Of a stretch of DNA of 58,222 nt, positions 1-58,222 are shown piece after piece (the stretch's first letter is position 1; each line of letters opens with the position of its first letter). This stretch comes from Rhodanobacteraceae bacterium. Its GTDB lineage: Bacteria; Pseudomonadota; Gammaproteobacteria; Xanthomonadales; Rhodanobacteraceae. The notes under the pieces were generated by a model. That model was not told the origin of the DNA, did no database searches, and was given only the letters and a program-made list of their open reading frames with translations. Made by a program: the position numbers and the translations under genes. Location: the NCBI GenBank assembly GCA_004299705.1, contig SCQS01000024.1, positions 1 to 58,222 of the forward strand. Direction: 5' to 3'.

Positions 1-186
1 CATCCTGCTGGAGCAGACCGATGAATGGGCCGTCCAGCGTGCTCGCTACATGCCACGCGAGACGCTGGGCGACGTCACGGATCAATCCGCCGCCGAGTTG
101 CCCGCCATGGCAAACTGACCACCGCCGCTCAAACCTGCCCGGCATCGCCGAGACCAGAAGCTACACCACGCGGTGGGACACAATCT
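1..186 (+). mobile_element. IS256-family element, 3' end (truncated by window edge)
   Basis: The left edge holds the last codons of a Mutator/IS256-type transposase followed by about 68 noncoding bases ending in an IS terminus near position 185-186. The same terminus, from the transposase stop to the tip, recurs in inverted orientation at 58102-58222; the two agree up to base 186 and then diverge, which defines the boundary. The tip read inward (GATTGTGTCCCACC, then GTGTAGCTT) fits IS256-family ends as I know them. The IS ends 25 bases before the stop of the first host gene. Confidence 0.75.
2..118 (+). CDS. IS256-family transposase, C-terminal fragment
   Basis: Partial gene; only the last 38 codons are in the window, with the stop at 116-118. 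The fragment contains EQTDEWAVQRARYM, typical of the C-terminus of IS256/Mutator transposases, where the consensus is close to LLEQNDEWAVQRRYM. The catalytic DDE core would lie upstream, outside the window. I infer family membership from this tail and from the terminal repeat behind it. The 5' part is missing because of the window edge, not because of a visible mutation. Confidence 0.75.
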   Translation: MLLEQTDEWAVQRARYMPRETLGDVTDQSAAELPAMAN

Positions 187-210
187 CGGCGAAGAATGCT
201 CGGGTCGTTT

Positions 211-2034
211 TCAAGCAGGTACGACGTCGAACGCGATCGTCAGGCGATAGTCTTCGGGACCGCCCGAGAAGGGGACAGTGCCGTGCCAGAACCAGGAAGG
301 AAACAGCACCAGCAAGCCCGGTTCGGGGCGCAAGAAATATTCGGGCGGGGTCGGCGGGGTGGTGGGAAAAGCCGGCTCGCCGAATTGCAGCCAACCCTCG
401 CCGCCGTGCTTTCCGAGGGTACACGGGATATCGATGTAGCAGGCCGACGACAACCAGCCGTCGGGGTGAAAGTGGTTGAAGTGGTAGCCGTGCGGACGCA
501 GGCGCACGGACCAAATGCCCTTGATCTGGTAACGGCCCGTATTGCGTCGGCGCAATGGGCCGTCGCCGCTGCCGATGGCCTGCATGTAGCGCCGGACCGG
601 CCCGTCGATGGCTTGCGCGAACGCGCGGATTGCCGGGTCGCCGGCGTGCTGCAGTGCCAGGTCCACTTGGGTTCCGTTGCGCAAGGACTGAGCGATGGGG
701 TGGGCGTACGATGTGTGCAGTTTGAGTAACCCGCGCGCGAGATCATCGAGATAAGCAGGTAGGTTCGACCAGCCGGCCGGGGTGTCGATGATGCCGGGCT
801 GTACGAAGCGGCCATAGTCGTAACGTGCCTGGTACCGCGGGTCGCCAAGCATCCGCCACGCCGTGGCCTGCAACGCCAATGCAAGTCCGTCATTCGAGTC
901 GAGTGCGAGCAGCCTGTCGCTCAATTTCAGGGCCTTTTGGGGGTGGCCGGCAGCCAACAAGGCATTCCCATAGGTGGCAAGCATCAAGGGATTATCCGGC
1001 GCCGCTTTCCATGCGCGCTCGGCGTGTGTCAGCGCACGGGCACCATCGACCTTGACAGCCGTTTGCGCGGCTGCGACGTGCAAGGCGGGGTCGTCGCCCA
1101 TTTGCGCAAGTGCGGAATCCAACACTGCAAGTGCGACTTCCGGCCTGCCCGCGGCTTCCATCAGCTTGGCCTTGAGGATGCGTAGTGGCAACATCGCGGG
1201 GGCAGTGCGCAACGATGCATCGATCTGTGTCGCCACGGCGTCGACATCGCCGGTGCGCATCCACAGTGTCTCCACAAGATTCACATGCGCCTGGACGTAG
1301 TTCGGGCTCAGGCGCATCGCCACTCGAAATTCCGATTCTGCTTCTTCGAGCCGCCGCTGGCCAAGCAAGGCGCGTGCCAGGACGAAGTGCGAGTGTGCGC
1401 CGCCGTCACGGCGATGTCTTAGGGTGCTGCGTATCACTTGCTCGGCGGCGGCGTGTTGCCCATCATCGGCGAGAGCAGCCGCGAGTCCGACTTGTGCCGA
1501 ATTGTTGCCGGGATCGGCCGCGACGGCCTGACGGAAAGCCGGGATGGCTCGCGTGTAGTCTGCCAGCGACAGCAGCGCATGGGCACGCAGCAGCAGCAAG
1601 CCGGGAGTCGCCTGTGCGCCGCGGATAAACTCGTCGATGAGTTGGAGGGCTTCTTTGGCACGCTGCTGCGCGAGTAAGGCCTGCGCTAGGGTTGCGGTCG
1701 CGGGCTGGTGCCGTGGCTCAATCGCAAGCGCCTGGCGCAACGCGGCTTCAGCTTCCTGCAGCCGCCCTTGAGCCGCGAGCACCTCGCCGAGCAGGGCGAG
1801 TGACGAAGCATTGTCCGGTTCCAGTCGCAGCGCAGTGTGCAGCGCACGTTCGGCTGCAGCGAGATCGCCGCAATGCAGAATGGCACCGCCCAGCAGCCAA
1901 TGTGCCCTTGCCACATTGGGGTTCGTTTGCAGGAAAGCCTGCAAGACGCGTCTCGCCTCGGCGAATTGGCCGGCCTGCATCAGACGGGCTGCTGAGCTCA
2001 ACCGTTCTGTCGTCGCGGAGGCGGAATCGGACAT
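211..2034 (-). CDS. TPR protein with C-terminal 2OG-Fe(II) oxygenase domain
   Basis: 607 residues. Roughly residues 10-390 are tandem tetratricopeptide repeats (for example LLGGAILHCGDLAAAERAL, then further A/L/G-spaced helical pairs). The C-terminal ~110 residues match the putative 2OG-Fe(II) oxygenase family often fused to TPRs: an HFHPDGWLS metal-binding segment near residue 517, a distal WFWHGTVPF His near 583 and YRLTIAFD with the likely 2OG-binding Arg. It probably hydroxylates a protein or peptide held by the TPRs; the substrate is unknown. No signal peptide, so cytoplasmic. It is divergent from the TPR-sulfotransferase at 2199 and belongs to the same locus. Start ATG at 2034; no strong ribosome site is visible. 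Confidence 0.8.
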   Translation of the reverse strand: MSDSASATTERLSSAARLMQAGQFAEARRVLQAFLQTNPNVARAHWLLGGAILHCGDLAAAERALHTALRLEPDNASSLALLGEVLAAQGRLQEAEAALRQALAIEPRHQPATATLAQALLAQQRAKEALQLIDEFIRGAQATPGLLLLRAHALLSLADYTRAIPAFRQAVAADPGNNSAQVGLAAALADDGQHAAAEQVIRSTLRHRRDGGAHSHFVLARALLGQRRLEEAESEFRVAMRLSPNYVQAHVNLVETLWMRTGDVDAVATQIDASLRTAPAMLPLRILKAKLMEAAGRPEVALAVLDSALAQMGDDPALHVAAAQTAVKVDGARALTHAERAWKAAPDNPLMLATYGNALLAAGHPQKALKLSDRLLALDSNDGLALALQATAWRMLGDPRYQARYDYGRFVQPGIIDTPAGWSNLPAYLDDLARGLLKLHTSYAHPIAQSLRNGTQVDLALQHAGDPAIRAFAQAIDGPVRRYMQAIGSGDGPLRRRNTGRYQIKGIWSVRLRPHGYHFNHFHPDGWLSSACYIDIPCTLGKHGGEGWLQFGEPAFPTTPPTPPEYFLRPEPGLLVLFPSWFWHGTVPFSGGPEDYRLTIAFDVVPA

Positions 2035-2198
2035 GCAGTCAAGGTGTTGCGGAAGGGGAATAGGTAAAACGGGAATGTTCTGCTGGCGCCGTGAGGACGA
2101 CGTGGGATGTAATGGGCTGATGCACGCGTGAATCAGGAAAACCTAGCAGGCAGCTGCATGTATAGTCTAGTGTCGCAAACCAAAGGCACGCCGATCCG

Positions 2199-4037
2199 AT
2201 GTCCGAAAATTTGAGCGGCCCTCTTGACGCGCTTGTCGCGAAGGCCGAACGTGGGGAATTTCTGCAAGCCGAATGTGCGGCACGTGATTATCTTGCACGG
2301 CGACCCGATGACGAAATGGCGTGGAGCGTTCTTGGCTACAGCCAGTTGCAGCAGCGACGCGTGAGCGAAGCTGCCGAGACGTACCAGGAAATCGTCAAGC
2401 GGTTTCCGGGCAATCCACTCCACTGGAATAACCTTGGTACGGCCAGACGTCAAAATGGTGAATTGCACGACGCCGAGAAGGCCTATGCCAAGGCACTGCA
2501 ACTGCAGCCGGACAACCCGCAGTTTGTTGCCAACATGGGACTACTTTACCTCGAATTGAAACGGGTGGTCGCGGCTCGAGACTGTCTGTGGCGCGCGGTT
2601 CAGCTGGATCCGACGGATTACGAAGCGCGTATCTTCGGATGTCAGATGTGCCTCGAGTGTGGGGATGACGATCGAGCCGGAGAGATTCTCGGGAATTGGC
2701 AAGCATGGAAAGAACAGGTTGGTGGTCCGTTGCGGGTAGAGCTCGCCGCGATGCTGTTGCGGACTGGGCGCAATGAAGAAGGCGAGGCACTGCTGCGCCA
2801 GCAACTGACCGACCCGCAATGCAGCGACATGGCACGCGTACGGTTGGTGGTGACACTTGAACGGTTCAACCGTCTGGACGAAGCGCGTGGCATGGCTGAG
2901 CAATTGCCCGAGCCCGCGTCGGTGACGGATCCTGACCTTCGCGGCGAAATCATGGAGGCTCAGGCGATCATGGCCGCGCGCGGCAAGGACTCGGCACACG
3001 CACGCAAATTGCTCGAAAAACTGCTTGGTGAGCCTGGGGCTGAGCGCCGGGACGTTATGACCTGGTTCTTATTGGCCAAGTTGTGCGACAAACTCGATGA
3101 TACCTCGGCGTGCATGGAGTACCTGCGGCTCGCCCACGAATCCCAGATGAACCTCGCGGTTCAGTTGATGCCGGAGCTTGCCCAACCCAGCGGTGACCCC
3201 ATGGACATCACCCGTTACGCCGTAAGCGAAGCCGAATACCGCAACTGGAAGGCGGTTGATGCACCGACGCTCGAGGATTCGCCGATCTTCGTCCTCGGCT
3301 TCCCGCGTTCCGGCACCACCATGCTCGAACAGATGCTGGATGCGCATCCCGACATGGTGTCGATGGACGAGCAACCCTTCGCACAGCGTGTGGTCGAGGC
3401 GATGCAAGCTATGCAGTTGCAATATCCCGAGCAGCTAGGCGAGCTTGGTTCTGCGCAGTGCGATCAATTGCGCGACATTTACTGGCGCGCAGTCGCGCAA
3501 CTCGTGCACTTGCGACCGGGACAGCGCCTGGTGGACAAGAATCCCCTGACCATGCTGAGACTGCCACTACTGGTGCGCATCTTCCCGAACGCGAAGATTA
3601 TTTTCGTCGTGCGCCATCCGTGTGATGTCGTGTTCAGCAATTACATGCAGCACTTCAATGCTCCGGCCTACATAGCGTTGTGTTCTACGCTGCAGAGATT
3701 GGCGAGCGGTTACGCGGCTGCGATGCGGTTCTGGAATCGGCACGTCGAATTATTCAGGCCGAAGGTATTCGAGTGGCGTTATGAAGAAGTCGTTCGCGAC
3801 TTTGATGCTCACGTGGAACAACTTGGCACATTTTTGCAGCTGGATGACACCGAGCCGCTGCGCCGGTTCAGCGAACACGCAAAACGCAAGGGGTACATCG
3901 GCACGCCGAGCTACACACAAGTCGTGCAGCCTGTGTACGCTAGTTCAATCGGGCGCTGGCATCGGTATCGTGGGTACTTCGCACCGGTTCTGCCGCTGCT
4001 CGAGCCTGCCATGCGGCACTGGGGTTATGATGCCTGA
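2199..4037 (+). CDS. TPR-containing sulfotransferase
   Basis: 612 residues. The N-terminal ~330 residues are TPR-like helical repeats. The C-terminal half is a PAPS-dependent sulfotransferase: GFPRSGTTMLEQML near residue 366 is the 5'-phosphosulfate loop, and FVVRHPCDVVFSNYM near 470 is the 3'-phosphate motif. The tail SSIGRWHRY is typical of bacterial TPR-sulfotransferases and resembles the end of tyrosylprotein sulfotransferase-like enzymes. Expected reaction: transfer of sulfate from PAPS to a hydroxyl; the acceptor is unknown. The stop overlaps the start of the 2OG oxygenase gene at 4027, so the two are probably translationally coupled. Cytoplasmic, no signal peptide. Confidence 0.85.
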   Translation: MSENLSGPLDALVAKAERGEFLQAECAARDYLARRPDDEMAWSVLGYSQLQQRRVSEAAETYQEIVKRFPGNPLHWNNLGTARRQNGELHDAEKAYAKALQLQPDNPQFVANMGLLYLELKRVVAARDCLWRAVQLDPTDYEARIFGCQMCLECGDDDRAGEILGNWQAWKEQVGGPLRVELAAMLLRTGRNEEGEALLRQQLTDPQCSDMARVRLVVTLERFNRLDEARGMAEQLPEPASVTDPDLRGEIMEAQAIMAARGKDSAHARKLLEKLLGEPGAERRDVMTWFLLAKLCDKLDDTSACMEYLRLAHESQMNLAVQLMPELAQPSGDPMDITRYAVSEAEYRNWKAVDAPTLEDSPIFVLGFPRSGTTMLEQMLDAHPDMVSMDEQPFAQRVVEAMQAMQLQYPEQLGELGSAQCDQLRDIYWRAVAQLVHLRPGQRLVDKNPLTMLRLPLLVRIFPNAKIIFVVRHPCDVVFSNYMQHFNAPAYIALCSTLQRLASGYAAAMRFWNRHVELFRPKVFEWRYEEVVRDFDAHVEQLGTFLQLDDTEPLRRFSEHAKRKGYIGTPSYTQVVQPVYASSIGRWHRYRGYFAPVLPLLEPAMRHWGYDA

Positions 4038-4641
4038 CCGAACAACGAGCTCATCGGTTGCGACCGCAGCAGACCTACGCCACTACGTGCGTTGGTACGA
4101 CGATTCGTTGCCGGTCGCGTTTTGCGAGAAGATGATTGCGGCGTTCAGGCAGGCCACTGCTAATCATGTCAAGCGTGAGCGTGGCTGGCGCGCAGGTCTT
4201 GAAGAGAGTGCGTGGACCGAACTTGACATCACGCCGTTGGCCGATGCGGCGTTGAAGGAATTTTTCACGCACAAGATCAACGAATCCCTTGCGCGCTACA
4301 ACGATGACGTGGGGTTGCCAATTCTAATCCCCGGATCGTCTCTGCTCGCGCCTCTTCGGATCAAATGCTATTTGCCGGATGCCGGTGAGGGATTCCAGTT
4401 GCATTTCGACTCGATCGGAGAGGTGGCGAATCGATATCTGGTTTTTCTCTGGTATCTCAACGATGTCGAGATAGGTGGCGAAACCGAATTCAGCGGCCTT
4501 GAACTGGAAGTGCGCCCGAAAGCAGGACGCTTACTGATGTTCCCGCCGTACTGGATGTATCAACACAGCGGACGGCCGCCGGTATCGGGTGAAAAATTCA
4601 TCCTGTCAACTTACATGCTGTTCCCAATGGTGCAACTTTGA
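4027..4641 (+). CDS. 2OG-Fe(II) oxygenase, prolyl-hydroxylase-like
   Basis: About 204 residues. A double-stranded beta-helix 2OG oxygenase: QLHFDSIG near residue 126 gives the HxD pair, YQHSG near 180 the distal His, and GEKFILST a Lys at the usual 2OG-binding position. FLWYLNDVEIGGETEF is typical of small stand-alone prolyl-4-hydroxylase-like enzymes. Two adjacent ATGs (4027 and 4030) overlap the end of the upstream sulfotransferase gene; a longer reading frame upstream is only overlap with that gene. It is clearly paralogous to the gene at 7809-8399, with near-identical C-terminal architecture (LMFPPYWM.QH). Hydroxylation before or beside sulfation is the natural inference; substrate unknown. 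Confidence 0.8.
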   Translation: MMPDRTTSSSVATAADLRHYVRWYDDSLPVAFCEKMIAAFRQATANHVKRERGWRAGLEESAWTELDITPLADAALKEFFTHKINESLARYNDDVGLPILIPGSSLLAPLRIKCYLPDAGEGFQLHFDSIGEVANRYLVFLWYLNDVEIGGETEFSGLELEVRPKAGRLLMFPPYWMYQHSGRPPVSGEKFILSTYMLFPMVQL

Positions 4642-4651
4642 CTCGCACCGA

Positions 4652-6193
4652 CTACTGATCCTCGCACTTGAATCTCAGCAGCTCCGGGAGGTATTGAGTG
4701 TAATTTCTCCAACGCCCGACGGAGCGGGCGTAGATCGGCTGCCGAACCTGCCACGCACTGGCAGTGCTGACGCCGGAGGCTGGCTGGCTGATGGCTTGCC
4801 CTTCGGCCGGCGGGAAGTCAAGCCATGCCGCGAGTTCAGAAATAACCGTGTCCGGTCTGTGCACCAGCGTTTCGTAATCCACCGCGCGGATTGAATCTCC
4901 ACACAGGTCGCGCCAGCGTTCCATCAATCTTTCGCAATCTCGCATCACGAGCGTGATATCGTCGAAATCGTAGGCATAGCCCTGCACTTCCTCATCAAAG
5001 GACTGCATCCACAGGGACAAGGCGGTATCACGTGCATTGCGCCTGCAGTGGATAACCTTGGCATTGGGAAACAATGTTAGTGCCAGGTCGATGTAGCGGA
5101 AATTGAGCGGTTGTTTGTCGATGAACCAGCACATCTCATTTGCATCGTCTTGTCGAAGTTGCGTGACGTAGGTCTTGGCGGCACGCTGGAGCGTGGTACG
5201 GTTCGAATTGCCTACGAGGTCCGCCTGCTGTGCCAGTTCGGCCAGCCAGCGAGACTCACCGCGATTGCATACCATGGGGCGACGTGCGAGGAGTTCCGCT
5301 ACCAGGGTGGTGCCAGAGCGAGGGACGCCCACCACGAAGACAGGAATGAAATTCGATTGCGGTTCCAGTCCGCAAATGGCAGCGCTGGCATTAAGGCGCG
5401 CCTCAACAGCTCGCCGCCACTGCTTTCGCGTCCATTTTGTAGTGGCGTGGGCGATGGCGTTGGCTTGGCGTGAGTGCGCTGCGGCCTCTGCAAAATCGCC
5501 GATGTCATCGTTGGCCTTGGCCAACGCGAACAAAAGAGTCGAGCGCGCCTTGTCACTCAGATTGCCACGGGTCAGGTAATCGTGAAAACGTACGAAGTCG
5601 GGATGCTGCGCGTCGTGGTAGCGCTGCATCTGGGCAATACCGTGTGGTATGTGCCATTCACAGGCTTGTGGGGCGTGGTCGAGTGCGAACAGGTAGTGCT
5701 CTCTGGCGCGTCGGAATTCACCCAGTTTGAGTTCCAGCATCCCGGCGTATGCGTGCAGCCTGGCCTCGTCCGGAATTGCCTGGATGGCGCGCTCGACGAT
5801 TGCTTCGGCATCGCGCGCATGGTTGCAGGCGTCAAGAAGCTCGACAGCTTGTATGACCAGTTCCGTATCGTGGCTTGGATGTTCAAAGAAGGAGCGTATG
5901 GCCGCCGCCGCCGCCCCGCTCCGGGACTGGGCAATAAGCATCCGCGCCAGTGCGAACATGACCCCCGCATCGCGCGGACGTTCGGTCGATAGTTCCACCA
6001 ATAGCGCCTCCGCGTTTGGTTGGTGGCCAGTTTGCATGCAGACTCCGGCCAGCAGGCGGCGTAGTTCGAATGAGCGTGGATATTTCCGAAGGGCCTGCAA
6101 GGCTGTGGATTCCGCTTCGACATACTTGCCACGCAACATCAATGTACGCGCCAAGTCCAGCCATTCTTGCTCGGCATTTGCGCTGAAAGCCAT
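4652..6193 (-). CDS. TPR-containing sulfotransferase
   Basis: 513 residues. TPR repeats cover roughly residues 1-250. The sulfotransferase domain starts at VVGVPRSGTTLVAELL near residue 290 (5'-PSB loop), with IHCRRNARDTALSLW near 382 as the 3'-phosphate motif and SVGRWRNY near the end. Likely PAPS-dependent transfer of sulfate to an unknown acceptor. It is the last gene of a tight four-gene minus-strand unit (9770 down to 4652); only three bases separate it from the upstream sulfotransferase gene. It converges with the 2OG oxygenase at 4027 with a 10-base gap and no visible terminator. Confidence 0.85.
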   Translation of the reverse strand: MAFSANAEQEWLDLARTLMLRGKYVEAESTALQALRKYPRSFELRRLLAGVCMQTGHQPNAEALLVELSTERPRDAGVMFALARMLIAQSRSGAAAAAIRSFFEHPSHDTELVIQAVELLDACNHARDAEAIVERAIQAIPDEARLHAYAGMLELKLGEFRRAREHYLFALDHAPQACEWHIPHGIAQMQRYHDAQHPDFVRFHDYLTRGNLSDKARSTLLFALAKANDDIGDFAEAAAHSRQANAIAHATTKWTRKQWRRAVEARLNASAAICGLEPQSNFIPVFVVGVPRSGTTLVAELLARRPMVCNRGESRWLAELAQQADLVGNSNRTTLQRAAKTYVTQLRQDDANEMCWFIDKQPLNFRYIDLALTLFPNAKVIHCRRNARDTALSLWMQSFDEEVQGYAYDFDDITLVMRDCERLMERWRDLCGDSIRAVDYETLVHRPDTVISELAAWLDFPPAEGQAISQPASGVSTASAWQVRQPIYARSVGRWRNYTQYLPELLRFKCEDQ

Positions 6194-6196
6194 TGC

Positions 6197-7777
6197 TCAA
6201 CCTGAAAACGGCCTCAACCCCAGCGCGGCACGCAATGGGTCTAGCAGGGATCCATAACGTACCGCGCGGGCGGTGTCTGAACGCAAGGGCTGGCGTACTT
6301 GCATGGCACTCGGCGTGCTTACATCGCGTTGGGTCTCGTGAAAGTGGAGGCAATTTTCCTCGAATCGCAAGCTGCAAAAATCCAGCAGTGCACGGATGGC
6401 CTTCTCGGGTTCGGCGATCAGATCTTCGTAGATCAACTCGTGGATATGCGCGGGATGAAGGGAATGCCAATGTCTGATGCTGCGGTCGAAGTCTCGCCAG
6501 TACGCTGCAAGGCCCTCGAATGTCCGCGCGTACTCGTTATTGTCGAGGTGCTGGCGGTAGCATGAGAAGCAAGTTTCCAGGGGGTCGCGTCGACAACAGA
6601 TGATCTTTGCAGCCGGCAACATTGCTCGTATCGCGCCGATGTAATACCAGTTGGCTGGCAATTTATCTGTGAATATCGGCCTGCGTTGACGCCAGAGGGA
6701 GGTGCGTTGAAGGTACCGTTCGCCGAGTCGCTTCCAATCCCCGGGTTGCATTTGGGACGTCCAAACAGGATAAGGCGATCCCCGGCGATGCGATTCTTCG
6801 GTAAGGACTGCCGGAATATCCGGCAATTCTCCGGGGCCTTCGACCGAGGAATGTGATGCGAGGATTTGCTCGATCAGGGTTGAGCCAGATCGCGGCAAGC
6901 TGACGATGAAGATGACGTTGTGGCCGGCGGCTGAATCGGGTGAAGGTGGGGGGGAAGGCGTGAAGGCGTCGAGGATCATCGAGATGCCATCACTGAAAGC
7001 TTGTGCATCCCATGTCCTTCTACGACGTGCATTGGCGTGTGCCTGCCTCAGGGCGACAAGAGATTCGGCATAGCGACCGTGGTCATCCAGGGCTTTCGCG
7101 AGCGCAAGTCCCATGGCGATCGTGTCGCTGTCATTGGCGCGGCTGTCACGCATTGCGTGCCGCATTTGCTCGATGTCGCCGAGTGAAAAACGCATGGTCT
7201 TGAGGTCGGCTAGCCCCCACCATGCCATTCCACTCCAAGGTTGCTCGGCGGTGATCTTGCGATATTCCACGGCAGCCTGTTCGAAATGGCTTTCCGTGCG
7301 CAACATGTCGCCTAGCAATATACGTGCCGGCATGTAGTGCGGGTCGAGATCCGTTGCACGCCTCAACGCCGTCGTCGCCTCCGAGCGACGCATGCAGCGC
7401 GTCAGCATCACCCCAAGATTGAACCAGGCGATCGCAAGATCCGGCTGTAATCCACATGCATGCCGCAGTGCATCGATCGCCGCGTCGAATTCTCCCGCCT
7501 GCCCGAGAATCGTCCCCAAGGTGTTGTAGTAAAGGGGATCATCTGGACGCTGCGCGAGCGCACGCCTCATCGAAGCAACTGCGCCGGAAAAATCGCCGCG
7601 CAGGTTCAGGATGCCAGCGTGCAGGCGCAGGATTTCGGGATGGTTGGGGTGGGAGGCCAGCAATGGGGCAAGTCTTGCCATAGCCAGGTCGGACCCTCCT
7701 GTTTCGATCGCCTGTGCGGTCGCCATCACTTGTTGTGCCGCGTCCATGCTTAGTCCGTGCAGACGAGAAACCACCAT
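6197..7777 (-). CDS. TPR-containing sulfotransferase
   Basis: 526 residues. TPRs span about residues 10-270 (for example YYNTLGTILGQAGEFDAAID). The sulfotransferase domain contains FIVSLPRSGSTLIEQIL near residue 296 and ICCRRDPLETCFSCYRQ near 398, with a conserved QVRQPL segment in the tail. The ATG at 7777 is preceded by a strong AGGAAGGAG ribosome site, which decides this start over an internal ATG at 7747. Third gene of the minus-strand unit, 31 bases after the 2OG oxygenase gene. Paralogous to the sulfotransferase at 4652 by domain order. Acceptor unknown. Confidence 0.85.
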   Translation of the reverse strand: MVVSRLHGLSMDAAQQVMATAQAIETGGSDLAMARLAPLLASHPNHPEILRLHAGILNLRGDFSGAVASMRRALAQRPDDPLYYNTLGTILGQAGEFDAAIDALRHACGLQPDLAIAWFNLGVMLTRCMRRSEATTALRRATDLDPHYMPARILLGDMLRTESHFEQAAVEYRKITAEQPWSGMAWWGLADLKTMRFSLGDIEQMRHAMRDSRANDSDTIAMGLALAKALDDHGRYAESLVALRQAHANARRRRTWDAQAFSDGISMILDAFTPSPPPSPDSAAGHNVIFIVSLPRSGSTLIEQILASHSSVEGPGELPDIPAVLTEESHRRGSPYPVWTSQMQPGDWKRLGERYLQRTSLWRQRRPIFTDKLPANWYYIGAIRAMLPAAKIICCRRDPLETCFSCYRQHLDNNEYARTFEGLAAYWRDFDRSIRHWHSLHPAHIHELIYEDLIAEPEKAIRALLDFCSLRFEENCLHFHETQRDVSTPSAMQVRQPLRSDTARAVRYGSLLDPLRAALGLRPFSG

Positions 7778-7808
7778 TGCTCCTTCCTCAGGCCTTGTTC
7801 GATGCGTG

Positions 7809-8399
7809 TCAGAACAAAAGGTAAGTGGAAATCATGTATTTGTCGTTGGATCGCGGCGGCAAGCCCGCGTGCTGAAACATCCAATAGGGGGGGAACATCA
7901 ACAGGCGGCCCTGCCGTGCCTCGATACGCAGCCCCAAGTCGCAGAACTCTGTCTCGCCGCCTTCGCTTACATCGTTGAGGTACCACAGAAACACCATGTA
8001 ACGGTTCGAACAGTAATCCAAGGCGTCGAAGTGGGGTTGGAAGCGGTCCCCCGCCTCTACGGAATAACGTTTGACACGCAGGTTCTCAAGTCGATTGCGC
8101 GCCGGTATCGGCAGTGTCAATGCCACCCGCTCGTTGTAGGCGGCGAGGTATCGCACGGTCTGCTCGCGGAAGAACGCCTCGAATGAGGGATCAGCCACTT
8201 TGGTCACGTTGAGTTCTGTCCACGTGCTCTCTTCGATCCGGGCCATGGCACCCCGACCATTGCGCGTGTGAAAACGCGCAAGGCGGTTGAACGATTCGAG
8301 CAAGCGCTGGCAGAACTCAGGCTCCAAGGCGCCGTCAAAGCACTGCACGTAGCGGGTGATATCGCGTGTCGCTTGGATCTCTGGATCTGGAGTCGTCAT
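7809..8399 (-). CDS. 2OG-Fe(II) oxygenase, prolyl-hydroxylase-like
   Basis: 196 residues. Same fold and motifs as the oxygenase at 4027: FQPHFDALDY near residue 121 (HxD), FQHAG near 176 (distal His) and NDKYMIST. The shared stretches FLWYLNDV, GGETEF and RLLMFPPYWM make the two obvious paralogues. Both keep all expected iron ligands and so look catalytically competent. Second gene of the minus-strand unit, nine bases after the TPR/cupin-like gene and before two sulfotransferases. Likely modifies the same class of substrate as its neighbours; I cannot name it. Confidence 0.8.
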   Translation of the reverse strand: MTTPDPEIQATRDITRYVQCFDGALEPEFCQRLLESFNRLARFHTRNGRGAMARIEESTWTELNVTKVADPSFEAFFREQTVRYLAAYNERVALTLPIPARNRLENLRVKRYSVEAGDRFQPHFDALDYCSNRYMVFLWYLNDVSEGGETEFCDLGLRIEARQGRLLMFPPYWMFQHAGLPPRSNDKYMISTYLLF

Positions 8400-8408
8400 G
8401 CGCCTTGT

Positions 8409-9770
8409 TCAGGCAAGATCCTGCAGTCGCGAATCGAAATCCACGACCGAGGTGGTCAGCGCGGTCAATGCGTCGCGTTCCAAGGAAGAAATACCCGGGT
8501 TCCAAACCTCAACAACCAGCGCGCGTGCCGGGCCATCGCTCGCTGCGTAATTGAATCCAAAGCTTGGATCGAACGCCAGTGCATTTCCTGCGTGCAGTTG
8601 TTTGGCTTCTCCGCCGACCGAAACCCGCAATGGAGCGCTTCCCTCGAAAGCTACAACAATCATGCAGAAGGCATTGGTACGTCCAACACGAATTGACGTA
8701 GTTGTTCCGGAAGGCATATCCAGTACCACCACATCCGGGGCATAGTTTGGGATGCGCACGAGAGGCGCTTCGTCGACCAGGTTGCGCAGTCCAAGGGGCC
8801 AAGATTGAATCGACTCTTGAGGAATGCCACGCTGGTACAATGGTACCGAACGTTGGTGCTCGCCACTAGCATCGGCAATGCGAGTCGTCGTCAAGGCAGT
8901 CAGGCTGAAGAGGGCGGGGGTAGTGTCCTCCTGCGCCGTGCTGCCAATGCAGCGATCAAGTGTGCCCACGCGACAGGTGGCGACAACGCGCGCTGCCCAG
9001 TCGCAGAGCCAGTCAAACGCAGAGGTGTCGAGAAAGCGAGTCACGCCGAGATCCGGCACATACAGAAAGGTTGGTCGTTGATGCGGGTCGGCCGGTGTCG
9101 CAAGCCGTTCGTTCAGGTAAACAGCGAGAGCCGTGTCGACGCGGCCGAGCCGCGCGACATTGATGCCGTGGCGAAAAGGCTGCAGGGCGTCATCGAATAA
9201 CTTGTGCCTGCCTGCGTCCACATATTGCATCGCATGCTTCACAAGTTGGCGCAAGCCTGGCTCCGTCGTCGAGTCGTTCTGCCACAGCCCATGGGTCTGG
9301 GCGTCGATGATGGCTCGAAAATATTGAAGCAACGCCATTTCTGGACGTCCGTCCAATTCATACACGTTGGCCAACAACAGGCGTGCCGTGGTGTTGGTGC
9401 CGTGGCTTGATTCGAGGGCGGCCTCGAATACAGAGCGCGCCTCATCCATGCGTTGAGCGCTGCGGTAGGCAACCCCGAGTTCCAGCAGCACCCATGTATT
9501 GCTGCGATCGACTTGGACAGCGTGGCTGAGCAGAGTCACCGCTTCGCTGACTTCCCCTCGTGACAACGCGGCATTGGCAAGGAATCGAAGGGCTTCGACC
9601 TGTTCCGGTTGTTTGTTCGCCACACGCCTGTAGAACTGCTCCGCTTCAGCCAGAGCGCCATGACGTACATGCGTGCGGGCGATTTCGAGATCGCTGTTGG
9701 TTGTGGATTCAAACATGGTTGATGGAGTCGACGCCACCGCGAAAAGTCGATATGCGAACTTATGGCACAT
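8409..9770 (-). CDS. TPR protein with degenerate aspartyl-hydroxylase-like domain
   Basis: 453 residues from the longest start; an ATG at 9716 (beginning MFESTTNSD) is an equally likely start because the TPR region begins just after it, and neither has a clear ribosome site. The N-terminal ~170 residues are TPRs. The C-terminal ~120 residues look like an aspartyl/asparaginyl beta-hydroxylase cupin: the run VGGEAKQLHAGNALAFDPSF then VVEVWNP aligns by eye with the hydroxylase pattern VGGE, G-K-L-FDDSFEHE, DIWHP. The iron-binding His residues are not there (FGFN in place of FEHE, no HxD upstream), so the domain may be non-catalytic. First gene of the four-gene minus-strand unit. Confidence 0.6.
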   Translation of the reverse strand: MCHKFAYRLFAVASTPSTMFESTTNSDLEIARTHVRHGALAEAEQFYRRVANKQPEQVEALRFLANAALSRGEVSEAVTLLSHAVQVDRSNTWVLLELGVAYRSAQRMDEARSVFEAALESSHGTNTTARLLLANVYELDGRPEMALLQYFRAIIDAQTHGLWQNDSTTEPGLRQLVKHAMQYVDAGRHKLFDDALQPFRHGINVARLGRVDTALAVYLNERLATPADPHQRPTFLYVPDLGVTRFLDTSAFDWLCDWAARVVATCRVGTLDRCIGSTAQEDTTPALFSLTALTTTRIADASGEHQRSVPLYQRGIPQESIQSWPLGLRNLVDEAPLVRIPNYAPDVVVLDMPSGTTTSIRVGRTNAFCMIVVAFEGSAPLRVSVGGEAKQLHAGNALAFDPSFGFNYAASDGPARALVVEVWNPGISSLERDALTALTTSVVDFDSRLQDLA

Positions 9771-9989
9771 GATTGTAACAGGCTACTTTGGTGCCCGGAC
9801 GCAGCCGCTACGGCGCCGGCGCTTGCGCTTCTGCGATGAAGAAGCTGCTCGTGCAGATCAAGCTCAAGCCCGCATGCCCAGATGCCATCGGCTATACTCC
9901 AAGTGTCAATTGAAACATGGATGGCGACGACTTCAGGTTTGCTTGATCGTCGCGCAGTGCGAAACTAACGTGCCACCACATCGTTTGCC
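9771..9989. other. Divergent intergenic region in the sulfotransferase locus
   Basis: 219 bases between oppositely transcribed genes, so it should hold promoters for both the minus-strand unit and the gene at 9990. TATACT at 9893-9898 could be a -10 box for the rightward gene, but no good -35 is placed before it. A 25-codon reading frame (9836-9913, plus strand) lies here; it lacks a clear ribosome site and is discussed as a finding only. Confidence 0.4.
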
Positions 9990-11891
9990 ATGAAGCTCCC
10001 GGTTCCCTTTATTCAATTACCGCTGTTTTTCGATGCCGATCTTCTTGCCGCCGAAGTAAACGCATTGGAAGCATCGCTTTGGCAACCACACCCAAGTGGC
10101 CTTCCTGGCAATACTGCGATTCCCCTGGTTGCCTCCGAAGGTGATCCCAGTCGTGGTGATTTGTTCTCTGGAATCATGCACCCGACCCCGGCTTTGGCTC
10201 GTTGCCATTACCTGCAGCAAGTTCTCGGCGGATTGGGAACGATATTGGGTCGCGTTCGTCTCATGCGGTTGGATCCGGGGGCGGAGGTCGCTCCACATGT
10301 CGATACCAACCATTACTGGAGGGAGCGGGTGCGTGTGCATATCCCGATCGTCACGGATCCTGTTGTTCTGTTCACTTGTGGCGATGCGCAGGTACACATG
10401 GGCGAAGGCGAATGTTGGATTTTTGATACTTGGCGCCTGCACCGTGTGGTCAATCCGGGGAATCACGCCCGGGTGCATCTTGTTGTCGATACGATTGGGA
10501 GCACTGCATTCGGCAAGCTCATCAATGCTGGACGCCCGCACATACAGACGAAGGACGGATGGAATGCGCGCACGGTGGAACCAGGCCTGGGCCAAGGTGG
10601 CTTGGCGGGCGAGTTGATGTTCGAGTCAGTGAATCTGATGTCGCCGCTGAGCTACTGGGAATTGCGCGAACACGTACAGTTTGTGTTGGACGAGTGCAAT
10701 GAACACCCTTTGTTGCCGGTGATCAAGCATTACGCGAACGAATTCGTGATGGACTGGCGGACGCTTTGGTTCCGCTACGGCGCTGATCCGGAGGGCCTCT
10801 CAGAGTTTCGGAGGGTGCTTACGGAATTCCTTGCGCGCATGCAAAGGGTTGGCGGTGACATCTTGTTGAATAACCACACGCAGCTCGCATCGGCGTTTAA
10901 TGGCTTGCTCGGTCAGGCGGTCCGCGGGGCGGGTGATGCGTGTGTCGGAGAGGAAGCCGCGCGTACATCACCGCTTCGCACATTGGTCAAGGTGCGCCCA
11001 AACTGCGAATTCGATCGACCCGTGTTCATTGTTTCTCCACCACGCTCGGGATCCTCGTTGTTGTTCGAAACACTGGCACAAAGCCCCAGCGCGTCGACGA
11101 TTGGTGAAGAAAGCCATGGCATCATCGAGGGGAACACTGCATCCGGCGTGCTGGGTGCGGCAGCGCGCGGTTATGATTCGAACCGGCTAGATGCCAAGGA
11201 TGCCTCTCCTGCTGTCGTTGAGGCTCTCCGCGAGCGTTTCCGCAGACGCGCGTTCAACCGGAACGGAGAGAGACCCACAGGGCGCATCCGGTTTCTGGAA
11301 AAGACGCCCAAGAATGCATTGAGAATACCCTTCTTTGCCGAGATATTTCCGGATGCGTTGTTCGTTTACCTGTACCGCGACCCGCGGGAAGTGTTGGCGA
11401 GCATGTTGGAGGCATGGGAGTCGGGTGGCTTCAGGAGCTATCCGCAATTGCCAGGCTGGAAGGGCCTCCCGTGGTCGATGGCCCTGACGCCGGGTTGGCG
11501 CGAGCTGATCGGCCAGCCATTACCCAACATAGTGGCTGCGCAATGGCAAGCCGTTACGGATACCCTGCTCGATGATCTTGCTGAATTGCCTGCGGATAGC
11601 TGGATTTCGGTACGTTACGATCGCATATTGGCCAATCCGGATTTTGAGGTTCGCAGGCTTTGCACCTTCTTGGGTTTCGAATGGGATCAAGTGCTCGGTG
11701 GCGGCCTTCCGCTGGCGAGCCATACAGTATCCGCGCCGCGCCGGGAAAAGTGGCGCCAACGCGAGCATGAAGTCCTGCCACAGTTGACCCGAATGGCCAA
11801 GACTGTCGCACGCGCCGAGCAAGCGTCGCATCATTCGCCCAATGGGAATTGGCTGCCCGACGAACCGCGCACACCCACGGTAGCGAAATAG
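9990..11891 (+). CDS. Aspartyl/asparaginyl hydroxylase - sulfotransferase fusion
   Basis: 633 residues with two catalytic modules. Residues ~5-170 are an aspartyl/asparaginyl beta-hydroxylase-like domain: His103-x-Asp105 in APHVDTNHYW, then RVRVHIPI, distal His151 in TWRLHRVVNP and an Arg in HARVHLVVD. Residues ~340-600 are a sulfotransferase: FIVSPPRSGSSLLFETL near 350 and YLYRDPREVLASM near 463. The ~170-residue linker is unassigned. A single chain could hydroxylate and sulfate, or bind one substrate through both modules. Its first module is an apparently intact relative of the degenerate domain in the divergent gene at 8409. Start ATG at 9990. Confidence 0.8.
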   Translation: MKLPVPFIQLPLFFDADLLAAEVNALEASLWQPHPSGLPGNTAIPLVASEGDPSRGDLFSGIMHPTPALARCHYLQQVLGGLGTILGRVRLMRLDPGAEVAPHVDTNHYWRERVRVHIPIVTDPVVLFTCGDAQVHMGEGECWIFDTWRLHRVVNPGNHARVHLVVDTIGSTAFGKLINAGRPHIQTKDGWNARTVEPGLGQGGLAGELMFESVNLMSPLSYWELREHVQFVLDECNEHPLLPVIKHYANEFVMDWRTLWFRYGADPEGLSEFRRVLTEFLARMQRVGGDILLNNHTQLASAFNGLLGQAVRGAGDACVGEEAARTSPLRTLVKVRPNCEFDRPVFIVSPPRSGSSLLFETLAQSPSASTIGEESHGIIEGNTASGVLGAAARGYDSNRLDAKDASPAVVEALRERFRRRAFNRNGERPTGRIRFLEKTPKNALRIPFFAEIFPDALFVYLYRDPREVLASMLEAWESGGFRSYPQLPGWKGLPWSMALTPGWRELIGQPLPNIVAAQWQAVTDTLLDDLAELPADSWISVRYDRILANPDFEVRRLCTFLGFEWDQVLGGGLPLASHTVSAPRREKWRQREHEVLPQLTRMAKTVARAEQASHHSPNGNWLPDEPRTPTVAK

Positions 11892-12006
11892 TAGTGGGTT
11901 CACGTCCTTTGCCCTTGGAGTTCACACGGGCATTTGCGCAAAAGCTCTTACGGTTACCGAAATGCTGCGCCGGCACCGACGTAGCGGGTACCTTGTTCAA
12001 CATCGT

Positions 12007-12870
12007 ATGATTGACTGGTCGCGTATGGGAAATATTCTCTGGCTAGCGTCGTATCCGAAATCCGGAAATACTTGGTTGCGCGCATTCCTTGCGAACCTCG
12101 TTGTTGATCAGAGCACACCCTTGAAACCCAATGAGCTAAGTGAGTACGGGGAAGCAGAGGCAAGCGCAGAGCGGTATACGGAGGTGTCGGGCAGGCCCAG
12201 TACTACACTTGCCGCTGAAGAGCTAGCGGCGTTGCGCTTGCAGGTTCATGCGCTGATTGCACAGCGTGCACAAGGAACTCGACTGGTCAAGACACACAAT
12301 TTCAACGGTAGCTTTCAGGGACATCCCTTAGTCAACTGGCAAGTTACCGCAGGTGCGATTTACGTGGTGAGGAATCCGTTGGATGTGGCCGTCAGTATGA
12401 CGCACCACTTTGGGGTTACGGTCGATGCGGCAGTCGATCGACTCGGGGATGACAGGGTAGTGTCGATCAATGACACGGCGCTTGCCAGTGACTTCATCTG
12501 CTCGTGGTCGACACATGTGAAGAGTTGGGCTGACATGGCCGAACGAGTGCCAGGCAAGATCATCGTGTTGCGATATGAGGATTTACTTGAAAGACCGGCG
12601 AAGAATTTCGCGAAAGCAGCCAAATTGATTGGGCTTGGAAAGGACAAGGCCCGTGTAGCGCGCGCGATTGCACATGCCAGGTTTCAGACGCTTTCTGCGC
12701 TGGAAAAGAAGCATGGCTTTGTGGAAACGGTTGATGAGAAGACCAATTTTTTCCGCCGAGGCTGTGCCAACCAATGGCGCGAAGCATTGAATCGCGATCA
12801 GGTGGAGCGCATAGTCCATGATCATCGAGAGCAAATGCTGCGCTTTAGATACATGCCAGCTGGCTACTAA
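12007..12870 (+). CDS. Sulfotransferase, family 1 (no TPR)
   Basis: 287 residues from ATG 12007. A single-domain sulfotransferase: ASYPKSGNTWLRAFL at residues 14-28 is the 5'-PSB loop of the cytosolic sulfotransferase-like family, VVRNPLDVAVSM near 120 is the 3'-phosphate motif, and VLRYEDLLERP near 190 is also conserved. FFRRGCANQWREAL near the C-terminus matches the usual RKGxxGDWKNHF-type PAPS-binding segment. In-frame starts at 11962 and 12025 are possible. It follows the fusion gene by 115 bases on the same strand and closes the locus. It is closer to sulfotransferases of small molecules or lipids than the TPR enzymes are; acceptor unknown. Confidence 0.8.
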   Translation: MIDWSRMGNILWLASYPKSGNTWLRAFLANLVVDQSTPLKPNELSEYGEAEASAERYTEVSGRPSTTLAAEELAALRLQVHALIAQRAQGTRLVKTHNFNGSFQGHPLVNWQVTAGAIYVVRNPLDVAVSMTHHFGVTVDAAVDRLGDDRVVSINDTALASDFICSWSTHVKSWADMAERVPGKIIVLRYEDLLERPAKNFAKAAKLIGLGKDKARVARAIAHARFQTLSALEKKHGFVETVDEKTNFFRRGCANQWREALNRDQVERIVHDHREQMLRFRYMPAGY

Positions 12871-13022
12871 ACCATCTGTAGGACGACCGCTGGCCGGAAA
12901 GGCATAGGCCAACCCAGCAGCGGGCCCGGGTTCGAGTGACCGAGTTTGTCGGCGGGTCAGGACAGAAAGTACGACTGACGCCGCCTCTCGCGCCTTGTGT
13001 TGCAATTCATCGAGCTACGGAT

Positions 13023-14465
<1,443 letters not shown>

Positions 14466-14479
14466 GCGGTTTCTCCGGT

Positions 14480-14556
14480 TCGTCGGACGCTGTTGCGGGA
14501 TGGATGCCGAGCCTCACTCGTGCGTCTCAGGCACAAGTTGCAGCGCCCCTCGGCGA
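14480..14556 (-). promoter_or_regulatory. SAH riboswitch upstream of ahcY
   Basis: Reading the minus strand, the leader contains GCCGAGGGGCGCTGC, a variable stem, GAGGCTCGGC, and then CAACAGCGTCC. This matches the S-adenosylhomocysteine riboswitch: P1 forms between GCCGAG and CTCGGC, and GGGCGCTG pairs with CAGCGTCC as the pseudoknot strand. The element ends about 14 bases before the ahcY start, so ligand binding is expected to expose the ribosome site and raise AhcY when SAH accumulates. Assignment is from consensus recognition by eye. Confidence 0.85.
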
Positions 14557-14559
14557 GCA

Positions 14560-14668
14560 AAACTTCCCCCTTCGGTACGAAGGGGGATTGAGGGGGATGG
14601 CTTTTAGTAGCGAGCAATCATCCCCCCGCCGCTGCGCGGCGACCCCCTTCCTGCGGAAGGGGGTGGCA
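14560..14668. repeat. CCCCCTTCC/GGAAGGGGG palindromic repeat
   Basis: Two small palindromes (CCCCCTTCGGTACGAAGGGGG and CCCCCTTCCTGCGGAAGGGGG) separated by a segment with GCTTTTAGTAGCGAGCAATC and a CCGCTGCGCGG stem. The same modules, in swapped order, occur inside thiL at 33008-33116. It fills the metK-ahcY spacer and starts right beside the riboswitch, so it could act as a terminator or processing site between metK and ahcY. Confidence 0.8.
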
Positions 14669-14671
14669 ACA

Positions 14672-15907
14672 TCACTTGATCTTCGCTGCCTTGCGCAAGG
14701 CATCCGCGCGATCGGTCGCTTCCCACGAAAACGCGGTGGCAACTTCCGATTTTTTGACGCGCTTGCCGTCGTGCAGGTCTTCCCATTTGTAGGTGTGCTT
14801 GAACGGCTTGCGGCCGAAGTGGCCGTAGGATGCGGTGGCCTGGTAGATCGGATGGATCAGGTCCAGCATCTTGATGATGCCGTACGGGCGCAGGTCGAAG
14901 TGTGCGCGGATCAGCTTCTCGATCTTGTCGTCGCTGATCTTGCCGGTGCCGAACGTGGTCACCGAGATCGAGGTCGGCTCGGCCACGCCGATTGCGTAGC
15001 TGATCTGCACTTCGCAGCGATCGGCGATGCCGGCCGCGACGATGTTCTTGGCTACGTAACGCGCGGCATACGTCGCCGAGCGGTCGACCTTGGACGGATC
15101 CTTGCCCGAGAACGCACCGCCGCCGTGGCGGGCCATGCCGCCGTAGGTGTCGACAATGATCTTGCGGCCGGTGAGGCCGCAGTCGCCCACCGGACCGCCG
15201 ATCACGAACTTGCCGGTCGGGTTGATGTGCACCTTGTTCTTCGGCAGCGCGTCCAGCCACTTCTTCGGCAGCACGGGCTTCAGGATATGTTCGCGCACGC
15301 CTTCGACGAGGTCGGCGTACTTCACTTCCGGATCGTGCTGGGTTGAAAGCACCACCGCGTCGAGGCCGGCGACCGTGTGGTCGTCGTTGTAGTGCAAGGT
15401 AACCTGCGACTTCGCGTCCGGGCGCAGCCACTTCAACTTGCCGGCCTTGCGGATCTTCGCCTGCTGTTCGACCAGCCGGTGCGAGTAATAGATCGGCGCG
15501 GGCATGAATTCCGGCGCCTCGTTGCAGGCGTAGCCGAACATCAGGCCCTGGTCGCCGGCGCCTTGCTCTTCCGGCTTCTTGCGCGCGACGCCTTGGTTGA
15601 TGTCGGGCGACTGCTTGCCGATCAGGTTCAACACGCCACAGGTGGCGCCGTCGAAACCGACCACCGACGAGTCGTAGCCGATGCCGAGGATCACGCGGCG
15701 CGCCAGCGCCTCGATGTCCACCCATGCATCGGTGGTGACTTCGCCGGAGACGATCGCGACGCCGGTCTTGACCATGGTTTCGCAGGCCACGTGGGCGCGC
15801 TTGTCCTGCGCGAGGATCGCATCCAGCACGGCATCGGAAATCTGGTCGGCGACCTTGTCCGGGTGCCCTTCGGACACCGATTCGGAGGTGAACAGGTAAC
15901 GGCTCAT
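14672..15907 (-). CDS. metK: S-adenosylmethionine synthetase
   Basis: 411 residues. Makes SAM from methionine and ATP in the cytoplasm. Conserved segments are visible in order: [20 protein letters not shown] at the N-terminus (metal and substrate binding), [14 protein letters not shown] (the flexible-loop region), and [17 protein letters not shown] (the P-loop-like signature). Length is a little over the 384 of E. coli. The last gene of the SAM-cycle pair to have a separate leader: the 206-base gap to ahcY carries a repeat and the SAH riboswitch, so ahcY can be controlled independently. An AAGGA element lies about 12 bases before the start. Confidence 0.97.
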
Positions 15908-15987
15908 CGTGGGTTATATCCTTTGATACGGATGGAAGGATGGAACAGGCCGCCCATGATACAGGGTCATGCGCGGTGGTGCAGCGG

Positions 15988-17043
15988 TCAGGGTAGCGCG
16001 TTCAGGAAACCGGGGTCAGAGTCGACTTTCGTGCAAGGGCGGCGAGAGTTGCAGCTTGTATCGCGAAAGTCGACTCTGACCCCGGTTTCCCGGAAATACT
16101 CAGCCGTCAGCCGTCGCTGTTCCGCGGCGCTTTCGGCGGCGTTGACGACCGCGCGGAACGCCGCGTTTTCGGGTCGGTCCTTGGCGTACCAGCCGAGGTG
16201 CTTGCGGGCGATCCGCACGCCGGCGATTTCACCGTAGAACGCATAGAGGTCATCGAGATGCCCCAGCAGGATGTCGCGCACTTCCGCGACGTCGGGTTCG
16301 GGCAACACTTCGCCGGTCGCGAGGTAATGGGCGATCTCGTGGAAAATCCACGGCCGTCCCTGGGCCGCGCGGCCGACCATCAGCGCGTCGGCACGGGTGT
16401 AGTCCAGCACTTCGCGCGCCTTCGCCGGCGAATCGACGTCGCCGTTGGCGAACACCGGGATACGCACGGACGCTTTCACCGCCGCGATGGTGTCGTACTC
16501 GGCGAAGCCTTCGTATTTTTGGGAACGCGTGCGGCCGTGCACGGCCAGCGCGGCGATGCCGGAATCCTCGGCAATGCGCGCCACGGCCAGCGCGTTGCGG
16601 TGTTCGGGAACCTGCCCGGTGCGGATCTTCAGTGTCACCGGCACCTCGACCGCTGCGACCACCGCGCGGCAAATCCTTGCCACCAGCGCCTCATCGGCCA
16701 GCAGTGCCGAGCCGGCCCAGGCATTGCAGACTTTCTTGGCCGGGCAACCCATGTTGATGTCGATCAATTGCGCGCCGTGCTCGACGTTGTAGCGTGCAGC
16801 TTCAGCCAGCCTCAAAGGATCGGAGCCCGCGATCTGCACCGAAACCGGGTCGGGCTCGCCGGCGTGGTCCATTCGGTGCAAGGATTTGCGCGTCTGCCAC
16901 AGGCTCGGGTCGGAAGTGGTCATTTCCGACACGGCCAGCCCCGCTCCCAGCCGCTTGCACAGCTGGCGGAACGGCTTGTCGGTGACCCCGGCCATGGGTG
17001 CCAGTGCGATCGGCGGATCGATGGAAATTGTGCCAATTTGCAT
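15988..17043 (-). CDS. dusB: tRNA-dihydrouridine synthase B
   Basis: 351 residues. FMN-dependent reduction of uridine in the tRNA D-loop. APMAGVTDKPFR, DINMGCPAKKV (catalytic Cys) and MVGRAAQGRPWIF identify the DusB branch. The usual DusB ends around EYFRE; here about 30 further residues (from VRVDFRDT to the stop) are translated from a palindromic repeat at 16005-16090, so the C-terminal tail is an add-on and not part of the enzyme fold. fis, the usual partner of dusB in enterics, is not adjacent. Start ATG 17043. Confidence 0.93.
   Translation of the reverse strand: MQIGTISIDPPIALAPMAGVTDKPFRQLCKRLGAGLAVSEMTTSDPSLWQTRKSLHRMDHAGEPDPVSVQIAGSDPLRLAEAARYNVEHGAQLIDINMGCPAKKVCNAWAGSALLADEALVARICRAVVAAVEVPVTLKIRTGQVPEHRNALAVARIAEDSGIAALAVHGRTRSQKYEGFAEYDTIAAVKASVRIPVFANGDVDSPAKAREVLDYTRADALMVGRAAQGRPWIFHEIAHYLATGEVLPEPDVAEVRDILLGHLDDLYAFYGEIAGVRIARKHLGWYAKDRPENAAFRAVVNAAESAAEQRRLTAEYFRETGVRVDFRDTSCNSRRPCTKVDSDPGFLNALP
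16005..16090. repeat. GGGGTCAGAGT-family palindromic repeat, inside dusB 3' end
   Basis: A perfect 27-base inverted repeat: left arm 16005-16031 and right arm 16064-16090, each reading GGAAACCGGGGTCAGAGTCG and continuing CTTTCG-like inward, around a 32-base centre. Relatives of the GGGGTCAGAGT core occur at 22937-23045, 27877-27999 and 28628-28700, with a different tetranucleotide after the core. The pattern resembles REP/MITE elements mobilised by tyrosine transposases; no transposase gene is in the window. Confidence 0.9.
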
Positions 17044-17125
17044 ACGGCCAGTTTAATGCGGCGCAGTGGCCCGATCCTTGCACGGGACAGGTTTGAACGG
17101 GATCATGGCCCGGCATGGAGGGGGA

Positions 17126-18952
17126 ATGGGCAAGCTTCTTCTGGCATTGGTGTTGTGGGGCATGCTGGCGGCAGCGTGGGCCGCGGCCGGGTTGTCTCCG
17201 GTGGCAATGCGCACGCTTTCGGTCAGCGACCCGCATGGCCTGATCGCCAAGGTCCGGGCGGCCCTCGACAGCGGAGCCTACCTCAACGATCCAGGCGGCG
17301 AGCGCGAGGCCCTGTGGTGGATGGGGCATGCCGGCGTGAATGTTTCCGACGATGCCGCCGTGACCGAAGCCGTGGCGCGCCTGAAGAGCCTGGGCAGCGT
17401 GGGCCACGACAAGCTCGCCCAATCCTACGCGGGTTTTCTGACCGCCGACCTGCGGATCGCGCGGGGCGATGGCGGCGGCGTCAGCGATGCCCTGCAGGCT
17501 GCGGCATTGCAACTCGACAGCCCCGACCCCGCACATCGCGCGCTCGCCAAGTTCCAACTGTGCGACGCCTACAGCATGGCGGGCCAGTACCACCACTCGC
17601 AGCCGCTGTGCCAGCAGGCCGAGGCGGCTTTCGTGGCCCTGCACGACGACTGGAACCAGGCGCAAGCCCTGAATGACGAAGGCAACAATGCCTATGGTCT
17701 GGGCGACTACGCGAAGGCAGGCACGTTCTACCAACAGGCGCGCGCCTTGTACGACAAGGTCGGCGACCACTCGCAGATGCTGATGGTGGGCGACAACCTG
17801 GCGCAGGTGTACCTGAAGCAGGGCAAGCCAAGCCAAGCGATCGTGCTGTCGCGCGCTTCGCTTGCCGACGAGCGCGCCGCAGGGCGTGAATTCGACGCGT
17901 TGAATTCACAGTATGACATCGCCCGCGCGCTGGATGCCATGGGCCGACACAAGGGCGCCATGGATTTGATCGCCTCGACCGTGGACGAAGCGCGCAAGGC
18001 GCACCTCGACACCGAGTTGCCGGACCTGCTGCAGGAACAATCGCGGATGGCCGAGCGCGACGGCAACCTGAAGCTTGCGCTGGCGTCCTCGCGCGAGGCC
18101 TTCGCGGTCATGCACAAGCACTGGTCGGACAGCCTCAATTCGCAGCAGGCGGAACTCGCGGCGCGCTACGCGGCGCGCGAAAAGGAAATCCGCATCCGCG
18201 AACTGGAACGCAACAACCAGATCAAGAACCTCAAGTTGCAGGCGGCGCAGGCCGATGTCGAGCGCAACGCGATGCAGTTGCGGCGCCAGCGCACCACCCT
18301 CGTCGCGGTGTTGGTGGCGACGACGGGATTGGTGGTGGGGCTTGTCTCGCTGCTGCTGTTGCTGCGTTCGCAGTGGCGGCATGCCCGCGAGCTGCGGCGC
18401 CAGGCATTGGAGGATCCGCTTACGGGCGTGGACAACCGGCGCGGCTTCTTCAAACGGGCGCAGGCGCTGCTGGATACGCGCGACAGCGACCGGTCGCGGT
18501 TGCATGCGCTGTTGTTGTTTGATTTCGATTACTTCAAGCGCGTCAACGACCGCTATGGGCATCCGTTCGGCGACATCGTGCTGAATGTCTCGCTGCAATG
18601 CCTGCGCGATGTGGTGGGCGGGCACGGACGCCTCGCGCGCCTGGGTGGCGAGGAGTTCGTGGTGTTGTGCCCGCATCTCGGGGGCACGGCTGCCCTGCAG
18701 CTTGCCGAGGACATGCGCGCGGCCATCTGTGCGCTGGTGTTTCCCAACGCCCCCGAGGAACTGTGCGTCACCATCAGCATCGGCATGGCCCTGTTCGATG
18801 GAACCCGCTGCCACGATGTCGGCAGCTGGCTGCGTGCCGCCGATGATGCGATGTACGCGGCCAAGGCGCGTGGCCGCGATCAGGTGGTGGTGGCGCATCG
18901 GGTGAATCAATTGCTGAACCAGGCCGGCGCGACCGCACAACCGGGCGGCTGA
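17126..18952 (+). CDS. TPR-GGDEF diguanylate cyclase, periplasmic sensor
   Basis: 608 residues from ATG 17126, chosen because GGAGGGGGA lies directly upstream and a signal peptide (GKLLLALVLWGMLAAAWAAA) follows at once. Residues ~30-350 are TPR-like repeats predicted to be periplasmic; a coiled coil (~355-390, RIRELERNNQIKNLK) leads into one membrane helix (~392-412, LVAVLVATTGLVVGLVSLLL). A GGDEF domain follows, with DFDYFKRVNDRYGH and an active-type GGEEF near residue 508. I see no RxxD inhibitory site at the usual place. It likely makes cyclic di-GMP in response to a periplasmic signal. Divergent from dusB. Confidence 0.88.
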   Translation: MGKLLLALVLWGMLAAAWAAAGLSPVAMRTLSVSDPHGLIAKVRAALDSGAYLNDPGGEREALWWMGHAGVNVSDDAAVTEAVARLKSLGSVGHDKLAQSYAGFLTADLRIARGDGGGVSDALQAAALQLDSPDPAHRALAKFQLCDAYSMAGQYHHSQPLCQQAEAAFVALHDDWNQAQALNDEGNNAYGLGDYAKAGTFYQQARALYDKVGDHSQMLMVGDNLAQVYLKQGKPSQAIVLSRASLADERAAGREFDALNSQYDIARALDAMGRHKGAMDLIASTVDEARKAHLDTELPDLLQEQSRMAERDGNLKLALASSREAFAVMHKHWSDSLNSQQAELAARYAAREKEIRIRELERNNQIKNLKLQAAQADVERNAMQLRRQRTTLVAVLVATTGLVVGLVSLLLLLRSQWRHARELRRQALEDPLTGVDNRRGFFKRAQALLDTRDSDRSRLHALLLFDFDYFKRVNDRYGHPFGDIVLNVSLQCLRDVVGGHGRLARLGGEEFVVLCPHLGGTAALQLAEDMRAAICALVFPNAPEELCVTISIGMALFDGTRCHDVGSWLRAADDAMYAAKARGRDQVVVAHRVNQLLNQAGATAQPGG

Positions 18953-18955
18953 GGC

Positions 18956-19399
18956 TCAGGTCGTTGCCCTGGCGGTCACGGGCGCCTGGCGCGCGCGGAT
19001 CGGGATGCCGGATTCGCGCCCACGCAGATGCCCGGTCAAGCCCATCCCGACCCGCATGCCGTAGCCGATGCGCTCGGCATAACCGATCATCAATGCGGCC
19101 GATTCCGCGTCCAGCGCTTCGCCCGCGGTTTCGCGCCACAGCGCCAGCCAGCGCTGGAAATGCGCCACGCCGATCGGCAGCGGCTGGTGCTTTGCCAGCG
19201 GGTTGCCGCGGTAGTGCCCGGTGCGCAGCGCGACCGTAGCCCAGAACGAGGTCATCAGCACCTTGTGCGCATCCCAGTCGTCGACCTGCGCATCGAACAC
19301 GGGGCCGAGCAACGGGTCGGCACGCACCTTGTCGTAGAAGCGGTCGACCAGCACCGCGAGTTTCGATTCGTCCAGTGTGGCGGGAATGGCATTCGACAT
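18956..19399 (-). CDS. Group III truncated haemoglobin
   Basis: About 147 residues from ATG 19399; an upstream in-frame ATG at 19447 would add 16 unlikely residues. LVDRFYDKVRADPLLGPVF and FWATVALRTGHYRGNP match group 3 truncated globins, with HFQRWLALW carrying the likely proximal His. Family members bind O2 or NO and are tied to redox or nitrosative stress; the role here is unproven. Convergent with the diguanylate cyclase (3-base gap) and divergent from the ferredoxin gene fdxA. Confidence 0.85.
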   Translation of the reverse strand: MSNAIPATLDESKLAVLVDRFYDKVRADPLLGPVFDAQVDDWDAHKVLMTSFWATVALRTGHYRGNPLAKHQPLPIGVAHFQRWLALWRETAGEALDAESAALMIGYAERIGYGMRVGMGLTGHLRGRESGIPIRARQAPVTARATT

Positions 19400-19515
19400 G
19401 CCGCCAGCGTCGCGCGCGCCGTCGCGCCGGGCCATGACCTGCATCAATGACCCGCATCAATGCCGCGCGCGGCGTACCGGCGCACAGTGCCGTTGCCTGC
19501 CCTGGACGCCAAGCC

Positions 19516-19887
19516 ATGACCCACGTCGTCACCGACAACTGCATCAACTGCAAATACACCGACTGCGTCGAGGTGTGCCCGGTCGATTGCTTTCACGAAG
19601 GGCCGAATTTCCTGGCGATCGACCCGGACGAGTGCATCGATTGCACGCTGTGCGTGGCCGAATGCCCGGTCAACGCGATCTTCCCCGAGATGGACGTGCC
19701 GGCCGGGCAGGAAAAATACCTCGCGATCAACGCGGAGCTTGCAAAAAAGTGGCCGGTGATCGCCAGCAAGATTCCCGCGATGGAAGGCGCCGACCTGTGG
19801 GATGGCATTCCGGACAAGTTGCCGTTGCTCGATCGCGGAGCGGGCGGAAAGCCGGTGGAGCCCGCCGCACAGCATCACGCCGCATGA
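19516..19887 (+). CDS. fdxA: 7Fe ferredoxin
   Basis: 123 residues from ATG 19516. The cysteine pattern [17 protein letters not shown] followed by [19 protein letters not shown] is that of the seven-iron ([3Fe-4S] plus [4Fe-4S]) ferredoxin of the FdxA type. A soluble low-potential electron carrier; the partner is not identifiable. The C-terminal ~45 residues contain the KKWPVI segment common in proteobacterial FdxA. It stands alone between the globin gene and tpx. Longer upstream reading frame rejected because homology starts at MTHVVTDNC. Confidence 0.95.
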
Positions 19888-19979
19888 ACACGACGCGCGA
19901 CCCGGTCGGCTAGACTGGCCGGATCGCGGCGGTCTTCGATCGCCCAGCGCTTCCGAACAACATCCCAAGGAGTCATGCC

Positions 19980-20480
19980 ATGTCCGGCACCCAGTTCAAG
20001 GGCAACCCCGTCCACGTGGACGGCCACTTTCCGAAGGTCGGCGACAAGGCGCCGGCGTTCAAGCTGATCGCGGGCGACCTGTCCGAAAAATCCCTCGCCG
20101 ATTTCGCCGGCAAGCGCAAGGTGCTGAACATCTTCCCGAGCGTCGATACCGGCGTGTGCGCGGCCTCGGTGCGGCATTTCAACAAGGATGCGGCGGGCCT
20201 CAAGAACGCCGTGGTGCTGTGCATCTCGGCCGACCTGCCGTTCGCACAGGGCCGTTTCTGCGGCGCCGAGGGCATCCAGAACGTCACCATGCTGTCGATG
20301 ATGCGCGGCCGCGAATTCCTGAAGGACTATGGCGTCGCGATGACCGACGGCCCGCTGGCCGGCCTTGCGGCGCGCGCGGTGGTGGTGCTGGACGAGCACG
20401 ACAAGGTTGTCCACGCCCAATTGGTGGACGAGATCACCCACGAGCCGGATTACGCGGCGGCGCTGAAGGCGCTCGGCTGA
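19980..20480 (+). CDS. tpx: Thiol peroxidase
   Basis: 166 residues, the normal length of the Tpx peroxiredoxin class. Reduces lipid and alkyl hydroperoxides using thioredoxin. The peroxidatic Cys is in [14 protein letters not shown] (near residue 60) and the resolving Cys in GRFCGAEG (near 94). The start ATG at 19980 follows an AAGGAG sequence at about nine bases. It is flanked by fdxA and a convergent secreted protein gene; no operon partner is evident. Confidence 0.96.
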
Positions 20481-20580
20481 CCCTTCCGCTATCCCGGCGC
20501 ACACCGGTGCCGCGCCCTCCGCGCTTGCGCAGGGGGCGTGGTCAAAGTCTTGCAGATATCGCACGCGGGCGGCAGCGCGG

Positions 20581-21054
20581 TCAACCGCCCTTCGACGAGC
20601 AGTATTGCGTCTGCTGCGCACGCGCGGTGGCGAGTTGCGCTTCGCGCGCATTGTCGCTCATCACCACCTGCTTGCCGTCCGCCCCACTGGTTACTACCGG
20701 CCGCTTGCTCTGCAGGAGACTGATGTTGGAGCTCAGCTGCCTGCACAAGTCGGCGCGGTTGGTCGGTGTGTCGGGCTGGCTGCTGCTTGCGGGCGTGGCT
20801 TGTTGCGGGGCGCTGGTGCCGGACTCGGAATTCTCGCTGCCGCCAGGGGACGGCGGCGGGTTCGATGAAACCTCGGGCTCGCTGGTGAGGTGCATCTTGG
20901 TGTAATGGGTGCCGTTGGCGGGCGGCGTCTGCGAGAAATGGGTGACGCCGTTGACGTCCTTCCACTTGTAGATCTGCTGGGCGCTGGCGGCCCCGGCCAC
21001 GCAGGCAAGCGAGAAGCCGATGACCGACGCGACAAGCATGGTGCGCAGTTGCAT
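20581..21054 (-). CDS. Secreted DUF4124-like protein
   Basis: 157 residues from ATG 21054; AGGGGA lies about eight bases upstream. A clear signal peptide (MLVASVIGFSLACVAGAASA) is followed by QQIYKWKDVNGVTHFSQTPP, the small YKWxDxxGxxHYSxxPP domain called DUF4124. The middle (~70-105) is a low-complexity Ser/Pro/Thr linker, and the end has a Cys near the C-terminus (QYCSSKGG). Predicted periplasmic or cell-envelope; function unknown. Divergent from pssA. Confidence 0.85.
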   Translation of the reverse strand: MQLRTMLVASVIGFSLACVAGAASAQQIYKWKDVNGVTHFSQTPPANGTHYTKMHLTSEPEVSSNPPPSPGGSENSESGTSAPQQATPASSSQPDTPTNRADLCRQLSSNISLLQSKRPVVTSGADGKQVVMSDNAREAQLATARAQQTQYCSSKGG

Positions 21055-21201
21055 GGAGGATTCCCCTGGCGCCTTGAACGGTGGCGCGAGTATGCCACAG
21101 CCGCCGTTGCGCATCCGGAATGCCGTCACGCACGCCGGCGCCCACGGGCGGGTGGCCGGGGCATGGGCTAAACTGGTTCGGAGACTTGGATCGCTGCCCC
21201 G

Positions 21202-22005
21202 ATGACCGACCAGCTTCCCCGCAAATCCCTGCGCCGCGGCATTTACCTGCTGCCGAACCTGTTCACGACCGGCGCGATGTTCGCGGGTTTTTACGCCATC
21301 GTGGCGGGATTCCTGGGGTATTTCACGCATGCCGCGATCGCGGTGTTCGTGGCGGCCCTGCTGGACGGCATGGACGGCCGCGTCGCGCGCCTCACCGGCA
21401 CCCAGAGCGAATTCGGGGTGCAATACGACTCGCTGTCCGACCTGATCAGTTTCGGACTGGCGCCTTCGCTGGTGATGTACACGTGGTCGCTGCAATACCT
21501 GCGCGATTACGGCCCGGTCTGGAGCAAGGTCGGCTGGTGCGCGGCATTCCTGTACGCCGCCTGCGCCGCGCTGCGCCTCGCGCGTTTCAACACCCAGGTC
21601 GGCGTAGCCGACAAACGCTATTTCCAGGGGCTGGCCAGCCCCGCCGCCGCCGGTTTGTGCATGTCGTTCGTGTGGACGATGGAAAACTTCGGCGTCGAGG
21701 GCCAGTGGCTGTGTTTCTTCACGCCGATCCTCGCCGTGATCGCGGGACTGCTGATGGTCAGCCGGGTGCGCTACTTCAGTTTCAAGACCCTGCCGGTCGG
21801 CGACCGGGTGCCGTTCGTGTGGATCATTCTCGCGGTCATCGTCATCATCGCGTTGACCTTGAATACCGCGCTGGTATTGCTGGCGTTGGCGGTGGTGTAC
21901 GCGCTGTCCGGCATCGTGATCACGCTGTGGGGGCTGCGCAGCCGCTCATCGCGGCGGCGGCTGCGCATGCAGCGGCGGCGGTCGTCGCAGGAAGCACACC
22001 AGTGA
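21202..22005 (+). CDS. pssA: CDP-diacylglycerol--serine O-phosphatidyltransferase
   Basis: 267 residues, integral membrane protein. Makes phosphatidylserine, the precursor of phosphatidylethanolamine. The CDP-alcohol phosphotransferase signature DGxxAR-x8-Gxxx-DxxxD is complete in DGRVARLTGTQSEFG followed by QYDSLSD. About seven or eight hydrophobic helices follow (for example FVWIILAVIVIIALTL). The C-terminus is very Arg/Ser-rich (SRSSRRRLRMQRRRSS), as in other type II PssA proteins. The next gene begins at its stop. Confidence 0.95.
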   Translation: MTDQLPRKSLRRGIYLLPNLFTTGAMFAGFYAIVAGFLGYFTHAAIAVFVAALLDGMDGRVARLTGTQSEFGVQYDSLSDLISFGLAPSLVMYTWSLQYLRDYGPVWSKVGWCAAFLYAACAALRLARFNTQVGVADKRYFQGLASPAAAGLCMSFVWTMENFGVEGQWLCFFTPILAVIAGLLMVSRVRYFSFKTLPVGDRVPFVWIILAVIVIIALTLNTALVLLALAVVYALSGIVITLWGLRSRSSRRRLRMQRRRSSQEAHQ

Positions 22006-22016
22006 ATGGGGTGGCG

Positions 22017-22460
22017 ATGACCTTGCGCGAACGCCGGTTGCGCGCCCTGGGCGTCGAACCGCTGCGGTTGCGGCGGCACGTGGTCGGTGCAGTGGTCGAA
22101 CCACCTGTCGTGCAGGATGCAGCACCCGTTGCCGCGCAGCAGGCAACGATGCCGGTGGCGACCTCGATCCGCAAATTGGCGCTGCAGCCTGATACGACCG
22201 AGCTGGCCGATCCCGCGCTCAGCAAGATGTATGCCGCCCTGACCGAAGCGGTCGGCAAGGCTGGCTTGCAGCGGGTGCGGGTGTGCGACGTCAGGGACGA
22301 TCCGGCGGCGGCGGTGATGGTGTTCGGCGCGGCCGCGGTTCCCGAAGGCGTGCCGCTGGTGCGCGTGTTGCGCGTCGACCCGCTCTCGGTGCTGCATGCC
22401 GATCGAGAACGCAAGCGCCTGCTTTGGGAGCGGTTGCAGGCGCTGGGTCGCGGCGACTGA
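22017..22460 (+). CDS. Conserved hypothetical protein upstream of rimI
   Basis: 147 residues from ATG 22017; a GTG at 22002 that overlaps the pssA stop and has AGGAAG before it is an alternative start. I do not recognise a domain with confidence. The protein starts TLRERRLRALGVEPLRLR, has an Ala/Val/Pro linker and a C-terminal compact part ending RKRLLWERLQALGRGD. Its place just before rimI is the place of holD (DNA polymerase III psi subunit) in E. coli, and the short LRxLGV-like N-terminus is compatible with that, but this is only positional inference. Confidence 0.7.
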   Translation: MTLRERRLRALGVEPLRLRRHVVGAVVEPPVVQDAAPVAAQQATMPVATSIRKLALQPDTTELADPALSKMYAALTEAVGKAGLQRVRVCDVRDDPAAAVMVFGAAAVPEGVPLVRVLRVDPLSVLHADRERKRLLWERLQALGRGD

Positions 22461-22461
22461 C

Positions 22462-22938
22462 ATGGTTGCCGTCGCGCCACTGGAGGCGAGCCTGCGCCCG
22501 ATGGCGCAGGCGGATGTATCGGCGGTCGCCAACATCGAGGCTGCCGCCTACGAATTTCCATGGTCGCGCGGCATCTTCCACAGTTGCCTCGACAACGGCC
22601 ACCACTGCTGGGTGCTGGAGCAGGCGGGCGAAATCATCGGCTACGGCATTCTTTCGATCGGGGCGGGCGAAGCGCACATATTGAACGTCTGCGTCGCACC
22701 ACTGCACCAGGGGCGTGGCCACGGCGCGCAGCTGCTGCGGCGGATACTGGAACTGGCGCGCTGGCATCACGCCGAGCGCGTGTTCCTGGAAGTGCGGCCA
22801 TCCAACCAGCTCGCGCACGCGATGTACGAACGGGCGGGGTTCAACGAGATCGGCCGCCGGCCCGGTTACTACCCGGCGCGACGCGGACGCGAAGACGCGA
22901 TCGTGATGGCGATGGAGCTGCTGCCTCCCGGCGTATGA
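22462..22938 (+). CDS. rimI: Ribosomal protein S18-alanine N-acetyltransferase
   Basis: 158 residues from ATG 22462, one base after the preceding stop. A GNAT acetyltransferase that acetylates the N-terminal Ala of ribosomal protein S18. The acetyl-CoA loop QGRGHGAQLL and the downstream LEVRPSNQLAHAMYERAGF with GRRPGYYP (general acid Tyr) are characteristic of RimI. Length is close to the usual 148-160. The stop codon lies at the edge of a palindromic repeat that separates it from the convergent ettA. Confidence 0.93.
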   Translation: MVAVAPLEASLRPMAQADVSAVANIEAAAYEFPWSRGIFHSCLDNGHHCWVLEQAGEIIGYGILSIGAGEAHILNVCVAPLHQGRGHGAQLLRRILELARWHHAERVFLEVRPSNQLAHAMYERAGFNEIGRRPGYYPARRGREDAIVMAMELLPPGV

Positions 22939-23045
22939 AAACCGGGGTCAGAAAACCGGGGTCAGAGTGCACTTTCCTTTGATGGAAGGTACTAGGCAGA
23001 GTGAACCACCTGCGCGGGAAAGTGCACTCTGACCCCGGTTTTCCG
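22937..23045. repeat. GGGGTCAGAGT-family palindromic repeat between rimI and ettA
   Basis: A perfect 27-base inverted repeat: left arm 22951-22977, right arm 23017-23043, reading GAAAACCGGGGTCAGAGTGC and continuing ACTTTCC. The first 14 bases of the left arm are duplicated in tandem at 22937-22950. It fills the whole space between convergent genes and could serve as a bidirectional terminator. Confidence 0.9.
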
Positions 23046-23055
23046 GTTTTCACCC

Positions 23056-24717
<1,662 letters not shown>

Positions 24718-24815
24718 TGGGGCTCCGTGGCTGCACTGTCCGGCCGCGACGGGGCCGGATTGTCACAAGCAACCGCTCATCATAGCGGATTGCGCCACTT
24801 CACCGCTTGCGATGA

Positions 24816-25814
24816 TCAGCCGTGCTCACTGTCCAGCGAAGCCATGCCCTGGGTGCTGTAGCGTTCGCCGGCCGCGGCGCCGGGCGGCACCGCTCGCTCG
24901 ATCGCCGCCAGTTCGTCCGCGCTCAACGTGACGTCCACCGCGCCGAGCGCTTCCCGCAAGCGCGCGTGGGTACGCGCGCCGATCAGCGGCACGATGTCGT
25001 CGCCGCGCGCCAGCACCCAGGCAATCGCGAGCTGGGCCACGCTGATGCCGCGTGCCTCGGCGATCGCGCGCAGTTGTTCGACCAGCGCGAGGTTGTGATC
25101 GAGGTTGGGTCCCTGGAAGCGCGGCGAGTGGGTCCGGAAGTCGCGGGCGTCGGTACTGCGCTGCGGCGACCAGTGCCCGCTGATCAGCCCGCGCGACAGC
25201 ACGCCGTAGGCGGTGATGCCGATGCCCAGGTCGCGGCAGGCGGGCAGGATCGCGGCCTCGATGCCGCGCGAGATCAGCGAGTATTCGATCTGCAGGTCGG
25301 CGACCGGCAGCACGGCTTGTGCGCGACGGATCGTCGCGACGCCCATCTCCGACAACCCGAATGCGCGCACGTAACCGGCCTTGACCAGATCGGCGATCGC
25401 GCCCGCGGTGTCCTCGATCGGTACGTTCGGGTCCAGCCGCGCCGGGCGGTAGATGTCGATGTAATCGGTGCGCAGGCGCTTCAGCGAATAGGCCAGCGCG
25501 GTCTTCACCGCGGCGGGACGCGCGTCGTAACCCAGCCACGAACCATCCGGTCCGCGCTGGGCGCCAAACTTCACACTGAGCTGGTAGCTGTCGCGTGACC
25601 GTCCGGCCAACGCCTCGCCAAGCAGCATTTCATTGTGGCCCATGCCATAGAAATCGCCGGTGTCCAGCAGGGTGATGCCTGCGTCCAGCGCGGCGTGGAG
25701 GGTGGCGATGCTTTCGACGCGGTCGCTGGCGCCGTACATGTCGGACATGCCCATGCAGCCGAGGCCGATGGCGGAAACCTTGGGGCCATTGCGGCCCAGT
25801 GTGCGCAGTTGCAT
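24816..25814 (-). CDS. Aldo/keto reductase
   Basis: 332 residues from ATG 25814; upstream in-frame codons to 25844 are unlikely. An NADPH-dependent AKR of the YghZ/AKR13-like branch: LGLGCMGMSDMYG-like N-terminus, LLDTGDFYGMGHNE with catalytic Asp and Tyr, and SVKFGA with catalytic Lys. The usual tetrad His, in YYQHRVDP, is replaced: here the segment reads DIYRPARLDP. This variant occurs in a known subgroup, so the protein may still be active on some substrates. Stand-alone gene between ettA and glyA, transcribed away from glyA. Confidence 0.9.
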   Translation of the reverse strand: MQLRTLGRNGPKVSAIGLGCMGMSDMYGASDRVESIATLHAALDAGITLLDTGDFYGMGHNEMLLGEALAGRSRDSYQLSVKFGAQRGPDGSWLGYDARPAAVKTALAYSLKRLRTDYIDIYRPARLDPNVPIEDTAGAIADLVKAGYVRAFGLSEMGVATIRRAQAVLPVADLQIEYSLISRGIEAAILPACRDLGIGITAYGVLSRGLISGHWSPQRSTDARDFRTHSPRFQGPNLDHNLALVEQLRAIAEARGISVAQLAIAWVLARGDDIVPLIGARTHARLREALGAVDVTLSADELAAIERAVPPGAAAGERYSTQGMASLDSEHG

Positions 25815-25960
25815 CGTGGAATTCCTTGCGTGGCGAGGCGTCAACCCTAGTCTTTGTGTCCGGTGCGGACCTGATTCAAGTGTCCTGTCGGCAACTTTCG
25901 GCCGCCCCTCGCGGAACCGGCTAAGATTTCCGCTTGCCCACGTACTGCCCGAGGATCGCG

Positions 25961-27229
25961 ATGTACAGCCACGAAATGCGGATTGCCGGTTATGACGACG
26001 CCCTTGCCAGCGCGATCATGGAGGAACGCCAGCGCCAGGAAGACCACGTCGAGCTGATCGCGTCCGAGAACTACGCCAGTCCGCGTGTGCTGGAAGCACA
26101 GGGTTCGGTACTGACCAACAAGTACGCCGAGGGTTACCCCGCACATCGTTACTACGGCGGCTGCCAGTACGTGGACGTGGCCGAAGCGCTGGCAATTGAA
26201 CGCCTGAAAAAGCTGTTCGACTGCGACTACGCCAACGTGCAGCCGCATTCGGGTTCGCAGGCCAACCAGGCCGTCTATTTCGCGCTGCTGCAGCCGGGCG
26301 ACACCATCCTCGGCATGGCCTTGGCGCATGGCGGACACCTGACCCACGGTGCCAAGCCGAACATCTCCGGCAAGCTGTTCAACGCAGTGCAGTATGGCGT
26401 GAACGGCGAGGGACTGGTCGATTACGACGCGGTCGAGAAACTCGCCGTCGAGCACAAGCCGAAGATGATCGTGGCGGGTTTCAGCGCGTATTCGCAGATC
26501 ATGGACTGGGCGCGTTTCCGCAGGATCGCCGACAAGGTTGGCGCCTACCTGTTCGTGGACATGGCGCACGTCGCGGGGCTGGTCGCGGCGGGCGTGTATC
26601 CGTCGCCGTTGCCGCATGCGCACATCGTGACTTCGACGACACACAAAACGTTGCGCGGCCCGCGCGGTGGCCTGATCGTCGCCAAGAACTCAGCGATGGG
26701 CGAACACGCCGAAGACATCGTCAAGAAACTGCAGTCCATCGTGTTCCCTGGCCTGCAGGGTGGCCCGCTGATGCACGTGATCGCGGCCAAGGCGGTGGCG
26801 TTCAAGGAAGCGCTGGAGCCGTCTTTCAAGGCGTACCAGCAACAAGTCGTCAAGAACGCCAAGGCGATGGCGAAGACCTTGATGGAGCGCGGCTACAAGG
26901 TCGTCTCGGGCGGCACCGAGGATCACCTGTTCCTGGTCGACCTGATCGGCAAGCCGCTCACCGGCAAGGACGCGGAAGCCGCGTTGGGCCGCGCGCACAT
27001 CACCGTCAACAAGAACGCGGTGCCGAACGATCCGCAAAAACCGTTCGTCACGTCCGGCCTGCGCATCGGCACGCCCGCCGTGACCACCCGCGGCTACAAG
27101 GAAGCCGATTGCGTGGAACTCGCCGGCTGGGTCGCCGACGTGCTGGATGCGCCCAAGGACGACAAGGTGATCGAGAGCGTACGCGCGCTGGTGAATGCGC
27201 AGTGCGCGAGGTTTCCGGTGTATGGCTAA
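25961..27229 (+). CDS. glyA: Serine hydroxymethyltransferase
   Basis: 422 residues from ATG 25961, preceded by GAGGA. PLP enzyme that interconverts serine and glycine and charges tetrahydrofolate with a one-carbon unit. [27 protein letters not shown] and the PLP-lysine motif [17 protein letters not shown] are all present; length matches the family. It is the first gene before nrdR, but a repeat-filled spacer lies between them. Confidence 0.97.
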
Positions 27230-27231
27230 CG

Positions 27232-27332
27232 GCAAGGGACCAGGGGCAAGGGACCAGGGGCCGGGAAAAGGCCGGATTTCCGCGGCTGTCATGGCGTCTC
27301 TGGTAACCGGTCCCCGGTCCCCGGTCCCGGCT
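27232..27332. repeat. GGGACC/GGTCCC repeat between glyA and nrdR
   Basis: Starts just after the glyA stop with a tandem pair GCAAGGGACCAGGG (27232-27245 and 27246-27259) and ends with three reiterations of CGGTCCCC (about 27307-27330). The two halves are partly complementary (GGGACC against GGTCCC), so a long imperfect hairpin can form. The same family is seen at 31341-31368 and inside murE at 44554-44635. Confidence 0.75.
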
Positions 27333-27337
27333 TTCTG

Positions 27338-27862
27338 ATGCACTGCCCCTTCTGCCAGAACATCGACACCCGCGTTATCGACTCGCGCGTTTCGGAGGAA
27401 GGCTCGACCATCCGCCGGCGCCGCGAATGTCCGTCCTGCGGCGAGCGGTTCTCGACGATCGAGACGGTGGAGCTGAAGCTGCCGGCGATCATCAAGGGCG
27501 ACGGCCGGCGCGAGGCCTTCGATGCGCGCAAGCTGCGCACGGGCTTCGATCGCGCATTGCACAAGCGGCCGGTGACCGAGGAACGCATCGAGGCTGCCGT
27601 GCGCGCGGTGGTGCGGCAATTGCGCGTCAGCACCGAACGCGAATTGCCGTCGCGCCGCATCGGCGATCTGGTGATGGCGGAACTGCGCAAGCTCGACCAC
27701 GTCGGCTACGTGCGTTACGCGTCGGTGTACCGTTCGTTCGAGGACGTGGCCGATTTCCGCGAAGAGCTCGATCGCCTTGAGCATGAGCTGCCCCCCAGCG
27801 AAGGCCAGTTGCCACTGATCGGCGGCGCGGTGGTGCCAATCGACAAGAACAAAAAACGCTGA
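27338..27862 (+). CDS. nrdR: Transcriptional repressor NrdR
   Basis: 174 residues. Zinc-ribbon plus ATP-cone regulator of ribonucleotide reductase genes. The zinc ribbon [15 protein letters not shown] followed by [13 protein letters not shown] is intact, and the ATP-cone has the usual VIKGDGRRE-like segment (here [16 protein letters not shown]). First gene of the conserved nrdR-rib-nusB-thiL-pgpA cluster. Usual targets are NrdR boxes upstream of nrd genes, none of which are in the window. Confidence 0.97.
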
Positions 27863-27876
27863 GGAAGAGCGAACAA

Positions 27877-27999
27877 GGGGTCAGAGTCACGTTTCATTCA
27901 GTGCGATGCCATGCCGGGATCCGACGGAAAAGTGACTCTGACCCCGGTTTTCCGAAGGTTGGAACCAGCCTGCATGAAAAATGACTCTGACCCCGGTTT
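27877..27999. repeat. GGGGTCAGAGT-family repeat cluster upstream of ribD
   Basis: Three copies of the core in 120 bases: GGGGTCAGAGTCACGTTTCA at the left, then AAAAGTGACTCTGACCCC and AAAAATGACTCTGACCCC in reverse orientation. The tetranucleotides differ (CACG, CACT, CATT), so at least two element types are mixed, which suggests repeated insertions. The last copy overlaps the proposed first codons of ribD. Confidence 0.85.
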
Positions 28000-29155
28000 C
28001 ATCGCCATCGATCACGCACTGATGGCACGCGCCCTGCGCCTCGCCGAACGCGGTCTCTACACCACCCAACCCAATCCACGTGTCGGTTGCGTGATCGCGC
28101 GCGAGGGTGAAATCGTCGGTGAAGGCTGGCACCAGCGCGCCGGCGAGCCGCATGCCGAAGTGTTTGCGTTGCGCGCGGCGGGCGGGCGCGCGCGCGGCGC
28201 CACGGCGTACGTGACGCTGGAGCCGTGCTCGCATCGGGGGCGCACGCCGCCGTGCGCGGACGCGCTGATCGCAGCCGGCATCGCGCGGGTGGTGGTGGCT
28301 TCCGAGGACACCAATCCGAAGATCGGCGGCGCGGGCCTGCGGCGTTTGCGCGAGGCCGGCATTGACCTGGAAACCGGATTGATGCGTGAGGCCGCGCGCG
28401 AACTGAACCGCGGATTCTTTTCGCGCTTCGAGCGCGGCCGGCCGTGGCTGCGGGTGAAGTTGGCGATGAGCCTGGATGGGCGCACCGCGCTGGCCAATGG
28501 CGAGTCGAAGTGGATTACCGGCGAGGCCGCGCGTGCCGACGTGCAGCGCTGGCGCGCGCGCAGTTCGGCGATCCTGACCGGGGCTGGTACCGCGCGGGCG
28601 GACGATCCGCGGTTGACGGTGCGAAACAGGGGTCAGAGTCATTTTTCATTGCGAACCCGTGGAAATGACGACAACCCGGTGAAAAATGACTCCGACCCCT
28701 TTTCGCCCTTGCGCGTGGTACTGGATGCGCGCCTCGATGCCTTGCAGGCCGGCGCGCATCTGCTGGACGGCAGCGCACCAACGCTGGTGCTGCACGCGCC
28801 GGCTGCGCGGGCGTGCGATGACCGTTATGCGCGGGTCGAGCTGGCGACGATCGATCGCGACACGCAGGGTCGCCTCGACCTCGGCGCAGTGTTGAAAGTG
28901 CTGGCCGCGCGTGGCGTCAATGAATTGCAGGTGGAAGCCGGTGCGGCTTTGTGCGGTGCGTTGCTCGAACAGAAGCTGGTGGACGAATTGTTGCTGTACG
29001 TCGCGCCGACCGTATTGGGTGACAGTGCACGACCCTTGTTGGCGCTGCCGCCGCCGGCGTCGATGGCCGAACGCGGCGAGTGGCGGGTACTGGATCAGCG
29101 TCGTGTCGGCGACGATACGCGGCTGTTGTTGCGGCCCGCGGGTACCGATGTCTGA
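27974..29155 (+). CDS. ribD: Riboflavin biosynthesis deaminase/reductase RibD, with repeat insertion
   Basis: 393 residues from ATG 27974. Deaminates the pyrimidine from GTP and then reduces its ribosyl side chain. Deaminase domain: PHAEVFALRAAG and LEPCSHRGRTPPCADAL (zinc ligands). Reductase domain: KLAMSLDGRTALANGESKWI and VEAGAALCGALL. After DDPRLTV the chain enters about 25 residues from a palindromic repeat (28628-28700) before resuming at PLRVVLDARLD; E. coli has a variable loop there. The first nine codons (KNDSDPGF) also come from a repeat; ATG 28022 at the conserved MARALRLAERG is an alternative start. Confidence 0.9.
   Translation: MKNDSDPGFIAIDHALMARALRLAERGLYTTQPNPRVGCVIAREGEIVGEGWHQRAGEPHAEVFALRAAGGRARGATAYVTLEPCSHRGRTPPCADALIAAGIARVVVASEDTNPKIGGAGLRRLREAGIDLETGLMREAARELNRGFFSRFERGRPWLRVKLAMSLDGRTALANGESKWITGEAARADVQRWRARSSAILTGAGTARADDPRLTVRNRGQSHFSLRTRGNDDNPVKNDSDPFSPLRVVLDARLDALQAGAHLLDGSAPTLVLHAPAARACDDRYARVELATIDRDTQGRLDLGAVLKVLAARGVNELQVEAGAALCGALLEQKLVDELLLYVAPTVLGDSARPLLALPPPASMAERGEWRVLDQRRVGDDTRLLLRPAGTDV
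28628..28700. repeat. GGGGTCAGAGT-family palindromic repeat inside ribD
   Basis: Left arm 28628-28648 (AGGGGTCAGAGTCATTTTTC) and right arm 28680-28700, its complement with one mismatch, around a 31-base centre. The inverted repeat is read through in frame in ribD without a stop and adds residues such as NRGQSHFS and KNDSDPFS. Confidence 0.9.
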
Positions 29156-29166
29156 AACAGCGGCGC

Positions 29167-29172
29167 TATAAT
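29167..29172 (+). promoter_or_regulatory. -10 box of the FMN riboswitch/ribE promoter
   Basis: A perfect TATAAT just after the ribD stop and about 30 bases before the aptamer. No good -35 is placed 16-18 bases upstream, so it is supported by the -10 alone and by the need for a start before the riboswitch. Confidence 0.5.
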
Positions 29173-29202
29173 CCGCCGGCCGGCTCGTGCCGGTAACCAA
29201 GT

Positions 29203-29506
29203 ACGTCTTCAGGGCGGGGTGCGATTCCCCACCGGCGGTAGGTTTCAAGGAGCCTTGGCAGCAGAAAGCAATCGGACTGCAAAGCCCCCCATGCGGTGCG
29301 TATTTTCGACGATTCTTGGCCCATAGAACCACTATGGGCCAAGAATCGTCGAAAACCTGCCCTCGCATGGTGGACTTTTCGTCTCGATCGTTTCTACTGC
29401 CAAGGCTCCTAAGAACAAGCCCGCGAGCGCCTTCGCTGCATGCGAAGGGTCAGCAGATCCGGTCGAATGCCGGAGCCGACGGTGACAGTCCGGATGAAAG
29501 AAGACG
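29203..29506 (+). promoter_or_regulatory. FMN riboswitch (RFN element) with enlarged variable stem
   Basis: Canonical RFN blocks in order: CTTCAGGGCGGGGTGCGATT and CCCCACCGGCGGTA at 29207-29240, AGCCCGCGAGCG at 29418-29429, GGTCAGCAGATCCGGT at 29448-29463, and GCCGACGGTGACAGTCCGGA then TGAAAGAAG at 29475-29503. Between GGCGGTA and AGCCCGCG about 175 bases replace the normally short variable stem; most of that is the hairpin insertion at 29248-29410. The core binding motifs are intact. It lies upstream of ribE, as expected, and should turn expression down when FMN is plentiful. Confidence 0.93.
29248..29410. repeat. Nested palindromic insertion in the FMN riboswitch
   Basis: Outer arms AGGAGCCTTGGCAG (29248-29261) and CTGCCAAGGCTCCT (29397-29410) are perfectly complementary. 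Inside them is a perfect 24-base-pair hairpin, arms 29303-29326 and 29332-29355, with loop AACCA. The flanking parts between the two helices are also partly complementary, so the whole segment can fold as one long rod extending the variable stem. Confidence 0.9.
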
Positions 29507-29640
29507 GCTCGACGCGTGGCGTTCGCCGCGCGTCGGCCTCATGCCTTGGGGCGTTCTCGCCATCCATCTGCGGAGAACGTTCATGATCTTGATTAGTGCT
29601 GGCAAGACGGGCGCCCCCCGCCGGGAGGTGCGCTGATGTT
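29507..29640 (+). promoter_or_regulatory. Expression platform of the FMN riboswitch, with a possible leader peptide
   Basis: A stem CGACGCG...CGCGCGTCG (about 29510-29536) follows the aptamer. Near the ribE start, GCGCCCCCC (29611-29619) can pair with GGGAGGTGCGC, which contains the ribE ribosome site, so translational control is plausible. A 17-codon frame, 29583-29636, begins after GGAG with eight-base spacing and its TGA overlaps the ribE ATG (TGATG), which would couple the two. Confidence 0.5.
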
Positions 29641-30234
29641 TACTGGAATCGTGCAAGCGGCGGGACGCATCGCCCGCCTCGAACCGCGCGGCGGCGATGT
29701 ACGGCTCGAAGTGACCGCTTACGGAATCGACCCCGCCGACATCGCGTTGGGCGACAGCATCTCGGTATCGGGCTGTTGCCTGACCGTGGTCGCGCGCGAA
29801 GGCGACACGCTGGCGTTCGACGTGTCCAACGAAACGTTGTCGCTGACCACGCTGGGCGGCCTGCATGCAGGCGACCGCGTGAACCTCGAAAAGGCACTGC
29901 GTCTGTCCGATCGGCTGGGCGGCCATCTCGTGTCCGGGCATGTCGATGGTGTCGGCAGCATCGTCGCCATCGCACCGGATGCGCGCTCGCAGCGCTGGAC
30001 GCTCGAAGCGCCGGCCGCGTTGGCACGATATATCGCAGCCAAGGGCTCGATTTGCGTGGACGGCGTCAGCCTCACCGTCAACGCGGTCGATGGCCGGCGT
30101 TTCGACGTGAATTTGATTCCGCATACGGTCGAGGTCACCACGTTTGCCGAGCGCCGCGTGGGCGATCGCGTGAACCTCGAAGCGGATATCTTGGCGCGCT
30201 ACGTGGAACGCCTCGCGCAGGCGGGAGGTGCCCA

Positions 30235-30238
<4 letters not shown>
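29636..30238 (+). CDS. ribE: Riboflavin synthase, alpha subunit
   Basis: 200 residues. Dismutates two lumazine molecules to riboflavin and the pyrimidine precursor. The internal twofold repeat is clear: MFTGIVQAAGRI and LGDSISVSGCCLTVV in the first half, GHLVSGHVDGVG bridging, and IAAKGSICVDGVSLTVNAV in the second. A strong GGGAGGT ribosome site stands six bases before ATG. Its stop overlaps the ribBX start (ATGA). Regulated by the FMN riboswitch upstream. Some nomenclatures call it ribC. Confidence 0.96.
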
Positions 30239-31371
<1,133 letters not shown>

Positions 31372-31409
31372 GCGCATACGTAAAATCATTTGCGCATCGC
31401 TGTTACGCT

Positions 31410-31451
31410 TTTCCCGTTTCCCGTTTCCCGTTTCCCGTTTCCCGTTTCCCG
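31410..31451. repeat. Tandem heptamer (TTTCCCG)6 upstream of ribH
   Basis: Six perfect head-to-tail copies of TTTCCCG end eight bases before the ribH start codon. The array occupies the place of the ribosome binding site; no AGGAGG-like sequence is present. Such arrays can change copy number by slipped-strand mispairing. Confidence 0.9.
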
Positions 31452-31459
31452 TCCCCGCC

Positions 31460-31942
31460 ATGTCCCACGAAACCGCCACGCCATCACCCGACCTCCGCTC
31501 GCCGCCCGGAGCGCGTTACGCCGTGATCGCCAGCCGCTGGAATGGCGAGATCGTCGATGCGCTGGTGGAAGGCGCGCGGGCGGCGTTCACGGCGAATGGC
31601 GTGGCCGACACCGCGCTGGACGTGCTGCGCGTGCCGGGTGCATGGGAACTGCCGGTGCTGGCCGGGCACCTCGTGCAGTCCGGCCGCTACGCGGTCGTCG
31701 TTGCGCTCGGCTGCGTGGTGCGCGGCGAGACGCGGCATTACGAACACATAGCCGACGAATGCGCGCGCGGCCTGATGCGCGTGGCACTGGACAGCGGCGT
31801 GCCGGTGTTGAACGGCGTACTGGCGGTCGAAGACGAGGCGGATGCCTGGGCCCGTGCCGGCGGTGCGCGCGGCAACAAGGGCACGGACGTGGCGTTGTCC
31901 GCGATCGAAATGGCGAATGTATTGCAGGAGCTGTCGGCATGA
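31460..31942 (+). CDS. ribH: 6,7-dimethyl-8-ribityllumazine synthase
   Basis: 160 residues from ATG 31460. Condenses the RibB product with the RibD-pathway pyrimidine to form lumazine. YAVIASRWNGEIVDALVEGA, VPGAWELPV, GCVVRGETRHYEHIADE (catalytic His) and GNKGTDVALSAIEM are conserved. A six-copy heptamer array replaces a normal ribosome site. Its stop overlaps nusB (ATGA). Confidence 0.96.
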   Translation: MSHETATPSPDLRSPPGARYAVIASRWNGEIVDALVEGARAAFTANGVADTALDVLRVPGAWELPVLAGHLVQSGRYAVVVALGCVVRGETRHYEHIADECARGLMRVALDSGVPVLNGVLAVEDEADAWARAGGARGNKGTDVALSAIEMANVLQELSA

Positions 31943-32421
31943 ACACCCAGCGACGAGGCGATGGCATCGATCCCACCGCGCGCAGCCGCGCACGCCGGCG
32001 CGCGATCCAGGCGTTGTACGCGTGGGAACTCGGCGGCAATCCGATGCGCAAGGTCATCGACGATTTTCGCCATGAGCAGGACATGCAGATCGCCGACCTC
32101 GAATACTTCGAGGATTTGCTGCGCGGGGTCGAGGCGCATTGCCAGGAATTGGATGCAGGATTGGCGCCGTTCCTCGACCGCGACATCGAACGCGTCGATC
32201 CGATCGAACGCGCGGTGTTGCGGCTGGCCGCATACGAATTGAAACACCGCCTCGACGTGCCCTACCGCGTGGTGTTGAACGAAGCCGTGGAAGTCAGCAA
32301 ACGCTTCGGCTCCGAGCAGGGGCACACCTACGTCAACGGCGTGCTCGACAAGCTGGCGCGGCAATGGCGCGAGGTGGAACGAGAGCAAGGGGCGGGGGCG
32401 GGTAGTGGGGGGGCCGATTGA
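31939..32421 (+). CDS. nusB: Transcription antitermination factor NusB
   Basis: 160 residues. Binds boxA RNA with NusE/S10 in rRNA antitermination. RRRAIQALYAWELGG, DRDIERVDPIERAVLRLAAYEL and VVLNEAVEVSKRFGSEQGHTYVNGVLDKLA are classic NusB segments. The position between ribH and thiL is conserved in gammaproteobacteria. The C-terminal GAGAGSGGAD is low-complexity. An 81-base gap follows before thiL. Confidence 0.96.
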   Translation: MNTQRRGDGIDPTARSRARRRAIQALYAWELGGNPMRKVIDDFRHEQDMQIADLEYFEDLLRGVEAHCQELDAGLAPFLDRDIERVDPIERAVLRLAAYELKHRLDVPYRVVLNEAVEVSKRFGSEQGHTYVNGVLDKLARQWREVEREQGAGAGSGGAD

Positions 32422-32502
32422 AGCTCCGGATTCCATTCCGATGATGGTGCGGCTGGCATTCCACGCTCCCGTAACCCATCCCCCTTCCCCCGATCGATTC
32501 GC

Positions 32503-33579
32503 ATGGAATTCCGACTGATCGAAAGGCTCCGTGACCGAACCGCCTGCCCGCGCAACGACGTTGCGCTAGGCATCGGCGATGATGCGGCGGTTCTGGACGT
32601 GCCGGCCGGCCGGCAACTGGTCGCCTGCACCGACACGCTGGTCGCGGGCGTGCATTTCCTCGCCGAGGCGGCACCCGGGTACATCGGCTGGAAATCGCTG
32701 GCGGTCAATCTTTCCGATCTGGCCGCGATGGGCGCCGAGCCGGCGTGGGTCTTGCTGGCGCTGACGCTGCCGAATGCCGACCCGCGTTTCGTCGAACGTT
32801 TCGCGGATGGCTTTGCGGAACTTGCACGTACACACAGCGTGGCGCTGATCGGTGGCGACACCACGCAGGGCCCGCTGTCGGTGACGGTGACGGCGTTGGG
32901 CTTCGTGCCGAATGGACGGGCGCTGAAGCGCGGCGGTGCGCGGGTCGGCGATGCGGTTTTCGTGACCGGCACGCTGGGTGACGCGGCGGGGGCATTGCGA
33001 TGGTTGCAAGGCCCGAAGCAAAGCCATCCCCCTCGTTCCCCCTTCCTGCGGAAGGGGGAAGACGAGTCCCACCCCCTTCCGCAGGAAAGGGGTCGACGCG
33101 CAGCGGCGGGGGGATGCGTGGCGAGCTGCGGGGAGGGCGCCCAACGCGATGCGACCGTCGAGCTGCTTGCACGCATGAACCGTCCCGAGCCGCGCATCGC
33201 CGCGGGACTTGCGTTGCGCGGCGTTGCCAGTGCATGCATCGACGTCTCGGATGGCCTGCTGGCCGATCTTGGTCATGTGTGCACGGCAAGCAAGGTCGGC
33301 GCTGAAATCGACGCCGAGGCATTGCCGCTGTCCGCCGCGTTGAGCGCGGCTTTCGACGCCGAAACGTGCCGCGAACTGGCGCTTTCCGGCGGCGACGATT
33401 ACGAGTTGTGCTTCACCGTCCCCGCAGGGCGCGAAGAAGAAATCGTCGCAGCGCTGCAACAAGCGGGTTGTCGTGCGACCCGCATTGGCCGCATCGTCGC
33501 AGGTGCTGGCGTGCGCGCGCTGGACGTACATGGCGATGTGATCGCGACACCGCAGGGCTGGGAACACTTTTCGCCGTGA
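32503..33579 (+). CDS. thiL: Thiamine-monophosphate kinase, with repeat insertion
   Basis: 358 residues against the usual ~320-325. Phosphorylates thiamine monophosphate to the active diphosphate. EFRLIERLRDR, GDDAAVLDVPAG, KSLAVNLSDLAAMGA and CIDVSDGLLADL are conserved ATP/substrate segments. Between GDAAGALRWLQ (~165) and VELLARMNRPEPR (~213) about 40 residues rich in Arg, Pro and Gly are encoded by the palindromic repeat at 33008-33116, keeping frame. The insertion point is a loop before the PEPR segment; activity is probably retained, but this is untested. Overlaps pgpA at its stop (GTGA). Confidence 0.92.
   Translation: MEFRLIERLRDRTACPRNDVALGIGDDAAVLDVPAGRQLVACTDTLVAGVHFLAEAAPGYIGWKSLAVNLSDLAAMGAEPAWVLLALTLPNADPRFVERFADGFAELARTHSVALIGGDTTQGPLSVTVTALGFVPNGRALKRGGARVGDAVFVTGTLGDAAGALRWLQGPKQSHPPRSPFLRKGEDESHPLPQERGRRAAAGGCVASCGEGAQRDATVELLARMNRPEPRIAAGLALRGVASACIDVSDGLLADLGHVCTASKVGAEIDAEALPLSAALSAAFDAETCRELALSGGDDYELCFTVPAGREEEIVAALQQAGCRATRIGRIVAGAGVRALDVHGDVIATPQGWEHFSP
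33008..33116. repeat. CCCCCTTCC palindromic repeat inside thiL
   Basis: AAAGCCATCCCCCTC then CCCCCTTCCTGCGGAAGGGG, a short linker, and CCACCCCCTTCCGCAGGAAA continuing to GCGCAGCGGCGGGGGGATG. Both halves match the complement of 14560-14668, but in exchanged order. It is read through in frame in thiL. Confidence 0.9.
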
Positions 33580-34070
33580 GCGCGCCGCTGACCGCCGTGC
33601 AACGTCGTCGATTGCTGTCGCATCCGGCTGGCTGGATCGCGACCGCGCTCGGCACGGGCCTGTCGCCCAAGGCGCCCGGCACTGCGGGTTCGCTGGTGGC
33701 GCTGTTGCCGTGGTGGTTCCTGTTGCGCGGGCTGCCGATCGGTTGGTACGTGCTGGTGCTGATCGTGGGTTTCCTGATCGGCGTGTGGGCCTGTGAAGTG
33801 TCCGATCGCCGGCTCGGGATGCACGATCAGGGCGCGTTGGTGTGGGACGAGGTGATCGGAATGTGGATCACGCTGCTTGTGGCGCCGACGGCATGGTGGT
33901 GGATGTTCGTGGGCTTCGCGCTGTTCCGTCTGTTCGACATCTGGAAGCCCTGGCCGGTGCGCTGGGCCGACCGCCGTGTGCACGGCGGCCTCGGCGTGAT
34001 GCTGGATGACGTGGCCGCCGGCGTGTATGCGCTGGTCGTGCTGCAGATCATCGCCGCATTCGTGGGGTAG
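33576..34070 (+). CDS. pgpA: Phosphatidylglycerophosphatase A
   Basis: 164 residues from GTG 33576, which overlaps the thiL stop. Membrane phosphatase that makes phosphatidylglycerol from its phosphate. GTGLSPKAPGTAGSLVAL, DQGALVWDEVIGMW (catalytic acids) and LFDIWKPWPVRW are family hallmarks, with about four membrane helices. Last gene of the rib-nusB-thiL-pgpA run; a palindromic repeat directly follows the stop and may end the transcript. Confidence 0.95.
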   Translation: MSAPLTAVQRRRLLSHPAGWIATALGTGLSPKAPGTAGSLVALLPWWFLLRGLPIGWYVLVLIVGFLIGVWACEVSDRRLGMHDQGALVWDEVIGMWITLLVAPTAWWWMFVGFALFRLFDIWKPWPVRWADRRVHGGLGVMLDDVAAGVYALVVLQIIAAFVG

Positions 34071-34138
34071 GGCGGGTGACAACCCGCCATGGTGAATTGT
34101 GTGGATCGTGAAGGCGGGTTGTCACCCGCCCTACGCAT
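34068..34138. repeat. GTAGGGCGGGTGACAACCCGCC palindromic repeat
   Basis: GTAGGGCGGGTGACAACCCG continuing CC, a ~23-base centre, then GGCGGGTTGTCACCCGCCCT continuing AC. The outer arms are fully complementary and each contains a small GGCGGGTTGTCACCCGCC-type hairpin. It follows the pgpA stop and supplies the TAG stop of the convergent glycosylase gene. A likely bidirectional terminator and a fourth repeat family. Confidence 0.9.
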
Positions 34139-34724
34139 CGCGCAGTGCGCGTCGTACCCGCCGCCGCAACGCAGGCAATACCTCGGCCTCGAACCATGGG
34201 TGGTGCATGAACCAGGCGGTGTTGCGCGGACTCGGATGCGGCAGCGGCAGGATGCCGGCGTCGAAGTATTCCCGCCACGCGGTGCAGGTGTCGGTCAGTG
34301 TGGCCTTGCGCCGGTCGCCGAGCATGCCCTTGATCGCGTAACCGCCGATCGCGAGCGTCAGCGTGATGTTCTTCAGGCGCGGCAGCAGTTGCGGATGCCA
34401 CAGCGGCGCGCACTCCGGGCGCGGCGGCAGGTCGCCCGAGGAACCCTTGCCGGGATAGCAGAACCCCATCGGCACGATCGCGACCTTGCGTGCGTCATAG
34501 AAGGTCTGCTTGTCGATGCCCAGCCATTCGCGCAGCTTGTCGCCGCTCTTGTCGTTGAACGGGACGCCGGTGTCGTGCACCTTGCGTCCCGGCGCCTGGC
34601 TGACGATCAGCAGGCGCGCGTCGGGATGCGCCTGCAACACCGGCCGGCAACCATGCGGCAAATGTTGCGCGCAGACCTGGCACGCGCGGATGCGCGCCAT
34701 CAGCGACGAGAACGATTCAGCCAT
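34131..34724 (-). CDS. Uracil-DNA glycosylase family protein
   Basis: 197 residues. The CQVCAQHLPHGCRPVLQAHP and LLIVSQAPGRKVHDTGVPF start, and the LPHPSPRNTAWF motif near residue 160, match the uracil-DNA glycosylase superfamily (the branch often annotated as uracil-DNA glycosylase-like, not Ung). It would remove damaged or deaminated bases; specificity unknown. The stop codon (TAG) is provided by the repeat at 34068-34138. The start overlaps the FAD oxidase gene stop by eight bases, so both are in one minus-strand unit. Confidence 0.85.
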   Translation of the reverse strand: MAESFSSLMARIRACQVCAQHLPHGCRPVLQAHPDARLLIVSQAPGRKVHDTGVPFNDKSGDKLREWLGIDKQTFYDARKVAIVPMGFCYPGKGSSGDLPPRPECAPLWHPQLLPRLKNITLTLAIGGYAIKGMLGDRRKATLTDTCTAWREYFDAGILPLPHPSPRNTAWFMHHPWFEAEVLPALRRRVRRALRDA

Positions 34725-36102
34725 GCGCGGCGTCGGGCAGCAGTTTGCCGGGATTGAGGATGTGCTCGGGGTCGAACATGTCCTTGAGTGCGCGCATCAT
34801 CGACAACGCGCCCGCGCCGACCGCCTCGGGCATGAAATCGCGCTTGGCGATGCCGATGCCGTGTTCGCCCGAGAGCGTGCCATCGAGTTCGATCACACGC
34901 TTGAACACCAGCGGCAACGCCTGTTCGGCGCGCGCACGTTCTTCCGGATTGCGCGGCAACAGGTTCACGTGCAGGTTGCCGTTGCCGGCGTGGCCGAAAC
35001 TGACGATGGGGATGCGGTACTCGTCGGCCAGTTCACGCAAGCGCTGCACCAATGCCGGAATCTGGCTGACCGGCACCACCACGTCCTCGTTGATCTTGTG
35101 TTCGGAAATGGTGCGCAGTGCCGGCGAGAGTGCCTTGCGCGCGGCCCACAGCGTCGCGGTTTCCGCGGCGTCGCGTGCGGCGCGCAGCTCGACCAGGCCG
35201 TCGCCGCGCGCCGCCTTTTCGATCGCCGCCTGCGCGGCGCCCAGCGCATCGGGTTCACCATCCACTTCGACCAGTAGCAGCGCGCCCGCCTCGGCCGGCG
35301 CGTCGCCACCGCGCTCGCGCACCAGCTTCAATGCGGCGTCGTCCATGAATTCCAGCGCGCGCGGCGTGACCGGCTGCGCCATGATCCGCGCGACCGCGGC
35401 GGCGGCGGCCTGCATGTCGCGGTAGCAGGCGCGCAGGGTGCGCACCGCGCTGGGTTTGGGTGTGAGTTTCAGGGTGGCTTCGGTGATCAGCGCAAGGGTG
35501 CCTTCCGAACCCACGATCACGCGGGTCAGGTCGTAGCCGGTCGAGCCCTTGGTGGTATGGGTGCCCGAGCGGAACGCGGTGCCGTTGCCCGCCACCGCGC
35601 GCAGGCCGAGGATGTTGTCGCGGCTGGCGCCGTATTTGACGGTGTGCGGGCCGCCGGCGTTGCAGGCGAGGTTGCCGCCGACGGTGCAGTACGGTGCGGA
35701 AGTCGGATCAGGTGGCCAGAACAGGCCGTGCGGAGCGAGCGCAGCCTGCAGGTCGGCATTCAATACGCCGGGTTCGACGACGGCGAGGCGATCGCCCGGT
35801 TCGATCCGGACGATCCGGTTCATGCGCTCGAAACTCGCGACCACGCCGCCCGCGAGCGGCACCGTCGCGCCGGTGGTATTGGTACCGCGTCCGCGCGCGA
35901 CCAGCGGCACGCGGTGATGGCGGCAGGCGGCGACCAGCGCGACCACTTCGTCGTGTGCCGGCGGAAACACCACCGCATCCGGCAGCGCTTCGCGACGCGA
36001 ATTGTCGTAGCCGTAGGCCGCGCGCGTGGCGGGGTCCAGCGCCAGCGTGTCGGACGGGAAAATTTCGCGGAGTTGGTCGACGAACGCGGCGGGCAGGTTC
36101 AT
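34717..36102 (-). CDS. FAD-linked oxidase, GlcD/D-lactate dehydrogenase type
   Basis: 461 residues. VPLVARGRGTNTTGATVPL, CTVGGNLACNAGGPHTVKYG and VGSEGTLALITEATLKL form the FAD-binding PCMH domain; VSFGHAGNGNLHVN and LSGEHGIGIAKRDFM belong to the C-terminal substrate/FAD domain. It oxidises a 2-hydroxy acid such as D-lactate or glycolate; which one I cannot tell. glcE and glcF are not beside it, so a D-lactate dehydrogenase-type single-subunit role is more likely than the glycolate oxidase complex. Confidence 0.9.
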   Translation of the reverse strand: MNLPAAFVDQLREIFPSDTLALDPATRAAYGYDNSRREALPDAVVFPPAHDEVVALVAACRHHRVPLVARGRGTNTTGATVPLAGGVVASFERMNRIVRIEPGDRLAVVEPGVLNADLQAALAPHGLFWPPDPTSAPYCTVGGNLACNAGGPHTVKYGASRDNILGLRAVAGNGTAFRSGTHTTKGSTGYDLTRVIVGSEGTLALITEATLKLTPKPSAVRTLRACYRDMQAAAAAVARIMAQPVTPRALEFMDDAALKLVRERGGDAPAEAGALLLVEVDGEPDALGAAQAAIEKAARGDGLVELRAARDAAETATLWAARKALSPALRTISEHKINEDVVVPVSQIPALVQRLRELADEYRIPIVSFGHAGNGNLHVNLLPRNPEERARAEQALPLVFKRVIELDGTLSGEHGIGIAKRDFMPEAVGAGALSMMRALKDMFDPEHILNPGKLLPDAAHG

Positions 36103-36161
36103 CCCGCTAGCTTACGCTATTCGCGGTGTTGGCTCATTGGGCAAGGTCAACGCAAAAGCTT

Positions 36162-36290
36162 CAGTCCGCGAATGAACGCCAATGAACGCGAATAGGAGCC
36201 AAAGCATTCGTCCGCGAAGAACGCCAAGTACGCGAAGAGGAGCAACGCATCGGCAGCGTCTCCGTTTTTATTCGCGTTCATTTGCGGACC
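36162..36290. repeat. CCGCGAATGAACGC-type repeat between the oxidase and dolP
   Basis: GTCCGCGAATGAACGCCAAT followed by GAACGCGAATAGG (36164-36196), a related GTCCGCGAAGAACGCCAAGT (36210-36229) and a reverse copy TATTCGCGTTCATTTGCGGA (36269-36288). The two direct copies and the inverted copy fit a small palindromic element family, the fifth in the window. No gene is seen in this ~197-base gap. Confidence 0.75.
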
Positions 36291-36299
36291 GCTGTTGCT

Positions 36300-36845
36300 T
36301 CAATCCGTGTACTCGAAGACTTGCACGACTTTTTTGACACCCGCCACGTTGCGTGCTTCGTTGACCACGGCGTCGGCTTCCTTGTGGCTGACCAGCCCCA
36401 TCAGGTACACCTTGCCGTGCGCGGTGCTGACCTTGACCCGGCCGGGGTCGAAGCCCGGCATGTCGACGTGCAGCAGCGCGGCCTTCACGCTGGCGGTGAT
36501 GGCGGCGTCGCGCAGGCTGCCCGCGACCGATTGCAGCGGCATCACGTCGATCAGGTTCACCACCCGTTGCACGCCCTCGTAACCGGTGACGTCGGCTTGC
36601 GCGCGTTGTTTGACTTCCTCGGAGCTGGCTTCGCCGATCAACAGCAGCACGCCGTTGTACACACTGGTGGCGATGTGGGCGCGGCCGGAAAGTTCCGGAT
36701 CGTCGTCGAGCGCGCGTTGCGCGGTGAACTGCACGTTGCGGTCGTTGAGCGCCCGGTTGAAGCCGCGCCGCGGCGTGAACACGCTGCACGCGGCCAGCGC
36801 GACGCACAGCGTAATCAGGGTGGTCAGGACGATCGTCTTGCGCAT
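36300..36845 (-). CDS. dolP: BON-domain lipoprotein, DolP/YraP type
   Basis: 181 residues. Signal peptide ending in lipobox LAAC, so an outer-membrane-directed lipoprotein. Two BON domains follow: residues ~45-105 (VQFTAQRALDDDPEL, VYNGVLLLIGEA) and ~110-180 (DAAITASVKAALLHV, GKVYLMGLVSHKEAD). DolP helps outer-membrane integrity and regulates cell-wall amidase and BAM function in E. coli. Its neighbours yraN and lpoA are the same as in E. coli, supporting the name. Confidence 0.92.
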   Translation of the reverse strand: MRKTIVLTTLITLCVALAACSVFTPRRGFNRALNDRNVQFTAQRALDDDPELSGRAHIATSVYNGVLLLIGEASSEEVKQRAQADVTGYEGVQRVVNLIDVMPLQSVAGSLRDAAITASVKAALLHVDMPGFDPGRVKVSTAHGKVYLMGLVSHKEADAVVNEARNVAGVKKVVQVFEYTD

Positions 36846-36860
36846 GATGGTTTTCCGGTG

Positions 36861-37223
36861 TCAGTCGATTTCGAATGCGGCGCGCTGCCAGTTGCAGGTG
36901 GGCGCCGAAGCTTCGCCGTCGAACGCTATCACATCGAACCTGCACGGCGACGAGGCGAAGCGCGGATGCGCTTGCAGGAATCCCTGCGCCGCGCGCGCGA
37001 GCCTGGCGCGTTTGTCGCGTCCCACCGATGCCGCGCCACCGCCGAAACGGGCGTCGCGCCGGTAGCGCACCTCCACGAACACCAGCGTGCCGCCGTCGCG
37101 CATGACCAGGTCGAGTTCTCCGAAGCGGGTCCTGAAGTTGCGTTGGACAAGTTTCAGGCCGGCGCGTTCCAGATGCTCGAGTGCGCGTTGCTCGAAGTGG
37201 GCACCGACCGCGCCAGTCGTCAT
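36861..37223 (-). CDS. yraN: UPF0102 protein YraN
   Basis: 120 residues, usual length. [32 protein letters not shown] and [17 protein letters not shown] give the endonuclease-like E...D-ExK-like core (the lysine position here reads VEVRYR). Cellular function unresolved; a DNA-processing role is proposed from the fold. Between lpoA and dolP on the same strand, matching the E. coli order. Confidence 0.93.
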
Positions 37224-37261
37224 CTACGTGTTGTCATGGGTGCGTTGTCCGGAGCATGCCG

Positions 37262-38860
37262 TCACGGGCCGGTCGGGGCGGTGCTGCTGGCGGGCGCGGG
37301 CTCGAGGCCGGCGGCGACGGGACGCGCGACGCCGCCCTGGAATTGCACCCAGATCGGCGTGCGCTGCACGTGCCCGAACGTGTCCATCGTCAATTGCCCG
37401 GTGCCGCCGGCGAGGTAACTGCCGGGATGACCGCGCAGCCAGTCGAGGTAGGGCATCAACGCGTAGGCGTCCATTCCGAATGCGAACAGCCGCGCCGCGG
37501 GGCCATCCGCCGTCGCGAGCTGCGAGGACAGCGTGGCGTGGCTGGGCAGGCCGGCCTGTGCGTCGTACAGCCAGGGTTCGTCGCAGAATTGCACGCCGTC
37601 GAGGTCAGTGTCGGCGGTGATGTTCTCGTCGCCCGAATACACCATCGAGGTTGCGAACACCGGCAGGGTCGAACGCGCCAGGCGCAGTTGCGGCAGCAGC
37701 AGGCGTGCCTGGGTCGGGCGCAGCAGCGCGACGATGCCGGTCTGACTGCCGGAACCCGCAATCGCGGCCTGCACCTGGCCCTGGAAATCCACCGCGCTCG
37801 GCTGCAACACGATGTCGTTGGCGATCTGGCCGCCGAGGCTCTCGAATTCGGTCTTGAACCCCGCGAAGGTGCTGGCCGCGGTGTTGTCGCTGCCGCGAAA
37901 CACGATCGCCGCGTGCAGGCCGGCCGTGATCATGTGGCTGGCCAGTTGTGCGCCCTCGGCGGCGGGCATCAGGCCGAATTCCGCGCTGCCCGCCGGCACC
38001 GTCTGGTTGCCTTGCGGGTGGTTCAACGCCAGCACCGGCACCGGCAGCGAGGCCTGCGAGAACACCGCGCCGACGGCGGCGCGTCCCAGCGGCCCGACCA
38101 CCAGCGAAGCACCGTCGGCGACGGCCTTCTGGTAGGCCGCGACCGCGCCATCCGCGGTGCCGCCGGTGTCATAGAGCTTGACCGTGGGGCGTTGCTCCTG
38201 GGTGACCGGTGTGTGGAAATAGGCGGCGAAGAAGCCGTCGCGCACCGCGGCCCCGGCCACCGCGACCGGGCCGGTCGCGGGCAGCAGCAACGCGACGTGC
38301 GCGGGCATCGCAAAACCCTGCGGCATGCTCGAAGAGGTCAGCGTGCCGACCGGTTCGTTCAATTGCGGTAGCGGCTCGGGCGTGGCCACGCCGCCATGCG
38401 CGAGGGCTTGCCTGACGTAGGGCTTGGCCGGGTCGCTGTCAGCCAGCGTCGGGTACAACGCCTTCAGCGGGCCATTGCCCATGCCGGCCAGGATCGCCAC
38501 GATTTGCTGGTGCTCGGCGGTCTGCGCGGCAGGCGGCAGCAACGGCACGCGTCGAGCCAGTGCGCGTGCCGCGGCCAGGCGATCGCCCAAGGCAAGTTGC
38601 GCGCGTGCGGTCACGTCCAGCGCTTGCTGCTGCACATCCGGTGGCAGCGATGCGGGCAGCGTCCCCAGTTGCTTCAGCGCGGCATTGGGGTGGCCCTGTT
38701 GCAGCGCGGTGTTGGCCGCGTGCACGGTTCCCAGCGCGGCTTGCGCCTGTGCCTGCGGGTTGGCCTCGGGCGATGACGGGCCCAGCGTGGCGCAGCCCGC
38801 CAGCAACAGCAGTGCCGCCAACGTGATTGCGAGATGCGCGAGAAGCCTGGTCCTGACCAT
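37262..38860 (-). CDS. lpoA: Penicillin-binding protein activator LpoA
   Basis: 532 residues from ATG 38860; a much longer in-frame extension upstream runs antisense to rsmI and rnpB and is not real. The signal peptide ends in LLAGCATLG, so it is an outer-membrane lipoprotein. Residues ~35-190 are an Ala-rich TPR-like domain and ~200-510 a periplasmic-binding-protein-like domain (HVALLLPATGPVAVAGAAVR, SLVVGPLGRAAV). LpoA stimulates the class A penicillin-binding protein. Divergent from rsmI, as in E. coli. Confidence 0.93.
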   Translation of the reverse strand: MVRTRLLAHLAITLAALLLLAGCATLGPSSPEANPQAQAQAALGTVHAANTALQQGHPNAALKQLGTLPASLPPDVQQQALDVTARAQLALGDRLAAARALARRVPLLPPAAQTAEHQQIVAILAGMGNGPLKALYPTLADSDPAKPYVRQALAHGGVATPEPLPQLNEPVGTLTSSSMPQGFAMPAHVALLLPATGPVAVAGAAVRDGFFAAYFHTPVTQEQRPTVKLYDTGGTADGAVAAYQKAVADGASLVVGPLGRAAVGAVFSQASLPVPVLALNHPQGNQTVPAGSAEFGLMPAAEGAQLASHMITAGLHAAIVFRGSDNTAASTFAGFKTEFESLGGQIANDIVLQPSAVDFQGQVQAAIAGSGSQTGIVALLRPTQARLLLPQLRLARSTLPVFATSMVYSGDENITADTDLDGVQFCDEPWLYDAQAGLPSHATLSSQLATADGPAARLFAFGMDAYALMPYLDWLRGHPGSYLAGGTGQLTMDTFGHVQRTPIWVQFQGGVARPVAAGLEPAPASSTAPTGP

Positions 38861-38938
38861 GTGATTTCCCTGCGCGCCGGTTGCGCGCGTCTTTTTGGGC
38901 GATGATAGCGGATTGATCCCAAGCGGCAGGACCGCAAG

Positions 38939-39766
38939 ATGAATATCGGCAAGCCTGGAATCCTCTCGGTGGTCGCCACGCCGATCGGCAATCTCGGCGA
39001 TCTGTCGCCACGTGCGGTCGAGGCCTTGCGTGCCGCGAGCGTGATCGCCGCCGAGGACACCCGCCACAGCCGGCCGCTGTTGCAACATTTCGGCGTCGCG
39101 ACGCCATTGACGGCCATGCACGAACACAACGAACGCGCGGCGGTGGCGTCGCTGATCGCGAAGTTGCAGGCCGGCGCGGACATCGCGTTGATCTCCGATG
39201 CCGGCACGCCGCTGGTCAGCGATCCGGGCTTCCGGCTGGTGCGCGCCGCGCGCGAAGCCGGCATCGACGTCGTGCCGGTGCCCGGCGCCTGCGCTGCGAT
39301 TGCGGCGCTGTCGGTGGCGGGCCTGCCCAGCGATCGTTTCGTGTTCGAAGGTTTTCTGCCGGCGAAGGCCGCCGCACGGCGCGAAAGACTGCGCGAACTC
39401 GCGGACGAGGCGCGCACGCTGGTGATTTACGAATCCTCGCACCGCATTGCCGAATGCTGCGCGGATCTGCGCGACGCGTTCGGCGCGGAGCGTGAGGCGC
39501 GGCTGTTGCGTGAACTCACCAAATTGCACGAAACCTGCCTCGGCGCGACGCTTGGAGAAATTGCCAAGCGTGTCGCGAGTGATCCCGAGCAACGTCTCGG
39601 CGAATGCGTGCTGGTGGTCGCCGGGCGTGGGGAAGAAGCGGACGCCAAACTTGCGGAGGGCCGCCGCGTGTATGCGCTTTTGCGCGCGGAACTGGCGCCG
39701 GCGCAGGCGGCGAAGCTGGCCGCTGCGATCAGTGGCGCGCCGCGCAAAGTGCTGTACGGGCCGTGA
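38939..39766 (+). CDS. rsmI: 16S rRNA (cytidine-2'-O)-methyltransferase
   Basis: 275 residues. Methylates C1402 of 16S rRNA using SAM. LSVVATPIGNLGDLSPRAVE, AAEDTRHSRPLLQHF, LISDAGTPLVSDPGFRLV and VPVPGACAAIAALSVAGLP are characteristic. Divergent from lpoA; the RNase P RNA gene begins about 47 bases after its stop. Confidence 0.97.
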   Translation: MNIGKPGILSVVATPIGNLGDLSPRAVEALRAASVIAAEDTRHSRPLLQHFGVATPLTAMHEHNERAAVASLIAKLQAGADIALISDAGTPLVSDPGFRLVRAAREAGIDVVPVPGACAAIAALSVAGLPSDRFVFEGFLPAKAAARRERLRELADEARTLVIYESSHRIAECCADLRDAFGAEREARLLRELTKLHETCLGATLGEIAKRVASDPEQRLGECVLVVAGRGEEADAKLAEGRRVYALLRAELAPAQAAKLAAAISGAPRKVLYGP

Positions 39767-39800
39767 TGCCAAGAGCATCGTGCGCTTTTCCCGAGTCCCG

Positions 39801-39806
39801 TATAAT
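39801..39806 (+). promoter_or_regulatory. -10 box of rnpB
   Basis: A perfect TATAAT seven or eight bases before the expected 5' end of RNase P RNA. The matching -35 position (39778-39783, TCGTGC) is poor. Confidence 0.7.
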
Positions 39807-39813
39807 TGCCCAC

Positions 39814-40174
39814 GGAGTCGGCCGGACAGTCGCGTCGTTCTTCGGAACGCCGAGGAAAGTCCGGGCTTCACAGGGCAGGGTGCCAGGTAACGCCTGGGCG
39901 GCGTGAGCCGACGGACAGTGCAACAGAGAGCAGACCGCCGATGGCCCCGCGAGGGGATCAGGCAAGGGTGAAACGGTGGGGCAAGAGCCCACCGCGAGTC
40001 TGGCAACAGACCGGCACGGCAAACCCCACCCGAAGCAAGACCAAATAGGGGAACGATGGCGTGGCCCGCGCCGTTCCCGGGTTGGTTGCTTGAGCGCGGC
40101 AGCGATGCCGCGCCGAGAGGAATGACTGTCACGCCGCAAGGCGCACAGGACCCGGCTTACAGGCCGACTCCACT
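39814..40174 (+). ncRNA. rnpB: RNase P RNA
   Basis: About 360 bases. Begins GGAGTCGGCCGGACAGTCGC and contains GAGGAAAGTCCGGGCT, the universal AGAGCAGACCGCC-like segment (about 39927), GGGTGAAACGGTGGGGCAAG, and AGACCGGCACGGCAAACCCC; it ends with GGCTTACAGGCCGACTCC, which pairs with the 5' end. This is bacterial type A RNase P RNA, the catalytic subunit that removes tRNA 5' leaders. Ends are set from the terminal helix. Confidence 0.95.
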
Positions 40175-40690
40175 GTTTTGTTTTTGCCATCATCCCTGAT
40201 GGCAGCATCATGTCGCGGCGGGGTGTAACGAAGCTGCTCGTGCCATGTGGCTCCACCCCGGCCATCCTTGGCCTTACTTTTCACGAAAGCCTTTGCTCGC
40301 GTCCCTGCTCGCGGTTTCGTTGCGGCGTTGCGCGAGTGTGTGAGTGTGTGAATCCTGCCGGCTGTCGAGCCTACCTTGGCCATCCATGGCCTTAGTCCAA
40401 CAACAACCGCTTCGGATGGGCGTTCAGCAGCGCTGATAGGCGGCAATTGTGCGTTGCGGTAACGCTTGTCGATGGCCGGAGCCTCACGGGACTCAGCTTG
40501 CGTGCAAACCAACCGCTGGCTGAACAAAATCGTCTCGAATCCAGCCGGAAATGCGGAATTTCCGTACGTTTCGGACCACACCGCTCAAGATGAAATCTTT
40601 AGCATTCAATGACCTTGCGATCGTAGCTCAGGGAACATCTGAAAGTTGGTCAGAAATTCTCCTTTCCCTTTGATCTAAAAGCGAAATTTG
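40175..40690. other. Gene-free stretch between rnpB and the mraZ promoter
   Basis: Begins with a T-rich run (TTTTGTTTTT) after rnpB and a GCCATCATCCCTGATGGC hairpin (40187-40204). Two near-identical 17-base palindromic direct repeats, GGCCATCCTTGGCCTTA (40259-40275) and GGCCATCCATGGCCTTA (40378-40394), lie about 119 bases apart and flank a segment with GAAAGCCTTTGCTCGCG. I see no protein with support on either strand; a 150-codon minus-strand frame here overlaps rnpB and is not convincing. Possibly another dispersed repeat. Confidence 0.5.
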
Positions 40691-40753
40691 TTGACAGTCT
40701 CACCTCCTGCGACTAAGGTGGGCGCACGTGTAGTTTTGTGGGAAAACGTGGGA
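40691..40753 (+). promoter_or_regulatory. mraZ promoter and MraZ operator
   Basis: TTGACA at 40691-40696 and TAAGGT at 40714-40719, 17 bases apart, form a plausible sigma-70 promoter. GTGGG occurs at 40719, 40739 and 40749, with a degenerate GTGTA at 40729, giving a 10-base period. MraZ is known to bind tandem TGGGN boxes with this spacing in front of its own operon, so autorepression of the dcw cluster is likely. Confidence 0.8.
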
Positions 40754-40763
40754 AACGAGTCGC

Positions 40764-41210
40764 ATGTTCCAAGGCGAAACCGCAATCAGCGTAGACGACA
40801 AAGGGCGGCTGGCCATTCCCACGGCTTACCGCGAGCCGATCGCGCGCGTGTGCAACAACCGTTTGGTGATTGCCTACAACCCGTTCGAGCAAGGCTGTCT
40901 GTGGATTTTCCCGCAGCCTGAATGGGAGCGCGTGCGCGACCAGGTGAACGCGTTGTCCAGCGTCAAGCGTGTGCACCGCGATCTGCAACTGAAACTGGTC
41001 GGCGCGGCGGCGCAGGTGGAATTGGATGGCGCGGCGCGCGTACTGCTGCCGGCCAGCCAACGTGCGGCATCCGGCATCGAGAAGAAAGCGGTGTTGCTCG
41101 GGATGGGCAACAAGTTCGAGTTGTGGAGTGAGCAGGCTCACCTCGCGAAGATCCACATGACGATCGGCGAGGAGGAAGTCAGCGACGAGATGGTGGGATT
41201 GCGGTTGTGA
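40764..41210 (+). CDS. mraZ: Transcriptional regulator MraZ
   Basis: 148 residues. A SpoVT/AbrB-fold DNA-binding protein that controls the dcw operon. Two DxxGR motifs: [16 protein letters not shown] and [16 protein letters not shown]. First gene of the cluster, with its own operator repeats directly upstream. The 116-base interval to the rsmH start used here is unusual in this otherwise overlapping cluster. Confidence 0.96.
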
Positions 41211-41326
41211 CGCGCGCATTCGGCGAACGGCGGTCGTCGCCGGGCCGGATGATGCGGATGGGATGCGGGCGGCGCACGCGGCGTGCGCACCGTTGGCTGG
41301 TACGGCGGATGGACGGGACGCGAGCG

Positions 41327-42268
41327 ATGACGGCCGGTCGGGAGCTTCAGCACATCCCGGTGATGCGGGAAGCCGTGCTCGCCGGACTCGCGCTGCGCGC
41401 GAACGGGCGTTATCTCGACGGTACCTTCGGGCGCGGCGGCCATGCCCGCGCGATCCTCGAATGCCTGGGTGGCGACGGTCGGCTGCTGCTGATGGATCGC
41501 GATCCCGCGGCCATCGGACATGCGCGACGGGAATTCGGCGACGATCCGCGTGTCGCGATTCGTCACGCGAATTTTTCGGAGCTTGGTGAATGGGAAGCGG
41601 CGCGCGCGGGGCTCGACGGCGTGCTGCTGGACCTCGGAGTGTCCTCGCCACAGCTCGACGACGCCGCGCGCGGCTTTTCGTTCCAGTCCGACGCGCCGCT
41701 GGACATGCGCATGGATCCGACCACCGGCGAGAGCGCGGCGGATTTCCTTGCGCGTGCCGACGAGCGTGAAATCGCGGACGTGCTGTTCCACTACGGCGAG
41801 GAGCGCATGAGCCGCCGCATCGCGCGTGCGGTCGTTGCGCGCCGCAGGGAGTCGCCGATCACGACGACGCGCGAACTTGCGGAACTGGTCGAGCGCACGC
41901 TGGGCCGGCGCGAGCGCAACAAGCATCCGGCCACGCGCACATTCCAGGCGCTGCGCCTGAAGGTGAACGACGAATTGGGTTCGCTGGAGCGCGCGCTGCC
42001 AGCCGCGACGGCGGCGCTGAATCCGGGCGGACGCCTGGTGGTGATCAGTTTCCATTCGCTGGAAGACCGCATCGTCAAGCAATTCATCCGCGGCCCGCAG
42101 GCGGCACCGGCGCGGCGCGGACTTCCGGCGCCGCCTGTCGCCATGGCACCCCTGCAAGCGGTGGGGCGGGCGCAAATGCCGGACGCCGCCGAGATCGCGC
42201 GCAATCCGCGTGCGCGCTCGGCGGTGTTGCGCATCGCCGAGAAAATCTCGTCGGGAGGCGGTGCATGA
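41327..42268 (+). CDS. rsmH: 16S rRNA (cytosine1402-N4)-methyltransferase
   Basis: 313 residues from ATG 41327, chosen because homology begins at [20 protein letters not shown] at 41207 overlapping the mraZ stop would add 40 unconserved Arg-rich residues. [17 protein letters not shown] is the SAM site; [20 protein letters not shown] and [17 protein letters not shown] are hallmarks. Methylates the same nucleotide C1402 that RsmI, also in this window, modifies. Overlaps ftsL (ATGA). Confidence 0.94.
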
Positions 42269-42537
42269 GGACGCTCGGCATCCTCGCGGTGGGCGTGCTG
42301 CTGCTGGCGGTGGTGGTCACCGGCATCGCGGTGGTGTGGGCGCGCCACCAGGATCGCGTCGCCTTCGTCCAGTTGTCCAATTTGCAGAACCGGCGCGATG
42401 CCTTGAACGTCGAGTTCGGGCGGCTCGAACTCGAGCAGGCCACTTGGGCCAGCCCGTCGCGCATCGAGCAGATCGCGCGCGGACAGCTCGGCATGATCAG
42501 CCCGCCCGCGTCCAGCGTGGAGATGATCCACGAATGA
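42265..42537 (+). CDS. ftsL: Cell division protein FtsL
   Basis: 90 residues. A bitopic membrane protein: short N-terminus, one helix (~3-24, [20 protein letters not shown]), then a coiled coil (~30-65, [19 protein letters not shown]) and the short C-terminal segment with RGQLGM. Forms the FtsQLB/FtsWI septal complex. Identified mainly by size, topology and position between rsmH and ftsI, as this protein is poorly conserved. Confidence 0.9.
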
Positions 42538-44354
42538 AGCCGCAGCGGCCACGCGAATCGATTTCGCAACCGGCGCGACGGCGGCGTCCGGACACGCGCA
42601 AGCGGCTCGCGCTGGTGGCCGGCGTGCTGTCGGTCGCGGCGTTGGGTCTGATCGCGCGCGCGGTCGACCTGCAAGTGGTGCACCAGAAATTCCTGCAGCA
42701 GCAGGGCGACGCGCGTTTCCTGCGCGACGTGCCGATTCCGGTGTCGCGCGGCACGATCTACGATCGCAACGGCGTGCCGCTGGCGGTATCGACACCGATG
42801 CTGTCGCTGTGGGCCAACCCCCAGCAACTGCTGGAACACACTGACCGGATTCCGGAGCTGGCCAAGGCGCTGGGGGTCAATCCCGTCGACCTGACCCGCA
42901 AGCTGGAGGCACAGAGCAGTCGCGAGTTCGTGTACCTGCGGCGTTTGATGCCGCCCGACGCGGCCAAGGCCATCCTTGCGCTCGATATTCCCGGCGTCAA
43001 CGCGCAGCGCGAATACAAGCGCTATTACCCCGATGGCGCCGCGACCGCGCATGTGCTGGGCTTCACCAACATCGACGACCATGGCCAGGAGGGGCTGGAG
43101 CTGGCCTACGACGGCTGGCTCGCCGGCAAGCCCGGCGAAAAGCGCGTCATCCGCGACCGCCTCGGCCACATCGTCGAGAATGTCGAGCAGATCCGCGCGC
43201 CGGTGCCCGGCCACGACCTGACCCTCAGCATCGACAGCCGCATCCAGTACCTCGCGTACTCGGCGTTGTCCGAGGCGGTGGCCAAGCGCCACGCGGCGTC
43301 GGGTTCGATGGTGGTGATGGACCCGCGCAACGGCGAAATCCTCGCGATGGTCAACGTGCCGTCGTACAACCCCAACGACATCGACAACAGCAATCCGGCG
43401 CAGCGCCGCAACCGTGCGGTCACCGACGTGACCGAGCCGGGTTCGACGATGAAGCCGTTCACCATCACCACCGCGCTGGAATCGGGCAAGTGGACGCCGA
43501 CCACGATGATCGACACCAGCCCCGGCTGGTTCACGATCGACGGGCATACGGTGCGCGACGACCGTGACAACGGCCGCATCGACGTGACCCACGTGATCAC
43601 GTATTCCAGCAACGTCGGTGCTTCCAAGATTTCGTTGACGCTGACGGCGCAGCAGATGGACAAGGTGCTGCACGCGTTCGGTTTCGGTGCCAGCACCGGC
43701 AGCGGTTTCCCGGGCGAAGTGAGTGGTTACATTCCGCCGCCGCGCACATGGGGCGATTTCGTCAAGGCGACGATCGCGTTCGGCTACGGCCTCAACGTGA
43801 CCGCGCTGCAACTCGCCGACGCCTACTCGGCCATCGCCGATGGCGGCGTCAAGCACACGCCGACTTTCATCAAGGGTGACGACAACCCGGGGGTGCGGAT
43901 CGAGCCCGAGAATATCGCGAACGAAGTGATGGCGATGTTGCGCACGGTGGTGGGGCCGCCCCCGGCCACCGCGCCGCAGGCGGCGATTGCCGATTACACG
44001 GTGGCCGGCAAGACCGGCACCGCGCATCTTGCGATCGCGGGTGGTTACGCGCGCAATCGCTACGCGGCATTGTTTTGCGGCATCGTGCCGGCCAGCAATC
44101 CGCGCCTGGTCGGTGTCGTGATCATCCGCGATGCGGGCGGCCACGGCGGCGAATATTACGGTGGCGCGATTTCGGCGCCTGTGTTCAGCGAAGTGATGAC
44201 CGGCGCATTGCGGTTGCTCGACATTCCTCCCGACAACGTGCAGCAGTGGTATGCCGGTGGCCCGGTCACGCCGGCACCAGCCGCACCGTCGTCGGCCGCG
44301 CTACCCGTTGCGGCTGTTGCCACGCCGCGCGCCACGCGCGGAGGCACACCATGA
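42534..44354 (+). CDS. ftsI: Septal peptidoglycan transpeptidase FtsI (PBP3)
   Basis: 606 residues from ATG 42534, overlapping ftsL. One N-terminal helix (~22-42, LALVAGVLSVAALGLIARAV), a pedestal domain (RGTIYDRNGVPLAVST), and a transpeptidase domain with Ser304 in GSTMKPF, SSN near 360 in TYSSNVGASK and Lys493 in AGKTGTAH. Cross-links septal peptidoglycan with FtsW. The C-terminal ~40 residues are Ala/Pro-rich. Stop overlaps the murE start (ATGA). Confidence 0.96.
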   Translation: MKPQRPRESISQPARRRRPDTRKRLALVAGVLSVAALGLIARAVDLQVVHQKFLQQQGDARFLRDVPIPVSRGTIYDRNGVPLAVSTPMLSLWANPQQLLEHTDRIPELAKALGVNPVDLTRKLEAQSSREFVYLRRLMPPDAAKAILALDIPGVNAQREYKRYYPDGAATAHVLGFTNIDDHGQEGLELAYDGWLAGKPGEKRVIRDRLGHIVENVEQIRAPVPGHDLTLSIDSRIQYLAYSALSEAVAKRHAASGSMVVMDPRNGEILAMVNVPSYNPNDIDNSNPAQRRNRAVTDVTEPGSTMKPFTITTALESGKWTPTTMIDTSPGWFTIDGHTVRDDRDNGRIDVTHVITYSSNVGASKISLTLTAQQMDKVLHAFGFGASTGSGFPGEVSGYIPPPRTWGDFVKATIAFGYGLNVTALQLADAYSAIADGGVKHTPTFIKGDDNPGVRIEPENIANEVMAMLRTVVGPPPATAPQAAIADYTVAGKTGTAHLAIAGGYARNRYAALFCGIVPASNPRLVGVVIIRDAGGHGGEYYGGAISAPVFSEVMTGALRLLDIPPDNVQQWYAGGPVTPAPAAPSSAALPVAAVATPRATRGGTP

Positions 44355-45868
44355 CCGCGATGCGGCTCGACGAATTGTTGCGCGGCATGGCGACGCCCGA
44401 ACACGGCGACATCGTGGTGTCCGGCTTGACCCAGGATTCGCGCGGCGTGCGCACGGGCGATGCGTTCGTGGCGCTGCAAGGCGCGCGTGTGCATGGGATT
44501 GTCTTTGCGGAGCAGGTGTTGAAGCGCGGCGCAGCGGCCGTGCTTGCGGAACAGGGACCGGGGACCGGGGACCGGGAACCAAAAGCCCGCGGGGACGATG
44601 CCTTTCCCGGTACCCGGTACCCGGTCCCCGGTCCCGTAATCTGGGTAGAGAACCTGCGCACCCATCTCGGCGAAATCGCCGCGCGTTTTTACGCCGACCC
44701 TTCCGCCGCATTGACCGTGGTCGGCGTCACCGGCACCAGCGGCAAGACTTCGACAGTGCAATTGCTGGCGCAGGCGTTCACGCAACTCGGCAAGCGCGCC
44801 GCGACCATCGGCACGCTCGGCGCCGGCTTGCACGGCGCGCTGCGTGCGGGCGAGCGCACCACGCCCGACGTGATCCGGGTGCACGGCTTGCTGGCCGAAT
44901 TCCGTGACGCTGGCGTGACGGACGTGGCGATGGAAGTGTCCTCGCACGCGCTCGACCAGCATCGCGTCGACGGCGTGCATTTCGACGTCGCGGTGTTCAC
45001 CAACCTAACGCGCGATCACCTCGATTACCACGGCACGATGGAAGCCTACGGCGCGGCCAAGGCGAAACTGTTCGCGTGGCCGGGTCTGCGCGCCGCCGTG
45101 GTCAACGTCGACGACGCGTTCGGGCGCGAACTCGCGACGCGCATTGCGGCAGGCGTGCGGGTTCTCCGTTGCGGCATCGACAATGCGGATGCCGACATCC
45201 GCGCCAGCGAAGTCCGCACCCATTCCGACGGCCTCGATTTCCACCTCGCGACGCCGTGGGGCGAAGCGGCCGTGCACAGCGCGTTGCTCGGTCGCTTCAA
45301 CGTCGCCAATCTGCTGGCCGTCGCCGGCGTGTTGGGTGCGCTGGACGTGCCGTTCGCGCGAATCGTGGCAACGCTGCGCGTGCTGGAACCGGTCAAGGGC
45401 CGCATGAACCGGCTGGGCGGCGGCACGTTGCCGCTGGTGGTGGTCGATTATTCGCACAAGCCCGACGCGCTGGAGCAGGTGCTGCAAACCCTGCGCGAGC
45501 ACTGCGACGGAAAGCTGATCTGCGTGTTCGGCTGCGGCGGCGAACGCGACGCGGGCAAACGCCCGCTGATGGGCGCGATCGCCGAACGGCTGGCCGACGT
45601 GGTAATCGTCACCGACGACAACCCGCGCGGCGAGGACGGCGACGCGATCGTTGCGCAGATCGTCGCCGGCATGACGGCGCCCCAAAGCGTGACGGTCGAA
45701 CGCGATCGTGCGCGCGCGATTGGTCTTGCGGTCGCACAGGCCAGTGCGGGTGACGTGGCGCTGATTGCGGGCAAGGGCCACGAAACCTACCAGGAAGTCG
45801 CCGGCCACAAGCGTCCGTTCGACGACATGCAGGTGGCGCGCGCCGCCCTGGAGGCGCGTCCATGCTGA
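44351..45868 (+). CDS. murE: UDP-MurNAc-L-Ala-D-Glu--meso-DAP ligase, with repeat insertion
   Basis: 505 residues from ATG 44351. Adds the third stem-peptide residue. VGVTGTSGKTSTVQLLAQ is the ATP loop, and DDNPRGED near 420 is the DNPR-type motif of meso-diaminopimelate-specific MurE. Residues ~68-95 (GPGTGDRE to YPVPGP) are translated from a palindromic GGGACC repeat at 44554-44635, placed in an N-terminal-domain loop that is variable in E. coli. The repeat contributes no stop or frameshift. Overlaps murF by seven bases. Confidence 0.93.
   Translation: MTAMRLDELLRGMATPEHGDIVVSGLTQDSRGVRTGDAFVALQGARVHGIVFAEQVLKRGAAAVLAEQGPGTGDREPKARGDDAFPGTRYPVPGPVIWVENLRTHLGEIAARFYADPSAALTVVGVTGTSGKTSTVQLLAQAFTQLGKRAATIGTLGAGLHGALRAGERTTPDVIRVHGLLAEFRDAGVTDVAMEVSSHALDQHRVDGVHFDVAVFTNLTRDHLDYHGTMEAYGAAKAKLFAWPGLRAAVVNVDDAFGRELATRIAAGVRVLRCGIDNADADIRASEVRTHSDGLDFHLATPWGEAAVHSALLGRFNVANLLAVAGVLGALDVPFARIVATLRVLEPVKGRMNRLGGGTLPLVVVDYSHKPDALEQVLQTLREHCDGKLICVFGCGGERDAGKRPLMGAIAERLADVVIVTDDNPRGEDGDAIVAQIVAGMTAPQSVTVERDRARAIGLAVAQASAGDVALIAGKGHETYQEVAGHKRPFDDMQVARAALEARPC
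44554..44635. repeat. GGGACC-family palindromic repeat inside murE
   Basis: Left arm GGGACCGGGGACCGGG (44554-44569) and right arm CCCGGTCCCCGGTCCC (44620-44635) are perfect complements, flanking further GGGAACC / GGTACCCGGTAC units. Read through in frame in murE. Confidence 0.9.
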
Positions 45869-47229
45869 ATCTGCGCCTCAAGGAAATTTCGGTGTGGACG
45901 CGCGGCGTGCTGCAGGGCGCCGATGCGGACGTGCACGGTGTCTCCACCGATTCGCGCACACTCGAGCCGGGCGAGTTGTTCGTGGCGCTGGTGGGCGAAA
46001 CGCACGATGGCCACGACCATGCGACGGAAGCCAAGTCGCGCGGTGCGGCGGGTGCGGTGGTGTCGCGGCGGGTGGATGTCGAACTGCCGCAGATCGTCGT
46101 GGCTGATACCCTGCACGCACTGGGCGATCTCGCCAGCGCGGTGCGCGCGCAGCGCGACGTCACTGTGATCGGCATTACCGGTTCCAACGGCAAGACCAGC
46201 GTCAAGGCGATGGCCGCGCGCATCTTCGCGCGGCACGGCAAGACCCACAGCAACTCGGGGAGTTTCAACAACGAAATCGGCGTGCCGCTGACGCTGCTGG
46301 CGATGCCCGAAGACGCGCGCTACGCCGTGCTGGAGATGGGCGCCGGCAAACCCGGCGACATCACCTATCTGGCGGCGATCGCGCGCCCGCGCATCGGTCT
46401 CGTCAACAACATCGGCCCCGCGCATCTGGAACGCATGCACACGCTGGAAGGCATCGCCGAAACCAAGGGTGCGATGTACCAGGGTCTGCCCGCCGATGGC
46501 GTGGCGGTGATCAATGCCGACGACGCGTTCGCGATGTATTTCGCGGGGCTGGCCGGCTCGCGCCGCAAGCTGCAGTTCGGGCTGGACGCGCCGGCGGACG
46601 TGCGCGCGACCGACATCGCCCTGTCCGCGGACGGCAGCCGCTTCACCTTGCGCACGCCGGAAGGCGAGATGCCCGTGCGCCTGCCGCTGCCGGGTCGCCA
46701 CAACGTCGCCAACGCGGCGGCGGCGACGACGCTGGCGCTGGCGGCCGGGGTGCCCCTGGATGCGATCGTCGCGGGCCTCGAAGCCGCCGAAGCCGTGGGT
46801 GGACGCCTGCTGCGGCGCGAGTCGCCGCAAGGCTGGACACTTTTCGACGACAGCTACAACGCCAACCCGGGCTCCGCGCTGGCCGCAGTGGCGACACTTG
46901 CGTTGCAGCCGGGCGAGCGCTGGCTGGTGCTGGGCGACATGGGTGAGCTGGGGTCGGATGCGGCAGCCCTGCATGCACAAGTCGGCGCGGCTGCGCGCGC
47001 GCAGGGCATCGCCCGCGTGTACACGGTCGGCAAGCTGGCCGCGAATGCCGCCGACGCGTTTGGCGCGGATGCGCGCAGCTTTCCCGATCAGGCCGCGCTG
47101 ATCGCGGCGTTGCGCGCGGAACTGTACGCCGGCGTCAGCGTGCTGGTGAAGGGCTCGCACGCCTCGCACATGGAAAAAGTGGTCGCGGCGTTGCTGGACG
47201 ACAAAGGGGACGATCGCGATGTTGCTTGA
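45862..47229 (+). CDS. murF: UDP-MurNAc-tripeptide--D-Ala-D-Ala ligase
   Basis: 455 residues. Adds D-Ala-D-Ala, completing the cytoplasmic UDP-MurNAc-pentapeptide. [19 protein letters not shown] is the ATP loop; [18 protein letters not shown] and [16 protein letters not shown] are typical MurF segments. Starts inside the murE end and ends inside the mraY start (11-base overlap), so strongly coupled. Confidence 0.96.
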
Positions 47230-48301
47230 ACTCGCGCACTGGCTGGCACGCTATTTCGGGCCGTTCCGGCTGTTCGACTACATCACCTTCCGCACCATCA
47301 TGGCGGCGCTCACCGGATTGCTGGTGTCGTTGCTGGCCGGACCCGCGGTGATCCGCCGCCTGACCGAGTTGAAGGCGGGGCAGGTGGTGCGCAGCGACGG
47401 CCCGCAGACGCACCTGTCCAAGGCCGGCACGCCGACCATGGGCGGTACCCTGATCCTGGCTGCGATCGTGATCGCGACGCTGGTGTGGGGCGACCTGACC
47501 AGCCGCTATCTGTGGGTGGTGCTGCTGGTGACGCTGGCCTGTGGCGCGATCGGGTTCTACGACGACTACCGCAAATTGGTATTGAAGGATCCGCACGGCC
47601 TGCCGGCGCGCTGGAAGTACCTGGCGCAATCGGTGGTGGGCCTTGCCGCCGCGCTGTTCCTGTTCCACACGGCCAATGTGCCGGCCGCGACCGCGCTGTA
47701 CGTGCCGCTGTTCAAGCACGTGGCGATTCCACTGGGCGGTGGGTTCGTGGTGATCGCGTATCTGTGGATCGTGGGGTTCTCGAACGCGGTGAATCTCACC
47801 GACGGCCTGGACGGCCTCGCGATCATGCCGGCGGTGCTGGTGGCCGCGGCGCTGGGCGCGTTCGCCTACCTCGCCGGCAACGCGGTGTTCTCCAGCTACC
47901 TCGGCATCCCGTCGATCCCGGGCGCGGGCGAACTCGCGGTGTTCTGCGGCGCACTGACCGGCGCAGGGCTCGGTTTCCTGTGGTTCAACACCTATCCGGC
48001 GCAGGTGTTCATGGGCGACGTCGGTGCGCTCGCGATCGGCGCCGCGATCGGCTGCGTCGCGGTGATCGTGCGCCAAGAAATCATCCTGCTGGTGATGGGC
48101 GGGCTGTTCGTGATCGAAACCGCGTCGGTGATGCTGCAGGTCGGCAGCTTCAAGTTGCGCGGCAAGCGCGTGTTCCGGATGGCGCCGATCCACCACCACT
48201 TCGAATTGAAGGGCTGGCCCGAGCCGCGCGTGATCGTGCGCTTCTGGATCATTTCGGTGGTGTTGGTGCTGGTGGGTCTGGCGACCCTCAAGGTTCGGTG
48301 A
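47219..48301 (+). CDS. mraY: Phospho-MurNAc-pentapeptide translocase MraY
   Basis: 360 residues, exactly the E. coli size. Transfers phospho-MurNAc-pentapeptide to undecaprenyl phosphate, forming lipid I. About ten membrane helices; [22 protein letters not shown] with the catalytic Asp residues, and [12 protein letters not shown] are diagnostic. Followed directly by ftsW after three bases: the murD gene that lies here in most dcw clusters is absent. Confidence 0.97.
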
Positions 48302-48304
48302 CGC

Positions 48305-49585
48305 ATGGTCTGGTTCGGTCAATCGCAAGCGGTACGCAAGGTCGGTCCCGAGGGCCGCCACGACCCGTGGCTGCTGCTGGCGATCACCGGGCTGGTCGCG
48401 TTCGGCATCGTGATGGTGGCGTCCAGTTCCATCGCGGTGGCCGACGGCCAGCACATCGGCGAGTTCCATTACCTGAAACGCCACCTTGAATTCCTGGCGT
48501 TGGGCGGCGCGATTGCGGCGTGGATCGCGTGCAGGGTCGAGCTGGACAGGCTGGAACGCCATTCCGGATGGTTCATGCTGGGCACGTTCTTCCTGTTGCT
48601 GCTGGTGTTCGTGCCGCACCTCGGCATGCGCATCAACGGCGCGCGCCGCTGGATCAACCTCGGCGTGTCCGGCTTCCAGCCGGTGGAGCTGGCCAAGCTG
48701 ACGGTGGTGTTGTATGTGGCAAGTTATCTGGTGCGCCATCGCGACGCCGTGGAGACCAAGTTCCTCGGCGCCGTGAAACCGGTGCTGGTGGCGGGTCTGA
48801 CCGCGGTACTGCTGCTGGCGCAGCCCGACTTCGGCTCGGCCGCGCTGATCGGCATCGTCACGATCGGCATGCTGTGGCTGGGCGGCGCGCGCATGCGCAA
48901 CCTCGTGATCATGAGCCTGCCGATGATTCCGCTGGGCGCCTATCTCGCGCTTTCGACCGACTACCGCGTCAAGCGCCTGACCTCGTTCCTCGACCCGTGG
49001 AAGGATCCGTTCAACAACGGCTTCCAGTTGACCCAGGCGCTGATCGCGGTCGGTCGCGGCAAGTGGTTCGGGGTGGGCCTGGGCGGCAGCGTGCAGAAAC
49101 TTTTTTATCTGCCCGAGGCGCATACCGACTTCATCCTCGCGGTGATCGCCGAAGAACTCGGCTTCGTCGGCGTGTTGTTCGTGCTCGCACTGTTCGCATT
49201 ACTCGTCGGGCGCGGGCTGCAACTCGGCCTGCGTGGCGTGGAAGTTGGCCAGCATCGCGCGGGTTACGTCGCGTTCGGCATATCGCTGATGATCGGCCTG
49301 CAGTCACTGGTGTCGGTGGGCGTGAACCTGGGCGTGCTGCCGACCAAGGGCCTGACCCTGCCGCTGATCAGTTCCGGCGGGTCCAGCACCCTGATGACTT
49401 GCGTGATGCTGGGCGTGCTGCTGCGCGCGGCCTACGAAATCCATCGCGCCGAGGACGCGCGCCGGATGGCGACGCGGCGTTCGGAAGCCGGCGCCCGCCA
49501 GACCGGAGCCGGGCGTTCCGGCGACGAGCTGCCGTTGGCGGCGCGCGCGCGCATCGAGTCCGCGCTCGAAAAGGTGAACGCATGA
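48305..49585 (+). CDS. ftsW: Septal peptidoglycan glycosyltransferase FtsW
   Basis: 426 residues. SEDS-family polymerase of septal peptidoglycan, acting with FtsI. Ten predicted membrane helices; [45 protein letters not shown] and [13 protein letters not shown] are classic. The C-terminus is a charged cytoplasmic tail. Overlaps murG (ATGA). Confidence 0.96.
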
Positions 49586-50667
49586 ACGCGGCGCAGGCGC
49601 CCGTGCTGATCATGGCCGGCGGCACCGGCGGCCACATCTTTCCCGGCCTCGCGGTCGCGGCGGCGCTGCGCGCGCGCGACGTGCCGGTGTTGTGGCTGGG
49701 CGCCGAGGGCGGCATGGAAAACCGCATCGTGCCCGAGCACCGCATCGACCTGCGCACGCTGCACGTGCGGGGTTTGCGCGGCAAAGGCTTGGGCCAGCGC
49801 CTTGCAGCGCCGTGGATGCTGGCGCGTGCGCTGATCGGCGCGTGGCGCGTGCTGCGCGACGCCAAGCCGCGCAGCGTGTTGTCGCTGGGCGGTTACGTCG
49901 CGGGCCCCGGCGGCATCGCCGCGTGGCTGCAACGATGCCCGCTGCTGGTGCACGAACAGAATCGCATCGCGGGCTTCACCAACCGCGTGCTGGCCAAACT
50001 CGCGCGCCGCGTGATGGGCGGGTTTCCGGACGCATTCCCGGCGGCGCTGCACGCCGAGTGGACCGGCAACCCGGTGCGCGCGGAAATCGCCGCGCTGCCT
50101 GCGCCGGCAACGCGCTTCGCGGGCCGCGCCGGCAGGCCACGCCTGCTGGTGCTTGGCGGCAGCCTCGGCGCACGCACCCTGAACCTCGGTCTGCCGAGCG
50201 CGTTGGCGCTGATTCCGGCAGAGCGTCGTCCAGAAGTGTTGCACCAGTGCGGCAGGGCGCATGTGGAAGCCACGCGTGCGTCCTATGCGCGCGCGGAGGT
50301 TGCGGCGACGGTCGAATCGTTCATTGCCGACATGGCACAGGCATATGCGTGGGCCGATTTCGCGGTGTGCCGCGCGGGCGCGTTGACGCTGGCGGAACTC
50401 GCGGCGGCGGGGCTTGGCGCGATCCTGATGCCGTTCCCGCAGGCGGTGGATGACCATCAAACGAAAAACGCCGAGAGCTTCGTCGCCGCCGGCGCGGCCG
50501 AGCTGCTGCAGGACCGCGACTTCGACGCCGCGCGTTTCGCCGGCATGCTGGAACGTTTGCTGCGCGACTCCGACAAGCGCCTCGCGATGGCGAACGCCGC
50601 GCGCACGCTTGCCAAACCCGACGCCGCCGAAGTGATTGCGCAACGTTGCGTGGAGGTGGCCGCATGA
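49582..50667 (+). CDS. murG: UDP-GlcNAc transferase MurG
   Basis: 361 residues from ATG 49582. Adds GlcNAc to lipid I, giving lipid II, at the inner face of the membrane. [16 protein letters not shown] is the donor/lipid loop; [23 protein letters not shown] and [17 protein letters not shown] are conserved. Overlaps murC (ATGA). Confidence 0.96.
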
Positions 50668-52112
50668 CGCCACATCGCCTCCCGCCGCACGGCGACATCA
50701 TGCAGAGCTTCCGCCACGTGCATTTCATAGGCATCGGCGGCGCCGGCATGAGCGGCATCGCCGAAGTGTTGCACACGCTGGGCTACGACGTGTCGGGTTC
50801 CGACCGCGCGGCTTCGCCGGTGACCGAGCGGCTGGTCGGCATGGGCGTGCACGTCGCGATCGGCCATGACGCCGCGCACGTCAACAATGTCGACGCGGTG
50901 GTGGTGTCCAGCGCGATCAAGCCCGACAACCCCGAACTCAAGGCCGCCGAGGCACGCCGCATCCCGGTGGTGCCGCGCGCGGAAATGCTGGGCGAACTGA
51001 TGCGTTTCCGGCGCGGCATCGCGGTGGCGGGCTCGCACGGCAAGACCACCACCACCAGCCTCACCGCCAGCGTGCTGGCCGAGGCCGGCTACGACCCGAC
51101 CTTCGTGATCGGCGGGCAGCTGCTGTCGGCCGGCGCCAACGCGCGGCTGGGCGCAGGCGCGTATCTGGTGGCCGAGGCGGACGAGTCCGATGGTTCGTTC
51201 CTGAAGCTGTCGCCGGTGATCGCCGTCATCACCAATATCGACGCCGACCACCTCGACCACTATCACGAGGACTTCGCCGAGCTGAAGCAGGCGTTCGCGG
51301 ACTTCCTGCACCGGCTGCCGTTCTACGGCCTCGCGGTGCTGTGCGTGGACAACCCGGAAGTGGCCGAGCTGGCGCAGGCCACGCCGCGCTCGATGCTGAC
51401 CTATGCGATCGGACGCGCCGCCGACGTGCGCGGCGCCAACCTGCGCGCGGAAGGTGCGCGCACCCATTTCGACTTGTTGCTGCCGGGCCAGCCGAGCCTC
51501 GCGGTCACCCTGAACCTGCCGGGCCGCCACAACGTCTTGAACGCGTTGGCCGCAGCCACCATCGGCTGGCACCTCGGCGTCGAGCCGTATGCCATCAAGC
51601 ATGCCCTCGAAGGTTTCCAGGGCGTGGGCCGGCGCTTCCACATCAACGGCGAACTGCCGATCGACCACGGCAAGGTGATGCTGGTCGACGATTACGGCCA
51701 CCATCCGCGCGAGCTTGCGGCGGTGATGGAAGCGGCGCGCGAAGGCTGGCCCGATCGTCGGCTGGTGATCGTGTTCCAGCCGCATCGCTACACCCGCACG
51801 CGCGACCTGCTGGACGATTTCGCGGGCGTGCTGTGCGAAGCCGATGCGCTGGTGCTGACCGAGGTGTACCCCGCCGGCGAAGCGCCGATCGCGGGCGCCG
51901 ACGGACGCGCGCTGGCGCGTGCGGTGCGCGCACGCGGCAAGGTCGCACCGGTGTTCATCGAACATCCGCGCGAGCTTGCGGCAACCCTGCCCGCGCTGCT
52001 GCGCGACGGTGACATGGTGCTGCTGCTGGGTGCCGGCGACATTGGCGCGGCGGCGGTGGAACTGGCGCAGCGCGGCGAATTGAAATCCGGAGACGCGACA
52101 TGCAACGGATAA
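50664..52112 (+). CDS. murC: UDP-MurNAc--L-alanine ligase
   Basis: 482 residues from ATG 50664, preceded by GGAGG and overlapping the murG stop; the longer frame from 50646 lacks support. First amino-acid ligase of the stem peptide. [30 protein letters not shown] (ATP loop) and [18 protein letters not shown] are diagnostic. murB is not in this cluster. Ends inside ddl (13-base overlap). Confidence 0.97.
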
Positions 52113-53044
52113 CCAATGCACGCGATTTCGGGCGCGTCGCGGTAGTGATGGGCGGCAGCTCCGCCGAGCGCGAAGTGTCGCTGATGTCCGGGCGCGGCGT
52201 GCTGGATGCACTGAAGTCGCGCGGCGTGGATGCGCACGCGATCGACGGCATCCCTGCGTTGCTGGATGCGGTGCGCGCCGGTCACTTCGCGCGGGTGTTC
52301 AACATCCTGCACGGTGCCGGCGGCGAGAACGGCGAATTGCAGGGCGCATTGCAATCGCTTGGCGTGCCGTACACGGGCTCGGGCGTGCTGGGGTCGGCGC
52401 TGTCGCTGGACAAGATTCGCAGCAAGTGGGTGTGGGGTTCGCTGGGCTTGCCCTCGCCGAAGTTCGTGCCGCTACCGCGCGGCGGCGATGTGCACGCAGC
52501 CAAACGGGAAATCGGATTGCCCTTGATCGTGAAACCGGCGTGGGAAGGTTCCAGCGTCGGCGTGTCGCGGGTGTTCGAGGAAAAAGATCTGGACGACGCA
52601 GTAGCGCTGGCGCAGCGCTATCCGGGGCCGATGCTGGTCGAGCAGATGATCGTCGGCGACGAATTTACGGTGTCGGTGCTCGCCGACGATGTGCTGCCCA
52701 GCATCAAGATCGTGCCCAAGAGCGCCTACTACGACTACAACGCCAAATACATCGCGGAAGACACGCAATACATCTGCCCTGGCCTGCAGGGCGACGCGGA
52801 AAACGAGTTGCGTGCACTGGCGCGACGCGCCTTCGACGCATTGGGCTGCTCGGGCTGGGGCCGCGTCGACGTGATGCGCGGCCGCGATGGCCGCAACTGG
52901 CTGCTGGAAGTGAACACCGCGCCCGGCATGACCACGCATTCGCTGGTACCGAAAGCCGCTGCCGCGAAGGGCATGGATTACGCCGAGCTGTGCTGGCGGG
53001 TGTTGGAAACTTCGTTCGATCGCGAGACGGGAGGCGCCGCGTGA
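52100..53044 (+). CDS. ddl: D-alanine--D-alanine ligase
   Basis: 314 residues. ATP-grasp enzyme that makes D-Ala-D-Ala for Mur[48 protein letters not shown] and [17 protein letters not shown] are Ddl (DdlB-type) segments. ATG 52100 follows a GGAG ribosome site inside murC. Overlaps ftsQ (GTGA). Confidence 0.97.
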
Positions 53045-53814
53045 AAGGTGCGATCGGCCTGCGCTTCGCCGCCTGGATCATCGCGATCACGCTGGTCGCG
53101 TTGCCGGTGGTGGGCGTGCTGCAGGGCTGGTTCGCATCCGACCGCTGGCCGGTGCGTGAGCTGCAGGTGCATGCGACTTTCAGCCACGTCAGCGCGGCAC
53201 AGGTGCGCGCCGCGGTGGAACCCCAACTTGGCGCCGGCTTCTTCGCAATCAACCTCGACAAGGTACGCGACGCGGTCGCGGCCTTGCCGTGGGTGTCGCA
53301 GGTGGAAGTGAGCAAGCACTGGCCGGATGCGCTCGATATCACTTTTACCGAGATCGATCCGATCGCGCATTGGGGCAACGATGCCCTGCTGAGCCGCGAC
53401 GGGCGCATCTTCAAGGTGCCGAACGCGAGCGTGGTCAACGGCCTGCCGCAATTCAACGCGCCCGACGACCACGTGGCCGACGTGCTGGCTTTCTATCGCA
53501 CCGCGCAGGTCGATTTCGCGCCGTACAACCTTCGCGTGACCGGGGTGGACCTGTCCGCGCGTGGCAGCTGGACGCTCACGCTTTCCAACGATGGCCGCGT
53601 CACGGTCGGCGACCAGCAACCCGATCAGAGGTTGGCGCGCTTCGTGGCCGCGTTGCCCGTGCTGATGCGCGGACGCAGCAACGGTTTCGTGTACGCCGAC
53701 CTCCGCTACAGCAACGGCTTTGCGGTGCGCTGGCCCGAACCCGCGCCCGCATCCGCCGCTCCCGTCAAACCCTCTAAGGATGGGACCCACCATGCTCCTG
53801 ACCGAAACGTTTAG
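53041..53814 (+). CDS. ftsQ: Cell division protein FtsQ
   Basis: 257 residues from GTG 53041. Bitopic membrane protein: one helix (~8-30, [20 protein letters not shown]), POTRA domain (~45-115, [20 protein letters not shown] with [19 protein letters not shown]), and a beta domain to ~245. Organises the FtsQLB complex. Its last codons overlap the likely ftsA start at 53792. Confidence 0.95.
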
Positions 53815-55060
53815 ACCCATGAACCGCAAGAGTGACAAGAACCTCGTCGTCGGCCTCGACATCGGCACCTCCAAGGTGATGGCGATCGTCGGCGAATACC
53901 TGCCGGGCGAGCCGATCGAGGTGATCGGTTTCGGCAGCCACGCCTCGCGCGGCATGAAGAAGGGTGTGGTGGTCGAGATCGAGTCCAACGTGCATTCGAT
54001 CCAGCGCGCGATCGAGGAAGCCGAGCAGATGGCCGGCTGCGACATCCGCTCGGTGTGCGCTTCGGTGTCCGGCAGCCATCTCGAAACCCACAACTCGCGC
54101 GGTGCCGCCGCGATCCGCGACCGCGAGGTCGGCAGCGGCGATCTCGACCAGGTGCTGGAATCGGCCAGCGCGGTCGCGATCCCGGCCGACCGCAAGGTGC
54201 TCTACAAGGAACCGCAGGAGTACCGCATCGACGGTCAGGACGGCATCCGCCATCCGGTCGGGATGAGCGGCACGCGTCTGGAAGCCGGCGTGCACCTGGT
54301 CACTGGTGCGGCCTCGGCGGTGCAGAACATCACCAAGTGCATCCAGCGCTGCGGACTCGCGGTGGACGATCTGGTGCCGTCGGCGGTGGCCTCGTCCAAG
54401 GCGGTGCTGACCGACGACGAGCGCGAACTCGGCGTGTGCGTGGTCGATCTCGGCGCCGGCACCACCGACATTGCGATCTACACCCACGGTTCGATCCGCT
54501 ACACCAAGTCGCTGCCGGTCGGCGGCGACCAGGTCACCTCCGACATTTCGCAGTACGTGCAGACGCCGACCGCGAACGCCGAGGAAATCAAGGTGAAGTA
54601 CGGCTGCGCGCTGGCGCAACTGGCGCGCGGCGAGGAAACCATCCAGGTGCCGAGCGTGGGCGAGCGTCCGCCGCGGCGGCTGCAGCGGCAGGCGCTGGCG
54701 CAGTCGATCCAGGCGCGCTACGAGGAAATCTTCGAGATGGTGCAGGACGAAATGCGCCGCTCGGGCTACGAGAACCTGCTGGCGGCCGGCGTGGTGCTGA
54801 CCGGCGGCGCGGCGCGCATCGAGGGCGCGCTGTACTTGGCCGAGGAAGTGTTCCACAAGATGGTGCGCCTGGGCGTGCCGCAACACGTGGCCGGCGCGAC
54901 CGAGGTGATCGCCACGCCCGCCAACGCCGCCGGTGTCGGCCTGCTGCTGCATGGCTCACGCGTGCAGGTCGGTGGCGGCAGCATGATCGGCGGGGCGGTG
55001 GGCGACAGCGTGGCCGGCCTGTTCGGCAAGGCCAAGGGCTGGCTGAACCGCAATTTCTAG
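53792..55060 (+). CDS. ftsA: Cell division protein FtsA
   Basis: 422 residues from ATG 53792 (AAGGA about 15 bases upstream); an in-frame ATG at 53819 would give 413 residues starting NRKSDKNLVV, also plausible. Actin-like ATPase that anchors FtsZ to the membrane. LVVGLDIGTSKVMAIVGEY, VVDLGAGTTDIAIY and VVLTGGAARIEGALYLAEE are phosphate/adenosine motifs; the amphipathic tail is FGKAKGWLNRNF. It overlaps ftsQ with the longer start. Confidence 0.95.
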   Translation: MLLTETFRPMNRKSDKNLVVGLDIGTSKVMAIVGEYLPGEPIEVIGFGSHASRGMKKGVVVEIESNVHSIQRAIEEAEQMAGCDIRSVCASVSGSHLETHNSRGAAAIRDREVGSGDLDQVLESASAVAIPADRKVLYKEPQEYRIDGQDGIRHPVGMSGTRLEAGVHLVTGAASAVQNITKCIQRCGLAVDDLVPSAVASSKAVLTDDERELGVCVVDLGAGTTDIAIYTHGSIRYTKSLPVGGDQVTSDISQYVQTPTANAEEIKVKYGCALAQLARGEETIQVPSVGERPPRRLQRQALAQSIQARYEEIFEMVQDEMRRSGYENLLAAGVVLTGGAARIEGALYLAEEVFHKMVRLGVPQHVAGATEVIATPANAAGVGLLLHGSRVQVGGGSMIGGAVGDSVAGLFGKAKGWLNRNF

Positions 55061-55208
55061 AACACTGGCTGCGCTTCGGGACGAAGCGCAACCGGCATGG
55101 CGCTGCGGCGCCAAGGTCCGCAAGGGCCGGACGCTCCGAAACGGAGTGGCATCACGACGGCAGCATGACAACAACGGCATGACTTTCAGTAGCACGGAGG
55201 ACGGGCAA
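55061..55208 (+). other. ftsA-ftsZ leader with clustered hairpins
   Basis: Within 148 bases there are at least three short perfect stems: TGCGCTTCGGGACGAAGCGC (about 55069), TGGCGCTGCGGCGCCA (about 55098), and CTCCGAAACGGAG (about 55134). They come right before the ftsZ ribosome site. This is the longest spacer after rsmH in the cluster and may control ftsZ expression or mRNA processing. Promoter sequences are not evident. Confidence 0.55.
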
Positions 55209-56396
55209 ATGTTCGAACTGGTGGAACAACTCGCACCCAATGCGGTGATCAAGGTGATCGGTGTCGGCGGCGGTGGCGGCAACGCCGTCAGCCACATGGT
55301 CAATTCATCCATCGAAGGCGTGGAATTCGTCTGCGCCAATACCGACGCGCAGGCGCTGAAAAGCTCCGGCGCACGCACCACGCTGCAGCTTGGCGAAACG
55401 GTGACCAAGGGCCTCGGCGCCGGCGCCAATCCCGAAATCGGCCGGCAGGCCGCGCTCGAGGATCGCGACCGCATCGTCGAAGTGCTGGACGGCGCCGACA
55501 TGGTGTTCATCACCTGCGGCATGGGCGGCGGCACCGGCACCGGCGCGGCGCCGGTGGTGGCGCAGCTCGCCAAGGAAAAAGGCATCCTGACGGTGGCGGT
55601 GGTGACCAAGCCGTTCCCGTTCGAGGGTCGCCGGCGTATGCAGGTGGCGATGAAGGGCATCGAGGATCTCACGCAGTCGGTCGACTCGTTGATCACCGTG
55701 CCGAATGAAAAGCTGCTGACGGTGCTGGGCCGTGAAGTGACCCTGCTGAACGCGTTCAAGGCCGCCAACGCGGTGCTGCAGGGCGCGGTGCAGGGCATCT
55801 CCGACCTGGTCACCCGCCCGGGCTTAATCAACGTCGACTTCGCGGACGTGCGCACCGTGATGAGCGAAATGGGCATGGCGATGATGGGCACCGGCTGCGC
55901 CCGCGGCGACGACCGCGCGCAGGCGGCGGCCGAAGAGGCGATCAAGAACCCGCTGCTGGAGGACGTCAACCTGAACGGCGCTTGCGGCATCCTGGTCAAC
56001 GTCACCGCCGGCCCGAACCTCACCATGCGCGAGTTCGACGAGATCGGCCGCGTGGTGCACGACTTCGCGAGCGAGGATGCCACCGTGGTGCTGGGCACCG
56101 CCCTGGATCCAGACCTGTCGGACGACGTGCGGGTCACGGTGGTCGCGACCGGCCTCAACCGCGCCGGCAAGCCGCAATTGCGGCCCGTGGCGAAGCCGGA
56201 AACCGTCGAAATGCCGAAACCGACGCGCATCCTGCGCACCGGCACCGACAACGGCGTGGTGGGCTTCGCCGCCCAGCCGGAGTCGGCCTTGGCCGCGAAA
56301 CGCAGCCCGGCCCCGGCACCCGCGGGCAAGCCGGAGCAGGCTGGGGTGGACGACTACCTCGACATTCCGGCGTTCCTGCGCCGCCAGGCTGACTGA
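55209..56396 (+). CDS. ftsZ: Cell division protein FtsZ
   Basis: 395 residues from ATG 55209, chosen for the GGAGG eight bases upstream and for the normal FtsZ beginning MFELVEQ; ATG 55179 would add ten residues. Tubulin-like GTPase forming the Z ring. VIGVGGGGGNAVSHMV, the GGGTGTGAAP tubulin signature, and NVDFADVRTVMSEMG (T7 loop) are intact. The C-terminal tail DDYLDIPAFLRRQAD binds FtsA/ZipA. Normally lpxC follows; here a restriction-modification module follows. Confidence 0.97.
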   Translation: MFELVEQLAPNAVIKVIGVGGGGGNAVSHMVNSSIEGVEFVCANTDAQALKSSGARTTLQLGETVTKGLGAGANPEIGRQAALEDRDRIVEVLDGADMVFITCGMGGGTGTGAAPVVAQLAKEKGILTVAVVTKPFPFEGRRRMQVAMKGIEDLTQSVDSLITVPNEKLLTVLGREVTLLNAFKAANAVLQGAVQGISDLVTRPGLINVDFADVRTVMSEMGMAMMGTGCARGDDRAQAAAEEAIKNPLLEDVNLNGACGILVNVTAGPNLTMREFDEIGRVVHDFASEDATVVLGTALDPDLSDDVRVTVVATGLNRAGKPQLRPVAKPETVEMPKPTRILRTGTDNGVVGFAAQPESALAAKRSPAPAPAGKPEQAGVDDYLDIPAFLRRQAD

Positions 56397-56410
56397 AGAA
56401 GCAACGGACA

Positions 56411-56472
56411 ACGCGTCACGCAGTTTGCCGCACCCGTGGAGCCATGTGGCTCATCCGGGATGCGTGACGGTT
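56411..56472 (+). terminator. Stem-loop after ftsZ
   Basis: CGTCACGCA pairs with TGCGTGACG across a region that itself contains the perfect GAGCCATGTGGCTC hairpin. Just after the ftsZ stop; a short run of T (GGTTGTTT) follows. A probable transcription end for the dcw cluster. Confidence 0.55.
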
Positions 56473-56550
56473 GTTTCGGTCCATGTTGTGCAGGGCGGGC
56501 AGGACTGGCCCGCATCGTGAAGCGGCGCCTGCCGTGGCGCCTCGGTTGAA

Positions 56551-56586
56551 TCCGCGCTGCCAGATTCCCGTCCTTGGCAGCGCGGA
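56551..56586. terminator. 12-base-pair hairpin between ftsZ and the methylase gene
   Basis: TCCGCGCTGCCA (56551-56562) and TGGCAGCGCGGA (56575-56586) are perfect complements with a 12-base loop. Lies seven bases before the stop of the convergent methylase gene, so could serve both strands. No long T-run. Confidence 0.55.
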
Positions 56587-56593
56587 TGTTGCG

Positions 56594-57493
56594 TCAATAT
56601 GTCAGTAAAAGTCGGTCGGCGACGCCGTGGGCTTCCAGCGTACGGCCGTCCATCTGAAATCGCTTCAGCATAGAACGACCGATTTCGATGAAGTACTCAT
56701 GTTCGAACAGCCCGTCGGGAATAGGCAAGTTGCACAGTTTGGCCCCGGAGTACTTGGAACCGTCGATGCTAAGTGCAACGAAAACTCCCCGTTCCTTGCA
56801 CTTTTGCACGGTTTCGAACAATGTCGCCAAGGAGAAGTCTTGCGCACCGTAGAGGATCGCCTGGCTGTCGGCATAGGGAGGGTCGCAGTAAACCAAATCC
56901 CCGCGTCGGGCACGGTCCATGGTCTCCCGGAAATCCGCGCGGATGAACTGGGTGCCACGGGTTCGCTCCACCCAAGCGTCCACACGCTTGCTGAAACTTT
57001 CGGGAGCGATCGGGTCATGTGGACCACAGGGGGTGGACATGTAGCCATCCGCTTTGCGAAAACGAACAACGCCCCCGTAGCACGCGCGGCACAGAAACAC
57101 CAGATCGGCGCCATTCGGTGACTGGTTGTATTGTTCCAAGACGTCCGCGTATGCCTGTTCCTTGCCATGCGCTGCGATCAGGGCGTGCCGTTCTGCATAC
57201 CACGCTTTCAGGGTATCGGGTTGTGTTGCCAATGCCTGCCATATCTGGACCAACGGGGCGAAAGTATCGCCTGCGATTGCTTGTCGCGGTGACAAGGCGC
57301 CGAGGATGCCGCCGCTGCCCAGAAAGGGTTCGAGATAGGTGTTGAAGACTGCAGGGAAGTACTTGATGATGGCCGGCGCCTGCCGCTGTTTACTGCCGAC
57401 CCATTTCAGAAGCTGAGTCTTGAATGTGCCGCCGTGGTAGGGCGCGCCTGCTCGTGCAAACAAGTCAGGTGATGCTGGAGCGGCGATGTTCAT
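56594..57493 (-). CDS. D12-class DNA adenine N6-methyltransferase
   Basis: 299 residues from ATG 57493; a longer upstream frame is unconserved and crosses the regulator promoter. QLLKWVGSKQRQ (SAM motif), YLEPFLGSGGILGAL and DLVYCDPPYADSQ (DPPY catalytic motif) give the alpha-group adenine methylase of the Dam-like D12 class. DGSKYSGAKLCNLPIPDGLF and VADRLLLTY near the end also occur in modification enzymes of type II systems. Recognition sequence not deducible. Divergent from an XRE regulator; the region is less GC-rich than the dcw genes, consistent with transfer. Confidence 0.9.
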   Translation of the reverse strand: MNIAAPASPDLFARAGAPYHGGTFKTQLLKWVGSKQRQAPAIIKYFPAVFNTYLEPFLGSGGILGALSPRQAIAGDTFAPLVQIWQALATQPDTLKAWYAERHALIAAHGKEQAYADVLEQYNQSPNGADLVFLCRACYGGVVRFRKADGYMSTPCGPHDPIAPESFSKRVDAWVERTRGTQFIRADFRETMDRARRGDLVYCDPPYADSQAILYGAQDFSLATLFETVQKCKERGVFVALSIDGSKYSGAKLCNLPIPDGLFEHEYFIEIGRSMLKRFQMDGRTLEAHGVADRLLLTY

Positions 57494-57500
57494 GAGCCTC

Positions 57501-57535
57501 GTTAATTCTAATTTTGAATATTCTAACACGGGATA
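57501..57535. promoter_or_regulatory. AT-rich operator/promoter of the restriction-modification module
   Basis: In a GC-rich genome, TTAATTCTAATTTTGAATAT followed by TCTAAC stands out. ATTCTAA occurs as a direct repeat at 57505-57511 and 57520-57526, a 15-base period, between the divergent methylase and regulator genes. It is the likely binding site of the XRE controller protein. Confidence 0.55.
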
Positions 57536-57550
57536 TACGTTGCGCGCACG

Positions 57551-57766
57551 ATGCCCATGTCCCGTCTCACGACCGTATTGCGTCGAATCCGGCAGGACGC
57601 CGGACTCACCCAAGCAGCATTGGCCCAACGCCTCGGACAAACCCAGTCATATGTGAGCAAATACGAAAGCGGTGAGCAACGGCTCGATCTTACAGAGATC
57701 GAAAAGATTTGCGAGGCGGTGGACGTTTCTCTGCGCGACTTCGTGGACACCTACCTTGCGAGCTGA
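57551..57766 (+). CDS. XRE-family regulator (putative controller protein)
   Basis: 71 residues. A single helix-turn-helix domain fills the protein: RIRQDAGLTQAALAQRLGQT then QSYVSKYESGEQRLDLTEI. Size and setting match controller (C) proteins of type II restriction-modification systems, which time restriction gene expression. Overlaps the following reading frame by 11 bases, so it is probably coupled. Promoter and operator just upstream. A generic XRE repressor is the alternative. Confidence 0.85.
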   Translation: MPMSRLTTVLRRIRQDAGLTQAALAQRLGQTQSYVSKYESGEQRLDLTEIEKICEAVDVSLRDFVDTYLAS

Positions 57767-58127
57767 TCCACGATTTCAAGGCAAGAGCAAGGAGTTTTGG
57801 GCGCACGTACGCACCATCAGCCAGGAAGTCGGCTATACACGGCGCGGCACGAAGGAAATCCTGGTGCCGTCGATTCCCGAAATCGCTGCCGCCTTCGAAC
57901 GCTTGGGCCTCTCAAGGGATCATGTGATCGCAGGAGGGGGACGGCTGACGGCGTTCGGAGCATCTCTCGCCGACTACTTCTCATTCCGTGCTTCGGTCCT
58001 CAACGACCAGGTGCGCGATGATCTGATGGACAAGGACGAGGCGCGGTCCCTGTTCAAGAAGTTGCGAGGGAAGCGTCAAGCCCACTGTCCGCTCCCGATG
58101 AAGATTGTGTCCCACCGCGTGGTGTAG
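57756..58127 (+). pseudogene. Putative type II restriction endonuclease, truncated by IS256-type element
   Basis: From TTG 57756, overlapping the regulator stop, a frame of ~115 native residues (KSKEFWAHVRTISQEVGYTR, ILVPSIPEIAAAFERLG, ASLADYFSFRASVLNDQVRD, CPLPM) runs into the IS terminus at about 58102 and stops inside it (IVSHRVV). The N-terminal segment is in the position of a restriction enzyme next to a methylase and controller, and I think I recognise a restriction-endonuclease N-terminus, but this is from memory and not certain. The rest would lie beyond the IS or be lost, so no active nuclease is expected. Confidence 0.6.
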
Positions 58128-58222
58128 CTTCTGGTCTCGGCGATGCCGGGCAGGTTTGAGCGGCGGTGGTCAGTTTGCCATGGCGGGCAACTCGGCGGCG
58201 GTCAGTTTGCCATGGCGGGCAA
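58102..58222 (-). mobile_element. IS256-family element end, inverted relative to the left edge
   Basis: Bases 58102-58200 are the reverse complement of the IS end at 1-186 (tip AGATTGTGTCCC, then the transposase stop region). The last 22 bases (58201-58222) repeat 58169-58190 after a 10-base spacer; the left copy lacks this second unit. The transposase would read on the minus strand, and only a few codons remain. Confidence 0.75.

Follow-up and report, generated by a model that had tools for sequence, protein, structure and literature searches.

TPST-like TPR-sulfotransferases and 2OG-oxygenase-type genes linked to TonB-dependent receptors: a possible system for modifying outer-membrane proteins before export

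What do nine adjoining genes act on if they carry only three kinds of domain between them? The locus that raises this question lies at the start of the window, i.e. the whole stretch of 58,222 nucleotides of Rhodanobacteraceae DNA that was analysed. In the nine contiguous genes at positions 211-12870 (g1 to g9), open reading frames and Pfam give TPR, sulfotransferase and 2OG-oxygenase-type domains as the sole domain kinds, with TPRs in five proteins, a sulfotransferase domain in five and a Pfam 2OG-type domain in four. An earlier note on this DNA had named the same three kinds and counted five oxygenase-like proteins; the nine genes bear this out, except that the fifth such protein, g7, is without either metal histidine. 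The reading that we favour, at about an even chance, is that putatively cytosolic enzymes sulfate and hydroxylate a co-encoded outer-membrane protein before its export.

The genes form two compact units, as had been proposed. On the plus strand, g2 (2199-4037) is overlapped by g3 (4027-4641), which starts at 4027 or 4030 (the mechanical ORF begins at 3781). On the minus strand, g7 (8409-9770), g6 (7809-8399), g5 (6197-7777) and g4 (4652-6193) follow one another with gaps of 9, 31 and 3 bases. The remaining genes are g1 (211-2034, minus strand), g8 (9990-11891, plus strand) and g9 (11962-12870, plus strand). On the right the cluster borders on an adenosylhomocysteinase-like gene (13023-14465, minus strand; named by eye), which lies outside the system and adjoins the cluster also in the related loci L058, L059 and L061, i.e. 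the site is the same. The lower GC content seen earlier holds across 2-14 kb (56-59% versus 61-70% beyond) but not in the stretch of g1 (1-2000), which has 64%. We note that the simple ORF caller clipped several window genes, g8 and g9 most; window genes were taken from the ORF list, and beyond the window, where gene calls are those of the simple caller, some short or odd genes may be missing from the neighbour counts.

Inspection by eye of the window's ORF lists (from 150 and 300 amino acids) revealed no PAPS gene, in agreement with the earlier note. In the window's own genome CysD- and CysNC-like genes (named by eye) follow a receptor/TPR-sulfotransferase pair of contig C8, at a distance of 5.6 kb on its downstream side. 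As regular partners such genes were rejected, their relatives occurring in only two places (L019; L060, identical to L070) of 120 stretches.

The left border coincides with the contig edge. Beside g1, where the contig stops, positions 1-117 (plus strand) hold the C-terminal end of an IS256-type transposase, identified by tblastn; its best matches on plasmids show 62-65% identity, and two of the eight among the matches listed are annotated as IS256 family transposase, while a Pfam scan of the fragment gave no match. The stretch 87-150 is found again at the opposite end of the same contig and on two further contigs. The window ends in this IS256-like repeat at the very position where related genomes have a TonB-dependent receptor (TBDR), which adjoins the cluster in L058, L059, L061, L063 and L066. 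Because the contig ends there, the receptor escaped the earlier note, whose proposal of one linked system is supported but which missed the key partner past the contig edge. The own genome has a counterpart of this receptor (77%) near the end of contig C21. The tips of C21 and of the window are both repeats, and blastn of the C21 end against the window start gave no overlap; since three more contigs end in the C21 tip sequence, the joining of the two rests on synteny.

The linkage to receptors recurs in many genera. Of the 55 full-flank loci found through g3 and g6, 46 have a TBDR and 48 a TPR-sulfotransferase within 5 kb, counts that lean to close relatives because the starting set was the best 80 of 114 loci confirmed by similarity to g3/g6; four of the 80 had no g3/g6 gene called and 21 more had no 5 kb flank. 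There was no TBDR within 5 kb in nine loci, five of them with a g6/g7-type pair only and one (L125) without any partner; L138, L143 and L144 have a TPR-sulfotransferase and no TBDR within that distance. With the g2 sulfotransferase domain as the anchor, 10 of 39 cases had a TBDR at ±1, compared with a single one of 180 control genes (Fisher 1e-7), and 29 of 39 had none at ±1. Of 397 Pseudomonadota genomes sampled, 105 have relatives of this domain, own genome included, and 40 of the better-scoring ones were used. This selection excludes G005 and G014, both of the same family, and G218, close to the end of a contig, and includes G013 of that family; L221, with no sulfotransferase call, was dropped to give 39. 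A neighbour was labelled TBDR here on a match to a receptor HMM or on a pattern like a TonB box; Pfam confirmed nine of the ten receptors, and one of the ten is from the window's own family (L223).

The sulfotransferase lies downstream of the receptor on the same strand in 50 of 57 pairs (own pair L022 counted twice), and in L061 and L063 g2 is directly downstream. The divergence of receptors and TPR-sulfotransferases runs parallel (Mantel r 0.81, reached in 0 of 999 permutations), a figure that partly reflects the history of the species and includes one pair two times. Of the 23 TBDRs in the own genome, 6 adjoin this enzyme set, the window's receptor being counted across the IS gap, and all three Oar-type receptors are followed by a TPR-sulfotransferase. 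Other TPR-sulfotransferase relatives adjoin unrelated surface proteins, i.e. a TPS-domain adhesin, an autotransporter, a Big-domain protein and porins (Pfam on six candidate non-TBDR neighbours; those of L235 and L212 had no match and were not counted). The earlier note had asked whether homologues might be scattered with no co-occurrence; this was tested, and co-occurrence is conserved. Two further families were seen among the neighbours, a secreted-looking one of about 317 residues in 19 loci (one member scanned, no Pfam match) and a methyltransferase-like one in seven loci (one member scanned).

The catalytic domains point to the kind of substrate. According to Pfam, g2, g4 and g5 combine TPRs with a Sulfotransfer_3 domain. 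The sulfotransferase domain of g2 (residues 360-611) matches TPST1/2, the nearest solved structures, over its full length (E 1.6e-15; E 5e-16 to residues 47-306 of TPST1 chain 5wri_A), and the AF2 model of g2 (pLDDT 92.7) is matched to TPST by Foldseek with a TM-score to target of 0.74. The Arg/Glu/Lys/Ser catalytic tetrad of human TPST1 is given as R79, E100, K159 and S286 (PMC5562738). Read from the alignment with these residues, all four are kept in g2 (3306-3911, plus strand) as R370 (3306-3308), E391 (3369-3371), K447 (3537-3539) and S571 (3909-3911). The tetrad is also present in g4 and g5, and absent from g8 and g9. When identical proteins are counted once it is complete in 108 of 110 distinct TPR-sulfotransferases, in 11 of 27 other sulfotransferases of the set and in 0 of 18 AspH-sulfotransferase fusions. 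Of the substrate-binding arginines, with roles as described in PMC5562738, the alignment suggests that R106 is kept in g2 and that R102 and R285 are absent. In related clusters g4 is intact in L059 and L061, in pieces in L058 and L066, and truncated in L063, where the contig begins.

TPSTs are Golgi-resident and membrane-anchored. Unlike them, g2 is predicted to be cytosolic, has an N-terminal OGT-like TPR superhelix and is linked to receptor and oxygenase genes. By crude hydropathy no strong anchor-like hydrophobic N-terminal stretch is present in g2, g4 or g5; over the first 45 residues the nine enzymes score 0.33-1.68 versus 2.15 for the receptor, i.e. all nine look cytosolic, with no strongly hydrophobic N-terminus.

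Among the oxygenases, g3 and its paralogue g6 (2OG-FeII_Oxy_3 by Pfam) have an invariant HxD...H facial triad and basic 2OG-binding residue (H123, D125, H177, K187; alignment A1). The nearest solved structures to their profile are prolyl 4-hydroxylases (E 8e-11), aligned over the C-terminal half only; g3 and g6 resemble these enzymes, with proline an unproven substrate. The g1 protein (TPR plus 2OG-FeII_Oxy_5) has orthologues 48-71% identical in five related clusters. A g6-type gene adjoins a g7-type gene in 10 of 10 cases. g7 consists of TPRs and a C-terminal domain with no Pfam match, which is modelled as AspH-like: Foldseek ranks 1-10 for its AF2 model, built on an alignment containing 16 active relatives, are all AspH, namely the TPR and oxygenase domains of the human protein. 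The predicted architecture is the same in both, TPRs followed by a double-stranded beta-helix oxygenase domain, but g7 is bacterial, predicted to be cytosolic and differently arranged, so that global superposition is poor (TM ~0.35, rmsd 18) and the catalytic domain alone fits better (5apa, TM to target 0.71). Both metal-binding histidines are lost in 10 of 10 g7-type proteins (alignments A2 and A4) and kept in 47 of 48 other AspH-type proteins above 350 residues; judged from these alignments g7 is a pseudo-oxygenase, since both iron-binding histidines are lost. Iyer and Aravind reportedly discussed peptide-modifying dioxygenases in 2010.

g8 is an Asp_Arg_Hydrox and Sulfotransfer_3 fusion (Pfam). 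L-proline cis-4-hydroxylase is the nearest relative of its oxygenase domain, and the TPST serine is not conserved; of the 55 loci, 13 have a g8-like fusion within 5 kb. g9 (Sulfotransfer_1 by Pfam) is nearest to the cytosolic SULTs and Teg12 in a PDB sequence search and has a 78% orthologue in L061. In the set, g9-type genes (3 of 55 loci) and g1-type genes (4 of 55) are rare. The TPST tetrad is absent from g8 and g9, and their substrate may differ.

The nearest solved relatives, i.e. TPST for g2, AspH for g7 and prolyl 4-hydroxylase for g3 and g6, act on polypeptides, which is in keeping with the polypeptide substrate proposed earlier; that sulfation and hydroxylation fall on one common substrate is what we infer. 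The TPR superhelices would bind the receptor chain while it is cytosolic and still unfolded. With PAPS as the donor, g2, g4 and g5 would then sulfate hydroxyls of side chains, most likely those of tyrosine, and g3, g6, g1 and the N-terminal domain of g8 would hydroxylate other residues, e.g. Pro, Asp or Asn, with the g7 pseudo-oxygenase as a putative substrate-recruiting partner of g6. The modified receptor would be exported by Sec and inserted into the outer membrane, where its sulfates could alter the binding of ligands, phages or bacteriocins. Several of the observations above count against this reading, namely the loci with no TBDR nearby, the rarity of g1- and g9-type genes, and the nearest relatives of g9 and of the g8 oxygenase domain.

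The main rival, to which we give roughly one chance in four, is that the enzymes tailor a secreted sulfated and hydroxylated peptide or metallophore which the linked receptor re-imports. The receptor linkage fits this as well, methanobactin operons likewise pair a sulfotransferase (MbnS) with an adjoining TonB-dependent transporter (MbnT) (PMC3621798), and TPST was assayed on short peptides (PMC5562738). However, the methanobactin sulfotransferase is described as PF00685-type and comes with a precursor peptide (PMC3621798), whereas no precursor-like ORF is present among 67 gap ORFs of the window and five related clusters, none of which has a cross-locus match; a precursor may be encoded elsewhere in the genome. 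Nor was a peptide synthetase or exporter recognised by eye among the called genes of the cluster. TPR-sulfotransferase relatives also adjoin adhesin-like proteins, an autotransporter and porins, which a common small-molecule ligand would not explain.

It is rather unlikely that the substrate is a glycan or lipid of the envelope whose breakdown products the receptor imports. Bacterial sulfotransferases that modify glycans exist, g9 is SULT-like, and own pair L019 clusters with NamZ-like and sugar-kinase-like genes (named by eye); yet the TPR-sulfotransferase catalytic domain is nearest to TPST, with no glycan sulfotransferase among the matches listed, and the own-genome sulfotransferases in glycan-looking surroundings (L023, L025; by eye) have no TPRs. 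Still less probable is the processing or detoxification of a compound imported via the receptor, a suggestion that suits the receptor-then-enzyme order but places cytosolic-looking enzymes away from the periplasm, to which a TBDR delivers; inspection by eye of the listed 28 commonest neighbour families revealed no inner-membrane transporter. A collection of genes that were acquired horizontally and came together by chance, at which the lower GC of g2-g9 and the IS element at the border could hint, is refuted by conserved co-occurrence, i.e. gene sets and receptor linkage kept in many genera and the shared site beside the adenosylhomocysteinase-like gene, and can practically be dismissed: the locus is no such collection.

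Modification of the receptor before export would have parallels among known systems. HMW1C-type enzymes glycosylate co-encoded adhesins in the cytosol before export; the proposed system would likewise act there on a co-encoded surface protein, HMW1C adding sugar and not sulfate or hydroxyl. To our knowledge, protein sulfation in bacteria is known only from RaxST/RaxX. RaxST of Xanthomonas is a bacterial sulfotransferase acting on an exported polypeptide (PMC6637879), and a polypeptide is the likely substrate here too. The analogy, drawn in the earlier note, turned out to be weak: no RaxX-like peptide or RaxA/RaxB-type secretion genes were recognised by eye in the locus or related clusters, and unlike RaxST/RaxX the locus has a TPR fusion, oxygenases and a receptor. 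A TPR-sulfotransferase and TonB receptor system was not found in the open-access literature searched, most subscription journals lying outside its scope.

A wider view, which we offer tentatively and hold for somewhat less probable than the receptor proposal itself, is that tyrosine sulfation in the Golgi has a cytosolic equivalent in many Pseudomonadota. TPST-like enzymes, guided by their TPRs and assisted by peptidyl hydroxylases and a pseudo-oxygenase adaptor, would add sulfate and hydroxyl groups to outer-membrane receptors, adhesins, autotransporters and porins ahead of export, and the resulting surface modification code would tune the recognition of ligands, phages or bacteriocins. If true, protein sulfation would be a common modification of bacterial outer-membrane proteins, and the many TPR-sulfotransferase and 2OG-oxygenase genes that stand unexplained next to TonB receptors would gain a function. 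The proposal names an exact substrate for mass spectrometry, and the locus could supply bacterial tyrosine sulfotransferases as tools.

The composition of the receptors was compared between 59-64 sulfotransferase-linked ones of many genomes and 17 others of the own genome. In this comparison, and against the favoured reading, tyrosine is not enriched (4.7% versus 4.5%, p 0.39), and tyrosine sites in acidic context are slightly commoner in the linked receptors (1.20 versus 0.76 per protein, with no significance test). Cysteine is enriched in linked receptors (1.0% versus 0.4%), with eight conserved positions. As five of these positions are shared by each of the three unlinked members of the clade that were compared, most of the conserved cysteines are probably features of the clade.

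The surroundings of the locus (nine genes, g1-g9, at 211-12870) were investigated by scanning species genomes with a profile of its two 2OG-FeII_Oxy_3 oxygenases, g3 and g6. The scan confirmed 114 places; Rhodanobacter, Dyella, Rudaea, Xanthomonas and Steroidobacter are among the relatives with a named record. The best 80 of the 114 were examined as fetched stretches (L-numbers); a g3/g6-type gene was called in 76 of the 80, and in 55 its flanks reach 5 kb or more in each direction. Of these 55 full-flank loci, 46 contain a TonB-dependent receptor (TBDR) within 5 kb and 48 a TPR-sulfotransferase. An AspH-type domain is equally close in 38 loci and a g8-like AspH-sulfotransferase fusion in 13; oxygenases of the g1 type (4 loci) and sulfotransferases of the g9 type (3 loci) also occur at this distance. 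Thus every gene type of the window is found in the receptor-linked set, the g1 and g9 types rarely. Repeated arrangements are TBDR > TPR-sulfotransferase > g3/g6-type oxygenase, and AspH-sulfotransferase / TPR-AspH / g3/g6-type oxygenase / TPR-sulfotransferase / TBDR. Five of the nine receptor-less loci have a g6/g7-type pair alone, three (L138, L143, L144) have a TPR-sulfotransferase and one (L125) has nothing.

A second sample was anchored on the sulfotransferase domain of g2 alone, which matched 105 of 397 Pseudomonadota genomes at E <= 1e-20. In 40 regions drawn from these 105 the enzyme was callable in 39, and a TBDR is the direct neighbour of 10 of the 39, as against 1 of 180 control genes lying at least three genes from any such enzyme (Fisher, 1e-7). 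Nine of the ten receptors have Pfam support; the tenth (L223), of the window's family, was recognised by our own HMM. Two further regions (L204, L213) have a TBDR two genes off. Other neighbours of TPR-sulfotransferases are a TPS-domain adhesin (L222), an autotransporter (L227), a Big-domain (Ig-like-domain) protein (L238) and porins (L234); in the other 25 regions no Pfam-supported surface protein was recognised at the adjacent positions. TPR-sulfotransferases without a TBDR neighbour are the majority of this wider sample, which counts against the reading given below, modification of a surface protein in the cytosol.

The nine genes placed by the earlier note were confirmed by open reading frames and Pfam, with only three kinds of domain: TPRs in g1, g2, g4, g5 and g7, Sulfotransfer_3 in g2, g4, g5 and g8 and Sulfotransfer_1 in g9, and oxygenase-type domains in g1, g3, g6 and g8. 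For g7, Pfam gives no match to the C-terminal domain. The proposed compact units also stand, i.e. g2 and g3 overlap and g7-g6-g5-g4 form one tightly packed unit. The suggested lower GC content holds across 2-14 kb (56-59% versus 61-70% beyond) but not for the g1 stretch (64%).

The earlier note had proposed looking for the same gene order in other genomes, and most of g1-g7 do occur together in five relatives. Orthologues of g7 (at least 39% identity) were found in 8 of 196 other genomes of the family, plus one fragment (G096); most remaining matches are relatives at roughly 30%. In five of these nine loci (L058, L059, L061, L063, L066) most of g1-g7 is retained, each time with a TBDR beside g1 or g2; L061 also has g8 and g9 (75% and 78% identity). 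In the other four, g6 and g7 are the only genes of the set in the fetched 19-20 kb; in L064 one receptor lies 4.8 kb off. Pairs without other enzymes (L060, L062, L064, L065, L069; Rhodanobacter and allies) are often close to laccase-domain-, RluD- or ClpB-like genes, as named by eye. In L058 g4 (5631-6472), and in L066 both g4 and g5 (6998-8509), are fragmented in different frames, while g1, g2, g3 and g6 are intact; g4 may therefore be the most dispensable gene of the locus.

The window is a complete contig (C12) of a 3.6 Mb genome in 78 contigs. Its first bases code for the end of an IS256-type transposase, and bases 87-150 are repeated at the opposite end (58138-58222) and in two more contigs; both ends carry copies of one repeat adjoining an IS256-type transposase end. 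The closest receptor counterpart in the genome, 77% identical to that of L066, is located on contig C21, 620 bases short of its end. The terminal 100 bases of C21, which by eye contain the beginning of a transposase-like frame, are shared as a repeat with the ends of contigs C34, C62 and C63. Synteny with the related clusters suggests the order receptor - IS - g1, with a putative join, since the C21 tip repeat is shared with three other contigs.

With the window's receptor included, 6 of the 23 receptors of this genome have such enzymes beside them. Three Oar-type receptors (54-57% identical) each lie upstream of a TPR-sulfotransferase (51-61% identical); the unrelated L024 pair diverges in receptor and enzyme alike (15-18% and 21-23%). 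The receptor and TPR-sulfotransferase distance matrices of 57 pairs correlate at 0.81, a value reached in 0 of 999 permutations and partly due to species history and to one pair counted twice. L153 and L154 have a second TPR-sulfotransferase on the receptor's opposite flank. In L022 (G000:C76:27598-30721, own genome) an Oar-type receptor gene is in two reading-frame pieces next to an intact TPR-sulfotransferase. In L018 (5318-13630) the TPR-sulfotransferase follows a receptor ending in an OmpA domain, with a tryptophan halogenase and a Cupin_8 protein nearby.

By sequence, the catalytic domain of g2 is closest to protein-tyrosine sulfotransferases (TPSTs; E 3e-16, runner-up CurM 1.4e-5); by fold (model pLDDT 92.7) TPSTs are the only sulfotransferases among the 50 matches listed. 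Its TPR part matches O-GlcNAc transferase and SPINDLY. The four catalytic residues of TPST, given as R79, E100, K159 and S286 in PMC5562738, form a complete set in 108 of 110 distinct TPR-sulfotransferases; of 27 other sulfotransferases 11 have all four, and of 18 AspH-sulfotransferase fusions none. The oxygenases g3 and g6 match prolyl 4-hydroxylases, g8 is closest to L-proline cis-4-hydroxylase and weakly resembles TPST, and g9 is closest to SULTs and Teg12. The ten best structural matches of the g7 model, whose underlying alignment included active relatives, all correspond to human AspH including its TPR domain; the whole chain superposes poorly (TM about 0.35), and the fit of the catalytic domain to 5apa is better (0.71). 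The g7-type proteins lack both AspH metal histidines in 10 of 10 cases, and 47 of 48 others of AspH type retain both. A g6-type oxygenase adjoins the g7-type gene in 10/10, and g7 is a putative substrate-binding partner of g6.

The simplest account is that a surface protein, unfolded and export-bound, would be modified in the cytosol. By a crude hydropathy of the first 45 residues none of the nine enzymes (0.33-1.68) is as hydrophobic N-terminally as the receptor (2.15). The host can probably make PAPS, since its genome has CysD- and CysNC-like genes, 5.6 kb downstream of a receptor/TPR-sulfotransferase pair; in genome G055 (L060) such genes lie 2.8 kb from the g6/g7 pair. Weighing against this reading, the sulfotransferase-linked receptors show no tyrosine richness, and acidic-context tyrosines are slightly commoner in them, no more. 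TPR-sulfotransferase-linked receptors (L152 and others) have 1.0% versus 0.4% cysteine, with eight conserved residues.

Searches of the available open-access papers turned up no account of such a system. In methanobactin operons, too, a sulfotransferase occurs together with a TonB-dependent transporter (PMC3621798), but the present analysis yielded no equivalent of their precursor peptide. In Caulobacter, PMC3751524 reports a PKHD-type hydroxylase numbered adjacent to a TonB receptor, both raised when iron is limiting and in a fur mutant, so that oxygenase-receptor adjacency in itself is not new.

Two further genes recur. A secreted-looking family of about 317 residues is often near the receptor (19 loci, e.g. 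L061 428-1435 and L152 8457-9410), the one member scanned having no Pfam match. A methyltransferase-like gene (Pfam, one member), possibly a third type of modification, lies near a 2OG oxygenase or TPR-AspH gene in L104 (10567-11715) and six other loci.
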